Shown: positions 1-64,000 of the stretch, piece by piece
Position numbering within the stretch: position 1 is the stretch's first letter
Layout: the number at the start of each line of letters is the position of its first letter
Assembly (NCBI RefSeq): GCF_018502625.1
Contig: NZ_CP075566.1
Coordinates: 4,512,001-4,576,000, forward strand
Length of the DNA stretch: 64,000 nt
From: Pseudomonas hormoni
GTDB taxonomy: Bacteria > Pseudomonadota > Gammaproteobacteria > Pseudomonadales > Pseudomonadaceae
Direction: 5' to 3'
Position numbers and translations under genes: made by a program
The notes under the pieces: model-generated
Told to the model about the DNA's origin: nothing
Database searches by the model: none
Seen by the model: the letters and a program-made list of their open reading frames with translations, nothing else

Positions 1-3000
1 GCCGCGCTGCTGGTCATCACCCCGTTCGTACCGGTCCTGGGTGAGGCCATGCTGGTGTACAGCGTTTATCAGCTCAGCAGCGAAGTCATCGAGGGCGTGG
101 TCGATCTGGCTGAAGGCCTGGGCGTGGAGGCCGCCGAACACGTGATCGGCGTGGTAACCGACCTGATCCAGCTGGCGGCCGTCGGTGCCGGGTTCGCGAT
201 CGCCAAGCCCTTTGCGATCAAACTGTCGCCCTTCGTCGAGAGGATGAAACCGGTACAACTGCCCGACGGAGAACCCCGGTTGTGGCATCCCGACCTCACG
301 CCCTACGAACAGCAGAAAACAGACCTGCCCTCCCAGACAAAACCCGATGCAACGGGCTTGCACTCCCACGAAGGCAAGCAGATTTTGCGCGTGGAAAACA
401 AACACTATGAAGTGCGCAAAGACACGAAAACCGGCCAGCATCACCTGCAACACCCCAAACGCAGCAATGCCTACCAGCCACAGCTGACGCTGAACGGCGC
501 CGGCGCCTATGTGCTTGAAGGTGAGCAGCCGCGCACCTGGAATGACGCCACCCTGTTGCGCCGCATCGGGCCTTCGGCGACCGGCCTCAGCGACTCGCAG
601 CTTGAAACAGCCCGCAGGATCAGCGGCACCGACCCCGCCGAACTGCGCGGGATGTATGTCAAAAACCAGCGTCCGCCGGTATTGCTGACCGATACGATCA
701 AACGCCTGGGCATTGATCAGGACGTTCAGACATTCATCGAGCAGACGAACAGTGATGACGCCAGCCGCGAACAAGCGCCGACGTCGCTGGTCCACGAAAA
801 ATTTCCCGACATCCCCGCGCAAGGCATCAGCAAACTCCTGGCGAAGGCCACCCGGGTTGAACGGGAAACCATGACCCACGAAAAACGCATCCCCTTGCGC
901 CTGAAAACCATCGCCCGGGAACTGCAACTGGAAACACGCACCGCACGAGGCTATGAAGGTTTTTACCGGGACTCGCTGATCAGTGTCGACACCGAACGCC
1001 TGACCCTCAACGCCTTGCGTCTGTTCAGTGATTCACTGGGCGACCTGCGCATCGAGATCCGCGCTGACAGTGTCGATGGCGAGCTCAGGTGCATGGCCGG
1101 CCCGGCGGATGCCTCCGTTGTACGAATACTGGTCAAAGGAAAAAACAACACCTACGAGGTTCGCGACAGCTCGAATGCAAAACTGCATGAGGCGGCTGAT
1201 CTCTACCGGTCCATTCTGCAGGCCTTGCCTGAGCAGAAGCGTAGAGAACTGGGCTACCAGACTCGTGAAGGGGGGTTGTTCAAACAATGGGTCATGGTGA
1301 AGACCGAGCCGGTCACCGAACGCCGCACCCTGCTTGATGACCGTGGGCCGGCCCCTCCTCCCTCAACGGAAAACCTTCTGCTGGTACGCGGACCGGCACT
1401 GTCAAGGTGGGGCGTAACCCTGGAAGAGCGTGTGGCGGATCTGTATCCGCACTTCAGCGAAAACGAAATGCGCACCTTCATCGAGTCGCTCTACACCCGG
1501 GACGATGCCATTCAGATCCTCGACCGCCTGGAGAAGGACATCGATGACCTGCACGTACTGCTCAGGCAGTGGCAGTATCACCAGCTCGATGGCTGGTCCG
1601 GCACGGCTTTCACGAGGAATAACGGACAGCACATCATTGAACGACTGGTCGAATGCTTCGAGCGCAAATCCACGGTGTTCGGCAAACGCAGTGCGCATCT
1701 GGACGAAGGCTACGCGCTGGACCTGTCGACGGAGTTTTCACAGTACGACCTCGACCTGTGGTGGAACAAACTGCCCGAGCTGGGCAAATACCTCGATCAG
1801 GTCTCGACCCTGAATCTGGACAGCACGCGGTTTTCCACAGACGCCGGCGGCCTGTTGAAAGACTTCCGCCACGTGCGTCAATTGAGCGCCCGGCAATGTG
1901 GGCTGACGGCAGTGCCAGAAAGTATCGGCAACATGCATTTGCTGGAAACCCTGCGCCTGAGCGACAACGATATCCGCTTGGCGCCAGCGGATGTCGAGCG
2001 ACTGCGCAACCTGACCCGCCTGGAAATCGTGAGACTGGACAACAACCCGCTGGGTGCATCCATAAACATCGATCGCATGCCCCGGCTCAGAGTGCTGAGT
2101 CTGAACAACACGGGCATCGATACCTGGCCATCGGGCATCTTCAGCAAGCGCCGGCCCAGAAGCTTTTTCCTGGACATGCAGCAAAACCCCATCACCCACA
2201 TACCTGACGTCGCGGCCGGGTCGGATCAGGCGTTCATCATCGCCCGAACACGCCTCTATACAAGCAACCTTACCGACTGGAATCGAATCGCCTACGAGGA
2301 CTATCGAAAATCGGTGGGCATCTATCCGCAGATCTTCTACTCCAGGGTGGCCAATCGAGAACTGATCAAGTGGCCAATCCCCGATGACATGATCTGGGGC
2401 AGCGACACCCGAGGCATCGGAACGCTCAGGCCGGAACTCTGGAGCGACCTGGCACTGGAGCCCAATTCAGAGGGCTTCTTCATGGTCATCGAGAAGCTGC
2501 GAATGTCGGCGGACTATCGGCGGGCCGGGGAATCGCGCCAACAGCTCGCCGACCGGGTATGGCGAATGATCGATGCCGCTTATCTCGATACCGCTGTGCG
2601 CGAAGAGCTGTTCACCATGGCCACGGCACCCACCACCTGCGCCGATGCCGGCGCGCAGTTGTTCAATAACATGGGCATCAAAGTGCTCACCTCAGAGGCG
2701 TATTCGGACTCGACAACCGCTGCGCAACTGCAGGGCAAACTGGTGAAACTGGCAAAGGGCGCTGCCCGTCTCGAGCAGGTCAACGCCATCGCCCGAGCCG
2801 ACATCACCGCACGCACGGGAATGCCTGATGAGGTGGAAGTGCATCTGGCCTATGAAACCGGGCTGGCGCTGCGCCTGGATTTGCCCTGGCAGTCGCAAAA
2901 CATGCTTTCGCGCAGAGTCGCCGGGGTTTCCGACGCGGCCATTGCCCAGGCCTACGACACGGTCATCGCTCTGGAACAGGGCGATGGCCTGGTGAACGGC

Positions 3001-3345
3001 ATGCTCGACCAGTCATTCTGGAGCAAGTACCTGCGCGAGACCTGGCCCGGTGAATTCAGAAACAACGCCATCACCTACGAAAACAAAGCCGACCTGCTGG
3101 ACCAGTTGCGGCAGGCACAACAGGCATGGGCGGACGCCAAGGCCTTGTCGGACCCTGACAAAGTACGGCTGAAGGAACGGTTGAAAACCCTCGCCGGCGA
3201 GTTTCCCGTGCCCGAAAGCGTGGTGTTCACCGGTGACGCCATGACCGATCAAACCTATGAACGGTTGTACAGCGACATCGGTGACGACGAGCAGGAACTG
3301 GGCAGACGGCTGACCCGCGAGGCGCTGAAAAAGGCCGGGGTGTAA
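1..3345 (+). CDS. NEL-type E3 ubiquitin ligase-like LRR protein, 5' end outside window
   Basis: The frame is open from base 1, so the true start lies upstream and the Met at 49 is internal. 1114 residues are visible. The first ~60 visible residues are hydrophobic. A long alpha-rich part follows (to about base 1700), then leucine-rich repeats at about bases 1700-2230 (for example LETLRLSDNDI, LTRLEIVRLDNNPL, LRVLSLNNTGI). The last ~300 residues resemble the NEL domain of SspH/IpaH/SlrP effectors. The family's catalytic C-x-D motif is seen as TTCADAG, with the cysteine codon at 2638-2640. NEL enzymes ubiquitinate host proteins through a cysteine thioester. Large Pseudomonas members carry a dermonecrotic-toxin-like N-terminus. 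Role as a secreted effector is inferred. No chaperone or secretion gene is nearby in the window. Confidence 0.8.
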   Translation, partial: AALLVITPFVPVLGEAMLVYSVYQLSSEVIEGVVDLAEGLGVEAAEHVIGVVTDLIQLAAVGAGFAIAKPFAIKLSPFVERMKPVQLPDGEPRLWHPDLTPYEQQKTDLPSQTKPDATGLHSHEGKQILRVENKHYEVRKDTKTGQHHLQHPKRSNAYQPQLTLNGAGAYVLEGEQPRTWNDATLLRRIGPSATGLSDSQLETARRISGTDPAELRGMYVKNQRPPVLLTDTIKRLGIDQDVQTFIEQTNSDDASREQAPTSLVHEKFPDIPAQGISKLLAKATRVERETMTHEKRIPLRLKTIARELQLETRTARGYEGFYRDSLISVDTERLTLNALRLFSDSLGDLRIEIRADSVDGELRCMAGPADASVVRILVKGKNNTYEVRDSSNAKLHEAADLYRSILQALPEQKRRELGYQTREGGLFKQWVMVKTEPVTERRTLLDDRGPAPPPSTENLLLVRGPALSRWGVTLEERVADLYPHFSENEMRTFIESLYTRDDAIQILDRLEKDIDDLHVLLRQWQYHQLDGWSGTAFTRNNGQHIIERLVECFERKSTVFGKRSAHLDEGYALDLSTEFSQYDLDLWWNKLPELGKYLDQVSTLNLDSTRFSTDAGGLLKDFRHVRQLSARQCGLTAVPESIGNMHLLETLRLSDNDIRLAPADVERLRNLTRLEIVRLDNNPLGASINIDRMPRLRVLSLNNTGIDTWPSGIFSKRRPRSFFLDMQQNPITHIPDVAAGSDQAFIIARTRLYTSNLTDWNRIAYEDYRKSVGIYPQIFYSRVANRELIKWPIPDDMIWGSDTRGIGTLRPELWSDLALEPNSEGFFMVIEKLRMSADYRRAGESRQQLADRVWRMIDAAYLDTAVREELFTMATAPTTCADAGAQLFNNMGIKVLTSEAYSDSTTAAQLQGKLVKLAKGAARLEQVNAIARADITARTGMPDEVEVHLAYETGLALRLDLPWQSQNMLSRRVAGVSDAAIAQAYDTVIALEQGDGLVNGMLDQSFWSKYLRETWPGEFRNNAITYENKADLLDQLRQAQQAWADAKALSDPDKVRLKERLKTLAGEFPVPESVVFTGDAMTDQTYERLYSDIGDDEQELGRRLTREALKKAGV

Positions 3346-3349
3346 CGCG

Positions 3350-3394
3350 AGCGCCCTGAAGGAGGACATGTTTTCCACCTTCAGGGCGCTTTCG
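3350..3394. terminator. Bidirectional hairpin between NEL gene and fimbrial operon
   Basis: A perfect 13-bp inverted repeat (AGCGCCCTGAAGG at 3350-3362, its complement at 3378-3390) lies between the convergent stops at 3345 and 3395. T-runs are short, so it is a moderate-quality terminator for both strands. Confidence 0.65.
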
Positions 3395-4618
3395 TCAGGC
3401 TTCCGAATCCCAGATCACCGTGGCGGTGCCGGAAAATTGAGTGCCGCCATACTTGAGCATCTCCTTCGTATCGTCCCGGCCCACCTCGAAGTGCAAGGTG
3501 CCTGGTTTGCGATCGACGTAGTGCCCCGGTTGAAACAACTCGGTGCCTGAACCACTCAGCAATAACGGCTGGCGGTTGACGGGTGAACCGTCTGCGCGGG
3601 TCAGACCGCTGGGCAGGCTCACGCTGATCTGCATCGGCACCTGATGGTTGTCTGCATTGCGCAGACTGCAGGTGTCGCCCATTTCCTGTCCGCACTCCAG
3701 CTTCATTTTGAAACGTGAAGAGGCCGAGATGTTGAAGGTCTGATCGCGAAACAGGCGTGCCGGCTGGCGATTGTTGTTCAGCCAGGCCTGCCAGCCGCCC
3801 TGGGGTACCAGTTCCACATGGTTGCCACCGGGAGGCACTTCGACCTTGAGGGTGTGTTGCACGTCCAGAGAGAAGTTAAAGGTCAAGGTTTCGTCATTGG
3901 GAATCATGATGTCGCCAAAATCGAAATCCTTGTTCGGCCCCACCGTAAAAGTAATAAAGCCTGAATATTGACCTGTCTGCATTCTCAATGGATTGGGCGT
4001 TCTCAGTTCATAGCTGTATTCGAAATTGACGTAATCAAGTTGCGGGATATCGACCAGAGACGCCATACCGCAAGCACCCGCCCCTTCCGGCACGAGCCAA
4101 AACCAGAGTCTGATTGTCGGGCCTGCCGCGTACATGCCCGAAGCCTGGCAAGGAGCCGGCGCGCCGCCCCAGATACCTCCCCATGCATAGGTTCCAGGTG
4201 GGTTGGGAATATCAAAGCGGTTGCCGACGCCCGCTATGCGCATTTCAACGGCTTGTCGGTCTCCCCTTTCGGATATCACCTCAAAACGGCGCCAATCGGA
4301 CGGAACCTTGAACATCACCCTCTTGCGCTCGTCCAACTCCCCCGCGGCCATCGGACCAGTAGAATGGAATGTTGGCCCCGTGGCACGGATACTGAAAATG
4401 CCAAGGGCCTCGCACCGTGCCGGCATATGCCATGGACAAACCCCACTTTGCGGGGTCGTATTTGTGAATTTGTTGACGCTTGGATTGAAGGGGTCCGGCC
4501 GGAAAACCGCTGTTATCTCCTGCGTGGCGGCGCTGACGGCTTGCGCGCCAAGCCACAGCAACAACCCTGCACCAAAAGCCACCATACGGTTTATTGCAGA
4601 TCTTGTTTTCAATTGCAT
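3395..4618 (-). CDS. CS1-type fimbrial tip-like protein, copy 2
   Basis: 407 residues with a signal peptide ending AVSA. It is the last gene of the fimbrial operon and a clear paralog of the product at 5977-7254. Both share an N-terminal EITA-F-PDP-NP-VNKFTNT block, the WQAWLN block, RLFRDQTFNISASSRFKM, and a C-terminal pilin-like end (GTELFQP-YV-RKPGTLHFE ... G-VTVIWDSE). The conserved C-terminal half looks like the pilin domain of CfaE/CblD-type tip subunits. The middle (about residues 60-230), with several cysteines, differs between the copies and could be the binding part. The assignment as minor or tip subunit is from context; receptor unknown. Confidence 0.7.
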   Translation of the reverse strand: MQLKTRSAINRMVAFGAGLLLWLGAQAVSAATQEITAVFRPDPFNPSVNKFTNTTPQSGVCPWHMPARCEALGIFSIRATGPTFHSTGPMAAGELDERKRVMFKVPSDWRRFEVISERGDRQAVEMRIAGVGNRFDIPNPPGTYAWGGIWGGAPAPCQASGMYAAGPTIRLWFWLVPEGAGACGMASLVDIPQLDYVNFEYSYELRTPNPLRMQTGQYSGFITFTVGPNKDFDFGDIMIPNDETLTFNFSLDVQHTLKVEVPPGGNHVELVPQGGWQAWLNNNRQPARLFRDQTFNISASSRFKMKLECGQEMGDTCSLRNADNHQVPMQISVSLPSGLTRADGSPVNRQPLLLSGSGTELFQPGHYVDRKPGTLHFEVGRDDTKEMLKYGGTQFSGTATVIWDSEA

Positions 4619-4661
4619 GGTTGTATCTCTGAACGGCCGAATCGCCTTGCCGTTGAAATGA

Positions 4662-5156
4662 TCATGGCGCCAGCGCTTCGAAAATCATGTGCACGCTGCC
4701 GTAGTAACTACCCGGTTGATAACCCTCCGGCGCTTCGACCGCGGCCACTTCCAGACCCACGCGCTTGCCGCCCCGGCCATCCAGTTCGGACACCACTTCA
4801 TCGGCATCCACGCTGAGCCGCTTTCTGTTGAAGGTCACGATCAAGGGAATGTTGTCGCTGTCCCGGCCGTTGCTCAGATACGGCTCGACACTGAGCCGGG
4901 CGGAAATCCCACCGTTGGTATTTTTCACATCGAAGTTTTTGCGCAACGGGGCCAACCGGCCCGACACCGGGTTGAAGATCAGCGACTGCTCCTGATGAAT
5001 CCAGCCGGGTTCCGACGGGATCACGTAAAACTCCGCGGTGGGAATGCTGACCGACACTTCGAACGTTTCACGCTCGGTGATCGCCTGCACCGCGCCGCTG
5101 AGCGGTAGCAGCGCCAGCGATAGAGTTGCGAGTGTTGCCTTGAACATTGTCGTCAC
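4662..5156 (-). CDS. CS1-type fimbrial subunit, second pilin
   Basis: 164 residues with a signal peptide (MFKATLATLSLALLPLSGAVQA). The mature part begins with an ETFEVSVSIPTAEFYV strand and contains a PLRKNFDVKNTNGGISARL block, like the first pilin of the operon at 9947 (INIKATVPAAEFNVTP ... ETFTLKNTAANGSINAL). Small single-domain proteins of this kind are the major shaft subunits of alpha (CS1/CFA/I-type) fimbriae. It lies between the chaperone and the second tip-like gene, so the operon encodes two pilin/tip sets. Start chosen at the first ATG; the Met two codons downstream (MFKA) is equally possible. Confidence 0.75.
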   Translation of the reverse strand: MTTMFKATLATLSLALLPLSGAVQAITERETFEVSVSIPTAEFYVIPSEPGWIHQEQSLIFNPVSGRLAPLRKNFDVKNTNGGISARLSVEPYLSNGRDSDNIPLIVTFNRKRLSVDADEVVSELDGRGGKRVGLEVAAVEAPEGYQPGSYYGSVHMIFEALAP

Positions 5157-5192
5157 CTGACACAGTCAATAAGGGCGCTTGTGCAGCGAGTT

Positions 5193-5933
5193 TCAGCCCT
5201 TGAGCTCCACTACTTTCGTGGCCTTGCCCTCGATCATCGTGAAGCGGTATTCACGACCGCTCTGTTTGTCGAACTCAAAGGTGCGGCCCGGCAAGATGTG
5301 ATGTTTGGTGGTGGGTTGGCAGTCGTTTTCGTTCTTCACCGAGCAGTCCCTGAACTCATCGATCACCACCACGGAGTTGCCTTGATTGCGGATGCGGTAC
5401 TGACCGGGGCCGTCGTTGATTGCGCTGTCGAAGCGTGTCTCGGCGGGCCGTACAAAAAACACCGTGCCATACCCGGCCAGCACGTTGACCCCGGCAGACA
5501 AGCCTTTTTTGTACTCATCGCGTTCCTCTGCGGACACGGCGAACTCGTCTTCTTTTTCCGGCACCACAGGCACGAAACGCACCCGGAAATAACGCTCTTT
5601 CTCGCGCTCGCCCATGAACACCAGACGGGAACCCTGCATGCCATTGGCCGGGACGATCAGCCGCGCCGGACTGGCCATCAGTCCGTCGCGGGCCGTGATA
5701 TCCGCCTGAGTCGTGAGGGGAATTTCTCGCGAGGTGCCATCGGCTTCGTAGATGATTTCCAGGATGTTGACCTTGACGAAGGCCGTGGCGTCGCCGCCGT
5801 TGAAGACCCGTTTCAAATAGGTACTTTTGTCGGCGTCCAGATAGTCGTAAACCACGCCGACGTTGATTTGCGGTCCGGCGTGAACCGTCTGCGTGAAAAG
5901 ACAAAAACCAAACAGTGCCAAAAGGTGTTTCAT
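5193..5933 (-). CDS. Alpha-fimbriae periplasmic chaperone
   Basis: 246 residues, signal peptide MKHLLALFGFCLFTQTVHA. The sequence is beta-rich (INVGVVYDYLDADKSTYLKRVFNGGDATAFVKVNI) with a positively charged, proline-poor body. It matches the alternate-clade pilus chaperones (CfaA/CblB type), which hold pilins in the periplasm by donating a strand and pass them to the usher. It follows the first tip-like gene by 43 bp and precedes the second pilin by 36 bp, all on the minus strand, so it is co-transcribed. It lacks the classic FGL/FGS signatures, as expected for the alpha clade. Confidence 0.75.
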   Translation of the reverse strand: MKHLLALFGFCLFTQTVHAGPQINVGVVYDYLDADKSTYLKRVFNGGDATAFVKVNILEIIYEADGTSREIPLTTQADITARDGLMASPARLIVPANGMQGSRLVFMGEREKERYFRVRFVPVVPEKEDEFAVSAEERDEYKKGLSAGVNVLAGYGTVFFVRPAETRFDSAINDGPGQYRIRNQGNSVVVIDEFRDCSVKNENDCQPTTKHHILPGRTFEFDKQSGREYRFTMIEGKATKVVELKG

Positions 5934-5976
5934 TGTCCTTAACCTCTTTGAATGACTGACAGCAACGTGTGTCCCA

Positions 5977-7254
5977 CTAAACTTCTGAGTCCCAAATAAC
6001 CGTTACATTTCCGGAATATTGTCCTGGTCGCCCTGGACTAATCATCTCTGCAACTTCATTGGCAGGGATTTCGAAGTGCAACGTTCCCGGTTTGCGCTCC
6101 ACATAAAAAGTCGGCTGGAATAATTCAGTACCGCTGCCATCCAGCAACAATGGGCGGCGTTCGACAGGGCGGCCACTCGCGTCGCTTAAACCTCGCGGCA
6201 GGCTGACGCTGACGTTCAAGCCAGCAATAATCTGTCCCTCAGAATCAGCTACCGCGCAGCTATTGATATCAAAGGCTTTGAATTGACATTCCATACTCAT
6301 CTTGAAGCGTGAGCTGGCCGAGATATTGAATGTCTGATCACGGAATAACCTCTCAGGTTTACGGCCCTTGTTCAGCCAGGCTTGCCAGCCGCCCTGTGGA
6401 AGCAGCTCAATGCGATTGCCACCGGGAGGGACTTCAACTTTTAGTTCATGCATAACATCAAGAACAAAGTTAAGAGTCAGACTATTATCATTAGGGCGGA
6501 CGTGATCGCCGAAATCGAAGTCTCCCCTCGGCCCCATCGAATAAGTAATTTGTCCTGTATATCTTCCTGTCCTCATTTTAAGAGGATTAGGTGTTCGGAG
6601 TTCATAAGCAAACTGGATAAATCGAAGGTGAAAATCCGGAATATCAAATTTCGCTTGCGGGGCACAAACGCCTGCGCCCTCGGGTACAAGCCACATGTAG
6701 TTAATGAAATGGGCGCCGCCACTTACTTTCGTACCGGCACTTCGACAAGGGGCAGGAGCCGTTAACCCCCAATGGCCAGAACTCCACAAGTTCCAATGAC
6801 CGTATACATCCCCTCCTGTTATATCGTGCACACTGGCACCCAGATCGTGCCGACCGCCAATGCCGGCGATTCGGATTTCAAGTGTTTCAGGATTACCGCC
6901 AGCGTCATCGGGTACGACAGTAATAGATCGCCAGTCAGAAGGGACTTGAAAATAAGCGCCTTGACGTTGATCAGGGTGATTAGCCTTAATGGGCCCACCA
7001 CGGGTCTGCGGGAATCCGCTGGGAATATTGAGACTGAAGATGTTCGCCGCTTTACAGGCAGCGGGCTCACCCGCGCAATACCCATCTGGAGGTGAGGTAT
7101 TAGTAAATTTGTTGACCATCGGATTGGTGGGATCAGGCTTAAATTCAGCAGTAATTTCAACCGTAGCGGCTCCCGCCATTAAAGAGGCGCTAATCAATAC
7201 TCCGCCCAGCAAACAGCGACCCATCATGTTTTTCATGGTGCTTAAGATGTTCAT
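5977..7254 (-). CDS. CS1-type fimbrial tip-like protein, copy 1
   Basis: 425 residues; signal peptide ends near LMAGAATVEI. It is paralogous to 3395-4618 along its whole length, with the C-terminal pilin-like half far better conserved (MSMECQ, PRGLSDASGRPVERRPLLLDGSGTELFQP). The N-terminal half carries several cysteines and glycine/tryptophan-rich loops. Bases about 6430-7250 are noticeably more AT-rich than the flanking genes, while the 3' third has normal Pseudomonas composition. This suggests a mosaic gene with an exchanged N-terminal binding region. Function as tip or minor subunit is inferred from position just behind the usher. Confidence 0.7.
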   Translation of the reverse strand: MNILSTMKNMMGRCLLGGVLISASLMAGAATVEITAEFKPDPTNPMVNKFTNTSPPDGYCAGEPAACKAANIFSLNIPSGFPQTRGGPIKANHPDQRQGAYFQVPSDWRSITVVPDDAGGNPETLEIRIAGIGGRHDLGASVHDITGGDVYGHWNLWSSGHWGLTAPAPCRSAGTKVSGGAHFINYMWLVPEGAGVCAPQAKFDIPDFHLRFIQFAYELRTPNPLKMRTGRYTGQITYSMGPRGDFDFGDHVRPNDNSLTLNFVLDVMHELKVEVPPGGNRIELLPQGGWQAWLNKGRKPERLFRDQTFNISASSRFKMSMECQFKAFDINSCAVADSEGQIIAGLNVSVSLPRGLSDASGRPVERRPLLLDGSGTELFQPTFYVERKPGTLHFEIPANEVAEMISPGRPGQYSGNVTVIWDSEV

Positions 7255-7314
7255 CTTATTTCATCCAAATTAGAACAGCCGGTGCGCAACCTAAGAGCAT
7301 CAAACAACATTTGA

Positions 7315-9837
7315 TTAACCCGCCGTCTCAGCTTTATTAAGCGTGTCTGCCAGCGTGTCCGGGCTGCAACGCAAATCCCCGATCATCAGCACATTGTTTT
7401 CACTGCGCGCATTGGCGGTATCGAGACGGAACTGACACAGCAACTGATCGCCCCGGCGCACTTCAAGCGTTGGTGAACCGGCGTTCATTTCCATGGAGAA
7501 GAATCCGTCCACTTCCGTCACGCCACGGCTGGCGTGGTTGATGACGTGGTGGCCCTTGAGCGGCTTGCCTTGTGGGTCGAGCAGGCGACCGAGGACGGTC
7601 AGGGTTTTGCTCACTGTGATCTTGCGGTAGTCCACTCCACCCTTGTTCAAGTGATAGCGGGTACGGGGCGGCTGGATACTCGCCGACGGTACGTGATTGC
7701 CTTCGAAGTCGAAGCTGACCGAACTGTTTTTGTAAGCCGTCAGCGGCACGTAGTTGCGACCCGGACGCAAGGTCGCGCTGCCGCCACTGAGATCGTCGGC
7801 GCGCAGTGCAATCTCGTCGAGGTCGGTTTCCACATCGATGATCATTCCGGCGCCACCGGCGTGTTGCTGGCTGGTCATGACCATGTGCTGGCCACCCACG
7901 GCCACGGTACTGTCGAGGTTCAAGCCACCGGTGTAGTTGCCGTTGTAGGAAGAGCGCTGGAGGAAGGCATCGCCATTGAAGGCGTCGGCTTGAAAGCTGC
8001 TCTGGCCGGACAACCCGACGCCATAGGTGTCGGCCAGGGCTGTCACCGAGACGCTTTGCAGCACATGGTCCTCAAGGGTCTTGCGGTAAGTCAGCGAGCC
8101 GTTGTTGTCGCGCCCGCCTTCTCTGGCCGTGCGGGTGCCGATACTGCCCATCCATTGTTCACCCGGCCCGCCGAGCGCCAGGCTGACACTCAGGTCGACC
8201 CCGCGATTGCGTTTGTCGCCACTGCTGAAACTGCCCGGGCGGTCGAACACCGAGAAGCGCCAGTTGGCGTCACTGCCAAACAGCATGGTTCGTTGCGACC
8301 AGCCCAGATCGAGCGCGGCACCTTCGGTGTTGCCCTCGGTGTAGGACACCCGCCCGTTAAGCGAATTCTTGCTGTTGAGTCGATGGTTGATCGCCAGTGA
8401 AGAGCTGCTGGTCTGGCCGATAAAGACGTTGCGCTGACGCACCCGGGTACCATCCGGCAGGGTCTCATAGGTGTTGGTGGTGTCGAGCCAGCTGCGGTTG
8501 TGCGTGGCGAACAGGCTGCCGGATCCATAGCTGTAATTGGCTTGCAGATCCATCCCGGTGCCGTGGTCCTGGGTTCGATAAACATTGCCGTACAGGCTGG
8601 TGTTGTTGGCCAGGGTCCAGTCGATCGACGAACCGTATTGCTGTTTGTCCTGCACCTGTCGCCCCGACAGCCCCACGATCACGCGCGGATGCAGCAGGTA
8701 GTTGATGGCCGCCCCGGCGGTCATGTCGCCGTAAGACTGCTCATCCCAGTTGCTCAGCAACTTGCTTTCTTGCCCGGCAAACAGGTTGTAGCGCCAGCGC
8801 TCATCGGGGTTGCGCCAGTTGCTGGGCTTGTACACCAGCTCCTGGGTGGTCGCCGTGATCTGGCCATCTTCGATCAGCCGCACTTCGACTTCGTAGATGC
8901 CCCCCGGCAGCGTCCGGGTATCGAGGGTTTGCAGGCCGGCAGCGACGGCCTGGGTGTTGATCAGCACGCCATTGCGAAAGATCTCCACCGAAGCCTGGCG
9001 GTTGGCGGTGACGTAGATCGGGTAAACGCTGGGCTTGGGGCTGTTGATGGCCAGGCTGTCGGAGCTGCCGTACATCAGGCCCACCGCCGTGTCGGGGTTG
9101 GCGCCAAACGAGCGCAACTGACGGCTCAAACCTTCGGAGTTGGGGGTGAAATAGCCCAGACGCAGAAAACTGCCCTGCAGCTCTCGCTGACCGTAAAGCT
9201 CATGAACCGCGTGATAGAGCTTGTCATCCGGACCGCCCAGACGGGCCAATTGCAGGTTCGCACGCTGGGTCCAGTTGCCCAGACTGCTGCTGGCCTCCAG
9301 GCCATAGCGCCCGCCCAGGTCCTGATCCTGGCCACCGTTGAGGTTCAATTGATTGCGCACGATCAGGCCGGTGCTGCCGTCTTGCGGCAACTCGTAATAG
9401 CGCCGGGCCTCGGTATCGCGCTCGGCATTTTCGGTGGCGATCGATACCAGCGAATTCTGCAGGTTGTAATGCACCGCCAGCATCTGCTCGGGGCAACTGC
9501 CCTGGCAGGCGCCCAAGACAACGCCTTGTTTCAAATAAGTAGCCCAGACCTCGCGCTCACTGGCGGAGACAGGGCTGTCGCCGGTATCGGTGAAGTCCAG
9601 CAACGTGACGCGATCATCCTTCGTCAAAACGATCATCGCCTCACCCAGAAACTGTTGATCACGCTCCACCCGAACCGCCAATGGCACATCGAAGAAGTGC
9701 TCTTCGAATTCCGCCGGCAACCCTTTGGCCTGAGCCAACAGAGTGCGTGGCGTATTGGCGTTGTTAGTGGGCGCAGCAAAGGCACCGGCACATAAAAAAA
9801 GTGCAAGCGCCGCCGCGATGGGAGTCATCGGGAACAT
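7315..9837 (-). CDS. TcfC/CfaC-type outer-membrane usher
   Basis: 840 residues. The ATG at 9837 gives a good signal peptide (MFPMTPIAAALALFLCAGAFA). A GTG 13 codons upstream (9876) lies inside a perfect hairpin and adds a polar extension, so it was not used. The body is a 24-strand-type beta-barrel with many alternating aromatic strands and a plug-like segment near LPGGIYEVEVRLIEDGQ. The C-terminal domains are a GRNYVPL segment and a GRLLDPQGKPLKGHHVIN segment. Ushers form the outer-membrane pore through which chaperone-bound pilins are assembled. Length and features match the alpha-fimbrial ushers, not the FimD type. Confidence 0.85.
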   Translation of the reverse strand: MFPMTPIAAALALFLCAGAFAAPTNNANTPRTLLAQAKGLPAEFEEHFFDVPLAVRVERDQQFLGEAMIVLTKDDRVTLLDFTDTGDSPVSASEREVWATYLKQGVVLGACQGSCPEQMLAVHYNLQNSLVSIATENAERDTEARRYYELPQDGSTGLIVRNQLNLNGGQDQDLGGRYGLEASSSLGNWTQRANLQLARLGGPDDKLYHAVHELYGQRELQGSFLRLGYFTPNSEGLSRQLRSFGANPDTAVGLMYGSSDSLAINSPKPSVYPIYVTANRQASVEIFRNGVLINTQAVAAGLQTLDTRTLPGGIYEVEVRLIEDGQITATTQELVYKPSNWRNPDERWRYNLFAGQESKLLSNWDEQSYGDMTAGAAINYLLHPRVIVGLSGRQVQDKQQYGSSIDWTLANNTSLYGNVYRTQDHGTGMDLQANYSYGSGSLFATHNRSWLDTTNTYETLPDGTRVRQRNVFIGQTSSSSLAINHRLNSKNSLNGRVSYTEGNTEGAALDLGWSQRTMLFGSDANWRFSVFDRPGSFSSGDKRNRGVDLSVSLALGGPGEQWMGSIGTRTAREGGRDNNGSLTYRKTLEDHVLQSVSVTALADTYGVGLSGQSSFQADAFNGDAFLQRSSYNGNYTGGLNLDSTVAVGGQHMVMTSQQHAGGAGMIIDVETDLDEIALRADDLSGGSATLRPGRNYVPLTAYKNSSVSFDFEGNHVPSASIQPPRTRYHLNKGGVDYRKITVSKTLTVLGRLLDPQGKPLKGHHVINHASRGVTEVDGFFSMEMNAGSPTLEVRRGDQLLCQFRLDTANARSENNVLMIGDLRCSPDTLADTLNKAETAG

Positions 9838-9872
9838 GATCTTGATACTCGAGTTACTTAGGAAGTTGACAT

Positions 9873-9900
9873 CCACCGGTCATCCGTTGATGACCGGTGG
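9873..9900 (-). other. Perfect 11-bp hairpin between pilin and usher genes
   Basis: CCACCGGTCAT and its exact complement are separated by 6 bases. There is no U-run on the minus-strand side, so it is unlikely to be a full terminator. Between a highly expressed pilin gene and its usher it could stabilise the pilin mRNA or partly stop transcription. Confidence 0.6.
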
Positions 9901-9946
9901 GCCAAAACTAATGAATAAAGAAATCCTTATTCAAAAGGGCGGTCAA

Positions 9947-10429
9947 TCAAATGACAACGGGTTCAAATACCACGGCAAAGCTGCCTCGGTATTCACCGGA
10001 TTGAGTGTCGCTAGGGATAGCGGCCTTGATCACCATCGGCTTCTGCACACCTGGTACAGATTCGATAGCCCCGGCAACTTCCTGGGTGGTGTCGTTCAGC
10101 ACGACTCCACCGAGGGTCACTGTCAACGCGATGTCGTCGCGACCATTGAACAGCTTTGCCTCGCCATCAATCAAGGCATTGATGGAGCCGTTGGCTGCCG
10201 TGTTTTTCAAGGTGAAGGTTTCAGTGATATCGCTCAGCCTGTTGCTAGGCAGCCAACCCATGGTTTCGTCACGACCGAAGCCCGGAGTCAGCGGCGTAAC
10301 ATTGAACTCTGCCGCCGGGACAGTCGCCTTGATGTTAATGACCTGGTTAATCGGGTCAGCAGCGAAAGCCATGGAAGAGCTCAGAGCCAGGACGGTCATC
10401 GGAACGACGATAGCAAACTTCTTGAACAT
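9947..10429 (-). CDS. CS1-type fimbrial major pilin
   Basis: 160 residues, first gene of the operon. The ATG at 10429 gives signal peptide MFKKFAIVVPMTVLALSSSMAFA and has an AGG seven bases upstream. The longer frame starts at TTG and was rejected. The mature protein (ADPINQVINIKATVPAAEFNVTPL ...) is a single beta-sandwich pilin domain of the CS1 major-subunit type. It is probably the shaft of the fimbria. It is separated from the usher by 109 bp containing a strong hairpin, an arrangement that lets the pilin be made in excess of the assembly machinery. Confidence 0.85.
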   Translation of the reverse strand: MFKKFAIVVPMTVLALSSSMAFAADPINQVINIKATVPAAEFNVTPLTPGFGRDETMGWLPSNRLSDITETFTLKNTAANGSINALIDGEAKLFNGRDDIALTVTLGGVVLNDTTQEVAGAIESVPGVQKPMVIKAAIPSDTQSGEYRGSFAVVFEPVVI

Positions 10430-10916
10430 GTTAAGTACCTGTCTTTTCAATAGGATTGGAACGTGAAAAGTTTTAATGAGCCAGCCATCTAGATAATGGC
10501 GCTTTGACTCAACCCTTCAACGCGACAGCATGATCAAGTATTTTCCCAACAAAGTAAGTAGGAAGATTCCGCAGCACTTGTAGTTTTAACAGTCTGCAAT
10601 GATGACGAAAAAAGTCATGATTACACCCGTTCGATTGTTCAGCCTTCAGAAATAAACTACATACAGTATTGATCAAAAAAAACACACAGATCATAACAAC
10701 TAACATTTCTGTAAGACGCCTACTACTTGTAACTAATAAATGCCTGATGATAAACATTAAAACACGATAATTAGTTCAATTACTCTAAAGCACCGCCCCC
10801 TTCCCAGCGAGCGCCGGGTCAGCACGGCACGCGGGTTGACCGTTGATCGGGCGAGCTTGCGCCCGTATTAAGATATATCTTAAGTTGTATCTAAATACGA
10901 CGAAGAGAAAGCAAAA
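10430..10916. other. AT-rich intergenic control region
   Basis: 487 bases between the divergent fimbrial operon and padR. The left two thirds (about 10500-10790) are strongly AT-rich and probably hold the fimbrial promoter, although I could not pick one confidently. The right end holds the PadR-type palindrome. An 82-codon minus-strand frame inside has no credible start site or family features and is not called. Confidence 0.5.
10868..10883. promoter_or_regulatory. Perfect 16-bp palindrome, candidate PadR operator
   Basis: TTAAGATATATCTTAA lies 34 bases before the padR start. Its position and symmetry fit an autoregulatory operator for the dimeric PadR-like repressor encoded directly downstream, probably controlling both padR and the ferric reductase gene. 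Confidence 0.65.
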
Positions 10917-11492
10917 ATGAGAGACCATCATTCCCCCCACCGCGAACACGGCGACGGCCGCGATGGCTTCGAGAAACGTCCCGGCCGCGAGCGCGGTGGA
11001 CGCGGCCCGCGGGTATTCGCCCCCGGCGACCTGAAATTACTGCTGCTGGCACTGATCGCCGAACAGCCCTGTCACGGCTACGACCTGATCCGCCAGATCG
11101 AAGGCATGTTCGACGGTGCCTACAGCCCCAGCCCCGGTGTGATTTACCCGACCCTGACCTTTCTGGAAGAAAGCGAAATGATCCAGGGCGATGCCGAAGG
11201 TGGAAAGAAACGCTACACAGTGACCGATGCCGGACGTTTGTCTTTAAGCGAGCAAGCGATTGCCCTGGACGGCGTGCGCATGCGCATCGATGTCAGCAAA
11301 CGCTCGTTGCGTGGCCATGACCGGCCGGCAGAGATCCACGAAGCGGTGCATAACCTGCGTCATGCGTTGCAACTGCACCACGGTCGCTGGAGCCCCGAAG
11401 AAATCCTGCGGGTTGCCGCGTTGCTCAATAACGCCGCCAAAGCCATCGTCGACGGCCCCGCCGTACCCACCGCATCGGAGAAAGCCGAATGA
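10917..11492 (+). CDS. PadR-family transcriptional regulator (YqjI-like)
   Basis: 191 residues. A His/Arg/Gly-rich N-terminal tail (HHSPHREHGDG...) could bind metal. It is followed by a PadR winged helix (LKLLLLALIAEQPCHGYDLIRQIEGMF ... SPGVIYPTLTFLEE ... KKRYTVTDAGR) and a C-terminal dimerisation helix region. The His-rich tail plus an adjacent siderophore-interacting protein matches the E. coli YqjI/YqjH pair, where YqjI is a nickel-responsive repressor of a ferric reductase. Here the two genes are in one operon with an ATGA overlap. An AGAG-type Shine-Dalgarno precedes the ATG. Metal response is inferred. Confidence 0.85.
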   Translation: MRDHHSPHREHGDGRDGFEKRPGRERGGRGPRVFAPGDLKLLLLALIAEQPCHGYDLIRQIEGMFDGAYSPSPGVIYPTLTFLEESEMIQGDAEGGKKRYTVTDAGRLSLSEQAIALDGVRMRIDVSKRSLRGHDRPAEIHEAVHNLRHALQLHHGRWSPEEILRVAALLNNAAKAIVDGPAVPTASEKAE

Positions 11493-12271
11493 CTGAAGTG
11501 ATCCAAACCATTCACCGTGTCATGCATGAAATCAAACGCCGTCGCCTGGAAGTACTGCGCGTGGTCGACCTGACCCCGCGCATGCGTCGGATTACCCTGG
11601 GCGGGCCTGAACTGACAGGCTTCGTCAGCCTCGGCACCGACGACCACGTCAAACTGTTGTTCCCGCAGAACGCGGCAGAACAAGCCGCGTTGGAAACCCT
11701 GGTACTTGGCGCCGGCAAAGACAACGGACCGATGCCGGCGATGCGCGACTACACCCCACGCCGCTATGACCTCGACACACTGGAGCTGGACATCGACTTC
11801 GTGTTGCATGGCGACGGCCCGGCCTCGACCTGGGCCGAACAGGCCAGACCGGGACAGTTCCTGCACATTGGCGGGCCCCGCGGGTCGATGATCGTGCCGG
11901 ATATCTTCGACAGCTATTTGCTGATCGGCGACGAAACCGCCCTGCCCGCGATTGCCAGGCGCCTTGAGGGTCTGGCAGCCAATCGGCGTGCGTTGGTGAT
12001 CGTCGAAGTGGAGAACGGTGCCGAGCAGCAGCGTTTGGAAAGCGCCGCGCAAGTCAACGTAATCTGGGTGTTGCGCGAGGGCGACCGTAACAACTTGCTG
12101 AACTCTGTGAAACAGTTGCAGATCCCCGGCGGCAATTTGTACGCGTGGGTGGCGACGGAGACCAAGGTGTCGCGGCAGATTCGTCGAGTGTTGCTGGATG
12201 AGCATGGGCTTGACGATCAGTTCGTCAAAGCCGTGGGCTATTGGCGGCTGGATGGCAGCGACGAGGAGTGA
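11489..12271 (+). CDS. Siderophore-interacting protein / NAD(P)H ferric reductase
   Basis: 260 residues. The FAD-binding barrel contains MRDYTPRRYD (family motif R-x-Y-T/S) and FVLHGDGPASTWAEQARPGQFLHIGGPRGS. The C-terminal NAD(P)H-binding lobe begins YLLIGDETALPAIARRLEGL and ends KAVGYWRLDG. Members of the ViuB/YqjH family reduce Fe(III)-siderophore complexes in the cytosol to release iron. The start overlaps the stop of the PadR gene by ATGA, so translation is coupled. It is probably repressed through the upstream palindrome. Confidence 0.88.
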   Translation: MTEVIQTIHRVMHEIKRRRLEVLRVVDLTPRMRRITLGGPELTGFVSLGTDDHVKLLFPQNAAEQAALETLVLGAGKDNGPMPAMRDYTPRRYDLDTLELDIDFVLHGDGPASTWAEQARPGQFLHIGGPRGSMIVPDIFDSYLLIGDETALPAIARRLEGLAANRRALVIVEVENGAEQQRLESAAQVNVIWVLREGDRNNLLNSVKQLQIPGGNLYAWVATETKVSRQIRRVLLDEHGLDDQFVKAVGYWRLDGSDEE

Positions 12272-12285
12272 TCGCGACTCTGTGC

Positions 12286-12319
12286 CTGCAAATTATTTGT
12301 GGCTGCAAATAATCTGTGG
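12286..12319. repeat. Tandem 17-bp direct repeat next to REP pair
   Basis: Two abutting copies of CTGCAAAT(T/A)AT(T/C)TGTGG differ at two positions. The second runs straight into the left REP arm that begins TGTGGCGAGGG. Confidence 0.6.
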
Positions 12320-12457
12320 CGAGGGAGCTTGCTCCCGCCGGCCGATCCGCGCCCGGGCGAAGCAGTCGTAAATCAGCCAACGCATTATTCCTGACAGAAA
12401 TCGGTTGCAGGTTTTAGCGCCGCTTCGCAGCGCAGCGGGAGCAAGCTCCCTCGCCAC
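12315..12457. repeat. REP inverted pair (GTGGCGAGGG family)
   Basis: TGTGGCGAGGGAGCTTGCTC at the left and its inverse at the right flank about 95 unrelated bases. It sits between the convergent ferric reductase gene and the Pr6Pr gene and may help end both transcripts. Confidence 0.85.
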
Positions 12458-12477
12458 AAAAGCATCACCCTCCGCGT

Positions 12478-13131
12478 TCACTTTCGAGCACGCCAACGAT
12501 CCAGCCCGATCACCAACACGGAAATCACCAAAAACCCCACCAACAGCCCACACGCATTAATCAGCACCTGTGGATAACCCAGCTTCTCGACATCAATGAA
12601 CGGATACGGATAAGCCGCCAGCAGATGCCCGCGCAACAATGCATAGGCGAAGTACACCAGCGGGTAAATCACCCACAGTGCGATGTGCCAAAGACGCAAC
12701 GTGCCCTTCGGCACACAGCAGAACCACCAGGCCAGGAACAGCAGTGGCATGACGTCATGCATCAACTCATCGGCCAGCCATTGCCAGCCTTCGGGATGCC
12801 ATAGATGACGCAGTAACACGCTGTAAACCAGCCCGACCACGGCGATGCTCACCGCAATCGCGCTGCTCACCCACGGCTGCAAAAACCAGCGTCGCGCCGC
12901 CGACTCGCGGGACGTCCATTCGCAGGTCAGCACGGTCGCCACCAGCGTATTGGTCAGCACGGTGAAGTAGCTGAAAAAGCTGACCAGCCCACCCAGCAGG
13001 CTGGCCTCAAGACTCCAGCGCGAGTAAAGAATCAGGTACAGCTGAATGGCCAGCCCCGCCCAGCCCAGCACTGCGGCCACCGCAACAAAACGACGCCTCG
13101 CGGCAGAACCTGGCGTCGACAGGTTGACCAT
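12478..13131 (-). CDS. Pr6Pr-family integral membrane protein
   Basis: 217 residues with six hydrophobic segments. Examples are FVAVAAVLGWAGLAIQLYLIL, LLGGLVSFFSYFTVLTNTLVA, VMPLLFLAWWFCCV, WVIYPLVYFAYALLRG and the last ~25 residues before the Arg/Lys-rich tail. The FFSYFTVLTN, HDVMPLLFLAWW and YPLVYFAYALLRG ... YPYPF blocks are those of the bacterial Pr6Pr/AIG1-like group, whose biochemical function is not known. The start lies 2 bp after the stop of the upstream VF530 gene on the same strand, so the two are one transcription unit. Confidence 0.8.
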   Translation of the reverse strand: MVNLSTPGSAARRRFVAVAAVLGWAGLAIQLYLILYSRWSLEASLLGGLVSFFSYFTVLTNTLVATVLTCEWTSRESAARRWFLQPWVSSAIAVSIAVVGLVYSVLLRHLWHPEGWQWLADELMHDVMPLLFLAWWFCCVPKGTLRLWHIALWVIYPLVYFAYALLRGHLLAAYPYPFIDVEKLGYPQVLINACGLLVGFLVISVLVIGLDRWRARK

Positions 13132-13133
13132 GT

Positions 13134-13364
13134 TCAGAGCGGACGCTTGGTGCGCATCAACTTCACATACAGGCGTTCAACCTTCTCCCGCGCCCACGGG
13201 GTTTTGCGCAGGAACGTCAGGCTCGACTTGATGCTCGGGTCACTCTTGAAACAGCGAATGTCGATACGCTCGGCCAGCCCCGACCATTCGTAATGCTCAA
13301 CCAGGGCGTTGAGGATCTGTTCCAGCGTCACGCCGTGCAGCGGGTTGTTGTTCTGTTCGGTCAT
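13134..13364 (-). CDS. VF530-family small DNA-binding protein
   Basis: 76 residues, [27 protein letters not shown]... ending [12 protein letters not shown]. The [41 protein letters not shown] pattern is that of the VF530/DUF2132 family, a four-helix fold with reported DNA-binding structure in Vibrio. The open frame extends 50 codons upstream, but the ATG at 13364 is preceded by GAAGG and matches the family N-terminus. It is followed immediately by the Pr6Pr gene. Confidence 0.85.
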
Positions 13365-13647
13365 GCCGGGCCTTCGAGCGATGTAAGGATGGGAAGTCGC
13401 GCACCTTAGCCGAGGGTGTGGTCGGGTGGAAGCGCTCTGTGCGCTATCTGTTAAATGTAGGTGAAGCGCGACAGATCGCCGCGCGACACTGTTACCGAAT
13501 CCGAAATGATCCATGTCGGTAAAAGGTCTTTCTCTATTTGTAACAGAACATTATCCTTGCGCCCGCCGAGCTGAAACGCTTCCGCTACCTGCTTCTCCTC
13601 TGCTGCATCCGTTCATTCCTCAGAAAAAGACCCAGAATTTCTTCTCT

Positions 13648-15030
13648 ATGCCTTATTTTCAATCTTCGCGAGACAGCGCTGTCTGCCCTTCTGTTGCCAG
13701 CCGAAAAGCCTTGAACCTGATCGGCGGATTCACCGCAATGGGTCTCGCCACCTGCGCTCAAGCTGCACCGGCCTTCGATAGCGAATCACCCTGGATGCTC
13801 GGCGACTGGAACGGCACTCGCACCGAACTTTCAGAAAAAGGCTACGACTTCAAAGTCGATTACACCGGCGAAATGGGCAGCAATCTGCACGGCGGCTACG
13901 ACCACGATCGCACCGCACGCTACAGCGATCAGTTCGGCCTCGGCGCTCGTCTGGACTTGCAGAAGATTCTGGGCTGGGACGACGCTGAATTTCAGCTGAC
14001 CATCACCGAGCGCAACGGCAACAACATCAGCAATGACCGGATCAACGACCCGCGAGTCGGCGGTTTTACCTCGGCTCAGGAAGTCTGGGGTCGCGGGCAA
14101 ACCTGGCGCCTGACGCAGATGTGGTATCAGCAAAAATTCTTCGATCAGAAGCTCGACATCAAGGTCGGTCGATTCGGCGAAGGCGAAGACTTCAACAGCT
14201 TCCCCTGCGACTTCCAGAACCTGGCGTTCTGCGGCTCCCAGGTCGGCAACTGGGTCGGCGGCATCTGGTACAACTGGCCGGTCAGCCAGTGGGCGATGCG
14301 GGTCAAATACCACCTGACGCCAGAGCTGTACGCGCAAGTCGGCGTGTATGAACAGAACCCGTCGAACCTCGATCGCGACAACGGTTTCAAGCTCAGTGGC
14401 AGCGGCACCCAGGGCGCGATCCTGCCGGTAGAACTGGTCTGGACGCCAAAGCTCAATGGCCTGCCGGGTGAATACCGCGCTGGTTATTACTACAGCAACG
14501 CCAATGCCACGGATGCCTACAAAGACAGCAATGGCCAACCCGCCGCGCTGAGTGGCGAGGCTTATCGCAGCGCGTCGAGCAAGCACGGCGTGTGGTTGGG
14601 TGTGCAGCAGCAACTCACCAGCCGCGCCAGCGACCATTCGCGCGGTTTGAGCGTGTTTGCCAACGGCACGATGCACGACAAGAAGACCAACGCCATCGAC
14701 AACTATGTGCAGGCAGGCGTCGTCTACAAAGGCTTGTTCGATGCACGCGCCAAGGACGACATCGGTTTCGCCATGGCCCGGGTTCATGTCAATCCGGCGT
14801 ACCGCAAGAACGCCGAGGCGAGCAACCAGGCCCGCGCGGTCTACGACTTCGACGACCCGTCGTTCCTGCCGCCGCAAGACACCGAATACAGCGCCGAACT
14901 CTATTACGGCGTGCACGTCACCAACTGGCTGACCGTGCGCCCGAACCTGCAATACATCCGCCACCCCGGTGGCGTGGACAAGGTCGATGACGCGCTGATT
15001 GGCGGGATCAAGGTCCAGTCCTCCTTCTAA
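13648..15030 (+). CDS. oprB: OprB-type carbohydrate-selective porin
   Basis: 460 residues. Start chosen at the ATG that gives a signal sequence (ALNLIGGFTAMGLATCAQA). A longer frame from 13513 adds 45 polar residues and was not preferred, but the Shine-Dalgarno before 13648 is weak. The mature part starts with the family's SPWMLGDWNGTRTELSEKGYDF segment and continues as a 16-strand barrel ending VDDALIGGIKVQSSF, with a terminal Phe for BAM recognition. OprB lets glucose and other sugars cross the outer membrane. The glucose dehydrogenase gene follows on the same strand, so the pair delivers and oxidises periplasmic glucose. Confidence 0.9.
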   Translation: MPYFQSSRDSAVCPSVASRKALNLIGGFTAMGLATCAQAAPAFDSESPWMLGDWNGTRTELSEKGYDFKVDYTGEMGSNLHGGYDHDRTARYSDQFGLGARLDLQKILGWDDAEFQLTITERNGNNISNDRINDPRVGGFTSAQEVWGRGQTWRLTQMWYQQKFFDQKLDIKVGRFGEGEDFNSFPCDFQNLAFCGSQVGNWVGGIWYNWPVSQWAMRVKYHLTPELYAQVGVYEQNPSNLDRDNGFKLSGSGTQGAILPVELVWTPKLNGLPGEYRAGYYYSNANATDAYKDSNGQPAALSGEAYRSASSKHGVWLGVQQQLTSRASDHSRGLSVFANGTMHDKKTNAIDNYVQAGVVYKGLFDARAKDDIGFAMARVHVNPAYRKNAEASNQARAVYDFDDPSFLPPQDTEYSAELYYGVHVTNWLTVRPNLQYIRHPGGVDKVDDALIGGIKVQSSF

Positions 15031-15048
15031 CCAACACCGCTAAACCCT

Positions 15049-15141
15049 TGTAGGAGCGAGGCTTGCCCGCGAAGGCGGCGTGTCAGCCAACATCAATGTT
15101 GTATGTGATGGCCTCTTCGCGGGCAAGCCTCGCTCCTACAG
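15049..15141. repeat. REP inverted pair (TGTAGGAGCGAGG family)
   Basis: TGTAGGAGCGAGGCTTGCCC and its inverse ending CTCCTACAG surround a short variable centre in the oprB-gcd gap. Confidence 0.85.
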
Positions 15142-15246
15142 GGATCGCATCAACCGAACCTTTTTTATCTGAACCATGCCCGCGCCGGATCGTCATCTAC
15201 AGTGAACTTGCGCGGGACTACTTGAAACGTCACGGAGAACCACACT

Positions 15247-17655
15247 ATGAGCACTGATGGTGCTTTGAGTCGAAGCCGTCTATTGCCGACCCTGCTCGGC
15301 ATTCTGCTTCTGCTAATGGGCCTGGCCATGCTGGCAGGCGGGATCAAGCTGAGCATGCTCGGCGGCTCGCTGTACTACCTGCTGGCCGGTATCGGCCTGG
15401 CACTGACCGGCGTGCTGCTGATTCTGGCCCGCCGTGCCGCACTGGGCCTCTACGCACTGGTGCTGTTCGCCAGTACCGTATGGGCGCTGTGGGAAGTCGG
15501 CCTTGATTGGTGGCAACTGGTGCCGCGTCTGGCCATGTTGTTCGCCCTCGGCATCGTCATGTTGCTGCCATGGTTCCGTCGCCCGCTGCTGATCACCGGC
15601 CCCGCGCCGATGGGCACCGGCGCGCTGAGCGTAGCCGTGGTGCTGGCGGGCGTTGCTGCACTGGCCAGCCAGTTCACCAACCCCGGTGAAATCAAAGGTC
15701 AGCTGGACCGCGACAGCGTGCCGGGCATGACCAACACCGCGCCAGCCATGCCGGATGGCGACTGGAATTCCTACGGTCGCAGCGCGCATGGCGATCGTTA
15801 CTCGCCTCTGGCGCAGATCACTCCGCAGAACGTGAACAAGCTCGTTCCGGCCTGGACCTACCGCACCGGCGACCTGCCGGGGCCGAACGATCCGGGGGAA
15901 ACCACCGCCGAAAACACCCCGCTGAAAGTCAACGGCATGCTCTACGTGTGCACGCCGCACAGCCAGGTGATCGCGCTGGACCCGGACACCGGCAAGGAAA
16001 TCTGGCGTTTCGATCCGAAGCTCTCCACGCAGAACGCGGCGAACTTCAAGGGTTGGGCGCACATGACCTGCCGTGGCGTGTCGTATCACGATGACGCCGT
16101 TTACGCCTCCGAACAGAGCCCGACCGGCAGCGCCAGCGCCCCAGTCGCCAGCGTTTGCCCGCGCCGTATCTTCCTGCCGACCGCCGACACCCGTCTGATC
16201 GCCCTGAACGCCGACACCGGCAAGATGTGCGAAGACTTCGGCAACAAAGGCCAGGTCGACCTGAGTGCCAACATCGGCGGTTTCAATGCCGGCGGTTACT
16301 ACTCCACTTCACCACCAGCGGTCACCAAAGACCTGGTGGTGATTGGCGGCCACGTCACCGATAACGTTTCCACCGACGAGCCAAGCGGCGTGATCCGCGC
16401 GTTCGACGTGCACACCGGCAAACTGGTGTGGAACTGGGACAGCGGCAACCCGGACGATACGACGCCGATAGCCGAAGGCAAGGTCTACACCCGCAACTCG
16501 CCGAACATGTGGTCCATGTTCGCCGTCGACGAAAAACTCGGCATGCTCTACCTGCCGATGGGCAACCAGACACCGGATCAGTTCGGTGGCGCTCGCACGC
16601 CAGAATCGGAACTGCACGCCGCCGGCCTGACCGCGCTCGACATCAACACCGGGCACGTGCGCTGGCACATGCAGTTCACCCACCATGACCTGTGGGACAT
16701 GGACGTCGGTGGCCAGCCAACCCTGATGGACCTGAAAACCGCGGACGGCGTGAAGCCGGCGGTACTGGCGTCCACCAAGCAAGGCAGCATCTACGTGCTG
16801 GACCGCAGCACCGGCCAACCGATCGTGCCGATCAACGAAGTGCCGGTACCACAAGGCGCTGTCGAAGGTGATCGCACCTCGCCGACCCAACCGAAATCCG
16901 ACCTCAACCTCATGCCGCCGCCGCTGCAAGAGCGCGACATGTGGGGCGTGACGCCGTTCGACCAACTGATCTGCCGGATCGACTTCAAATCCATGCGCTA
17001 CGACGGCCCGTTCACCCCGCCGTCGCTGCAGGGTTCGATCGTTTACCCAGGCAACTTCGGTGTGTTCGACTGGGGCGGTTTCTCGGTTGACCCGGTGCGT
17101 CAGATCGCTTTCGTGAACCCGAGCTACATGGCGTTCAAATCGAAAATGATCCCGGCCGCCGAAATCGCTGCCCAAGGCCCGCGCAAAAGCGAAACCGAAG
17201 GCGTGCAGCCGAACAAAGGCGCTCCGTATGGCGTGGTCCTCGAAGCGCTGCTGTCGCCAATGGGTCTGCCGTGCCAGGCGCCGGCGTGGGGCTATGTGGC
17301 GGCGATCGATCTGACCACCGCCAAAGTCCTATGGAAGCACAAGAACGGCACCGTGCGCGACAGCTCGCCGGTTCCGATCCCGCTGAGCATGGGCGTGCCC
17401 AGCCTGGGTGGCACCATCACCACTGGCGGTGGTGTTGGTTTCCTGAGCGGCACCCTCGACCAGTACCTGCGTGCCTACGACGTGAAAAACGGCAAACAGT
17501 TGTGGGAAGGTCGCCTGCCTGCAGGCGCGCAAACCACGCCGATGACCTACACCGGCAAGGACGGCAAGCAATACGTGCTGGTCGTTGCGGGCGGTCACGG
17601 TTCGCTGGGCACCAGGCAAGGTGACTATGTGATTGCGTACAAACTGTCCGAGTAA
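15247..17655 (+). CDS. gcd: Membrane-bound PQQ-dependent glucose dehydrogenase
   Basis: 802 residues. Five hydrophobic segments in the first ~150 residues anchor the enzyme in the inner membrane. The remainder is the periplasmic eight-bladed quinoprotein propeller, from DWNSYGRSAHGDRYSPLAQI through GWAHMTCRGVSYH, QFTHHDLWDMDVGGQP and GVPSLGGTITTGGGVGFLSGT. It oxidises glucose to gluconolactone and passes electrons to ubiquinone. GGAGA precedes the start. The gene follows oprB across a REP pair and ends at a strong terminator. Length and order match the glucose/quinate/shikimate dehydrogenase family. Confidence 0.95.
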   Translation: MSTDGALSRSRLLPTLLGILLLLMGLAMLAGGIKLSMLGGSLYYLLAGIGLALTGVLLILARRAALGLYALVLFASTVWALWEVGLDWWQLVPRLAMLFALGIVMLLPWFRRPLLITGPAPMGTGALSVAVVLAGVAALASQFTNPGEIKGQLDRDSVPGMTNTAPAMPDGDWNSYGRSAHGDRYSPLAQITPQNVNKLVPAWTYRTGDLPGPNDPGETTAENTPLKVNGMLYVCTPHSQVIALDPDTGKEIWRFDPKLSTQNAANFKGWAHMTCRGVSYHDDAVYASEQSPTGSASAPVASVCPRRIFLPTADTRLIALNADTGKMCEDFGNKGQVDLSANIGGFNAGGYYSTSPPAVTKDLVVIGGHVTDNVSTDEPSGVIRAFDVHTGKLVWNWDSGNPDDTTPIAEGKVYTRNSPNMWSMFAVDEKLGMLYLPMGNQTPDQFGGARTPESELHAAGLTALDINTGHVRWHMQFTHHDLWDMDVGGQPTLMDLKTADGVKPAVLASTKQGSIYVLDRSTGQPIVPINEVPVPQGAVEGDRTSPTQPKSDLNLMPPPLQERDMWGVTPFDQLICRIDFKSMRYDGPFTPPSLQGSIVYPGNFGVFDWGGFSVDPVRQIAFVNPSYMAFKSKMIPAAEIAAQGPRKSETEGVQPNKGAPYGVVLEALLSPMGLPCQAPAWGYVAAIDLTTAKVLWKHKNGTVRDSSPVPIPLSMGVPSLGGTITTGGGVGFLSGTLDQYLRAYDVKNGKQLWEGRLPAGAQTTPMTYTGKDGKQYVLVVAGGHGSLGTRQGDYVIAYKLSE

Positions 17656-17675
17656 GTTTTAGCGGCGGTAAAAGG

Positions 17676-17709
17676 AAAGGCGACTCCTGTGAGGGGGTCG
17701 CCTTTTTTG
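17676..17709 (+). terminator. Intrinsic terminator of gcd
   Basis: AAAGGCGACTCC pairs with the downstream GG-GTCGCCTTT and is followed by a T-run, 20 bases after the gcd stop. Confidence 0.85.
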
Positions 17710-17731
17710 TGGGTGAATGAACGCAACCCTT

Positions 17732-17851
17732 TGTAGGAGCCGGCTTGCTGCGGGCGGCGTTCCGACGATTGCGGTTTAACATTCAACGTTGATGGTGGCT
17801 GTGAGGCCGCTATCGTCGGAACGCCGCCCGCAGCAAGCCGGCTCCTACAGG
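17732..17851. repeat. REP inverted pair (TGTAGGAGCCGGC variant)
   Basis: Long arms, TGTAGGAGCCGGCTTGCTGC continuing to GTTCCGACGAT, and their exact inverse. These are among the longest arms of any pair in the window (about 38 bases). Confidence 0.85.
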
Positions 17852-17884
17852 GGTTGCGTGCAGGTTCGATAAATAGTGGGCAAC

Positions 17885-17909
17885 AAAAAACCCGCCTTGG
17901 CGGGTTTTT
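17885..17909 (-). terminator. Terminator of the purL-NIF3-like unit
   Basis: The nearly palindromic AAAAACCCGCC-TT-GGCGGGTTTTT lies 19 bases after the minus-strand stop at 17929. Its symmetric A/T runs let it also act on the plus strand. Confidence 0.85.
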
Positions 17910-17928
17910 CATTACAGCGGCCAGCGGA

Positions 17929-18240
17929 TCAAAAATCCTCCAACCGCCACACTTCGTAAGCCGGTGTCTCGTAGGGATGGCTCTGTTTCAAAGCCGCCAC
18001 CACCGACCGGATCAACTCATCCGCCACCACCAGCTCAACTTTCCATTCCTCAACCTGTTCGACCTGCCCCGCTTCGCCAATGAACGGCTGACTGCCGTCC
18101 AATGGGCGAAACTGGCCCTGGCCCAACACCTGCCACGCGCAGTGATCGTAAGCCCCGATCCGTCCGCCACCGGCAGCGAATACGGCGCTTTTGACCACCT
18201 CGACATGGCTGTCAGGAACAAAAAAGCTGAGCTTGTACAC
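17929..18240 (-). CDS. YqfO/NIF3-like small protein
   Basis: 103 residues from the GTG at 18240 (MYKLSFFVPDSHVE when initiated). The family pattern is VYKL-FFVP--H-E-VK-A-FAAGGGRIG-YDHC-WQVLGQGQFRPLDGSQPFIGE-G ... HPYETPAYEVW. It corresponds to the PII/CutA-like inserted domain of NIF3/YqfO proteins standing alone. Function is unknown; the fold suggests a small trimeric sensor. An upstream in-frame GTG at 18258 overlaps the purL stop. The gene directly follows purL on the same strand, so it is co-transcribed with it. Confidence 0.8.
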   Translation of the reverse strand: MYKLSFFVPDSHVEVVKSAVFAAGGGRIGAYDHCAWQVLGQGQFRPLDGSQPFIGEAGQVEQVEEWKVELVVADELIRSVVAALKQSHPYETPAYEVWRLEDF

Positions 18241-18245
18241 GGCGC

Positions 18246-21200
18246 TTAGTTCACCCACACGCGAGCATTACGGAACATACGCATCCATGGTGCGTCTTCG
18301 TTCCAGTCTTCCGAACGCCACGAGTTCTGCACGGCGCGGAACACACGCTCCGGGTGCGGCATCATGATCGTTACGCGGCCGTCGCGGCTGGTCAAACCGG
18401 TGATCCCGCGCGGCGAACCGTTCGGGTTGGCCGGGTAGTTTTCGGTGACCTTGCCGTGGTTGTCGACGAAACGCATCGCTACGCAACCCGACAGATCGGC
18501 TTCCAGCAGCGCCTCTTCGCTTTCGAACTCGGCATGACCTTCACCGTGAGCGATGGCGATCGGCATGCGCGAACCGGCCATGCCCTGCAGGAAGATCGAG
18601 TTCGACTCCTGGACCTGAACCATTGCCACGCGGGCTTCGAACTGCTCGGAACGGTTACGCACGAAGTGCGGCCAGAACTCGCTGCCCGGGATCAACTCGT
18701 GCAGGTTGGACATCATCTGGCAACCGTTGCACACGCCGAGGGTGAAGCTGTCATTGCGTTCGAAGAAGCCCTGGAACGCATCGCGAGCGCGGCTGTTGAA
18801 CAGCGCGGACTTGGCCCAGCCTTCGCCGGCACCCAGTACGTCGCCATAAGAGAAACCGCCGCAAGCAACCAGGCCTTTGAACTCGTTCAGGTCAACACGG
18901 CCGGCCAGAATGTCGCTCATGTGCACGTCGATCGCGTTGAAACCGGCGCGGTCGAACGCTGCTGCCATTTCCACCTGACCGTTGACGCCCTGCTCACGCA
19001 GCACGGCAACCTGTGGGCGGATGCCTTTCTTGATGTAAGGCGCGGCGACGTCCTGGTTGACGTCGTAGCTCAGCTTGACGCTCAGGCCCGGGTTGTCTTC
19101 TTCCAGCAGCACGTCGAACTCTTGTTCGGCGCAATCAGCGTTATCGCGCAGACGCTGGATCTGGTAGCTGGTTTCAGCCCACTGACGTTGCAGCAGACGA
19201 CGCTGACCTTCGAACACAGTGTCGCCGTTGAAGGTGATGTTGATCTCGCCGTTGTTCATCGGCTGACCGATCACCGACACGCAGTCGCCCAGGCCCGCAG
19301 CGCTGAACTGCGCGAGGATGTCCGGGGTGGCGTCCTGACGAACCTGGATCACGGCGCCCAGTTCTTCGTTGAACAGGATCGCGGCGATGTCGGCGGAGGT
19401 TTCTGCCAGACCGTCGAGGTTCAGGCTCAGACCGCAGTGGCCGGCGAAGGCCATTTCCACAACGCTGGTCAGCAAACCACCATCGGAACGGTCGTGGTAA
19501 GCCAGCAGGTGACCGTCGGCGTTGAGGCCCTGGATCACGGCGAAGAAAGCTTTCAGGTCTTCGGCATCATCGACGTCCGGCGCTTGCGAGCCGAGCTTGC
19601 CGTGAACCTGAGCGAGGATCGAAGCACCCATGCGGTTCTGGCCACGGCCCAGGTCGATCAGGATCAGGTCGGTGGTGCCCTTGTTCATGCGCAGTTCCGG
19701 GGTCAGGGTCTGACGGATGTCAGCCACTGGCGCGAAACCGGTCACGATCAGGGACATCGGCGAGGTGACGGTCTTGTCTTCGCCGTTGTCGTTCCAGCGC
19801 GTGGCCATGGACATGGAGTCCTTGCCCACCGGAATGGTAATGCCCAGATCAGGGCACAGCTCCATGCCGACTGCTTTCACGGTGTCGTACAGACGCGCGT
19901 CTTCACCCGGGTGACCGGCTGCGGACATCCAGTTCGCCGACAGCTTGATGTCGGAGATCTTGTTGATGCGCGAAGCGGCGATATTGGTCAGGGTTTCGCC
20001 GATGGCCATGCGGCCCGACGCCGGAGCGTCCAGCAGTGCCAGCGGAGTACGCTCGCCCATGGCCATGGCTTCACCGGTGTAGACGTCGAAGCTGGTGGCG
20101 GTGACCGCAACGTCGGCCACCGGAACCTGCCACGGGCCGACCATCTGGTCACGGGCCACGAGGCCGGTAATGGTGCGGTCGCCGATGGTGATCAGGAAGC
20201 TTTTGCTCGCCACGGCCGGGTGATGCAGAACGCGCTCGACGCAGTCTGCAATCTCAAGCGTCGACGGATCGAAATCGTCGCCCAGTTCGTTTTCACGAAC
20301 GGCCGAACGGTGCATGCGCGGGGCTTTGCCCAGCAGCACTTCCAGCGGCATGTCCACCGGGCTGTTGCCGAAGTGGCTGTCGGTGACCGTCAGTTGCGGC
20401 TCGGCAGTGGCTTCGCCGACCACGGCAAACGGGCAGCGCTCGCGTTCGCAGATCGCCTGGAAGCGTTCGAAGTCTTCCGGGCCAACCGCCAGAACGTAAC
20501 GTTCCTGGGATTCGTTGCTCCAGATTTCGTGCGGGGCCATGCCCGGCTCGTCATTTGGAATGTTGCGCAGTTCGAAGCGACCGCCACGGTTGCCGTCGTT
20601 CACCAGTTCCGGGAAGGCGTTGGACAGACCGCCCGCACCCACGTCGTGGATGAAGCTGATCGGGTTCTTGTCACCCAACTGCCAGCAGCGGTCGATGACT
20701 TCCTGGCAGCGACGTTCCATCTCAGGGTTTTCGCGCTGTACCGAAGCGAAGTCCAGGTCAGCCGAGCTGGTGCCGGTGGCCATGGAGGAAGCCGCGCCGC
20801 CGCCCAGACCGATCAACATCGCCGGGCCGCCGAGCACGATCAGCTTGGAGCCGACGGTGATCTCGCCTTTCTGTACGTGTTCAGCACGGATGTTACCCAT
20901 GCCGCCGGCCAGCATGATCGGCTTGTGGTAACCACGAACTTCGTCGCCACGCGGGGTGGTGATCGACTGTTCGAAGGTACGGAAGTAACCGGTCAGGGCC
21001 GGACGACCGAATTCGTTGTTGAACGCGGCGCCACCCAGTGGGCCTTCGATCATGATGTCCAGCGCGGTGACGATGCGCTCGGGCTTGCCGTACGGCACTT
21101 CCCACGGCTGTTCGAAGCCAGGGATCTGCAGGTTCGAAACGGTAAAGCCGGTCAGGCCAGCCTTTGGCTTGGCGCCGCGACCGGTAGCGCCTTCGTCGCG

Positions 21201-22142
21201 AATCTCGCCACCGGAACCGGTGGACGCGCCCGGGAACGGGGCAATCGCGGTCGGGTGGTTGTGAGTCTCGACTTTCATCAAAATGTGTACCGGTTCCTGC
21301 ACCGCGCCGTACTGGCGGGTTTCAGGGTCCGGGAAGAAGCGACCGGCAACGTTACCGACGATCACCGAAGCGTTGTCCTTGTAAGCGGACAGAACGCCTT
21401 CGCTGTGCATCTGGTACGTGTTCTTGATCATGCCGAACAGGCTTTTTTCCTGGCTCTGGCCGTCGATGTCCCAACTGGCGTTGAAGATCTTGTGACGGCA
21501 GTGCTCGGAGTTCGCCTGGGCGAACATCATCAGTTCGATGTCGTGCGGGTTGCGCTTCAAACCAACGAAGGCGTTGACCAGGTAATCGATCTCGTCTTCG
21601 GCCAGGGCCAGGCCCAGCTCGGTGTTGGCTTTTTCCAGCGCGGCGCGGCCGCCACCCAACACGTCAATCGCGGTCAGGGGCTTGGGCTCGGCGTGGCTGA
21701 ACAGGCCGGCAGCCTGTTCGAGGTTGCCCAATACGATCTGGGTCATGCGGTCGTGCAGCACATCGGCAATCAACTGCGCGTCGGCGTCGCTGAACTGGCC
21801 AGCCACGTAGAACGCGATGCCGCGTTCCAGGCGCTGGATTTTGCTCAGGCCGCAGTTGCGAGCGATGTCGCTGGCTTTACTGGACCATGGCGAAATGGTG
21901 CCGAAACGCGGCAACACCAGGAAAAGACGTCCGGTCGGTTCTTGCACCGGGACACTTGGGCCGTACTTCAGAAGGCGCGCAAGCACCTGCTGTTCGTCGC
22001 CGGTCAGGACGCCGGTGACTTCGGCGAAGTGAGCGAATTCAGCATACAAGCCGCTGACAGCCGAAACCTTCTGGCTCAGTTGCTCAAGGAGTTTGCTGTG
22101 GCGAAAGGCAGAAAGGGCAGGAGCGCCGCGCAGGATCAACAT
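18246..22142 (-). CDS. purL: Phosphoribosylformylglycinamidine synthase
   Basis: 1298 residues, the full single-chain gammaproteobacterial PurL. An N-terminal substrate-channel domain is followed by two AIRS-type ATPase halves ([48 protein letters not shown]). A C-terminal glutamine amidotransferase begins [19 protein letters not shown] and has its nucleophile in [12 protein letters not shown]. It converts FGAR, glutamine and ATP to FGAM in purine synthesis. Transcribed toward the NIF3-like gene. A reading frame of 1280 codons on the opposite strand is a codon-bias shadow. Confidence 0.98.
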
Positions 22143-22191
22143 CTTCGGGACAGCCTCGGGAAGGGGTGTGCTTTGAGGCCGTGCATTCTAG

Positions 22192-23877
<1,686 letters not shown>

Positions 23878-23894
23878 CAGCCACCCCAATCAAA

Positions 23895-23985
23895 TGTGGG
23901 AGCGAGCCTGCTCGCGATAGCGGTCTTACAGTCAACACCTTCGTTGAATGTTAAGACGCCATCGCGAGCAGGCTCGCTCCCACAG
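23895..23985. repeat. REP inverted pair (TGTGGGAGCGAGCC variant)
   Basis: TGTGGGAGCGAGCCTGCTCG and its inverse ending GCTCCCACA fill the gap between the convergent mltF and pdxJ genes. Confidence 0.85.
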
Positions 23986-24001
23986 TTGTTTTGTGTTCGG
24001 C

Positions 24002-24745
24002 TTAGGCTTTTGCGGCGGCCAGGATCAGTGCCTTCATCTCCGATACCGCCGACTTGAACCCCACAAACAACGCATGCGCCACCAGCGCATGGCCGATGTT
24101 CAGTTCGTTGATGCCTTTGATCGCGGCCACAGCTTCGACGTTGTGATAGTGCAAACCGTGGCCGGCATTGACTATCAGCCCCTGGGCCAGGCCAAACGCC
24201 ACGCCATCGGCCACGCGCTTCAGCTCTTCAGCCACGTCCGTCGGCGTCTCGGCATCGGCATAACGACCGGTGTGCAATTCAATCGCCGGGGCACCCACGC
24301 GGCGGGACGCTTCAATCTGTCGCTCGTCTGCATCGATGAACAACGACACTTCGCAACCGATCTTCGCCAGGCGATCCACCGCGGCCTTGATCCGCGCTTC
24401 CTGCCCCGCCACGTCCAGGCCGCCTTCGGTGGTCAGCTCCTGACGGGTTTCCGGGACCAGGCAAATGTGTGCCGGACGGATGCGTTCGGCGAACGCCATC
24501 ATTTCTTCGGTGACGCCCATTTCGAAGTTCATGCGGGTTTGCAGCACATCCTTGAGCACCAGCACGTCACGTTCCTGGATGTGCCGACGGTCTTCACGCA
24601 GGTGCACAGTAATGCCGTCAGCGCCCGCCTCTTCCGCATCCAGTGCGGCCTTGACCGGATCGGGATAGCGAGTGCCCCGGGCCTGACGCAGGGTGGCAAC
24701 GTGGTCGATGTTCACGCCAAGAAGAATGCGATTGCTGGTGGTCAC
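24002..24745 (-). CDS. pdxJ: Pyridoxine 5'-phosphate synthase
   Basis: 247 residues. The TIM barrel has [67 protein letters not shown] and [11 protein letters not shown], which include the active-site histidines and the Glu of the family. It joins 1-deoxyxylulose 5-phosphate and 3-amino-2-oxopropyl phosphate to form pyridoxine phosphate in vitamin B6 synthesis. It is the last gene of the lepA-lepB-rnc-era-recO-pdxJ unit, 51 bp after recO. Confidence 0.97.
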
Positions 24746-24796
24746 GGAAGCGCTCCAGAAGAAGAGAAAGTTCGGTGCACAGCATACACGGGGAAA

Positions 24797-25486
24797 TTAC
24801 GGCTTTCGAAACAACTCTCGGGAAACCAGCGGACGACCGCCCAAGTGAACGGCCAATGCCTGACGCATCAAGCGCTTGGCGGCGGACAGTGCGCCGGGGG
24901 CGCTCCAGTCGGCTTCGGCCATGGCCAGCAACTCGGTGCCGTTGAACAGGCCGGGTTGCAGCAGGTAGACCCGCTCCAGACCCGCGTCGACTTGCAGACG
25001 GTACAGGCCGTCCGGCGCGATGGACTCGCCGTGGATGTCGGTGTTCAACGCGAAGCCGTAACCCAGATCATCAAGCAGCCGCCATTCGAAGGAACGCAGC
25101 AACGGCTCCAGCGGACGACCTTCGGCCAGGGCCAGCAACGTCGCGGCGTAGTGATCGAAAACGCCGGGGTGCGGATCTTCGGAGGGCAGCAGCCGAATCA
25201 GCAATTCATTGAGGTAGAGGCCGCTGAACAGCGCCTCACCGATAAGCCAGGTGGAAACCCCGGCGCTTTCCATGCGGCCAACGTTCTTCAGCTCACCCCG
25301 CCCCCGGAATTCGACTTCCAGCGGCACGAACGGCCGCGCCAACGTCCCCGCCTTGCCCCGCGCACTGCGCAACACCGCCCGCAGCCGACCTTGCGGCGTG
25401 AGGAAATCCACCAGCGCGCTGCTTTCGCGGTAGGCGCGGGAGTGGAGGACGTAGGCGGGTTGGCCGGGAGGTGGGCTGGTTGACAT
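24797..25486 (-). CDS. recO: DNA repair protein RecO
   Basis: 229 residues from the ATG at 25486 ([30 protein letters not shown]). The open frame continues upstream into REP sequence and was trimmed. It has the N-terminal OB fold ([36 protein letters not shown]) and an alpha-helical C-terminal domain ([13 protein letters not shown] ... [13 protein letters not shown]). RecO loads RecA on SSB-coated single strands with RecR. It lacks the zinc-binding cysteines found in some family members, as usual in gammaproteobacteria. Located between era and pdxJ in the operon. Confidence 0.95.
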
Positions 25487-25511
25487 CAGTTTCCGAATCT
25501 CAGGAGATCCA

Positions 25512-25664
25512 CTGTGGCGAGGGAGCTTGCTCCCGCTGGGCTGCGAAGCGGCCCCAAAACCATGCACCTCAGTGTTTCAGGTAAAACGCGATGGCAGGGT
25601 TTTACGACTGCTTCGCAGCCGAGCGGGAGCAAGCTCCCTCGCCACAAAAGCTCGCTCCCACATT
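25512..25664. repeat. REP inverted pair plus partial third copy, inside the era-recO operon
   Basis: CTGTGGCGAGGGAGCTTGCT at the left and its inverse near 25622-25646. Directly after comes a truncated arm of the other family (CTCGCTCCCACATTT at 25650-25664). The element separates era from recO within a same-strand operon and could modulate recO-pdxJ expression. Confidence 0.85.
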
Positions 25665-25688
25665 TGGATCGATGTGCTGCTGAACGAT

Positions 25689-26591
25689 TTACAGGTCGCC
25701 ATAACCCAGCGAACGCAGCGCGCGCTCGTCATCGGACCAGCCGCCTTTCACTTTCACCCAGAGGTTAAGCATGATCTTGGAGTCGAACAGCAGCTCCATG
25801 TCTTTGCGCGCCTCGGTGCCGATGCGCTTGATGCGCTCGCCCTTGTCACCAATGATGATTTTCTTCTGGCCATCGCGCTCGACGAGGATCAAGGCATGGA
25901 TGTGCAGGGTTTTGCCCTGCTGCTTGAACTCTTCGATTTCCACGGTGATCTGGTACGGCAGCTCGGCGCCCAGCTGACGCATGATTTTTTCACGCACCAG
26001 TTCGGCGGCGAGGAAGCGACTGCTGCGGTCGGTGATCTGGTCTTCCGGGAAGAAGTGATCGTTTTCCGGCAGGTGCTCGGCGATCACCCGCTCCAGCGTG
26101 TCGAGGTTGTGCCCGTGCTGCGCCGAGATCGGCATGATCTGCGCGTTCGGCAGCTGTTCCTGCAACCAGGTCAGGTGGGGCATCAGCTCGGATTTGTCTT
26201 CGATGCGGTCGGTCTTGTTCAGTGCCACGATCAGCGGGCCGGTCACGTACTGGACGCGCTCGAGGACCATCTGGTCTTCGTCGGTCCACTTGGTGCGGTC
26301 AACCACGAAGATCACCACGTCGACGTCTTTCAACGCCGCCGAAGCGGTCTTGTTCATGTAGCGGTTCAAGGCCTTTTCGCCGCCCTTGTGCATGCCCGGG
26401 GTGTCGACGTAGATCGCCTGGACGGCGCCTTCGGTCTTGATGCCCAGCATGTTGTGGCGGGTGGTTTGCGGCTTGCGCGAGGTAATCGCCAGCTTCTGGC
26501 CGAGGATGTGGTTCAGCAGCGTGGACTTGCCCACGTTGGGACGGCCGACGATGGCAACATAGCCACAGCGTGTTGCGGTTGAATCAGTCAT
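25689..26591 (-). CDS. era: GTPase Era
   Basis: 300 residues from the ATG at 26591, which overlaps the end of rnc by 8 bp. An upstream ATG adds eight residues. The G1 motif is GRPNVGKST, the switch/G3 region [17 protein letters not shown], and G4 NKTDR. A C-terminal KH domain contains [16 protein letters not shown] and ends [17 protein letters not shown]. Era binds the 3' end of 16S rRNA during 30S maturation and couples ribosome assembly to cell cycle. Cotranslation with RNase III is typical. Confidence 0.98.
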
Positions 26592-27273
26592 TGCCATTCT
26601 CCACACCCAGGGCAATCAGTGCTGCGGCGGCCGCTACCTGTTCGGCAATACGACGACTCACACCCTGACCTCGGCTTTTTTCATTCAGTAAGGTGATTTC
26701 ACATTCGACGAAGAACGTCCGGCAATGCGGCTCACCCTGGATATCCACCACTTCGTAACGCGGCAGCTCACAACCACGCGATTGCAGAAATTCCTGCAAG
26801 CGGGTTTTTGGATCTTTGTTGGTGTCGACCAGCGTCAGGCCTTCGAACTCTCCGGCCAGCCAGGCCAGCACGCGCTCGCGCGCCACGTCCATGCCCGCGT
26901 CCAGGTAGATCGCACCGATCAGCGCTTCCAGGGCATCGGCCAGAATCGACTCGCGACGGAAACCGCCGCTTTTCAACTCGCCGGAACCCAGACGCAAGTA
27001 CTCGCCCAGATCGAAACCTCGAGCCAGCACAGCCAGGGTCTCACCTTTCACCAGGCGTGCGCGCAATCGCGACAACTGGCCTTCGCGGGCCAGCGGGAAG
27101 CGATCGAACAAAGCCTCGCCAGCAACGAAGTTGAGGATGGCATCACCGAGGAACTCCAGGCGTTCGTTGTTGCGCCCGGCAAAGCTGCGGTGAGTCAGGG
27201 CCAGGACCATCAGTTCCTGATCCTTGAAGGTGTAGCCGAGCTGACGCTCTAGACGGCTTAAGGAGACGCTCAC
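26584..27273 (-). CDS. rnc: Ribonuclease III
   Basis: 229 residues starting at GTG 27273. The RNase III signature [19 protein letters not shown] carries the metal-binding acidic residues; the second acidic site is [20 protein letters not shown]-terminal double-stranded-RNA-binding domain spans [22 protein letters not shown] to [12 protein letters not shown]. It cleaves rRNA precursors and structured mRNAs. The GTG start overlaps the TGA stop of a 30-codon upstream remnant (GTGA), pointing to a lost upstream partner. Its 3' end overlaps era. Confidence 0.97.
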
Positions 27274-27362
27274 GGTTTACCCACGCTGAGTTCGTGGCTG
27301 GATTCCACCGCCATCGCCGTGGTGCGGCGCAGGCTTGGGACAATTAACGCTGTGTTCAAAAA
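27270..27362 (-). pseudogene. Possible C-terminal remnant of a gene between lepB and rnc
   Basis: An open stretch of 30 codons without its own start follows an in-frame TAA (27363-27365) and ends ...[11 protein letters not shown]. Its TGA overlaps the rnc GTG (GTGA). This tight coupling is what one expects from the tail of a real upstream gene. Some Pseudomonas genomes carry a small single-helix membrane protein (DUF4845 type) at this place. Homology of these 30 codons to it is not established. Confidence 0.3.
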
Positions 27363-27427
27363 TTACATCCTGAATATCATTGTTTTCATGCCTCTGGTGC
27401 CGATTGTGCCGGTTCCAGAAATGCATT

Positions 27428-27450
27428 CGGCGCTGTGTTCAACAGCGCCG
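27428..27450 (-). other. Hairpin just after lepB
   Basis: CGGCGCTG, a 7-base loop and the exact complement, 8 bases after the lepB stop. No U-run. The loop-side 12-mer CGCTGTGTTCAA occurs again at 27348-27359. Confidence 0.55.
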
Positions 27451-27457
27451 TGTGTGA

Positions 27458-28312
27458 TTACTTGATCAGGCCAACCCGCGAGAAATTCGGCAGGTGACTG
27501 AGTTTGGGTTCCGGCCAGCTCATCCAGACTGCGAAGGCCTTGCCGACGATATTCTTGTCGGGAACCATGCCCAGCAGATCCTTGGGAATGCTCGGATCAT
27601 CCCAGTAGCGACTGTCGTTCGAGTTGTCGCGGTTGTCGCCCATCATGAAGTAGTGCCCGGCAGGCACGGTCCACGTGTGGTCCGGCGATGCGCGATAGCG
27701 GCTCATTTCCTTGCGGATCAGGTGCTCGGCGGCGCCGAGTTTTTCCTTGTAGAGCTCTGCGCTGCCCAGTGTGCCCGGCTCGGAGCCGACCAATTGCTCG
27801 GCAATCGACTCGCCGTTGACGAACAGACGCTTGTCGGCGGTGTAGCGAATCTGGTCGCCCGGCAGGCCAACCACACGCTTGATGTAGTTGACGTTCGGAT
27901 CGCTTGGGTAGCGGAACACCATCACGTCGCCGCGCTGCGGATCACCGACTTCGATGACTTTCCTGTCGATCACCGGCAGGCGGATCCCGTAGGAAAACTT
28001 GTTCACCAGAATGAAGTCGCCGACATCCAGGGTCGGTTTCATCGAGCCGGAAGGAATCTGGAACGGTTCCACCAGGAACGAACGCAGCACCAGCACGATG
28101 AACAACACCGGGAAGAACGACTTGCCGTATTCGACCAGCAACGGCTCTTTGTTCAGTTTTTCGACCACCACCCCATCAGGCTGGCTGACGCTGCCCTGAT
28201 AGGAGGCAATGGCGGCACGCCGACGCGGCGCCAGGAAAACCAGATCGAGCAACGCCAACAGGCCGCAGACGAACACGGCGATGACCAGCAACAGCGGGAA
28301 ATTTAGTGACAT
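27458..28312 (-). CDS. lepB: Signal peptidase I
   Basis: 284 residues. Two N-terminal transmembrane segments (LLLVIAVFVCGLLALLDLVFL and SFFPVLFIVLVLRSFLV) precede the periplasmic catalytic domain. The nucleophile Ser is in FQIPSGSMKPTL, the general-base Lys in YIKRVVGLPGD, and the late conserved block is FMMGDNRDNSNDSRYWD. It cleaves signal peptides from exported proteins, including the fimbrial and porin proteins of this window. It starts 5 bp after the lepA stop, so the two are translated from one message. Confidence 0.97.
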   Translation of the reverse strand: MSLNFPLLLVIAVFVCGLLALLDLVFLAPRRRAAIASYQGSVSQPDGVVVEKLNKEPLLVEYGKSFFPVLFIVLVLRSFLVEPFQIPSGSMKPTLDVGDFILVNKFSYGIRLPVIDRKVIEVGDPQRGDVMVFRYPSDPNVNYIKRVVGLPGDQIRYTADKRLFVNGESIAEQLVGSEPGTLGSAELYKEKLGAAEHLIRKEMSRYRASPDHTWTVPAGHYFMMGDNRDNSNDSRYWDDPSIPKDLLGMVPDKNIVGKAFAVWMSWPEPKLSHLPNFSRVGLIK

Positions 28313-28317
28313 AGGAC

Positions 28318-30117
28318 CTAACTATCCAACCTGAGCACTGCAAGGAAGGCTTCTTGTGGAATTTCCACGTTGCCGACTTGCTTCATGCGTTTCTTACCGG
28401 CCTTTTGCTTTTCCAGCAGTTTTTTCTTACGGCTGACGTCACCGCCGTAGCATTTGGCCAATACGTTCTTTCTGAGTGCCTTGACGGTTGTCCGCGCCAC
28501 AATCTGACCGCCAATGGCGGCCTGGATTGCCACGTCGAACATCTGCCGTGGAATCAGTTCTTTCATCTTCTCGGTCAACTGGCGACCTTTGTAGTTCGCA
28601 TTGTCGCGGTGCACGATCAGCGCCAGGGCGTCGACCTTGTCACCGTTGATCAGCACATCCAGTTTCACCAGACTAGCCGATTGATAACGATCGAAATGGT
28701 AATCCAGCGAAGCATAGCCGCGGCTGGTGGATTTCAGTCGGTCGAAGAAGTCCAGGACCACTTCGTTCATCGGCAAATCGTAGGTCACCTGGACCTGAGT
28801 TCCGAGGAACAGCATGTCGTGCTGCACGCCACGCTTCTCGATGCACAGGGTAATGACGTTGCCCAGGTGCTCTTGCGGCACAAGGATATTGGCCCGCACG
28901 ATCGGTTCACGCATGTCTTCGATCGAGGACAGGTCTGGAAGCTTCGACGGGTTATCGACGTAAATCGTTTCACCGGTTTTCAGCAACAGTTCGAAAATTA
29001 CCGTCGGCGCCGTGGTGATCAGGTCCAGGTCGTACTCGCGCTCCAGGCGCTCCTGGATGATTTCCATGTGCAGCATGCCGAGGAACCCGCAACGGAAGCC
29101 GAAGCCCAGGGCGTCGGAACTTTCCGGGGTGTACTGCAGGGACGAATCGTTGAGCGTGAGCTTTTGCAGGGCTTCGCGGAAGTCTTCGAAGTCGTCGGAG
29201 CTGACCGGGAACAAACCGGCGTAGACCTGCGGCTGAATGCGTTTGAAGCCGGGCAGAACGTCGACGTCTGGCGTCGAGCTCAAGGTCAGGGTGTCGCCCA
29301 CTGGCGCACCATGGATGTCCTTGATGCTGGCAATGATGAAGCCCACTTCACCGGCCTTCAGGTCAGCGGTTGGGGTGTGTTTCGGGTTGAATACACCGAC
29401 GCTGTCCACCAGGTGGATCTTGCCGGTGGATTTGACCAGGATCTTGTCGCCCTTCTTCACACGACCGTGGCGCACGCGTACCAGGGAAACAACGCCCAGG
29501 TAGTTGTCGAACCAGGAATCGATGATCAACGCTTGCAGCGGATCTTCGATGTTGCCGGTCGGCGCAGGAATGGTGTGAACCAGACGCTCGAGCACTTCAT
29601 CGACGCCCAGGCCCGTCTTGGCCGAGCACTCGACTGCGTCGGTGGCATCGATGCCGATGATTTTTTCGATTTCTTCCTTGACGCGCTCCGGATCGGCCTG
29701 TGGCAGGTCGATCTTGTTCAGGACCGGCATCACTTCCAGGCCCTGCTCGATCGCCGTGTAGCAGTTGGCAACCGACTGCGCTTCTACGCCCTGACCGGCA
29801 TCGACCACCAGCAATGCACCTTCACAGGCTGCCAGCGACCGGCTTACTTCATAGGTGAAGTCAACGTGGCCGGGGGTGTCAATGAAGTTCAGCTGGTACT
29901 TGATGCCATCGCGAGCGGTGTAATACAGGGTGACGCTGTGGGCCTTGATGGTGATCCCGCGTTCACGTTCCAGGTCCATGGAGTCCAGCACCTGGGCTTC
30001 CATTTCGCGCTCGGCAAGGCCGCCGCACATCTGGATGAAGCGATCGGCCAGCGTCGACTTGCCATGGTCAATGTGGGCGATGATGGAGAAATTGCGGATA
30101 TGACTCAAATCACTCAC
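28318..30117 (-). CDS. lepA: Elongation factor 4 (LepA)
   Basis: 599 residues, full length. GTPase motifs are [13 protein letters not shown] (G1), [10 protein letters not shown] (G2), DTPGHVDF (G3), [11 protein letters not shown] (G4) and SAKTG (G5). They are followed by EF-G-like domains II, III and V and the LepA-specific C-terminal domain ([45 protein letters not shown]). EF4 acts on stalled or misassembled ribosomes. It is first in the operon. In P. aeruginosa mucD sits upstream; here the neighbour is lptG, reading toward lepA. Confidence 0.98.
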
Positions 30118-30223
30118 GGATCAACACTCAAAAAGGCTGCAGGCATAGCCCGCCGAAAAATAGCCGGGAATTGTACCTGATCCACGGCGCTAGCGTCACG
30201 TTCGCAGGTCAGACGGCACATAC

Positions 30224-30259
30224 AAAAAACGCCCCGGTCTTGCGACAGGGGCGTTTTTT
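30224..30259 (-). terminator. Terminator of lptF-lptG
   Basis: AAAAAACGCCCC, loop, GGGGCGTTTTTT: a symmetric GC stem with T-runs on both strands, 31 bases after the lptG stop and upstream of lepA. Confidence 0.9.
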
Positions 30260-30289
30260 ATCAGCTACGGCGTCGGGAAATACCCGATA

Positions 30290-31351
30290 TCAACCGGCCC
30301 GGCGCAGCAACCAGACCCCGGCCAGGGCGCACACACCTGCTGGCACCAGCACCGCAAACAGCGGTGAGAAACCGAACACCAGGCTCGAAGGCCCCAGCAG
30401 ATCCTGAACGATACGGAAGGTGAAACCCACCAGCACGCCGGTGAATACCCGCTGACCGAGGGTCACCGAACGCAGCGGACCAAAAATAAAGGAGATCGCC
30501 ATCAATACCAGAGCGGCAGTGACCAACGGTTGCAACACCTTGACCCAAAATGCCAGCCAGTACCGGCCATTGCTCAGACCCTGATCCGCCAGATAGTGGA
30601 TGTAACCCCACAGACCGGTGATCGACAGCGAATCGGGCGACATCACCACGGTGCTCAGCAACTGCGGGCTCAGCGCCACGTTCCAGCGCTCGACCGGCGC
30701 CGTCACCACTTCGGTGCTCTTGTCATGGAACAGCGTGGTCGTGACATCGCTCAACTGCCAGTGATCCTTGTCGAACTCCGCACGCTTGGCGAAGCTCGAG
30801 GACAGCATGTGGCGTTGATCGTCGAAGCGATAGCGGGTCACGCCGTACAGCAGACCGTTGGGCTGCACCGAGTTGACGTGGATGAACTCGTCACCCTGGC
30901 GGTGCCACAGGCCATGCTTGGCGCTTTGCGCATCGCCACTGCCCTGAGCCAGGGAGCGATTGGCCTGCGCCGTACTTTCGGTTGCCGGCGCGATGTATTC
31001 GCCGATCAACAGACCGACCAGCATCAGCACCAGCATAGGCTTCATTACCGCCCAGACGATCCGCCCAACCGACACGCCCGCAGCGCGCATGATGGTCAGT
31101 TCGCTGTGGCTGGCCAGACTGCCGAGGCCGATCAGGCAGCCGATCAGCGCCGCCATCGGCAACATGTCGTAGAGACGGCGCGGCGCCGTCAGCAGGACGT
31201 AACTCAACACATCGACCAGGGTGTAGGTGTCGCTGGCATCACCCATCTCGTCGATGAAGGCAAACAGTGTCGCCAGCCCGAGAATGATCCCCAGTACCGC
31301 CAGGATCGCGATGAAAACGCTGCTACCGATGTAGCGATCGAGCTTAACCAC
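30290..31351 (-). CDS. lptG: LPS export ABC transporter permease LptG
   Basis: 353 residues with six transmembrane segments in two groups of three, flanking a large periplasmic beta-jellyroll (about residues 130-265). Conserved blocks include LDRYIGSSVFIAILAVLGIILGLATLFAFIDE, YVLLTAPRRLYDMLPMAALIGCLIGLGSLASHSELTIMRAAGVS and the last three helices. With LptF and the ATPase LptB it extracts LPS from the inner membrane and pushes it to LptC/A/D. Its start overlaps the lptF stop by 8 bp. Confidence 0.96.
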   Translation of the reverse strand: MVKLDRYIGSSVFIAILAVLGIILGLATLFAFIDEMGDASDTYTLVDVLSYVLLTAPRRLYDMLPMAALIGCLIGLGSLASHSELTIMRAAGVSVGRIVWAVMKPMLVLMLVGLLIGEYIAPATESTAQANRSLAQGSGDAQSAKHGLWHRQGDEFIHVNSVQPNGLLYGVTRYRFDDQRHMLSSSFAKRAEFDKDHWQLSDVTTTLFHDKSTEVVTAPVERWNVALSPQLLSTVVMSPDSLSITGLWGYIHYLADQGLSNGRYWLAFWVKVLQPLVTAALVLMAISFIFGPLRSVTLGQRVFTGVLVGFTFRIVQDLLGPSSLVFGFSPLFAVLVPAGVCALAGVWLLRRAG

Positions 31352-32471
31352 GGGCCACCTCCAGCGCGCTGCGGCGACTTGCCCGCTTCAACTGCAGGGG
31401 TTCCCAATAGAGCAGTCCCAGGCCGATGACCAGGAAAATCGCGTGAACCCACCACAGACCCAGAGCAGGCGGGATCTTGCCCTTTTCAAGGGCGCCGCGA
31501 GCGGCAATCAGGATGCTCAGGTAAGCCATATAAAGAAGAATCGCCGGCAGCAGCTTGAGGAAACGGCCCTGGCGCGGGTTGACCCGCGACAGCGGCACCG
31601 CCATCAAGGTCACGATGAAGACCAGCAACGGCAACGACAGACGCCATTGCAGTTCGGTGCGGGACCGCAGGTCGTCGCTGCCGAGCAAGGAACTGGTGGG
31701 CATTGCATCACGGTCGGTGACTTCGTCGCTCACGTCCGGTTTAGGCAGCAATACGCCGTACTCTTCGTACTTGATTGCTCGGTAGTTGGCCTGCCCCGGG
31801 TTGCCGTCATAGCGATAGCCATTGTCGAGAATCAGGTAGCGGTTACCGTCGGGGCGGATTTCCTGACGGCCCTTCTCGGCCACCAGCACGGAAATGCCGC
31901 GATCCTTCTTGTCGGACGAGACGTTCTTTTGCGAAATGAACACACCGCCGAGGTGGATGCGGTCATCCGACAGCGTTTCGGTGTAGGTCACCCGGGTTCC
32001 GTCGCGCAGAGCCTGGAAGCGCCCGGGCTCAAGGGTATCGAACTCGGTCAGGGCGTCCTGCTTGTTCAGCAACAACTGGAACTGATTGGCCCCTTGTGGC
32101 GCCAGACTCAGGCTTAGCCACGCCACCACCAGCGCAACCAGCGTGGCCGGAAACAGCGTCATGGTGAACAGGCGTTGCTGGCTCATGCCGGTGGCCGACA
32201 GCACGGTCATTTCGCTTTCGAGGTACAGGCGACCGTAGGCCAGCAGAATCCCGAGGAACAGGCCCAGCGGCAGGATCAGTTGCAAAAAGCCCGGCAGACG
32301 AAACCCCATGATCAGGAACAGCGAGCCCGGATCCAGAAGGCCGGCAGCCGCCTGGGCGAGGTATTTGATGAAGCGCCCGCTCATGATGATGACCAGCAGC
32401 ACGGCGCTGACGGCGCTCAAGGTCAACAGGACTTCGCGGGACAGATAACGGAAGACAATCAAACCAGACAC
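31344..32471 (-). CDS. lptF: LPS export ABC transporter permease LptF
   Basis: 375 residues, beginning LIVFRYLSREVLLTLSAVSAVLLVIIMSGRFIKYLAQAA. It has the same two-times-three helix layout as LptG and a periplasmic jellyroll from about residue 125 to 260. GILLAYGRLYLESEMTVLSATGMSQQRL corresponds to the coupling helix that contacts LptB. It is divergent from pepA, as in other pseudomonads, with promoters expected in the 299-base gap 32472-32770, where no other feature was recognised. Confidence 0.96.
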   Translation of the reverse strand: MSGLIVFRYLSREVLLTLSAVSAVLLVIIMSGRFIKYLAQAAAGLLDPGSLFLIMGFRLPGFLQLILPLGLFLGILLAYGRLYLESEMTVLSATGMSQQRLFTMTLFPATLVALVVAWLSLSLAPQGANQFQLLLNKQDALTEFDTLEPGRFQALRDGTRVTYTETLSDDRIHLGGVFISQKNVSSDKKDRGISVLVAEKGRQEIRPDGNRYLILDNGYRYDGNPGQANYRAIKYEEYGVLLPKPDVSDEVTDRDAMPTSSLLGSDDLRSRTELQWRLSLPLLVFIVTLMAVPLSRVNPRQGRFLKLLPAILLYMAYLSILIAARGALEKGKIPPALGLWWVHAIFLVIGLGLLYWEPLQLKRASRRSALEVARG

Positions 32472-32755
32472 TCCAGGGTTGTCAGGCTAAGGCGGCCAAA
32501 CAAGCAAACGTATCAGGCAGCCCGCAAGACAGAGCCGCCGAAAAAAGTTGGCGCATTATCCTGTGATTGGGTGCGCCTGTCACTGCGCACGCTCAAGCAG
32601 GCGGCTAAAGCGTAGAAGATCGTACAACCGAGGGTTGTCAGGCTCGGGGCCCGAGGTTCAAACTGCGGCCTTTGTCGCAAGCCGTGACTTGCGTCTTTCT
32701 ATCTTATGAGCAGGTTCGAGCAAATGCCGTCGAGCCCTCGCGTGTTGACCATTAA

Positions 32756-34261
<1,506 letters not shown>

Positions 34262-34321
34262 AACCGATGATCCTGGGCGGCGTTGCTTTCGAGTGACGCC
34301 GCCCAAGGCTCAGGAACCGCA

Positions 34322-34750
34322 ATGACTAAAGTCGACTTCTATATCCTGCCCAGCGCCGATCCTTCGGCGCGGCTGGATTTCGCCTGCAAGCTCACCGAAA
34401 AAGCCTGGCGCATGGGACACCGCATTTACCTGCATTGCAGCGATGCCGCCCAGCGTGACGATCTCGATGCGCGCCTGTGGGCCTTCAAGGGCGAAAGTTT
34501 CGTGCCCCACGGCCCCGCTGAAAGCGAGCCTGACAGTTTGATTGTGCTGGGGCTTGGCGATGACTGCGGTCAACATCAGGACCTGCTGGTCAACCTCGAC
34601 TTGAAAGTCCCGGCCTTTGCCAACAAATTCGCCCGGGTGGCGGAAGTGGTGGTGGAAGATCCGACGATTCGTGCGGCGGCGCGGGAGAGTTTCCGTTTCT
34701 ACCGCGAACAGGGCTATCCTCTGCAAGATCACCGTTTACAGCGACTCTGA
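34322..34750 (+). CDS. holC: DNA polymerase III chi subunit
   Basis: 142 residues from the ATG at 34322 (MTKVDFYILPSADPSARLDFACKLTEKAWRMGHRIYLH). The upstream 13 codons of the frame were dropped on family match. Blocks LDARLWAFKGESFVPHG and LVNLDLKVPAFANKFARVAEVV are those of HolC. Chi bridges the clamp loader (through psi) to SSB on the lagging strand. Position after pepA is conserved in many proteobacteria. It ends 8 bp before the next gene. Confidence 0.95.
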   Translation: MTKVDFYILPSADPSARLDFACKLTEKAWRMGHRIYLHCSDAAQRDDLDARLWAFKGESFVPHGPAESEPDSLIVLGLGDDCGQHQDLLVNLDLKVPAFANKFARVAEVVVEDPTIRAAARESFRFYREQGYPLQDHRLQRL

Positions 34751-34758
34751 GCATTCCG

Positions 34759-35145
34759 ATGGACACTCCAAAACCGCTGCAAAAGTCCGCGCACCTGCTG
34801 GACGACCTCGAGTCGATCCGCCAATTGCTCGGCGATGACAACCTGCAACCACCCCTGCTGACCGACACGGTCGAGGACGGTGATCAGGAACAGATTCCGA
34901 TGTTGTTCGACACGGTCAGCGCTTCCCAGCCAACCGTCGAACCGACTCCACCCGCCGCCACCCCGCCGGCAGCCACCCCCGGCAAAAATCCCGACGACCT
35001 GCTGCACCTGGACAGCGAACTGCGCGCCGCCGCGCAATTGATCATGCAAGACGTGATCGACGACTTCGCGCCGCACATCGAAACCGAAATCAAACGCCGC
35101 CTCAGCGCGCGTCTGGAACGGTTGTTGAGCCAGTACAACGACTGA
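34759..35145 (+). CDS. Conserved holC-associated protein, function unknown
   Basis: 128 residues in three parts. An acidic N-terminus (LLDDLESIRQLLGDDN ... LLTDTVEDGDQEQIPMLFDTV) is followed by a Pro/Ala/Thr-rich linker (residues ~60-78) and a helical C-terminus rich in charged residues (LRAAAQLIMQDVIDDFAPHIETEIKRRLSARLERLL). No catalytic motif or signal peptide. It starts 8 bp after holC, so co-expression is clear. P. aeruginosa has a gene of this kind between holC and valS. A role near the replisome would be speculation. Confidence 0.8.
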   Translation: MDTPKPLQKSAHLLDDLESIRQLLGDDNLQPPLLTDTVEDGDQEQIPMLFDTVSASQPTVEPTPPAATPPAATPGKNPDDLLHLDSELRAAAQLIMQDVIDDFAPHIETEIKRRLSARLERLLSQYND

Positions 35146-35157
35146 ACCATCTGTGGG

Positions 35158-35190
35158 AGATTCTATATTTGTTCCCCAAATATAGAATCT
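35158..35190. repeat. Perfect 14-bp AT-rich inverted repeat
   Basis: AGATTCTATATTTG, five bases, then the exact complement, 12 bases after the stop of the holC-associated gene. It marks the abrupt change from high-GC operon to AT-rich insert. It could end the pepA operon transcript, although no T-run follows, or be the end of a mobile element. Confidence 0.7.
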
Positions 35191-35430
35191 GGCTACCGAT
35201 ATTGGCATTCCTGATCGCGCACGATTGGGGGGATCTGCAAAATTCCGCTCGCCAATTCGCCTTTTTCCAATAGTCGACCGAAGTTGAGTATTGCCGCTTC
35301 ATCGGAAACCCCGATCCAGATGCCCCTAAAAAACCAGCGAAGAATCGTGCTCTCGTTAAATGCATCTTTCACCGTCGAATCGCTGTAGCCCGTATTGAGG
35401 CGGGCACTTCACCAAACTTGAAAGTTTCTT
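35191..35430 (-). pseudogene. Degenerate IS5-like transposase fragment
   Basis: One minus-strand frame through 35381 reads NTGYSDSTVKDAFNES, then TILRWFFRGIWIGVSDEAAI, then LNFGRLLEKGELASGIL before stops near 35190. The order SD-x-x-V-x-DA, R-F and the T/A-I-L-x-F-R-x-LLE block is that of the N-terminal region of IS5-family transposases (GLSD---E-ALYD---R-F ... PD-TTI--FR-LLE). A stop lies 5' of it and the catalytic DDE part is absent. It is a decayed fragment, and the exact IS group cannot be given. Confidence 0.55.
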
Positions 35431-35560
35431 TCAGAGCCCCTCCCTTGGAAAATATCCCCCTATACAACAATTCGAGTTAATAGTTTATCTCCCCACTCAA
35501 TTACCGCATGCGCCCACTAAATACTTTCAAAAAACGCTCAACAACCCACAAATAAATCTG

Positions 35561-35589
35561 TTGATTATTTAACTAAGCCTTCTTATATT
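35561..35589 (+). promoter_or_regulatory. Sigma-70 promoter of the tmRNA gene
   Basis: TTGATT at 35561-35566 and TATATT at 35584-35589 with a 17-base spacer, 20 bases before the mature tmRNA 5' end. A short leader for RNase P removal is expected. Confidence 0.75.
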
Positions 35590-35609
35590 TGCCCTGCCTT
35601 AGCGCACTT

Positions 35610-36015
35610 GGGGCCGATTAGGATTCGACGCCGGTAACAAAACTCTAGGGGCATGCCGAGTGGGTAACAGCACTCGTAAATCCACTGTTACATACTTAAT
35701 AGTTGCCAAACTTGCCAACTACGGTGCTCCTGCAATGAACGATTCCCTCTTCAAGGAAAAGATCTACGCTTAAGCACTTCTGGCCGCCTCGGCGCCAGCA
35801 ATCACCAGGGGATTTCTGTAAACCCGACCTGATTGTCATTTAGAACAGAATCGCCGCGTAGTGTGCTGTGGACGTAACGGCTAAATATTACACAGCTCGC
35901 CCCATGCGCCCTGCCCCTCGGGTGGCGACGGGTTAACTTAATTGAACGGGCTAAGCATGTAGAACCGACAGCGGAGTACTGGCGGACGGGGGTTCAAATC
36001 CCCCCGGCTCCACCA
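35610..36015 (+). ncRNA. ssrA: Transfer-messenger RNA with atypical tag frame
   Basis: A complete 406-nt tmRNA. GGGGCCG at the 5' end pairs with CGGCUCC before the encoded ACCA, including the G3-U wobble that identifies alanine acceptors. The T arm (GGGGGTTCAAATCCCCC) and D-like part (GATTAGGATTCGACGCCGG) are canonical. Pseudoknot segments are present, for example CGAGTG/CACTCG in PK1 and CTGG...CCAG in PK2. The resume codon GCC (35705-35707) follows the usual TAGTT. The tag frame runs 22 codons to TAA at 35771-35773, beginning AKLANYGAPA and ending KEKIYA. Ordinary gammaproteobacterial tags are about 10-13 residues and end ALAA. A ClpXP-type degron is therefore missing. Its own promoter precedes it and a strong terminator follows. 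Whether a normal ssrA exists elsewhere in the genome cannot be seen. Confidence 0.93.
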
Positions 36016-36017
36016 AA

Positions 36018-36113
36018 TGAAGTAAATACTTCACCCGTTTGCTGACGAAATGTCATTGGCAGCAAAACAGGTCATCTGGAGAGGTGACCGCCAGGTCGTC
36101 AGAAGTGACGACC
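36018..36113 (+). other. Cluster of hairpins downstream of tmRNA
   Basis: Three inverted repeats in a row: TGAAGTA-AA-TACTTCA (36018-36033), GGTCATC with GGTGACC (about 36080-36090, one G-U pair), and GGTCGTCA-GAAG-TGACGACC (36094-36113). They lie in the expected 3' trailer of the tmRNA precursor before its terminator. Confidence 0.6.
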
Positions 36114-36118
36114 GATTT

Positions 36119-36149
36119 AAAGCCATCCTCAGGGGTGGCTTTTTTTTGT
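36119..36149 (+). terminator. Intrinsic terminator after the tmRNA
   Basis: AAGCCATCC, short loop, GGGTGGCTT and a run of T's: a strong rho-independent terminator about 100 bases after the CCA end. Confidence 0.9.
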
Positions 36150-36499
36150 TTTTTTTTCCGCGCTCAAGAGACAACAGAAACCAGTAAGCCGATTTGATTG
36201 ATGATCTGCGCACGAGCGCACACATTAACCAACAGACATACTTATTCCCGATACGATTAACTATTTTTTTGGAGAGATGGTCTACCGTTTCGATCAAGCC
36301 TGAGGGCGAGACTCCGTAGTCCCATCTGGCGCCCGGAGCTATCTGCCTCCTTTCCAGTGTCGGATGTCAAAAGGACGTTCCGACAAATCCCGTCGCCCCG
36401 AATCACTCTGCGCCTGTCCGCCCCTGCTCGCCCTGCGCCCCATGCCCCGCTATACTCGTCGGCTTTTCCTGAATTAATGCCAATAGGGTCCCGCCGCGC
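36150..36499. other. Intergenic segment upstream of valS
   Basis: 350 bases, AT-rich at first and normal near valS. No reading frame with credible features. TATACT at 36451-36456 is a possible -10 element for valS. The rest is unexplained. Confidence 0.45.
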
Positions 36500-39346
36500 A
36501 TGGATAAGACCTACCAGCCGCACGCCATTGAATCTTCCTGGTACAACACCTGGGAGTCAGAGAATTACTTCGCCCCGCAAGGCGCGGGCGAGTCCTACAC
36601 CATTATGATCCCGCCGCCGAACGTCACCGGCAGCCTGCACATGGGGCACGGCTTCAACAACGCGATCATGGACGCCCTGATCCGTTTCCGCCGCATGCAG
36701 GGTCGCAACACCCTGTGGCAGCCGGGCACCGACCACGCCGGTATCGCCACGCAAATGCTGGTGGAACGCCAACTCGAAGCCCAGGGCCAGAATCGCCACG
36801 ACCTGGGCCGTGAGAAATTCCTCGAAAAAGTCTGGGAATGGAAGGATCAGTCCGGCGGCAACATCAGCCGTCAGATCCGCCGTCTCGGCTCGTCCGTGGA
36901 CTGGGGCCGCGAGCGCTTCACCATGGACGACGGCCTCTCGGAAGCTGTTAAAGAAGCGTTCGTGCGCCTGCACGAAGACGGCTTGATCTATCGCGGCAAG
37001 CGTCTGGTCAACTGGGACACCAAGTTGCACACGGCGATTTCCGACCTCGAAGTGGAAAACCATGACGAGAAAGGTTTCCTGTGGAACCTGAAATACCCGC
37101 TGGCCGACGGCGCCAAGACCGCTGAAGGTAATGATTACCTGATCGTCGCGACCACTCGCCCGGAAACCATGCTTGGCGACGCCGCCGTGGCTGTTAACCC
37201 GAACGATGAACGCTACCAGGCCCTGATCGGCAAATTTGTCGAGCTGCCGCTGGTCGGCCGCCGCATCCCGATCATCGCCGACGATTACTGCGATCCAGAA
37301 TTCGGCACCGGCTGCGTGAAAATCACCCCGGCCCACGATTTCAACGACTACGAAGTCGGCAAGCGCCACAACCTGCCGCTGCTGAACATCTTTGACAAAA
37401 ACGCGGCCGTACTGCCGGCCTGTCAGGTGTTCAACCTCGACGGCACGCTGAATGAAAGCATCGACGGCAAGATCCCGGCCGAATACACCGGCCTCGACCG
37501 CTTCGAAGCGCGTAAGCAAATCGTGGCTGCGTTCGATGCTGCCGGCCTCTTGGTCAGCGTCAACGATCACGCGCTGAAAGTGCCGAAAGGCGACCGTTCC
37601 GGCACCATCATCGAGCCTTGGCTGACCGATCAGTGGTACGTGTCCACCAAGCCGTTGGCCGAGCCTGCGATTGCCGCCGTTGAAGACGGCCGCATCCAGT
37701 TCGTGCCAAAACAGTACGAAAACATGTACTTCTCGTGGATGCGCGACATCCAGGACTGGTGCATCAGCCGTCAGCTGTGGTGGGGCCACCGGATTCCGGC
37801 CTGGTACGACGAGTCCGGCAAAGTCTACGTCGGCCGCGACGAAGCCGAAGTGCGTGCCAAGCACAACCTCGGCCCGGACGTTGCGCTGCAACAGGACAAC
37901 GACGTACTCGACACCTGGTTCAGTTCGGGCCTGTGGACGTTCTCCACGCTCGGCTGGCCCGAGCAGACCGAATTCCTGAAGAAATTCCACTCCACCGACG
38001 TGCTGGTCACCGGCTTCGACATCATTTTCTTCTGGGTCGCCCGGATGATCATGCTCACCATGCACCTGGTGAAAAACGAAGACGGCACGCCGCAGGTTCC
38101 GTTCAAGACCGTTTATGTTCACGGCCTGGTGCGTGATGGCCAGGGTCAGAAGATGTCCAAGTCCAAGGGCAACGTCCTGGACCCGCTGGACATCATCGAC
38201 GGTATCGAGCTGGAAGACCTGGTGCAGAAGCGCACCTCCGGCATGATGCAGCCGAAACTGGCGAAGAAGATCGAGAAGCAGACCCGCGACGAGTTCGCCG
38301 ACGGCATCGCCAGCTACGGCACCGACGCCCTGCGCTTCACCTTCTGCTCGCTGGCGTCCACCGGTCGCGACATCAAGTTCGACATGGGCCGCGTCGAAGG
38401 CTATCGCAACTTCTGCAACAAGATCTGGAACGCCGCGCGCTACGTGCTGGACAAGGGCGAAGACTGCGGCCAGAACGGCGAAGCCTACGAGCTGTCGCTG
38501 GCGGATCGCTGGATCATTTCGCAGTTGCAACGCACCGAAGCCGAAGTGACCCGTCAACTTGACCAGTTCCGCTTCGACCTCGCGGCACAAGCCTTGTACG
38601 AGTTCATCTGGAACCAGTATTGCGACTGGTACCTGGAACTGTCCAAGCCTGTGCTGTGGGACGAAAACGCACCGGTTGAACGTCAGCGCGGTACTCGTCG
38701 CACGCTGGTTCGCGTCCTGGAAGTCGCGCTGCGTCTGGCGCACCCGTTCATGCCGTTCATCACCGAAGAAATCTGGCAGCGCATCGCGCCGCTGGCCGGT
38801 ATCGAAGGCAAGACGATCATGCTGCAGCCTTGGCCAGTGGCTAATGAAGAGCGCATCGATCCAGCGGCCGAGAACGATATCGAATGGCTCAAGGAACTGA
38901 TGCTCGGCACGCGCAACATCCGTGGCGAAATGAACATCGGGCCGGGCAAGCCGCTGAACCTGTTCCTGAAAAACGTCAGCGCCGAAGATCAGCGTCGCCT
39001 CACCGAGAACGAAGCCCTGTTGAAGAAACTGGCTCGCCTCGAATCGATCACCGTGCTGGCTGCCGGCGAAGAAGCACCGCTATCCGCCACCGCGTTGGTA
39101 GGTGAGATGGAAGTGCTGGTACCAATGGCCGGCCTGATCGACAAGGATGCCGAGCTGGCACGTCTGGACAAGGAAATCCTGCGTCTACAGGGCGAAGTCC
39201 AGCGCGTGGGCGGCAAGCTGTCCAACGCTGGTTTTGTCGACAAGGCCCCGGCCGAAGTCATCGAGAAGGAACGCGCCAAACTGGCGGAAGCCGAACAGGC
39301 TTTGGGCAAGTTGGCCGAGCAGCATGCGCGGATAGCAAGCTTATAA
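36500..39346 (+). CDS. valS: Valyl-tRNA synthetase
   Basis: 948 residues. The class I HIGH motif is [15 protein letters not shown]. The editing (CP1) domain contains [17 protein letters not shown] and [22 protein letters not shown]. The KMSKS motif is [13 protein letters not shown]. The anticodon-binding domain is followed by a C-terminal coiled coil ([20 protein letters not shown] ... [20 protein letters not shown]). It charges tRNA-Val and hydrolyses misacylated Thr-tRNA-Val. The upstream gap, normally short, is enlarged here by the tmRNA insert; a terminator follows directly. Confidence 0.98.
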
Positions 39347-39371
39347 ACGACTGTTACACAGTTATAAAAAT

Positions 39372-39400
39372 AACGCCCCGATTATCGGGGCGTTTTTTTT
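39372..39400 (+). terminator. Terminator of valS
   Basis: AACGCCCCGATTATCGGGGCG followed by eight T's, 26 bases after the valS stop. Confidence 0.92.
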
Positions 39401-39511
39401 GAATAATAATTTAATATTTAAATTGACCCTCTCCAATAAAAGTCCGATAGCCTGTTTCCCGCCACACCAATTAAACCACCCTAAAATTTTAAGATAACAA
39501 GGTTTATCCGC

Positions 39512-39982
39512 ATGAGTACTCTTCGACAAAAGTCGTTTCTTGCAACATTGATCTATAACAACAGGCCCTTAAGTTTTTTAGGCCTGATTTCAGCAGGAAA
39601 ATCGATAGGCCCGGTTTTATCGACGGAACCCTTTGGTCAAACCGCCACATTTTACTTTCGCTGCGAAGGTGACTACTACAACCTCTACGTCAGATCCGAA
39701 GGCCGGATTTTCGGACAAACACTGGTTGCAGACGGCTCGTTTTTCGGCACCAGCACAAAAGATGCAACGAGCTTCAATATATTGGATACCCATGGAAAAA
39801 TAGTTACTCTCGACGACCTTAAAACCAACAAAGAACAGATACGCCTACAAACCCGAGGGGGCTTAGAGTTAAAACGTAACGGCGATCTAATAGTCACGAC
39901 CACAGGCAAAGAAAAACTGACACTGGAACTGGATATCATGGGGCGTAACGAGCCTTATCTAGACCATCCGGATGAAATCTGA
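39512..39982 (+). CDS. Unknown protein, first of a tandem paralog pair
   Basis: 156 residues, no signal peptide, no membrane segment, no family recognised. Predicted mostly beta strands (TATFYFRCEGDYYNLYVRSEGRIFGQTLV ... TSFNILDTHGKIVTLDDL). It begins MSTLRQKSFLATL and ends PYLDHPDEI, and both ends are shared with the next gene. AAGG precedes the ATG. Codon use is AT-rich compared with valS and rlmF, suggesting acquisition. The repeated aromatic-rich strands might form a beta-trefoil or similar binding fold, but that is a guess. Confidence 0.75.
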   Translation: MSTLRQKSFLATLIYNNRPLSFLGLISAGKSIGPVLSTEPFGQTATFYFRCEGDYYNLYVRSEGRIFGQTLVADGSFFGTSTKDATSFNILDTHGKIVTLDDLKTNKEQIRLQTRGGLELKRNGDLIVTTTGKEKLTLELDIMGRNEPYLDHPDEI

Positions 39983-40097
39983 CAGTTTTTCAGGACGTTG
40001 AATTTCGGTCATTCGCCCCTTGTATCCGACCTCGAAAAACCTGGGCATCTCTAGCAAAAACCACATACCCCCCCAACACTGACAAAGGATTATCAGT

Positions 40098-40577
40098 ATG
40101 AGCACCAATCGACAGAAATCATTTCTCGCAACATTGGCCTTCCACGGAAAACCGGCGGCAATCATTTCACACTCCGGCAATACAGCCCCGGTTTGGGGCC
40201 AAGCCAACAATGGAGTGGCGGACGTATTATATTTTCGATGCGACGGAGACACCTATACGCTTTACATCCGAACTGAAGGCAAGCATTTCGGAAAAACAAT
40301 CGATCGAGTCGAAAACTTCTTTACGACCAGTACGGCAAGAAACACGACCACGTTCGACATCATCGGCGAAAACGGAAAAGTCATTACACTCGATCAACTC
40401 GATACAGATAAAGAAGTCATAGCCTTGCAAACCCGAAGTGGCGATTTATTGAAGACTGAGGTTGTCTGGACGGACGAACCTAAAAGAATCATGCTCAATG
40501 GCCAATCCCCCATCACTTTCGGCTTGAAAATTCTGGAGCGCAATGTGCCTTATCTCAGTCATCCGGACGAGGTCTGA
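40098..40577 (+). CDS. Unknown protein, second of a tandem paralog pair
   Basis: 159 residues, alignable end to end with the product at 39512. Shared features are MST-RQKSFLATL, YFRC-GD-Y-LY-R-EG--FG-T, FFTTST, a GK(V/I)(I/V)TLD-L motif, LQTR-G and the last residues PYL-HPDE-. By eye about two fifths of positions match. AAAGGA precedes the ATG, 115 bases after the first gene, with no terminator between, so they are likely co-transcribed. Function unknown. Their AT-rich composition contrasts with flanking core genes. Confidence 0.75.
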   Translation: MSTNRQKSFLATLAFHGKPAAIISHSGNTAPVWGQANNGVADVLYFRCDGDTYTLYIRTEGKHFGKTIDRVENFFTTSTARNTTTFDIIGENGKVITLDQLDTDKEVIALQTRSGDLLKTEVVWTDEPKRIMLNGQSPITFGLKILERNVPYLSHPDEV

Positions 40578-40628
40578 CAGGTTGCGGGCGAATTCGATCC
40601 ACCGCGCAGCGAGCTCATATGTGGGACA

Positions 40629-41690
40629 ATGCCCGCCAATTTGAGCCAAACCCTGAATCGACCGCCCATGACCGCCCCTAGCAAACCCAAAGCCCCGCGC
40701 ACCAAGCCGAAACCCGCAACTCCAGCCAAAGCCGTGGAGCCGCGTGAAAAGGCCAGCCTGCACCCGCGCAATCGCCATCAGGGTCGTTACGACTTCCCGG
40801 CACTGATCAAAACCACGCCGGAACTGGCGAAGTTCGTGATCATCAACCCGTACGGCAAGGAAAGCATCGACTTCGCCAGCCCTGACGCGGTGCGGGTGTT
40901 CAACCGGGCGCTGCTCAAGTCGTTCTATGGCATTGCGCATTGGGACATCCCGGCGGATTACCTCTGTCCGCCGGTGCCGGGGCGTGCCGACTACGTGCAC
41001 TTTCTGGCCGACTTGCTGGCCAGCGTCAATGACGGCGAAATCCCGCGCGGTGCGCCGGTCAAGGTGCTGGATATCGGCATGGGCGCCAACTGCGTCTATC
41101 CGCTGATCGGTTACAGCGACTACCGCTGGCACTTCCTCGGCTCGGAGATCGACCCGACCGCCGTGGCTGCCGCCAAGGCCATCGTGCAATCCAACGGACT
41201 GAACAAAGCCATTCAGTTGCGCCAGCAAAGCAATCCCAAGCACATCCTGCTGGGTTTGCTGGAGCCGGGCGAACGCTTTGACCTGACCATGTGCAATCCG
41301 CCGTTCCATGCGTCGATGGACGAGGCCACCAAGGGCAGCGAGCGTAAATGGCGCGCCCTGGGCCGCGCCGACCCGAAACGCAAACTGCCAGTATTGAACT
41401 TTGGCGGGCAATCGGCGGAATTGTGGTGCGAAGGTGGCGAAGCGCGTTTTGTGACACAACTGATCGCCGAGAGCGCGCATTTTCAACACAAAGTGCTCTG
41501 GTTCAGCACCCTGGTCTCGAAAGCCTCGAACCTTCCGGCGATTCAGACGGCGCTGAAAAAGGCCGGCGTGCTGGAAAGCCAGGTCGTGGAAATGTCTCAG
41601 GGCCAGAAGCAAAGTCGCTTCGTCGCCTGGACCTTCCAGACCAAATCCGAACAACAGGTGTGGCGCGAGCGTTGGGCCCGCAAGAGCTGA
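40629..41690 (+). CDS. rlmF: 23S rRNA (adenine-1618-N6)-methyltransferase
   Basis: 353 residues. A basic, Pro/Lys-rich N-terminus precedes [17 protein letters not shown], the usual start of the conserved part. SAM-binding motif I is [16 protein letters not shown], and the N6-adenine methylase motif IV is MCNPPFHAS. It continues ERKWRALGR ... [16 protein letters not shown]. It methylates A1618 of 23S rRNA. The start is uncertain: ATG 40629 has a GGGA close by, and ATG 40668 has no clear Shine-Dalgarno. The gene begins soon after the paralog pair but has core-genome composition. Confidence 0.92.
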
Positions 41691-41701
41691 TCCGCTGACC
41701 C

Positions 41702-41802
41702 TGTAGGAGCGAGCTTGCTCGCGAAGAACCTGTGGTCAACGCGCTCATCCAGAATGCCCGCGTTATCGTTTGCGTCCTTCGCGAGCAAGCTCGCTCCTAC
41801 AG
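41702..41802. repeat. REP inverted pair (TGTAGGAGCGAGC family)
   Basis: TGTAGGAGCGAGCTTGCTCG and its inverse between the convergent rlmF and HU genes. Confidence 0.85.
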
Positions 41803-41833
41803 TGGTCTGCGGTGTTTTCGGAATCACAGACAC

Positions 41834-41876
41834 AAAAAAACCGTGCCCGGATCACTCCGGAGCACGGCTTTTTTTT
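41834..41876 (-). terminator. Terminator of the HU gene
   Basis: ACCGTGCCCGG-ATCACT-CCGGAGCACGGC with A- and T-runs on the two sides, 8 bases after the minus-strand stop at 41885; works for both strands. Confidence 0.88.
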
Positions 41877-41884
41877 ACTGCGTC

Positions 41885-42166
41885 TTACTTGTTAACAGCG
41901 TCGGTCAGGCCTTTGGCCACAACCAGCTTGATAACTTTCTTGGCAGCGATTTCGATGGCAGCGCCAGTCGAAGGGTTACGGCCGGTACGGGCAGGACGCT
42001 CAGTCACTTTCAGTTTGCCGATACCTGGCAGAGTGATTTCGCCGCCGTTTTCCAGCTGATCGGCAACGATTTGGCCCAGTTGGTCCAGAGCGTTACGCGC
42101 GGTGGTTTTTGGCGCGTCGATAGCTTCAGCGATGTCGGCGATCAGTTGGTCTTTAGTAAGAGCCAT
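41885..42166 (-). CDS. HU-family nucleoid protein (HupN-like)
   Basis: 93 residues from the ATG at 42166, preceded by GGAAGGA. The frame extends 27 codons upstream without support. MALTKDQLIADIAEAIDAPKTTARNALDQLGQIVADQLENGGEITLPGIGKLKVTERPARTGRNPSTGAAIEI has the HU signature with the DNA-intercalating RNPSTG loop. HU dimers bend and compact DNA. Pseudomonas has several HU genes; location beside yejK and valS suggests the one called HupN in P. putida, which is an inference from gene order. Confidence 0.93.
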   Translation of the reverse strand: MALTKDQLIADIAEAIDAPKTTARNALDQLGQIVADQLENGGEITLPGIGKLKVTERPARTGRNPSTGAAIEIAAKKVIKLVVAKGLTDAVNK

Positions 42167-42572
42167 GTAGTGTTCCTTCCCTATCAAATTCATATGGATT
42201 GCAGAGTGCAGTGTCAGCCATCGAGCCCGATCTTCTGGATCTGGCACCCTCGGCCAATAACCACGGGATCGGGGTTATAGATACCGAAATCAGGGTTTGG
42301 TTCGACCTGACAAATGCTGAATGCACGCTTAACGCAGTGACTTCGCGTAAGACGGGGCAAAACTAGCACAGAGACGGGGAAATATCCGCCTCTAGCTACC
42401 CATTTGGTCAGCTTTATTGCTCTAAAACAGGAAAAAACTGCATAAGCGCTGCCGCACGCCTGCGAATTGCCCTTCGCACCGCGCCAAAACCAGTGGTTGC
42501 GGTACACTTGGCACTTTTTCGGGAGCCTGCCCTGCTCTCTCCAACCAGCCGCTTCAAACAGCCGAGAAGCCC
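42167..42572. other. Intergenic region between HU and yejK
   Basis: 406 bases between divergent genes; promoters for both are expected. I saw no RNA gene, repeat or convincing reading frame in it. Confidence 0.4.
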
Positions 42573-43577
42573 ATGCCGATCCGTCATTGCATCGTCCACC
42601 TGATCGACAAAAAACCCGACGGCACGCCCGCAGTTCTCCACGCTCGTGACTCTGAACTGGCCGAGTCGAGCGCCATCGAGAATATGCTTGCCGACCTCAA
42701 CGAGAGCTACAACGCCAAACAAGGCAAGGCGTGGGGTTTCTTCCATGCCGAGTCCGGCGCGCATCCGTTCAGCGGCTGGCTGAAGGAATACCTCGACGGC
42801 GGCAAGGATTTCACCGGTTTCAGCCGCGTGGCGGTGGAACACCTGCAAAAACTGATGGAAGAGTCGAACCTCTCTGTGGGCGGCCACGTGCTGTTTGCGC
42901 ATTACCAGCAGGGCATGACCGATTACCTGGCGATCGCGCTGCTGCACCACAGTGAAGGCGTTGCAGTGACCGATCAGCTGGACGTGACCCCGTCCCGCCA
43001 CCTCGACCTGGGCCAATTGCACCTGGCGGCTCGGATCAACGTCTCCGAGTGGCAGAACAACAAGCAGTCCAAGCAGTACATTTCGTTCATCAAAGGCAAG
43101 AACGGCAAAAAGGTTTCGGAGTATTTCCGCGACTTCATCGGCTGCCAGGAAGGTGTCGACGGCCCGGGCGAAACCCGCACCCTGCTCAAGGCTTTCAGTG
43201 ACTTCGTCGAAAGCGAAGACCTGCCGGAAGAGTCGGCCCGCGAGAAAACCAAGACCCTGGTGGATTACGCCAGCAGCCAGGCAAAAATGGGCGAGCCCAT
43301 GGGCCTGGAAGAGCTGTCGGAGCTGATCGACGAAGAGCGCCCGAAGGCCTTCTACGATCATATCCGCAATAAAGACTACGGCCTGTCCCCGGAGATCCCG
43401 GCGGATAAACGTACGCTGAACCAGTTCCGCCGCTTCACTGGCCGCGCCGAAGGCCTGTCGATCAGCTTCGAAGCGCACCTGCTGGGCTCGAAGATCGAAT
43501 ACGACGAAGAAGCCGGCACGCTGATCATCAAGGGACTGCCGACTCAACTCACTGACCAGCTCAAGCGACGCAACTGA
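42573..43577 (+). CDS. yejK: Nucleoid-associated protein YejK (NdpA)
   Basis: 334 residues beginning [29 protein letters not shown]. Conserved blocks include [68 protein letters not shown] and the C-terminal [30 protein letters not shown]. The family copurifies with the nucleoid; its exact action is unknown. The TGA stop overlaps the next ATG by one base (TGATG), so a glutaredoxin is translationally coupled to it. The divergent HU gene is another nucleoid protein. Confidence 0.92.
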
Positions 43578-43927
43578 TGCTCGGCAGCGTACTGAAGAAA
43601 TTCCTGCTGATCCTGCTGGTGGTCGTGGTCTATCAGAACTGGGGCAAGATCGAGCGGGTTTTCAACCCTTCACAAGTGGTGTCCGAGCAGACCCAGGCCA
43701 AGGCCAGCGTCGTGCTCTACGCCACCGAGTGGTGTGGCTACTGCAAACTGACCCGGCGCTTTCTTGATCAGAAAGGCATTCCGTACAAGGAATTCGATAT
43801 CGAGAAAGATGCCGAGGCGCGCAAGGCGTATGAGACGCTGGGTGGCGGCGGGATTCCGATCATCGATGTGAACGGTACGTTGATTCGTGGCTACGACCCC
43901 GACGCGATCCTCGCAGCCCTCAAATAA
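43577..43927 (+). CDS. Membrane-anchored glutaredoxin-like protein
   Basis: 116 residues. One N-terminal transmembrane helix (FLLILLVVVVYQNW) is followed by a glutaredoxin domain: VVLYATEWCGYCKLTRRFLDQKGIPYKEFDIEKD with a CGYC redox pair, and GGGIPIIDVNGTLIRGYDPDAI with the cis-proline. The helix probably tethers the thiol-reactive domain to the inner membrane; which side it faces is not certain from sequence. Start overlaps the yejK stop by one base. Confidence 0.88.
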   Translation: MLGSVLKKFLLILLVVVVYQNWGKIERVFNPSQVVSEQTQAKASVVLYATEWCGYCKLTRRFLDQKGIPYKEFDIEKDAEARKAYETLGGGGIPIIDVNGTLIRGYDPDAILAALK

Positions 43928-43948
43928 CTGATCAGGCCCACACAATCC

Positions 43949-44045
43949 TTGTGGCGAGGGAGCTTGCTCCCGCTGGGCTGCGAAGCGGCCCCACTATTTT
44001 ATGAGTGCTGCGCACTCAAGCGGGAGCAAGCTCCCTCGCCACAAG
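43949..44045. repeat. REP inverted pair (GTGGCGAGGG family)
   Basis: TTGTGGCGAGGGAGCTTGCT and its inverse in the gap between the convergent glutaredoxin and GST genes. Confidence 0.85.
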
Positions 44046-44053
44046 TGTGTTTA

Positions 44054-44989
44054 TCAGCGTTTTTCGATGCGGAAACCAAATCGCGGAAAGTGCACATGCA
44101 CCACGCCGCCACGCTCGTCTTCTCGACGCAGAATCAACTCTTCACGCCCGGCAAACAGCAACTCCCCGGCCACCGGATCAACGCCATAATCGGTCGCGGC
44201 GATCACCACCTGCTGACCCGCCTCAAAACCATTCGGCTCATCAAACTGCTCATCCGGAAGCGCGGCCGGCGTGGCATTGCGCGCGACCTCCAGCGCCTCC
44301 TCGGAAGTCATCTCGCTGGACGCGCCATGACCAAACCCCATCACCCGCCCGAGCCATGCAGAAACCGCCGGATAAGCATCGACCAACGGTGCAGTCACCG
44401 GCGTAGCCTTGAGGAACCACAGACAATGAGCCAGGGCAAAGTCGGCAATCGACGGCTCACCGAACAGGAAATCACCCTGCTCGCGCTGAAGCTGCTGCTC
44501 CAGGCGCCCCATGATTGTCGGCCATTGATGCCGGGCTTGCTCAGCGGACAACTTGGTAGAGCTGCCACCGCTAAACAGACCGGCGCGATCGGCGATGAAC
44601 GCCTTGATCGCTTCCGGTGGCATATTGCCGAAGCGCACGGCAATCGATTCCGGCTGAAACACCAGGCTGACCGCATGCTGGAACACCACCGAATCGGCCC
44701 AGGCGGCGAACGATGCGGCGATCATTTCCTGACCTTCCGGGAAGAACGCCGGCAAGGCCTTTTCCTGCTCCAGACGACGGGCGATCAGCGCGGTGTCGCA
44801 GTAAATATCGGCGCCAATCTGCAACACAGGCGTCTTGCGATAGCCGCCAGTCAGGGCCGTCAGATCAGGTTTGGGCATCACCGGCGAGATTTTCACCGAG
44901 CGCCAGGACAGCCCCTTGAAGCCCAGCAACAGGCGGGCCTTTTCGGCGAAAAGGGACGTCGGGTAATGATGAAGAATCAACTCTGACAT
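44054..44989 (-). CDS. Glutathione S-transferase family protein
   Basis: 311 residues from the internal Met of MSELILHHYPTSLFAEKARLLLGFKGL; the open frame begins 22 codons earlier without support. The N-terminal thioredoxin-like domain has TGGYRKTPVLQIGADIYCDTALIARRLE, the cis-Pro and (S/D)TA glutathione-binding block. An all-helical domain follows (GDFLFGEPSIADFALAHCLWFLKA). A C-terminal extension of about 80 beta-rich residues (VVIAATDYGVDPVAGELLFAGREELILRREDERGG) is longer than classic GSTs and suggests a fused accessory domain. Substrate unknown. Confidence 0.85.
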   Translation of the reverse strand: MSELILHHYPTSLFAEKARLLLGFKGLSWRSVKISPVMPKPDLTALTGGYRKTPVLQIGADIYCDTALIARRLEQEKALPAFFPEGQEMIAASFAAWADSVVFQHAVSLVFQPESIAVRFGNMPPEAIKAFIADRAGLFSGGSSTKLSAEQARHQWPTIMGRLEQQLQREQGDFLFGEPSIADFALAHCLWFLKATPVTAPLVDAYPAVSAWLGRVMGFGHGASSEMTSEEALEVARNATPAALPDEQFDEPNGFEAGQQVVIAATDYGVDPVAGELLFAGREELILRREDERGGVVHVHFPRFGFRIEKR

Positions 44990-45077
44990 GCTCGGCTCCG
45001 CCGCACGGATAATGAATCCGCAGCTTAGCGCGCAATCCGCAAGCATCCTACCCATCTGCCTGATGGGAACTTATCAG

Positions 45078-45395
45078 TCAGATTGATAAGCCCGCAGCAA
45101 AGGTCGCCACCAGACATTCCTTGGCGCTTTTCTTGAGTTTTTTGATCAGCCGTTCCTGGCGCAGCGCTTCGCTTCTGTCGCGGCAGACTTCGGTGTAGAC
45201 CAAGGCTACGGCCGGGCTGGAGAGGAAGAACCGCGCACCTTTACCACTTTGATGGATGGCGAAACGTCGTACGGGATCGTCGCTGATCCCGCAGTAGAGC
45301 GAACCATTGGCCGCGCGAACGAGGTAGACGAACCACGGTTTGCTGACAGGCGTAGGTTCGGCGGCAATGACGGAAGATTCGCTCGGGGTGTTCAC
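45078..45395 (-). CDS. GIY-YIG nuclease-domain protein
   Basis: 105 residues. [37 protein letters not shown] is the GIY-YIG core (here VYL...YCGI with the catalytic Arg in DPVRRF), followed by the family's [28 protein letters not shown]. Small single-domain members (YhbQ/UPF0213 type) are common; some have been linked to DNA repair, but most are uncharacterised. An N-terminal polar tail of about 20 residues precedes the domain. Confidence 0.88.
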
Positions 45396-45435
45396 GTGAC
45401 GATCAAGACTTGAAAGGAAACAAGCCGCGATCTTA

Positions 45436-45906
45436 TCAGCGACTGGCCTGGAATGCCTTCAGCCCCTTCAAGGCCTGAGCGCGAACCGCGTTTCTCACCA
45501 ACGGCGTCCACCCCAGCAGCACCCCTTTGAAACCCAGCGCCTGTCGTGACCAGGTCCACAGATCGAAGCTGTCGTGATGCTCGCAGATCTTGCCGTCGCG
45601 AAAAACAAAACGTGCCTGAATGTCATTGACCACGGTGTTACCGGTCTGGCTGAACAGGTACGTCGCCACCCAATGCGCGCCGCCGCTGCGCTCGTCACTG
45701 CGGACATTATCGAACGTCAAGGAAAAATCCTTGGCCCGAGTGGTGAGCATGCGCCACATGTCGCCAGCATCACGGCCGCGCAGTTCGCCAAACGCCGGGT
45801 CACTGAACACCACGTCGTCGGTGTAACAGGCACTCATCGCCTCGGCATCCAGCTGCTGGAAGGCTTGGTAGAACCGGGTGATCAAGGCGTTGTGGGTATC
45901 ACTCAT
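45436..45906 (-). CDS. NTF2-like / SnoaL-like protein
   Basis: 156 residues from ATG 45906 ([44 protein letters not shown]). The cone-shaped NTF2 fold signature continues with [72 protein letters not shown]. Proteins of this kind are small ligand-binding or isomerase-like domains with varied roles; no specific substrate can be read. The frame extends 37 codons upstream without a likely start. Confidence 0.85.
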
Positions 45907-46017
45907 GGGCAGACTCCCTGTTGTGCAAAATGGCATCAAAAGATTGCCTGCACGATAGTCTGCAAATGCACGCAAGACCACTGGCATTCGTGGGCCGAAT
46001 GCCAGTGATGCAGCCAT

Positions 46018-47325
46018 TCAGATTTTTTCGCTTTGCACCTGAACGTAAAGGGTTCGCCCGGCACCGAGCCCGGCGACAATCGCACCAAGGCCGATCACTC
46101 CAAAGATCCAGCCCACAGCGTTCCAGCCACCGGTCCAGTCATGCACGATGCCGACCGCGAATGGCCCCATGGACGCCAGGGTGTAGCCAAAGCCCTGGGC
46201 CATGCTCGACAGGTTGGCCGCGATATGCGAGTCCCGCGAACGCAGCACGATCAGGGTCAACGCCAGACTGAATGTACCGCCCTGCCCCAAACCGAGCAGG
46301 ATTGCCCAGCCCCACAGGCCTTCGATGGGTGCGTAGAGGCAACCGAACAGACCGCCGAGCGTCAGCACCATGACGATCACAATCGCCAGGCGTTGATCCT
46401 TGCCACGCGTCGCCAGCCATGGCGCGGCCAGCGAACTGGCCAACTGAACAATCACTGAGCCGGACAGCACCAGACCGGCCTGGGTCGGCGTCAGACCGCG
46501 ACCGATCAGGATCGACGGCAACCAGCCAAACACGATGTAGGCCAGCGACGATTGCAGGCCCATGTACAAGGTCACTTGCCAGGCTAACGGGTCACGCAAC
46601 AAACCGCGAACCCGATAAGCAACGTTATGCGCGCCGTGTTTTTGACCTACCTGTGGCAACCAGAAAATCGCCGCCACCAGCGCCGGAATCACCCAAAACC
46701 CGAGGCCCAGGGCCCAGCTTTTGTCGAAATGTTCGCTCAACGGCACGGTCGCGCCAGCCGCCATCGCGGCCCCCAGACACAGCGCCATGGTGTAGACGCC
46801 GGTCATGGTGCCGGCGTGTCTGGCGAAGTCGCGTTTGACGATGCCCGGCAGCAAAACGCCGATGACGCCGATGCTGGCACCGGCCAACACGCTGCCGGAA
46901 AACAGTCCGATCTCGCCGAACGAACTGCGCAGGATGATCCCGCCGGCCAACGTCAGAAGGATGCCCAACACCACGCGTTCAGCGCCGAAGCGTCGCGCCA
47001 GAATCGGTGCAAGCGGTGCGAACAAACCAAGGCAAAGCACCGGCAGCGTCGTCAGCAAACCCGCCTGTGCCGCGGACAGTCCGAGGCTTTTCGACACCTC
47101 GCTGAGCATCGGCGCCATGCTCGACAGCGCCGGACGCAAGTTCAGCGCCACCAGAATCAGGCCCAGCAGCAACAGCCACGGCCGCAGCAGAACGGGCTGA
47201 CTTTTCTGAACCTGTTCATCATCGGCTTCGGCGTCGATCAGCAGCTCTTCGAGCTCCGCCGTGCGCTTGGCTTCGGGGATGTGATTGTTGCTGCTGGACA
47301 TGGCGTTCTCGGTTTCAAGGTTCAT
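46018..47325 (-). CDS. MFS transporter, CynX/NimT type
   Basis: 435 residues. A charged cytosolic N-terminus (~45 residues, AELEELLIDAEADDEQ) is followed by twelve transmembrane segments. RPWLLLLGLILVALNLRPALSSMAPML is the family's first helix, with NLR-A--S--P. The CynX/NimT group includes cyanate- and nitroimidazole-related transporters. Substrate here unknown. The start overlaps the end of the GntR gene by 11 bp, so the regulator and transporter are one operon and the transporter is probably the regulated target. Confidence 0.88.
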   Translation of the reverse strand: MNLETENAMSSSNNHIPEAKRTAELEELLIDAEADDEQVQKSQPVLLRPWLLLLGLILVALNLRPALSSMAPMLSEVSKSLGLSAAQAGLLTTLPVLCLGLFAPLAPILARRFGAERVVLGILLTLAGGIILRSSFGEIGLFSGSVLAGASIGVIGVLLPGIVKRDFARHAGTMTGVYTMALCLGAAMAAGATVPLSEHFDKSWALGLGFWVIPALVAAIFWLPQVGQKHGAHNVAYRVRGLLRDPLAWQVTLYMGLQSSLAYIVFGWLPSILIGRGLTPTQAGLVLSGSVIVQLASSLAAPWLATRGKDQRLAIVIVMVLTLGGLFGCLYAPIEGLWGWAILLGLGQGGTFSLALTLIVLRSRDSHIAANLSSMAQGFGYTLASMGPFAVGIVHDWTGGWNAVGWIFGVIGLGAIVAGLGAGRTLYVQVQSEKI

Positions 47326-47974
47326 TGATCAACTGCCTCGTCAGGGCTTTGGCCCGTTCCGGGTCGCGTTGTTCGACGGCATCGAGCAATTGGATATGCA
47401 GGTCGAACACTTCCTGGCGGCGAGGCGTGACGCTCAGGGTCTGGCGCAATTGCGCACCGATGACGCTGGAGAAATAGCGATACAACTCGCTGAGGGTCGG
47501 GTTGTGCGCGGCGTCCACCAGGCGACGGTGGAATACCAGATCGCAAGCGATGTAGCTGTCGAGATCGCCGTGATAGTGATCGCCGCTGACGTTGAGCGCT
47601 TTGCGTAATTCGATGAGGTCTTCGTCGGTCCTGCGGATGGCGGCAAGGCCGATGGCCTCGACCTCAAGGATGTGCCGTGTTTCCCGCGCCTGTTCGAGGG
47701 AGCATCGGGACAACGCTTTCAGAGTGTCCAGAGGATCGATCACCGCCCGCAGATAACTGCCGTCTCCCTGACGGATTTCAATCAACCCGGAAAACGCCAA
47801 CACACGCATGGCTTCGCGGACGGTGTTGCGGCTGATGCCCAACTCAGCGGACAACTCTGGCTCGGTGGGCAGGCGTTGGCCGACAGTCCAGACGCCTTCG
47901 GTGATGCGCAGACGCAACTGATCCAAGGCCTGATCGACCAAGGATCGCTTTATTAATGGAGAAATTTCTGACAT
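47315..47974 (-). CDS. FadR/GntR-family transcriptional regulator
   Basis: 219 residues from MSEISPLIKRSLVDQALDQLRLRITEGVWTVGQRLPTEPELSAELGISRNTVREAMRVLAFSGLIEIRQGDGSYL, a canonical GntR winged helix. The all-helical FCD effector domain includes ARETRHILEVEAIGLAA, DLVFHRRLVDAAHNP and LHIQLLDAVEQRDPERAKA, with the histidines that bind metal in FadR-type members. It overlaps the transporter gene, and inverted repeats at its own start suggest autoregulation. The effector is likely the transported compound; identity unknown. Confidence 0.9.
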   Translation of the reverse strand: MSEISPLIKRSLVDQALDQLRLRITEGVWTVGQRLPTEPELSAELGISRNTVREAMRVLAFSGLIEIRQGDGSYLRAVIDPLDTLKALSRCSLEQARETRHILEVEAIGLAAIRRTDEDLIELRKALNVSGDHYHGDLDSYIACDLVFHRRLVDAAHNPTLSELYRYFSSVIGAQLRQTLSVTPRRQEVFDLHIQLLDAVEQRDPERAKALTRQLINEP

Positions 47975-48007
47975 TGGATTCGCCCTTTCATCCAATCATA
48001 GGATGAA
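47974..48007 (-). promoter_or_regulatory. Candidate GntR operator
   Basis: Two overlapping inverted repeats at and just upstream of the regulator start: TTGGAT-N10-ATCCAA (47974-47995) and TTCATCC-N7-GGATGAA (47987-48007). Confidence 0.55.
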
Positions 48008-48093
48008 TTTTCTGACATGTTAGTCAGCTTCGTCCGAGAGGGCAACGGGCTAGGGTTATTCAGGCAACAAAAAGAACTGAATTTCAGATTGCC

Positions 48094-48118
48094 AAAATTA
48101 CCCTTTAAGGGTAATTTT
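48094..48118 (+). promoter_or_regulatory. mqsRA operator palindrome
   Basis: AAAATTACCC-TTTAA-GGGTAATTTT, perfect 10-bp arms, 25 bases before the mqsR start. E. coli MqsA binds palindromes with a comparable spaced design in its own promoter. Confidence 0.75.
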
Positions 48119-48142
48119 TTAACTCAAGGTCCCAAGTTTCTT

Positions 48143-48454
48143 ATGGAAAAGAACACACCTCATTACGACTTGGCCGTAGTCAAAGCGGAGGTTGTCAGGC
48201 TAGGAACAAAAGCATTTACCGCTGCCGCGCGGGAAGGTGGCCGGAGACTCGATTTAAGCCTTGCACAGATGCTGCGAATCGTCTGTTCGCTGGAGCACAG
48301 GATGCTGCACAAATCGATGACCACTTACGCCGACCATCGAATATGGCAGGACGTTTATCACATGAAGACTCACGGTTTGGAGATTTACATCAAAGCGACT
48401 TACCGCCCCGGTGGTGGGCCTCCGATAATCTCCTTCAAGGAGAAAGACACATGA
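48143..48454 (+). CDS. mqsR: MqsR-type mRNA interferase toxin
   Basis: 103 residues from ATG 48143 (MEKNTPHYDLAVVKAEVVR). Residues KSMTTYADHRIWQDVYHM and the end PIISFKEKDT match E. coli MqsR closely, including the catalytic Lys, Gln and Tyr positions (HKSMTTY, WQDVY, EIYIK). MqsR cleaves mRNA, mainly at GCU in E. coli, and stops growth. The toxin gene comes first and overlaps the antitoxin by ATGA, the known mqsRA order. The frame extends 42 codons upstream through the operator and was trimmed. Confidence 0.93.
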   Translation: MEKNTPHYDLAVVKAEVVRLGTKAFTAAAREGGRRLDLSLAQMLRIVCSLEHRMLHKSMTTYADHRIWQDVYHMKTHGLEIYIKATYRPGGGPPIISFKEKDT

Positions 48455-48933
48455 AAGCAAAGCAATGCTTCAGCTGCGGCACCCATGATGGACTGCAACA
48501 TTTTGACTCGCGCAGCTTCACCATTGACTTCAAGCAGATGAGTCGTGAGATAGACGACATTTCAGGTTATGAATGCCGGGTCTGCGGTGAAATCGAGTTC
48601 GATGACGCAAGTGCCGAACGGTACTCCGAGGCTAGCGATCAACTGCTCATTGACTGCCGCCAACTCATGGCAGCCGAGATGAAACGCATCCGCCGCAAAC
48701 TGCATCTCACGCAAAAAGACGCTGTGAAGCTCCTCTCCGGTGGCGGGCACAACGCCTTCTCCCGTTATGAGCGCGGTGAACTGGCGCCACCTCAGCCGCT
48801 GTTTACATTGATGCTCCTGCTTGATCGTCATCCGCACCTGATGGCCGAGGTGCACGCGCTCAGTGAGGGGAGCGATTTGAAGCAACTTCTCGCGGCCTGT
48901 CATCCAGAACACGAAACAGCCCTGACGCGATAA
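48451..48933 (+). CDS. mqsA: MqsA-type antitoxin
   Basis: 160 residues. An N-terminal zinc-binding domain has CFSC (Cys6, Cys9) and CRVC (Cys42, Cys45). A C-terminal XRE-like helix-turn-helix has IRRKLHLTQKDAVKLLSGGGHNAFSRYERGELAPPQPLFTLMLLLDRHP. MqsA neutralises MqsR through the N-terminal part and represses the operon through the HTH. It is longer at the C-terminus than E. coli MqsA by about 30 residues (AEVHALSEGSDLKQLLAACHPE). AAGGAG precedes the start. Confidence 0.92.
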   Translation: MKAKQCFSCGTHDGLQHFDSRSFTIDFKQMSREIDDISGYECRVCGEIEFDDASAERYSEASDQLLIDCRQLMAAEMKRIRRKLHLTQKDAVKLLSGGGHNAFSRYERGELAPPQPLFTLMLLLDRHPHLMAEVHALSEGSDLKQLLAACHPEHETALTR

Positions 48934-48945
48934 ATCCCCAGGCAA

Positions 48946-48976
48946 AAATAAACCCGGAACATGTCCGGGTTTATTT
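48946..48976. terminator. Bidirectional terminator between mqsA and aapP
   Basis: AAATAAACCCGGA-ACATG-TCCGGGTTTATTT, a perfect 13-bp stem with A/T ends, between the convergent stops at 48933 and 48993. Confidence 0.88.
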
Positions 48977-48992
48977 CAACGCCTGTGCAGGA

Positions 48993-49757
48993 TCAATGCA
49001 GGATCTGGCTCAGGAACAACTTGGTCCGCTCATTCTGCGGATTATCAAAGAAGTCGTTCGGCGCAGCCTGCTCGACGATTTCACCCTTGTCCATGAAGAT
49101 CACGCGGTTGGCCACGGTGCGGGCGAAGCCCATTTCGTGGGTTACGCAGAGCATGGTCATGCCGTCTTCGGCCAGGCCGATCATGGTGTCCAGAACCTCT
49201 TTCACCATCTCCGGGTCGAGTGCTGAAGTCGGTTCGTCGAACAGCATGATTTTCGGCTTCATGCACAGGGCACGGGCAATCGCCACACGCTGCTGCTGAC
49301 CACCGGACAGTTGCCCCGGGAATTTATGCGCCTGTTCCGGAATGCGTACGCGCTCCAGGTAATGCATGGCGATTTCTTCGGCCTTGCGCTTGGGCATCTT
49401 GCGCACCCACATCGGCGCCAGCGTGCAGTTCTGCAGGATGGTCAGGTGCGGGAACAGGTTGAAGTGCTGGAACACCATGCCGACTTCGCGGCGGACCGAT
49501 TCGATCTGCTTGAGGTCGTTGGTCAGCTCCACGCCATCGACCACAATGCGGCCCTGCTGGTGTTCTTCCAGACGGTTGAGGCAACGGATCGTGGTGGATT
49601 TGCCGGAACCCGACGGGCCGCACAGGACGATTCGCTCGCCCTGCTTGACGTTCAGATTGATGTCTTTCAACACGTGGAACTGTCCGTACCACTTGTTCAC
49701 GCCCTGCATCTGAATAATGCCTTCAGGGCTCACAGGCTGTTTGATCGCTTCGCTCAT
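48993..49757 (-). CDS. aapP: General amino-acid ABC transporter ATPase
   Basis: 254 residues. Walker [11 protein letters not shown]-loop [12 protein letters not shown], signature [15 protein letters not shown], Walker [16 protein letters not shown]-loop VTHEMGFA. It powers the polar amino acid importer encoded by the three upstream genes. GTG 49760 and ATG 49757 are adjacent; AGGAG lies 9 bases before the ATG. It is the last gene of the aapJQMP operon, ending at a shared terminator. Confidence 0.95.
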
Positions 49758-49767
49758 CACTTAACTC

Positions 49768-50865
49768 CTAACGCTTGTGGCCTGTGTCCAGCTTACGTTC
49801 CAAATGCATGGAATAGCGGGACATACCAAAACAGAAAATCCAGAACACCAGGGCCGCGAACACATAGCCTTCAGTGGCCATGCCCAACCATTTCGGGTCG
49901 GCGGCGGCTTGTTTGACGCTGTTGAGCAAGTCGAACAGGCCGATGATGATCACCAGGCTCGTGTCCTTGAACAGCGCAATGAAGGTGTTGACGATGCCAG
50001 GGATTACCAGCTTCAGGGCTTGCGGCAGAATCACCAGGCCCATGCTGCGCCAGTAACCGAGGCCCATCGCTGCGGCCGCTTCGTACTGACCTTTTGGAAT
50101 CGCTTGCAGACCGCCCCGCACCACTTCGGCGACATAGGCCGACTGGAACAGGATCACGCCGATCAGTGCCCGTAGCAGTTTGTCGAAGTTCATGCCTTCA
50201 GGCAGGAACAACGGCAGCATCACCGAGGACATGAACAGCACCGTGATCAACGGCACGCCGCGCCAGAATTCGATGAAGGTCACACAGACCACTCGAATCG
50301 CCGGCATGTTCGAACGACGGCCCAGGGCCAGGACGATACCCAGCGGCAGGGCGCCGGCAATACCGACGGTGGCGATCACCAGCGTCAGCATCAGGCCGCC
50401 CCATTGGCTGGTCGCCACGGTGGTCAGGCCGAACAAACCGCCATGCAGCAGGAAGTAGGCAATGATCGGGTACAGCACCAGGAAGCTCAGGCCATACACC
50501 GCTTTACGGTGAAAGCGCGAGATGAACAACGGCGCCACGCCGATGACCGCCAGCCACACGGTCAGGTCCACGCGCCAGCGCAGGTCCACCGGGTAGTAGC
50601 CGTACATGAACTGGCCAAAGCGCTGCTGGATGAACACCCAGCAGGCGCCCTCCTTCGTGCAGTCGGCGCGGGTGGTGCCGACCCAGTTGGCGTCGATGAT
50701 CGCCCATTCCAGAATCGGCGGAACCACCAGGTAAATCAGGTAGAACGCGAACAGGGTCAGCAGGGTGTTGAGCCAGCTGGAGAACATGTTCGCGCGCATC
50801 CACGCCACCACACCGATGCTGCTGCTCGGTGGAGGCATGTCGGGTTTGAAAGTATGAGTACTCAT
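49768..50865 (-). CDS. aapM: General amino-acid ABC transporter permease AapM
   Basis: 365 residues with about eight transmembrane segments. A long periplasmic stretch (residues ~55-100, containing WVGTTRADCTKEGACWVFIQQRFGQFMYGYYP) is typical of AapM/BztC. The permease motif for ATPase contact is VVRGGLQAIPKGQYEAAAAMGLGYWRSMGLVILPQALKLVIPGIVN. It forms the channel with AapQ. It lies 10 bp downstream of aapQ and 10 bp upstream of aapP. Confidence 0.95.
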   Translation of the reverse strand: MSTHTFKPDMPPPSSSIGVVAWMRANMFSSWLNTLLTLFAFYLIYLVVPPILEWAIIDANWVGTTRADCTKEGACWVFIQQRFGQFMYGYYPVDLRWRVDLTVWLAVIGVAPLFISRFHRKAVYGLSFLVLYPIIAYFLLHGGLFGLTTVATSQWGGLMLTLVIATVGIAGALPLGIVLALGRRSNMPAIRVVCVTFIEFWRGVPLITVLFMSSVMLPLFLPEGMNFDKLLRALIGVILFQSAYVAEVVRGGLQAIPKGQYEAAAAMGLGYWRSMGLVILPQALKLVIPGIVNTFIALFKDTSLVIIIGLFDLLNSVKQAAADPKWLGMATEGYVFAALVFWIFCFGMSRYSMHLERKLDTGHKR

Positions 50866-50875
50866 GCGCTTTTCC

Positions 50876-52057
50876 TTACCGCTCGATCAGCGCAATGCGC
50901 TTGTTGTACCAGTTCATCAGCAGGGAAATGCTGATACTGATCGCCAGGTACACGCTCATGGTGATGGCAATGACTTCGATCGCCTGCCCGGTCTGGTTCA
51001 GCACCGTACCGGCAAACAACGAGACCATTTCCGGATAACCGATACCGGCCGCCAGCGAAGAGTTCTTCGCCAGGTTGAGGTACTGGCTGGTCAGCGGTGG
51101 AATGATCACACGCAGGGCTTGCGGGATGATCACCTTGCGCAGGGTCGGACCGTTGCGCAGGCCCAGCGAGTGTGCCGCTTCGGTCTGGCCATGGCTGACC
51201 GACTTGATGCCCGAACGCACGATCTCGGCGATGAACGCCGCGGTGTACACGGTCAGGGCCAGGGTCAGCGCCAGCAGTTCCGGGATCAGCACCCAGCCAC
51301 CGACGAAGTTGAAACCTTGCAGCTTGGGCATTTCCCAGTGCAGTGGCGTGCCGAAGATCAGCGCGCACAGCGCCGGGATCACCAGCAACAGCGCCAGGCC
51401 GGTCCAGAACTTGTGGAACGGAACACCGGTGGCCTCGAAACGCTTGTTGGCCCAGCGGCACATCAGCACGATGGCGACAATGGCCACGACCACGCTGACC
51501 ACGAACGGCCAGAAACCGTCCGCCACCAGCGCGGCCGGCATGTTCAGGCCGCGGCTGCTGACGAAGAAGGTGTCGCCGAAGTTATGGCTGTTGCGCGGCC
51601 CCGGCATGGTCAGGAACACCGCGAAGTACCAGAACAGGATTTGCAGCAGCGGCGGAATGTTGCGGAAGACTTCCACATAAACAGTCGCCAGCTTGGCGAT
51701 GATCCAGTTCTTCGACAGCCGTGATACGCCGACGATGAATCCGAGGATCGTCGCCAGGATCACGCCGATGAAGGTCACCAGCAGCGTGTTGAGCAGGCCG
51801 ATGACAAACACCCGGGCATAGCTGTCCGATTCGGTGTAGTCGATCAGGTGTTGAGCGATACCGAAACCGGCACTGCGCTCCAGAAAGCTGAAACCGGAGG
51901 TAATGCCCCGGTGTTGTAGGTTGGTCTGCGTGTTGTCGAACAGGTACCAGCCCATCGAGACCACCGCCACAATGGTGATGATCTGAAATAGCCACGCACG
52001 CACTTTGGGATCGCTGAGGCTGAGCCTCTGCTTTGGTGCGCCGATTGAATTTTGCAT
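50876..52057 (-). CDS. aapQ: General amino-acid ABC transporter permease AapQ
   Basis: 393 residues with about eight transmembrane segments. The sequence begins MQNSIGAPKQRLSLSDPKVRAW, a cytosolic tail, then IITIVAVVSMGWYLF. The coupling motif is IVRSGIKSVSHGQTEAAHSLGLRNGPTLRKVIIPQALRVIIPPLTSQYLNLAKNSSLAAGIGYPE. It is the larger partner permease, BztB/AapQ type. Separated from aapJ by 65 bp that contain a strong hairpin. Confidence 0.95.
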   Translation of the reverse strand: MQNSIGAPKQRLSLSDPKVRAWLFQIITIVAVVSMGWYLFDNTQTNLQHRGITSGFSFLERSAGFGIAQHLIDYTESDSYARVFVIGLLNTLLVTFIGVILATILGFIVGVSRLSKNWIIAKLATVYVEVFRNIPPLLQILFWYFAVFLTMPGPRNSHNFGDTFFVSSRGLNMPAALVADGFWPFVVSVVVAIVAIVLMCRWANKRFEATGVPFHKFWTGLALLLVIPALCALIFGTPLHWEMPKLQGFNFVGGWVLIPELLALTLALTVYTAAFIAEIVRSGIKSVSHGQTEAAHSLGLRNGPTLRKVIIPQALRVIIPPLTSQYLNLAKNSSLAAGIGYPEMVSLFAGTVLNQTGQAIEVIAITMSVYLAISISISLLMNWYNKRIALIER

Positions 52058-52086
52058 GAAGTGCCCCGGATGTAATGGAACAGAAC

Positions 52087-52115
52087 ATCACCCGGCGGTT
52101 GGCCCACCGGGTGAT
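52087..52115 (-). other. Hairpin between aapJ and aapQ
   Basis: ATCACCCGG and its exact complement enclose 11 bases, directly after the aapJ stop. No U-run on the minus strand; likely a 3' stabiliser or attenuator favouring the binding-protein message. Confidence 0.65.
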
Positions 52116-52122
52116 AGAACCA

Positions 52123-53151
52123 TCAGCGCACTGGTGGTGCGTATTGAATGCCGCCGTTGTTCCACAGAGCGTTCAGCCCGCGGTCGATGGCCAGTGGAGT
52201 GCCCTTGCCGAGGTTTTTCTCGAACACTTCACCGTAGTTGCCCACTTGCTTGACGATCTGCACGACCCAGTCTTTCTTCACTTTCAGGTCTTTGCCGTAT
52301 TCACCGTCAGCGCCCAGCAGACGAGCGACGTCCGGGTTCTTGGTGGCTTTGGCTTCCGCTTCAACGTTCTTCTGGGTGATACCCATTTCTTCAGCGTTGA
52401 GCATGGCGAACAGGGTCCACTTCACAATGCTGAACCACTCTTCGTCGCCTTTACGCACGACAGGGCCCAGAGGCTCCTTGGAGATGGTTTCCGGCAGAAC
52501 GACGTAGTCGGTCGGCGTCGCCAGCTTGCTGCGTTGTGCGTAGAGCTGGGATTTGTCGGAGGTCAGCACGTCGCAACGACCGGATTCCAGCGACTTGGCG
52601 CTTTCATCGGAGGTGTCGAAGGTGATCGGGGTGTATTTCAGACCGTTGCCACGGAAGTAGTCGGAAACGTTCAGCTCGGTGGTGGTACCGGCTTGAATGC
52701 AGATGGTGGCGCCGTCGAGCTCTTTAGCGCTTTTCACGCCCAGCTTGTTGTTCACCAGGAAGCCGATGCCGTCGTAGTAAGTCACGCCGGCAAACACCAG
52801 GCCCATGCCCGAATCGCGGGAGCTGGTCCAGGTGGTGTTACGCGACAGCACGTCGATTTCGCCGGACTGCAGCGCGGTGAAGCGCTCTTTGGCGTTCAAC
52901 TGGCTGAACTTCACCTTGGTCGCGTCGCCGAAAACGGCAGCGGCCACAGCGCGGCAGACGTCAGCGTCGATACCGATGATCTTGCCAGTGGAGTCTGGAA
53001 CCGAAAAACCAGGCAGGCCATCACTGACGCCGCACTGTACGAAACCTTTCTTCTGCACTGCATCCAGGGTTGCACCCGCCTGAGCGAACCCGCTGACACC
53101 GAGTACTGCGGCTGCAGTCACGATGGCCAGGGTGGATTTCAACATCTTCAT
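52123..53151 (-). CDS. aapJ: Amino-acid ABC transporter binding protein AapJ
   Basis: 342 residues; signal peptide MKMLKSTLAIVTAAAVLGVSGFAQA. The family-3 binding fold begins GATLDAVQKKGFVQCGVSDGLPGFSVPDSTGKIIGIDADVCRAVAAAVFGD, with amino-acid-binding residues in DVLSRNTTWTSSRDSGMGL. The gene family takes up glutamate, aspartate, glutamine and related amino acids in Rhizobium and Rhodobacter. It is the first gene of the operon, as required for excess periplasmic binding protein. Confidence 0.95.
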   Translation of the reverse strand: MKMLKSTLAIVTAAAVLGVSGFAQAGATLDAVQKKGFVQCGVSDGLPGFSVPDSTGKIIGIDADVCRAVAAAVFGDATKVKFSQLNAKERFTALQSGEIDVLSRNTTWTSSRDSGMGLVFAGVTYYDGIGFLVNNKLGVKSAKELDGATICIQAGTTTELNVSDYFRGNGLKYTPITFDTSDESAKSLESGRCDVLTSDKSQLYAQRSKLATPTDYVVLPETISKEPLGPVVRKGDEEWFSIVKWTLFAMLNAEEMGITQKNVEAEAKATKNPDVARLLGADGEYGKDLKVKKDWVVQIVKQVGNYGEVFEKNLGKGTPLAIDRGLNALWNNGGIQYAPPVR

Positions 53152-54274
<1,123 letters not shown>

Positions 54275-54365
54275 CGGTTCAGGCGAAAAACAGCCCATTG
54301 ATCCCTCCCACTACGCCGCGCCCGTTTCTTGCATTACACTGGCCGGCACTTAACCAATTGATGAG

Positions 54366-55853
54366 ATGACCGTGCTCAAAGCACTCAAGAAAATGTTCGG
54401 TAAAAGCGAGACTGAGCAGCTCGCGCCAGCCTCCAGCGCTCCGTCTCACACCCCCAGCCACCGCACCGACGGTAATCAGCCTGGCCGGACCGCACCCGTA
54501 ACGGCACCGAAACACGCGCCGAAGCCTGCACCGGCCACTCCCGCTGTCGAAGCCATTGCCGCTGAAGCGCCGCCCAGCGAAGCCGCGAAACCTGCCAAAC
54601 CGCGTCGCGAGCCCAAGCCAAAAGCGCCGGTGATCCCCTGGAAACTCGAAGATTTCGTCGTTGAACCCCAGGAAGGCAAAACCCGTTTCCACGATTTCAA
54701 ACTTGCTCCGGAACTGATGCACGCCATCCAGGACCTGGGCTTCCCGTATTGCACGCCGATTCAGGCTCAAGTGCTGGGCTTCACCCTCGCGGGCAAAGAC
54801 GCCATCGGTCGCGCCCAGACCGGCACCGGCAAAACCGCCGCGTTCCTGATTTCGATCATCACCCAGTTGCTGCAAACCCCGCCGCCGAAAGAGCGCTACA
54901 TGGGCGAGCCTCGGGCGCTGATCATCGCGCCGACCCGCGAACTGGTGGTGCAGATCGCCAAGGACGCCGCCGACCTGACCAAGTACACCGGCCTCAACGT
55001 CATGACGTTTGTCGGCGGCATGGACTTCGACAAGCAGCTCAAGCACCTCGAAGCGCGTCACTGCGACATCCTCGTCGCGACCCCGGGCCGCCTGCTCGAC
55101 TTCAACCAGCGCGGCGACGTGCACCTGGACATGGTCGAAGTCATGGTCCTGGACGAAGCCGACCGCATGCTCGACATGGGCTTCATCCCGCAAGTGCGTC
55201 AGATCATTCGCCAGACCCCGCCGAAGAACGAGCGTCAGACGCTGCTGTTCTCCGCGACCTTCACCGAAGACGTGATGAACCTCGCCAAGCAATGGACCAC
55301 CGACCCGTCGATCGTCGAGATCGAGTCGCAGAACGTGGCCAGCGAAAACGTCGAGCAGCACATCTACGCGGTGGCTGGTGCGGACAAATACAAACTGCTC
55401 TACAACCTGGTCAACGACAACGGTTGGGAGCGGGTGATGGTCTTCGCCAACCGCAAGGATGAAGTGCGGCGCATCGAAGAACGCCTGGTACGTGATGGCG
55501 TCAACGCCGCGCAACTGTCCGGCGATGTACCGCAGCACAAGCGCATCAAGACCCTCGAAGGCTTCCGCGAAGGCAAGATCCGCGTGCTGGTGGCCACGGA
55601 TGTCGCCGGTCGCGGCATTCACATCGACGGCATCAGTCACGTGATCAACTTCACCCTGCCGGAAGTCCCGGACGACTACGTGCACCGTATCGGCCGTACC
55701 GGTCGTGCCGGCGCGGATGGCGTGTCCATCAGTTTTGCCGGTGAAGACGACTCCTACCAGCTACCGTCCATCGAGGCGCTGCTGGGTCGCAAGATCAGCT
55801 GTGAAACGCCACCGACGCATCTGCTGCGGGCGGTTGAGCGCAAGCGTCCGTAA
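54366..55853 (+). CDS. rhlB: DEAD-box RNA helicase RhlB
   Basis: 495 residues. An N-terminal extension of ~95 residues, rich in Ala/Pro/Lys, is longer than that of E. coli RhlB. The helicase core then has the Q motif ([10 protein letters not shown]), Walker [30 protein letters not shown] in [26 protein letters not shown] and [10 protein letters not shown]. RhlB unwinds RNA within the degradosome with RNase E and PNPase. As in P. aeruginosa it precedes dauB-dauA-dauR but is separated from them by a terminator. Confidence 0.95.
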
Positions 55854-55873
55854 CGCGGGCCTTACTGAAAGAG

Positions 55874-55904
55874 GCGCAGCCGGAAACGGACTGCGCTTTT
55901 TTTT
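55874..55904 (+). terminator. Terminator of rhlB
   Basis: GCGCAG-CCG-GAAA-CGG-A-CTGCGC followed by eight T's, 20 bases after the rhlB stop; GAAA tetraloop. Confidence 0.9.
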
Positions 55905-55980
55905 CGCCCCGGATATTGCTCGCGATAACTAAAAGTCCATAATGGACAAATTAGTTTACTTCCAGCTCTCGGAGCCGCCC

Positions 55981-56928
55981 ATGTCCAGCACGCCTTTTGT
56001 GATCACCCAACCCCAGGCCCGTGAATTGTTGGCACAGGTCGACGTGCCGCAGATCCTGCGCAAGCTGTTCCGCGACCTGGCCGCCGGGCAGGCGGTGCAA
56101 CCGGCGCAGCAACTGGTGGAATTTCCCAAGGGTGCCGGCGACTTCATCAACTACCTGGGCGTGCTGGCCGAAGACGGGGTTTACGGGGTCAAGACGTCGC
56201 CCTACATCGTGCGAGAACAAGGTCCGCTGGTGACTGCGTGGACCTTGCTGATGTCGATGCAGACCGGCCAGCCGCTGTTGCTCTGCGATGCCGGCGAACT
56301 GACCACTGCGCGTACCGCCGCGACCACCGCCGTGGCTGTCGATGCCCTCGCCCCGTTGAACGCTCAACGTCTGGCAATCATCGGCAGCGGCAAGGTTGCC
56401 ATGGCGCACCTGCATTACGTCAAGGGTTTGCGCGACTGGCAAAGCATCCACCTTTTCTCGCCGAACCTGAGCGAACTCAGCCCTGAAGCCCTCGCCGAGA
56501 TCAAAAGTCTCGATCCACGGCTGACCCTCGTCGACAGTCGTGAAGCGGCCGTCCAGGACGCCGACGTGATCATGCTCTGCACTTCGTCCGCGGGACCTGT
56601 GATCGACCCGTCCAGCCTGAGCAAACCGGCGTTGATCACTTCCATCAGCACCAACGCGCCGCGGGCCCACGAAGTGCCGCCGCAGAGCCTCAACGACATG
56701 CAGGTTTTCTGCGACTATCGTCTGACCACTCCGGGGTCGGCGGGCGAAATGCTGATCGCCGGTGAGCAACATGGCTGGGACAAGAGCGCTATCGTCGGCG
56801 ACCTGCCCGATCTGCTCAGCGAGAAAGTCCAGCGTCCCGGTTACGACCGCCATGTGTTCTTCCGCTCGATCGGCCTGGGCCTGGAAGACATCGCACTGGC
56901 CAATGCCATTTACCGCCTGCAGCACTAA
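55981..56928 (+). CDS. dauB: NAD(P)H-dependent anabolic L-arginine dehydrogenase
   Basis: 315 residues from ATG 55981. The ornithine cyclodeaminase/mu-crystallin fold shows VVEFPKG-like substrate site (LVEFPKGAGDFINYLG), LLCDAGELTTARTAATTAVAVDALA, and the Rossmann motif LAIIGSGKVAMAHLHYVK. Its place next to dauA and dauR, downstream of rhlB, matches the P. aeruginosa cluster that turns D-arginine into L-arginine: DauA makes 2-ketoarginine and DauB reduces and aminates it. An ornithine cyclodeaminase function is the alternative if context is ignored. Confidence 0.88.
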   Translation: MSSTPFVITQPQARELLAQVDVPQILRKLFRDLAAGQAVQPAQQLVEFPKGAGDFINYLGVLAEDGVYGVKTSPYIVREQGPLVTAWTLLMSMQTGQPLLLCDAGELTTARTAATTAVAVDALAPLNAQRLAIIGSGKVAMAHLHYVKGLRDWQSIHLFSPNLSELSPEALAEIKSLDPRLTLVDSREAAVQDADVIMLCTSSAGPVIDPSSLSKPALITSISTNAPRAHEVPPQSLNDMQVFCDYRLTTPGSAGEMLIAGEQHGWDKSAIVGDLPDLLSEKVQRPGYDRHVFFRSIGLGLEDIALANAIYRLQH

Positions 56929-56934
56929 TCCCCT

Positions 56935-58199
<1,265 letters not shown>

Positions 58200-58243
58200 T
58201 CCGCGTCCTCAGGTGACGTGTCGACCCGATTGCGGCAAACTTC

Positions 58244-58267
58244 CAGCGCCCTTTTTGCAGGGCGCTG
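58244..58267 (+). other. Hairpin between dauA and dauR
   Basis: CAGCGCCCT-TTTTGC-AGGGCGCTG, a perfect 9-bp stem ending 22 bases before dauR. No T-run after it, so at most a partial terminator. Confidence 0.6.
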
Positions 58268-58289
58268 ACGCTGCCTGGAGCTCCACTGT

Positions 58290-58916
58290 ATGAACGCACC
58301 TGTAAAAGACCCGGCCCTGGACAACTTCCGCGCGATTGCCGATGCCATCGCCACGTTGTTCTTTCCCCACGCCGAGGTGGTGCTGCACGATCTGCGCACA
58401 CAGAAAGTCGATTACATAGCCAATAACCTGTCGAAACGTGAAGTCGGTGACGACTCCGCGCTGGAAGACATGCTCAGCGATGACATCAGCGAACGAAACA
58501 TCGGCCCGTACGAAAAACTCAATTGGGATGGTCAGAAGATTCGCAGCCTGAGCAGCGTGCTGCGCGACAGCAACGGTCATCCACTGGCCGTGCTGTGCAT
58601 CAATCTGAATATTTCGCTGTTCGAAAATGCCAAGGCAGCGCTGGATCTGTTCCTGTCACCGAGCAAGCTGATCCCGCAACCGGATTCACTGTTTCGCGAT
58701 GACTGGCAGGAGAGGATCAACACCTTCCTCCACGGCTGGCTGCGCGAACGTCAGCTGAGCCTGAACCTGCTGACCCGCGACCATAAACGCGAACTGGTGC
58801 TGGCCCTGCACGCCGAGGGCGCCTTCAAAGGCAAAAGCGCCTCCAACTATGTGGCAAACGTGCTGAACATGGGACGGGCGACGGTGTACAAACACCTGAA
58901 GGAATTGAAAGGCTAA
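58290..58916 (+). CDS. dauR: DauR-type transcriptional regulator (YheO-like PAS/HTH)
   Basis: 208 residues. The YheO-type PAS domain (residues ~10-120) reads FRAIADAIATLFFPHAEVVLHDLRTQKVDYIANNLSKREVGDDS ... LCINLNISLFENA. A C-terminal helix-turn-helix reads RELVLALHAEGAFKGKSASNYVANVLNMGRATVYKHLKEL. In P. aeruginosa DauR represses dauBAR and responds to 2-ketoarginine. It is the third gene of the cluster here, 90 bp after dauA behind a hairpin. Confidence 0.9.
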   Translation: MNAPVKDPALDNFRAIADAIATLFFPHAEVVLHDLRTQKVDYIANNLSKREVGDDSALEDMLSDDISERNIGPYEKLNWDGQKIRSLSSVLRDSNGHPLAVLCINLNISLFENAKAALDLFLSPSKLIPQPDSLFRDDWQERINTFLHGWLRERQLSLNLLTRDHKRELVLALHAEGAFKGKSASNYVANVLNMGRATVYKHLKELKG

Positions 58917-58952
58917 ACAACCGCCCCCCGGATTGATGGCGAAACACGCACC

Positions 58953-59021
58953 TGTAGGAGCACGGCTTGCCGGCGAAGGCGTCCTCAAGATCGCCTTCGC
59001 CGGCAAGCCGTGCTCCTACAG
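58953..59021. repeat. REP inverted pair (TGTAGGAGCACGG variant)
   Basis: TGTAGGAGCACGGCTTGCCG and its inverse around a short centre, between the convergent dauR and hmp genes, where it probably ends both transcripts. Confidence 0.85.
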
Positions 59022-59032
59022 AAAAGCGGCGG

Positions 59033-60214
59033 TTATTCCAGCGCGGAAGCCGGGCCGAAGAACTCGTAACGGCTTTGCTTCTCCGGCACTCCCAACGCTT
59101 TCAGGTGACGCTTCACCGCCGCCATGAAGCCTTTAGGCCCCAGGAAGTAAGCGTCCAGATCGCGCTGCTGCGGCAGCCACTCGCCCAGTTGTTCCTGACT
59201 CAACAACCCGACCTTGTCCGCTGCCGGACTGACTCCATCATCCTCGGCGTAGCAATAGAAGCGCTTGAGTTGCGGGTGACGCTCGGCCAATCCATCAATC
59301 CAGTCGCGGAAGGCGTGGACGCTGCCGTTGCGTGCGCAGTGGATAAAGTGCACCGGCCGCTGGGTTTCCAGTGCCGCTTCGAGCATGGCCAGGGTCGGGG
59401 TGATGCCGACGCCGCCGCTGATCAGCACCAACGGTTTGTCGCTGTCGGTCAGGGTGAATTCGCCCGATGGCGGGAACAGCTGGATGGTGGAGCCAACGTG
59501 CAGTTGATCGTGCAGATGGTTCGAGGCGCGGCCACCGTTTTCACGCTTGACGCTGATGCGGTACTGACCTTTGTTCGCCAGGGCTGACAGCGAATAGTTA
59601 CGACGAATCTCTTCGCCATCGAGGATCAGTTTCATGCCGATGTACTGGCCAGGCTCTGCGGCGAGGATCGGACCTTTGTCCGCCGGCTCGAAGTAGAACG
59701 AGGTGATTTCCGCACTCTCTTCAACCTTGGCCGCGACGATGAATTCCCGCGCGCCGCGCCAGCCGCCCGGTGCCTGTTCTTTCTGATCGTAGATGCTGGT
59801 TTCGGCACCGATCAGGATGTCGGCCAGTTGACCGTACGCTGCGCCCCAGGCGCTCATCACTTCCGGCGTGGCGATCTCGTCGCCCAACACTTCGGAAATC
59901 GCACGCAACAGACAGGTGCCGACAATCGGGTAGTGTTCCGGGAGAATTTGCAGGGCCACATGCTTGTTAATGATCTTGGCCACCAGGTCGCCCAATTGGT
60001 CGAGCTGATCGATGTGGCGCGCATACATCAACACACCATTCGCCAGGGCGCGGGGTTGATCACCGCTGGCCTGGTGCGCCTGGTTGAACAGCGGGCGGAC
60101 TTCCGGGTATTCGGAGAGCATCATGCGGTAGAAATGCGTGATCAATGCTTCGCCACCGCTTTCCAGCAACGGCACAGTGGATTTGACGATTGCACGGTCT
60201 TGAACGCTGAGCAT
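59033..60214 (-). CDS. hmpA: Nitric oxide dioxygenase (flavohemoglobin)
   Basis: 393 residues. The globin domain (1-~140) has the proximal His85 in INKHVALQILPEHY. The ferredoxin-reductase-like part has FAD site RRNYSLSALANKGQYRISVKRENGG and NAD site LVLISGGVGITPTLAMLEAAL. It ends YEFFGPASAL. It converts NO and O2 to nitrate using NAD(P)H. Divergently transcribed from the norR-type activator across 156 bp containing NorR-like sites and a sigma-54-like element. Confidence 0.96.
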   Translation of the reverse strand: MLSVQDRAIVKSTVPLLESGGEALITHFYRMMLSEYPEVRPLFNQAHQASGDQPRALANGVLMYARHIDQLDQLGDLVAKIINKHVALQILPEHYPIVGTCLLRAISEVLGDEIATPEVMSAWGAAYGQLADILIGAETSIYDQKEQAPGGWRGAREFIVAAKVEESAEITSFYFEPADKGPILAAEPGQYIGMKLILDGEEIRRNYSLSALANKGQYRISVKRENGGRASNHLHDQLHVGSTIQLFPPSGEFTLTDSDKPLVLISGGVGITPTLAMLEAALETQRPVHFIHCARNGSVHAFRDWIDGLAERHPQLKRFYCYAEDDGVSPAADKVGLLSQEQLGEWLPQQRDLDAYFLGPKGFMAAVKRHLKALGVPEKQSRYEFFGPASALE

Positions 60215-60260
60215 AAGGTGACTCCTGAGCTACTTGGGTTTCTAACTGATTGCCCTCTCC

Positions 60261-60278
60261 TTATCAGTTTCCGTGCCA
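60261..60278 (-). promoter_or_regulatory. Sigma-54-like promoter of hmp
   Basis: Minus strand TGGCACGGAAACTGAT fits the -24 element TGGCAC well and the -12 element only partly. It lies about 50 bases before the hmp start, on the side away from the NorR-like sites. Confidence 0.5.
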
Positions 60279-60319
60279 GCTATTTAATTGTTATAAATCA
60301 ACAAGTTAAAAACATTCTA

Positions 60320-60356
60320 GTCATAACGACACAGCCTGACTTATAGTCATCTCGAC
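60320..60356. promoter_or_regulatory. Two NorR-type enhancer sites
   Basis: GTCATAACGAC (60320-60330) and GTCATCTCGAC (60346-60356) both fit the GT-N7-AC core of NorR binding sites, 26 bases apart, between the divergent hmp and norR genes. Confidence 0.7.
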
Positions 60357-60370
60357 TACATGGAGTCACT

Positions 60371-61921
60371 ATGACTGCAAAATCCCTGCTCACAACATTG
60401 CTCCCCCTGGTCTCGGACCTGTCCCGCGAACTCCCCGAGGGCGAGCGCTATCGGCGCCTGCTCGAAGCCATGCGCGCCCTGCTCCCCTGCGATGCTGCCG
60501 CGTTGCTGCGCCTCGATGGTGAATGGCTGGTGCCGCTGGCCGTCGACGGTTTGAGCACCGACACCCTCGGCCGACGCTTCAAGGTCAGCGAACACCCGCG
60601 CTTCGAAGCACTGCTCAGCAGCCCCGGCCCGACCCGTTTTGCGGCCGACAGCGATCTGCCCGACCCTTACGACGGGCTGGTCGATGGCCTCCATGAGCAT
60701 CTGGAAGTCCACGACTGCATGGGGTGCCCGTTGTTTATCGACGAGCGCCCGTGGGGCTTGTTGACCCTCGATGCGCTCGACCCGGAGCGTTTCGAGCCGA
60801 TCGAACTGGACGCCCTGCAAGCCTTCGCCAGCCTCGCCGCCGCCACAGTCAATGCCGCCGAGCGCATCGAACGCTTGGCCAATCGTGTCGAAGACGAACA
60901 TCAGCGCGCCGAGGTTTACCGTCAGGCCAGCGGTCAGCAGAGCCGCGAGATGATCGGCCAGAGCAAGGCCCACAAACGGTTGGTGGAAGAAATCAGCCTG
61001 GTGGGCGGCAGCGACCTGACCGTGTTGATCACCGGGGAAACCGGGGTCGGCAAGGAGCTGGTGGCCCAGGCGATTCACGCCGCCTCGCCCCGGGCCGACA
61101 AGCCGATCATCAGCCTTAACTGCGCCGCGCTGCCGGACACGCTGGTGGAAAGCGAACTGTTCGGCCATGTGCGCGGCGCCTTTACCGGGGCGACCAGCGA
61201 CCGCCGAGGCAAGTTCGAACTGGCCAATGGTGGCACGCTGTTTCTCGATGAAGTCGGCGAACTGTCGCTGACCGTGCAGGCCAAGTTGCTGCGCGTGCTG
61301 CAAAGCGGTCAGCTGCAGCGGCTGGGTTCGGACAGGGAACATCAGGTCGACGTGCGGCTCATCGCCGCGACCAATCGCGACCTCGCCGAAGAAGTGCGCA
61401 GTGGCCGTTACCGTGCCGATTTCTATCACCGGTTAAGCGTTTACCCGCTGCTGGTGCCGGCCCTTCGGGATCGCGGGCGGGACGTGCTGCTGCTCAGCGG
61501 TTTCTTCCTGGAGCAGAACCGCTCGCGCATGGGCCTCAACAGCCTGCGCCTGAACAGCGACGCCCAGGCCGCGTTGCTCGCGTATGACTGGCCGGGTAAT
61601 GTGCGAGAGCTGGAGCACTTGATTGGTCGTAGCGCGCTGAAAGCCTTGGGGCACTGCAAGGAGCGGCCGAAGATACTCAGCTTGAGTGCGGCGGACCTGG
61701 AGTTGCCCAGTGGTGGTGTTGAGGTCGCGTCCGAGCAACCGAGTGCGATTCCGGTGCCGTTGATGTCCGGGGACTTGCGTGAAGCGACTGAAAGTTATCA
61801 GCGGCAATTGATCAGCGCTTGCCTGGAACGGCACCACAATAATTGGGCGAGCGCGGCGCGAGAGCTAGGCCTGGATCGGGCGAATCTTGGGCGGATGGCC
61901 AAGAGACTGGGCATGAAGTGA
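60371..61921 (+). CDS. norR: NO-responsive sigma-54 activator NorR/FhpR
   Basis: 516 residues. N-terminal GAF domain (~20-170) that senses NO through a non-heme iron in the E. coli protein. AAA+ domain with Walker A GETGVGKE, the sigma-54 contact loop [18 protein letters not shown] and IAATNRDL. C-terminal Fis-type [28 protein letters not shown]. It activates hmp in Pseudomonas (FhpR there) with RpoN. The divergent arrangement and binding sites in between support the pairing. Confidence 0.94.
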
Positions 61922-61928
61922 TGCCCAT

Positions 61929-62051
61929 TGTGGCGAGGGAGCTTGCTCCCGCTCGGTTGCGAAGCATCCGCAAAATGGTACTGCCTGACAGAGGGAGGTG
62001 CCATATCGGGGAGCGCTTCGCACTCCAGCGGGAGCAAGCTCCCTCGCCACA
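61929..62051. repeat. REP inverted pair (GTGGCGAGGG family)
   Basis: TGTGGCGAGGGAGCTTGCTC and its inverse between norR and cheV. Confidence 0.85.
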
Positions 62052-62176
62052 GGTTCACCGTTTGGCCCCCGACAGGTATTTGGCCTAAAGCCTGCCCCCA
62101 ACAAGTCGATAACCCGGCATCGATAGCTTTTGGCGACTTTCCATTCGCCCATCACCTTTTTCCACAGAAGGTTTTT

Positions 62177-63079
62177 ATGTCCTCCACCAAAGCCCGCGCA
62201 GACTCACTTTCGCTTCTGCTGTTTACCTTGCGCAGTGGCAAGCTGATGGCGATCAACCTGCTCAAAGTCAGTGAAATCATCCCCTGCCCGCCGCTGACCA
62301 GGCTGCCGGAGTCGCACCCCCACGTCAAAGGCATCGCCACCCTGCGCGGCGCGTCGTTGTCGGTGATAGACCTCAGCCGCGCCATTGGCGAGCGGCCGCT
62401 GGAAGACCCGAACGGCGGCTGCCTGATCGTCACTGACGTCAGCCGTTCCAAGCAGGGTCTGCACGTTCAGGCCGTGAGCAAGATCGTCCATTGCCTGACC
62501 ACCGATATCCGTCCGCCGCCCTTCGGCTCCGGCGGTGTGCGCTCGTACATCACCGGTGTGACCTCGGTCGACGGCACGCTGGTGCAGGTGCTGGACATCG
62601 AAAAAGTCATCCACGGCATCGCCCCGGCGCAGATCGAAATGGCCCCGACCGAGCTGAGCATGGAAGACGCCGAAGTACTGGGCAACGCGCGCATCCTGGT
62701 GGTCGACGACAGTCAGGTCGCCTTGCAGCAGTCGGTGCACACCCTGCGCAACCTCGGCCTGCAATGCCACACCGCGCGCAGCGCCAAGGAAGCCATTGAC
62801 TGCCTGCTGGACCTGCAAGGCACGGCCCAGCAAATCAACCTGATCGTCTCGGACATCGAAATGTCGGAGATGGACGGCTATGCCTTCACCCGCACCTTGC
62901 GCGAAACCCCGGATTTCTCGCACCTGTATGTGCTGCTGCACACGTCACTGGACAGCGCGATGAACAGCGAAAAGGCACGTCTTGCCGGTGCCAACGCGGT
63001 GTTGACCAAGTTCTCCTCGCCGGAGCTGACCAAGTGCCTGATCGAAGCGGCCAAGGCGGTCGCCGAACAGGGTCATTGA
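62177..63079 (+). CDS. cheV: Chemotaxis coupling protein CheV
   Basis: 300 residues from ATG 62177 with GAAGG upstream; the open frame from 61928 runs through a REP and was trimmed. The CheW-like domain (~10-160) contains LMAINLLKVSEIIPCPPLTRLPESHPHVKGIATLRGASLSVIDLSRAIG. The receiver domain (~170-295) contains ILVVDDSQVALQQ, phospho-acceptor Asp in LIVSDIEMSEMDGYAF, and the late Lys in NAVLTKFSSPEL. CheV links receptors to CheA and adds adaptation by phosphorylation. No other chemotaxis gene is in the window. Confidence 0.94.
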   Translation: MSSTKARADSLSLLLFTLRSGKLMAINLLKVSEIIPCPPLTRLPESHPHVKGIATLRGASLSVIDLSRAIGERPLEDPNGGCLIVTDVSRSKQGLHVQAVSKIVHCLTTDIRPPPFGSGGVRSYITGVTSVDGTLVQVLDIEKVIHGIAPAQIEMAPTELSMEDAEVLGNARILVVDDSQVALQQSVHTLRNLGLQCHTARSAKEAIDCLLDLQGTAQQINLIVSDIEMSEMDGYAFTRTLRETPDFSHLYVLLHTSLDSAMNSEKARLAGANAVLTKFSSPELTKCLIEAAKAVAEQGH

Positions 63080-63081
63080 GT

Positions 63082-63564
63082 TTGACCGACGCCTTTTGTT
63101 TTCTGATGCGGCGCAACCTGGCTGAGGTTGCGCCCGCCATCACCTGGCCTCAGGGAATCGTCCTGCACGATTACCGCCCCGAACTGGCAGAAGCCGTTCA
63201 TCGCCTGATGGAACTGGGTTATCTGGAAGGTGGCGGCCGTGTGCCGGCGCTGAATACCTGGCAACAGCGATTCGAGACCGATCCCGAGTACGATCCTTCA
63301 CTGTGCTTCATCGCTCTGGATGCCGACGGCATCGTTGGTGTGTGCCAGTGCTGGACCAGCGCCTACATCAAGAATCTGGTGGTGCACCCGCGCGCTCAGG
63401 GTCGGGGGCTGGGTCGGGCATTGCTGTTGAATGCATTCAATGTGTTTCAGCAGCGTCGTGAAGGGTTTGTGGATTTGAAGGTGCTGGAAGACAACATCCG
63501 GGCGCAGCGATTGTATGAAAGTTGCGGGATGTATATGGTCCGTCGGGAGCCGGTTCCGGCCTGA
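63082..63564 (+). CDS. GNAT-family N-acetyltransferase
   Basis: 160 residues if begun at TTG 63082, which has AGGG eight bases upstream. ATG 63106 gives a shorter form without a Shine-Dalgarno. The GNAT fold is clear: LCFIALDADGIVGVCQCWTSAYIKNLVVHPRAQGRGLGRALLLNAFNVFQQR contains the acetyl-CoA pyrophosphate loop Q-G-R-G-L-G, and VLEDNIRAQRLYESCGMYMVR is the C-terminal motif. Substrate unknown. It follows cheV by only 2 bases, so it is co-expressed with it. Confidence 0.85.
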   Translation: MTDAFCFLMRRNLAEVAPAITWPQGIVLHDYRPELAEAVHRLMELGYLEGGGRVPALNTWQQRFETDPEYDPSLCFIALDADGIVGVCQCWTSAYIKNLVVHPRAQGRGLGRALLLNAFNVFQQRREGFVDLKVLEDNIRAQRLYESCGMYMVRREPVPA

Positions 63565-63571
63565 CAGCCCC

Positions 63572-63640
63572 CTTCGCGGGCAAGCCTCGCTCCTACAGGT
63601 AATCACCGTCTCCTGTAGGAGCAAGGCTTGCTCGCGATGA
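63572..63640. repeat. REP arms in inside-out order
   Basis: CTTCGCGGGCAAGCCTCGCT ending CTCCTACAG at 63598, then CTGTAGGAGCAAGGCTTGCT from 63613. The TGTAGGAG ends face each other, unlike all other pairs in the window, and the arm bodies differ. Confidence 0.75.
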
Positions 63641-63707
63641 GGCCGACACATTCAACCTCATACCATCAGGCATACTCGGCCCACACATGCCCAAGGATGC
63701 CTGAACA

Positions 63708-64000
63708 ATGAAAACCACCACCCTCACTTTCCTCTGCCTCACTGCCCTCGCCACCCAAACCCAAGCCTCCACCCCTGAAGCCTGGGCCGCCTTCGACAAA
63801 GCCATGCTCGCCAGTTGCATCAAGGCCAGCGGCCTGCAAGACGCCTCCCCCGTCGGCAAAGCCGCACAGTTCGACGACCGGGTCGACTACACCGCCGTGC
63901 TCCTGCAAGGCCGCTACCCGCAAAAACACATGAAAGGACAGCAAGGCACCGAACTGTGCCTCTACAACAAAAAAAGCAAAACCGCCTACGTGACCGAATG
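63708..64000 (+). CDS. Exported hypothetical protein, 3' end outside window
   Basis: 97 codons visible, open to the window end. A signal peptide (MKTTTLTFLCLTALATQTQA) is followed by STPEAWAAFDKAMLASCIKASGLQDASPVGKAAQFDDRVDYTAVLLQGRYPQKHMKGQQGTELCLYNKKSKTAYVTE. Two cysteines in the mature part could form a disulfide. Composition is typical of the genome. No family assigned from the visible part. Confidence 0.75.
   Translation, partial: MKTTTLTFLCLTALATQTQASTPEAWAAFDKAMLASCIKASGLQDASPVGKAAQFDDRVDYTAVLLQGRYPQKHMKGQQGTELCLYNKKSKTAYVTE

Follow-up and report, generated by a model that had tools for sequence, protein, structure and literature searches.

A second tmRNA gene with a conserved 22-codon tag lacking the LAA end in one Pseudomonas clade

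An old question about trans-translation is whether its benefit comes from freeing ribosomes or from destroying the tagged protein. The window analyzed here, a 64 kb stretch (positions 4,512,001-4,576,000) from a 6.48 Mb genome assembled as one contig, touches on this question through a single RNA gene. An earlier note on this DNA had described a complete tmRNA with an abnormal tag, and had suggested either a second tmRNA that gives rescued proteins a different fate or a decaying copy. Here we ask whether the gene is intact, what it encodes, how it is distributed, and what would become of the proteins that it tags.

The gene, its helices and its flanking signals

A complete one-piece tmRNA gene with encoded CCA is located at 35610-36015 on the forward strand, with exact bounds given by ARAGORN, which calls no other gene across the window. 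The gene, here termed ssrA2, matches Rfam RF00023 end to end (model positions 1-374, 179.3 bits, E 2.2e-71, gathering score 47 bits). This is also the only Rfam match in the window at gathering score, and three close copies are present in other genomes. PK4 aside, the gene is classed as a tmRNA of the one-piece form, in agreement with the earlier claim of a complete tmRNA.

The acceptor stem with its G3-U pair, the T arm and the pseudoknot helices that had been read from the letters are present and paired. All seven acceptor pairs, including G3-U, are kept in the four ssrA2 copies, and across eight helices (acceptor, T arm, and two each in PK1, PK2 and PK3) 176 of 176 pair cells are standard. 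Pseudoknot 1 (35658-35691, forward strand; helices GAGTG/CACTC and GTAACAG/CTGTTAC), PK2 and PK3 are thus paired in every copy, while the T stem pairs G-C in either of two registers one base apart. PK4 was counted separately: PK4a as placed has 15 of 16 standard cells, with one broken pair in the carrier G300, and PK4b has 12 of 12 but was placed by a three-base motif, so that its placement is not trustworthy. One acceptor change is compensated, the pair C5-G68 (gene positions 5 and 398) being replaced by U5-A68 in the carrier G382. Compared with 30 ordinary genes (the 33 of the tmRNA tree described below minus three plasmid genes), pairs 53-62 and 257-286 have both bases exchanged and remain paired, each against 25 of the 30; pair 53-62, in PK1, is G-C in ssrA2 and T-A in those 25 genes. 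To judge from sequence, such a pairing pattern is what a working RNA would look like.

A promoter-like site, TTGATT-17-TATATT, lies upstream at 35561-35589 (forward strand). Both hexamers are identical in all four copies, and the stretch 35541-35609 is 83-96% identical among them, compared with 69-82% further upstream. Downstream, a terminator-like hairpin (AAAGCCATCC...GGGTGGCTTT) with a T run occupies 36119-36150 (hairpin 36119-36142, forward strand), again kept in all four. The scans found one promoter (0.8 expected by chance in the stretch) and one terminator (1.2 expected), so that the matches alone are at chance level, and it is conservation in the other copies that speaks for both as candidate signals. 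The promoter noted earlier is thus present and conserved; the "strong terminator" is present and kept, but at chance level as a match and about 100 bases past the CCA.

These 100 bases form a structured 3' trailer with four predicted hairpins (36016-36118, forward strand) that separates the CCA from the terminator. Trailer and terminator together (36016-36147) have a fold z-score of -5.4, with five predicted hairpins including the terminator, one of whose loops is GGAG, and are 88-95% identical among the four copies. By RNAalifold, no trailer pair has changed on both sides relative to the commonest pair, and one pair occurs as G-U, G-C and A-U. The ordinary ssrA of the same genome has, by eye, a terminator-like hairpin close behind its CCA.

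The tag reading frame

ARAGORN reads the tag of ssrA2 from the resume codon GCC at 35705 as AKLANYGAPAMNDSLFKEKIYA, 22 codons followed by TAA (35705-35773, forward strand). The Rfam alignment places GCC 35705 under the consensus GCa at the resume position, the choice of consensus triplet in RF00023 being our own reading of the alignment. None of 13 start offsets around 35705 gives a product ending in -AA. The possibility that a covariance model would place the resume codon elsewhere and restore a normal LAA tag is thus not borne out, and the abnormal tag lacking the LAA end stands. Sequencing error in 35705-35773 is most unlikely, because three further genomes share the same 22-codon frame; the presence of ssrA2 at the same place in four genomes likewise speaks strongly against an assembly error.

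The four tags share the start AKLANYGAPA, followed by -M-NDS-L-FKEK-I-YA in the window genome, -V-NDS-F-FKEK-L-YA in G300 and G382, and -M-NDS-S-FKEK-I-YA in the fourth carrier, G211. In all four the 22-codon frame ends in -(I/L)YA, and the ClpXP-degron feature "tag ends (L)AA" is absent. The -NDE- stretch of the normal tmRNA tag is its SspB side and contains residues touching SspB. The presence of an SspB motif in the normal tag is also described in part of a published account (PMC8138137). The AANDE-type contact stretch is absent at the start of the second tag, which has AKLANYG in place of the AND-type start, with KLA where ordinary tags have a stretch beginning ND or NN, and (I/L)YA in place of the -AA end. 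By its sequence, then, the second tag would offer neither the -NDE- stretch nor the Ala-Ala end for ClpX. It retains a C-terminal Ala, and some ClpX binding may remain.

Ordinary tags provide the comparison. We read 60 of them, which are the highest-scoring loci and therefore a non-random choice among roughly 390 ordinary genes (the carriers' own four, 54 others of the genus and two of another genus in the family). All 60 begin with AND and end with AA; 59 have 12-14 residues and one has 19. The description of the second tag as doubled in length is therefore right in direction but somewhat too strong, the 22 codons being about 1.6 to 1.8 times the usual length. The 19-residue tag, ANDETYGVEASNDQMAFAA in genome G340 (L035), is the longest ordinary tag read and has the -AA end. 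Four plasmid or phage tmRNA loci, outside the 60, also end in LAA (ANNDNFDAPVALAA, ANDNAFEGARLAA, and ANDDNYALAA twice).

How the second tag arose from an ordinary one is less clear than had been proposed. The earlier note saw an ordinary tag that had lost its end and stop and had been extended. The closest ordinary gene (L011, 82% identical) reads TAC GGT GCT CAA CTA GCT GCG TAA GCA, of which ssrA2 keeps TAC GGT GCT C... and ...GCT TAA GCA. The alignment there is ambiguous, and a replacement inside the tag, with the final Ala codon and stop retained, may fit as well as a loss of the end, so that the proposal is doubtful in detail. A consensus fold of the four copies predicts a helix GGUGCU/AGCACU (35723-35778, forward strand; six pairs, none varying) within which the remainder of the tag lies as far as the stop codon, and RNA folding of this kind may hold some of the tag bases.

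Distribution, conservation and entry of the gene

In the window genome the ordinary ssrA lies at 69,002-69,398 on the reverse strand (201.5 bits, tag ANDENYGQEFSLAA), and a single smpB lies at 79,262-79,690; the genome search thus upheld the suggestion of a second tmRNA beside the ordinary one. Five further matches to the tmRNA model score 17-28 bits, under the cut-off. An ordinary ssrA and one smpB are present in each of the four ssrA2 carriers, which are the genomes that the smpB search covered. In each carrier ssrA2 scores below the ordinary gene (176-179 bits against 200-202).

In an even sample of 398 genus genomes, drawn from a larger group and scored for the two best candidates per genome, ssrA2 is found in four: the window genome, G300 (98% identical), G211 (97%; Pseudomonas migulae NBRC 103157) and G382 (96%). 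The next-best match is an ordinary ssrA at 82%. Of the 51 genomes with two matches, 47 are non-carriers; under stricter filters, 46 of these have exactly one tmRNA match at E <= 1e-15, and one has none. By the covariance-model route two full tmRNAs are therefore present in four of 398 genomes, a count that would not include a strongly diverged second copy. In a pattern scan of genome contigs, from which close relatives of the window genome may be omitted, the P. migulae NBRC 103157 record alone matched. The same pattern matched twice in a draw of 392 relatives that did not include G300 and G382 (the window genome and G211). A further genus draw of 397 genomes around G382 gave three matches, all of them genomes of the first sample, and no new carrier.

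All four copies lie at the same chromosomal place, and the gene is much better conserved than its surroundings. Pairwise identity among the four is 95.6-97.5% for the gene and 92.8-97.1% for the tag, compared with 69-82% for the 5' flank and 62-83% for the 3' flank (the 3' pairs with G300 contain 146-150 gap positions). Among gap-free columns, the 5' flank has 167 variable ones out of 390 and the 3' flank 47 out of 104, against 6 of 95 in the gene before the tag and 12 of 242 after it. Within the tag, none of the 30 columns of codons 1-10 varies, and six of 39 vary in codons 11-22 plus the stop. The difference from the 5' flank is significant for the whole tag (6/69, Fisher p 1e-8) and for its second half alone (p 9e-4). 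The suggestion of a decaying copy is therefore not supported, since the gene is conserved and its flanks are not. Four of the six variable positions in the tag are nonsynonymous and two synonymous; by themselves these positions would indicate no constraint at the amino-acid level, and peptide-level selection on the tag is weakly tested with four copies that all belong to one clade.

ssrA2 lies between a 128-aa ORF (no Pfam match), downstream of aminopeptidase and holC genes, and valS, as assigned by Pfam. No prophage or island was seen by eye among the ORFs of 25-46 kb. Just downstream of valS, at 39512-40577, are two adjoining small proteins (156 and 159 aa) without Pfam match, whose sequences appear similar by eye. 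The gap between the small ORF and valS measures 1208-1375 bases in the four carriers; in 26 non-carriers it is 131-291 bases in 25, and 877 bases in one that has another insert. A block of about 1.1-1.2 kb (approximately 35150-36400, flanked by valS and the small ORF that follows holC) is thus absent from all 26 non-carrier loci, none of which has a tmRNA there by ARAGORN. A valS tree of the 30 best matches rather than the whole genus (1,981 bases; FastTree with midpoint rooting and without support values) groups the four carriers in a single clade, and their sister group of six (G348, G336, G046, G241, G178 and G135) lacks ssrA2 at the locus.

Within the block, 159 bases (35232-35390) align at 75% identity with a portion of an IS5-family transposase CDS (L087); matches to this stretch also occur in three further plasmid records. 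It is probably a remnant: its forward frames are interrupted by stops, and the two reverse-strand ORFs over it have no Pfam match. The mobile-element origin put forward earlier is partly supported, by the block and the IS5-like stretch but not by any Pfam match in those ORFs. Because the carriers form a clade on valS, the gap is short in non-carriers and the block contains an IS5-like stretch, ssrA2 appears to have entered once, perhaps with a mobile element, and to have been inherited within one clade.

The source of ssrA2 was sought more widely. A recent copy of the host ssrA was rejected, as ssrA2 is only 80% identical to it and sits on a long separate stem in a tree of 37 tmRNAs (FastTree, midpoint root, no support values). 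The nearest ordinary relative in the genus draw is in G041 (82%), and the best match outside the genus, in an order draw of 293 genomes of which eight belong to the genus, is 79%. No phage source was found among 50,697 phage records: 18 match, and the sole long match (74%) is a tmRNA with the tag ANDDNYALAA, the others covering 6-11% of the query. No plasmid source was found either (19 records match, best long match 74%), and a plasmid search with the 3' flank of ssrA2 gave no match. Three pattern scans of viral contigs returned no matches each.

Two side observations concern ordinary tmRNAs. The ordinary tag of the window genome, ANDENYGQEFSLAA (L001), differs in type from ANDETYGEYALAA in the other three carriers (L040, L041, L043); with the carriers one clade on valS, exchange of ssrA alleles among them is possible. 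In genome G024 a tmRNA match spans 637 bases (L124, 778-1414) where ARAGORN finds no gene; about 240 bases seem to be inserted, and in this interval the tmRNA model alone, and no intron family, reached its gathering score.

Proposed role and relation to known systems

We consider it fairly probable that ssrA2 is a second working tmRNA that shares SmpB with the ordinary one and writes a tag poorly recognized by ClpXP, in one Pseudomonas clade including P. migulae. We infer from the sequence that it would be expressed, charged and used for tagging, with a changed fate for the product. Since the parts for these steps are kept, ssrA2 would be aminoacylated with alanine by virtue of the G3-U pair in its acceptor stem, would use the cell's single SmpB to enter stalled ribosomes, and would let the ribosome resume at GCC (35705), end at TAA and be freed as by ordinary tmRNA. 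Nascent chains would then receive (A)AKLANYGAPA-(M/V)-NDS-(L/F/S)-FKEK-(I/L)-YA. Because both the -NDE- stretch and the Ala-Ala end are lost, such chains would be expected to escape fast SspB/ClpXP destruction, and would be longer-lived or taken by another protease. The poor ClpXP recognition claimed for this tag is supported by what part of a published study (PMC7652416) implies for an -IYA end.

SspB is present and single in all ten carriers and sisters, the four carriers included. SspB and the ordinary tag thus coexist with the -(I/L)YA tag, and the two tags would have unequal calls on ClpXP. A more specific form of this proposal, which we put forward tentatively, is two-fate trans-translation, in which one SmpB would serve both a "degrade" tag (ANDENYGQEFSLAA) and a conserved non-degron 22-residue tag, their mix being set by the two promoters.

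A related possibility, counted as a sub-case of the favored explanation and itself conceivable rather than probable, is that the second tag is a degron for another route, such as Lon, FtsH, a non-SspB adaptor, or a periplasmic tail-specific protease acting on exported chains. There are precedents: the Mycoplasma tag ends in AFA, which part of one account attributes to the absence of ClpXP, ClpAP and Tsp (PMC3985003), and the M. florum tag, which differs in length and sequence, is read by Lon according to part of another (PMC8138137). Prc, as described in part of a further study (PMC5686067), takes nonpolar C termini, and -IYA and -LYA are nonpolar. Lon itself is not specially indicated, because the carriers have no extra Lon (five Lon_C matches in each of the four; among the six sisters, five matches in five and six in one) and the Lon C-degron class, in the relevant part of its description, ends in His rather than Ala (PMC11986505). 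Nor do the counts of SspB, ArfA and Lon_C in the ten carriers and sisters point to a dedicated extra partner in carriers.

It is also possible, though we think it unlikely, that ssrA2 is a back-up or dosage copy, kept for freeing ribosomes, whose tag end hardly matters and has drifted to a non-degron. A spare gene elsewhere could be useful, as ssrA is described, in parts of two papers, as a frequent integration target (PMC11915505, PMC4383910), and back-up rescue systems are common according to part of a third (PMC3985003). However, free drift fits poorly with a second tag half more conserved than the flank (6/39 against 167/390) and with a tag length and type of ending that are the same in all four copies; moreover, an ArfA-family match is already present in all ten carriers and sisters. 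A regulator that competes for SmpB, or that carries the structured trailer as a separate small RNA, is quite improbable. The tRNA-like-domain-only form of phage DS6A is reported, in parts of two papers, to inhibit normal tmRNA (PMC4131195, PMC11915505), and the trailer is conserved and strongly folded, but a resume codon, an open frame and a stop would be superfluous in a competitor, and all are kept in the four copies. Least credible, and very improbable, is a decaying copy or assembly error: the unusual tag, the adjoining mobile-element-like stretch and the Rfam score below that of the ordinary gene could be read in this way, but the gene is at the same place in four genomes, is conserved relative to its flanks, and has intact helices save one PK4 pair in G300.

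ssrA2 resembles ordinary Pseudomonas tmRNA in architecture, TAGTT-GCC resume context, G3-U acceptor, encoded CCA and a presumably shared SmpB, but differs in its 22-codon tag without AND- or -AA, its other locus, its long structured trailer and its restriction to one clade. Some genomes are described as having a second or third ssrA allele, in certain cases on a plasmid (Hudson et al. 2014, PMC4131195); like ssrA2 these are extra ssrA genes in one genome, and the relevant part of that paper mentions no unusual tag. The tmRNAs of the Pseudomonas megaplasmids pMPPla107 and pBASL58 differ from ssrA2 in having LAA tags and their own adjoining smpB. In these records (L083, 3002-3931; L085, 3001-4075) tmRNA and smpB lie side by side, with the tags ANNDNFDAPVALAA and ANDNAFEGARLAA, and form a plasmid-borne trans-translation set.

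The Mycoplasma and Mesoplasma florum tag is longer than the normal tag. Like the second tag it has another length, lacks the LAA end and is not made for ClpXP (in parts of PMC3985003 and PMC8138137), but the Mycoplasma-type tag serves cells without ClpXP, whereas ssrA2 carriers write the ordinary tag too and have SspB. Phage-borne tmRNAs and the DS6A form (described in part of PMC4131195) are, like ssrA2, extra tmRNA genes from outside, whereas ssrA2 is complete and chromosomal.

Two tmRNAs in a Hydrogenivirga assembly are described, in part of a paper, as possible contamination (PMC4227106). The tmRNA collection of 2025 is said, in part of its description, to hold 97,179 sequences with tags as short as 2 aa (PMC11915505), and the first part of the tmRNA Website paper makes no mention of double tags (PMC4383926). 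In the open-licence literature we found no report of the second tag, the sole peptide-word match being an unrelated Bub1 paper, and no case of two tmRNAs with differently acting tags among the matches listed. Second ssrA alleles are already in print, and within the open-licence literature none with a conserved non-degron tag was found; a gene of the ssrA2 type may well be present in sequence collections without remark.

According to part of PMC3985003, Mycoplasma, with a tag ending in AFA, is the exception to an otherwise highly conserved ALAA end. A conserved tag with another ending, in cells that retain SspB and also write an ordinary tag, would add to Mycoplasma a second exception of a different kind, and further exceptions may exist in tag collections. 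If the two-fate reading is true, chains carrying the second tag would be preserved, passed to another protease or directed to another location. A strain found in nature whose two tmRNAs have the rescue function in common but write different tags would make the question of rescue versus destruction testable.
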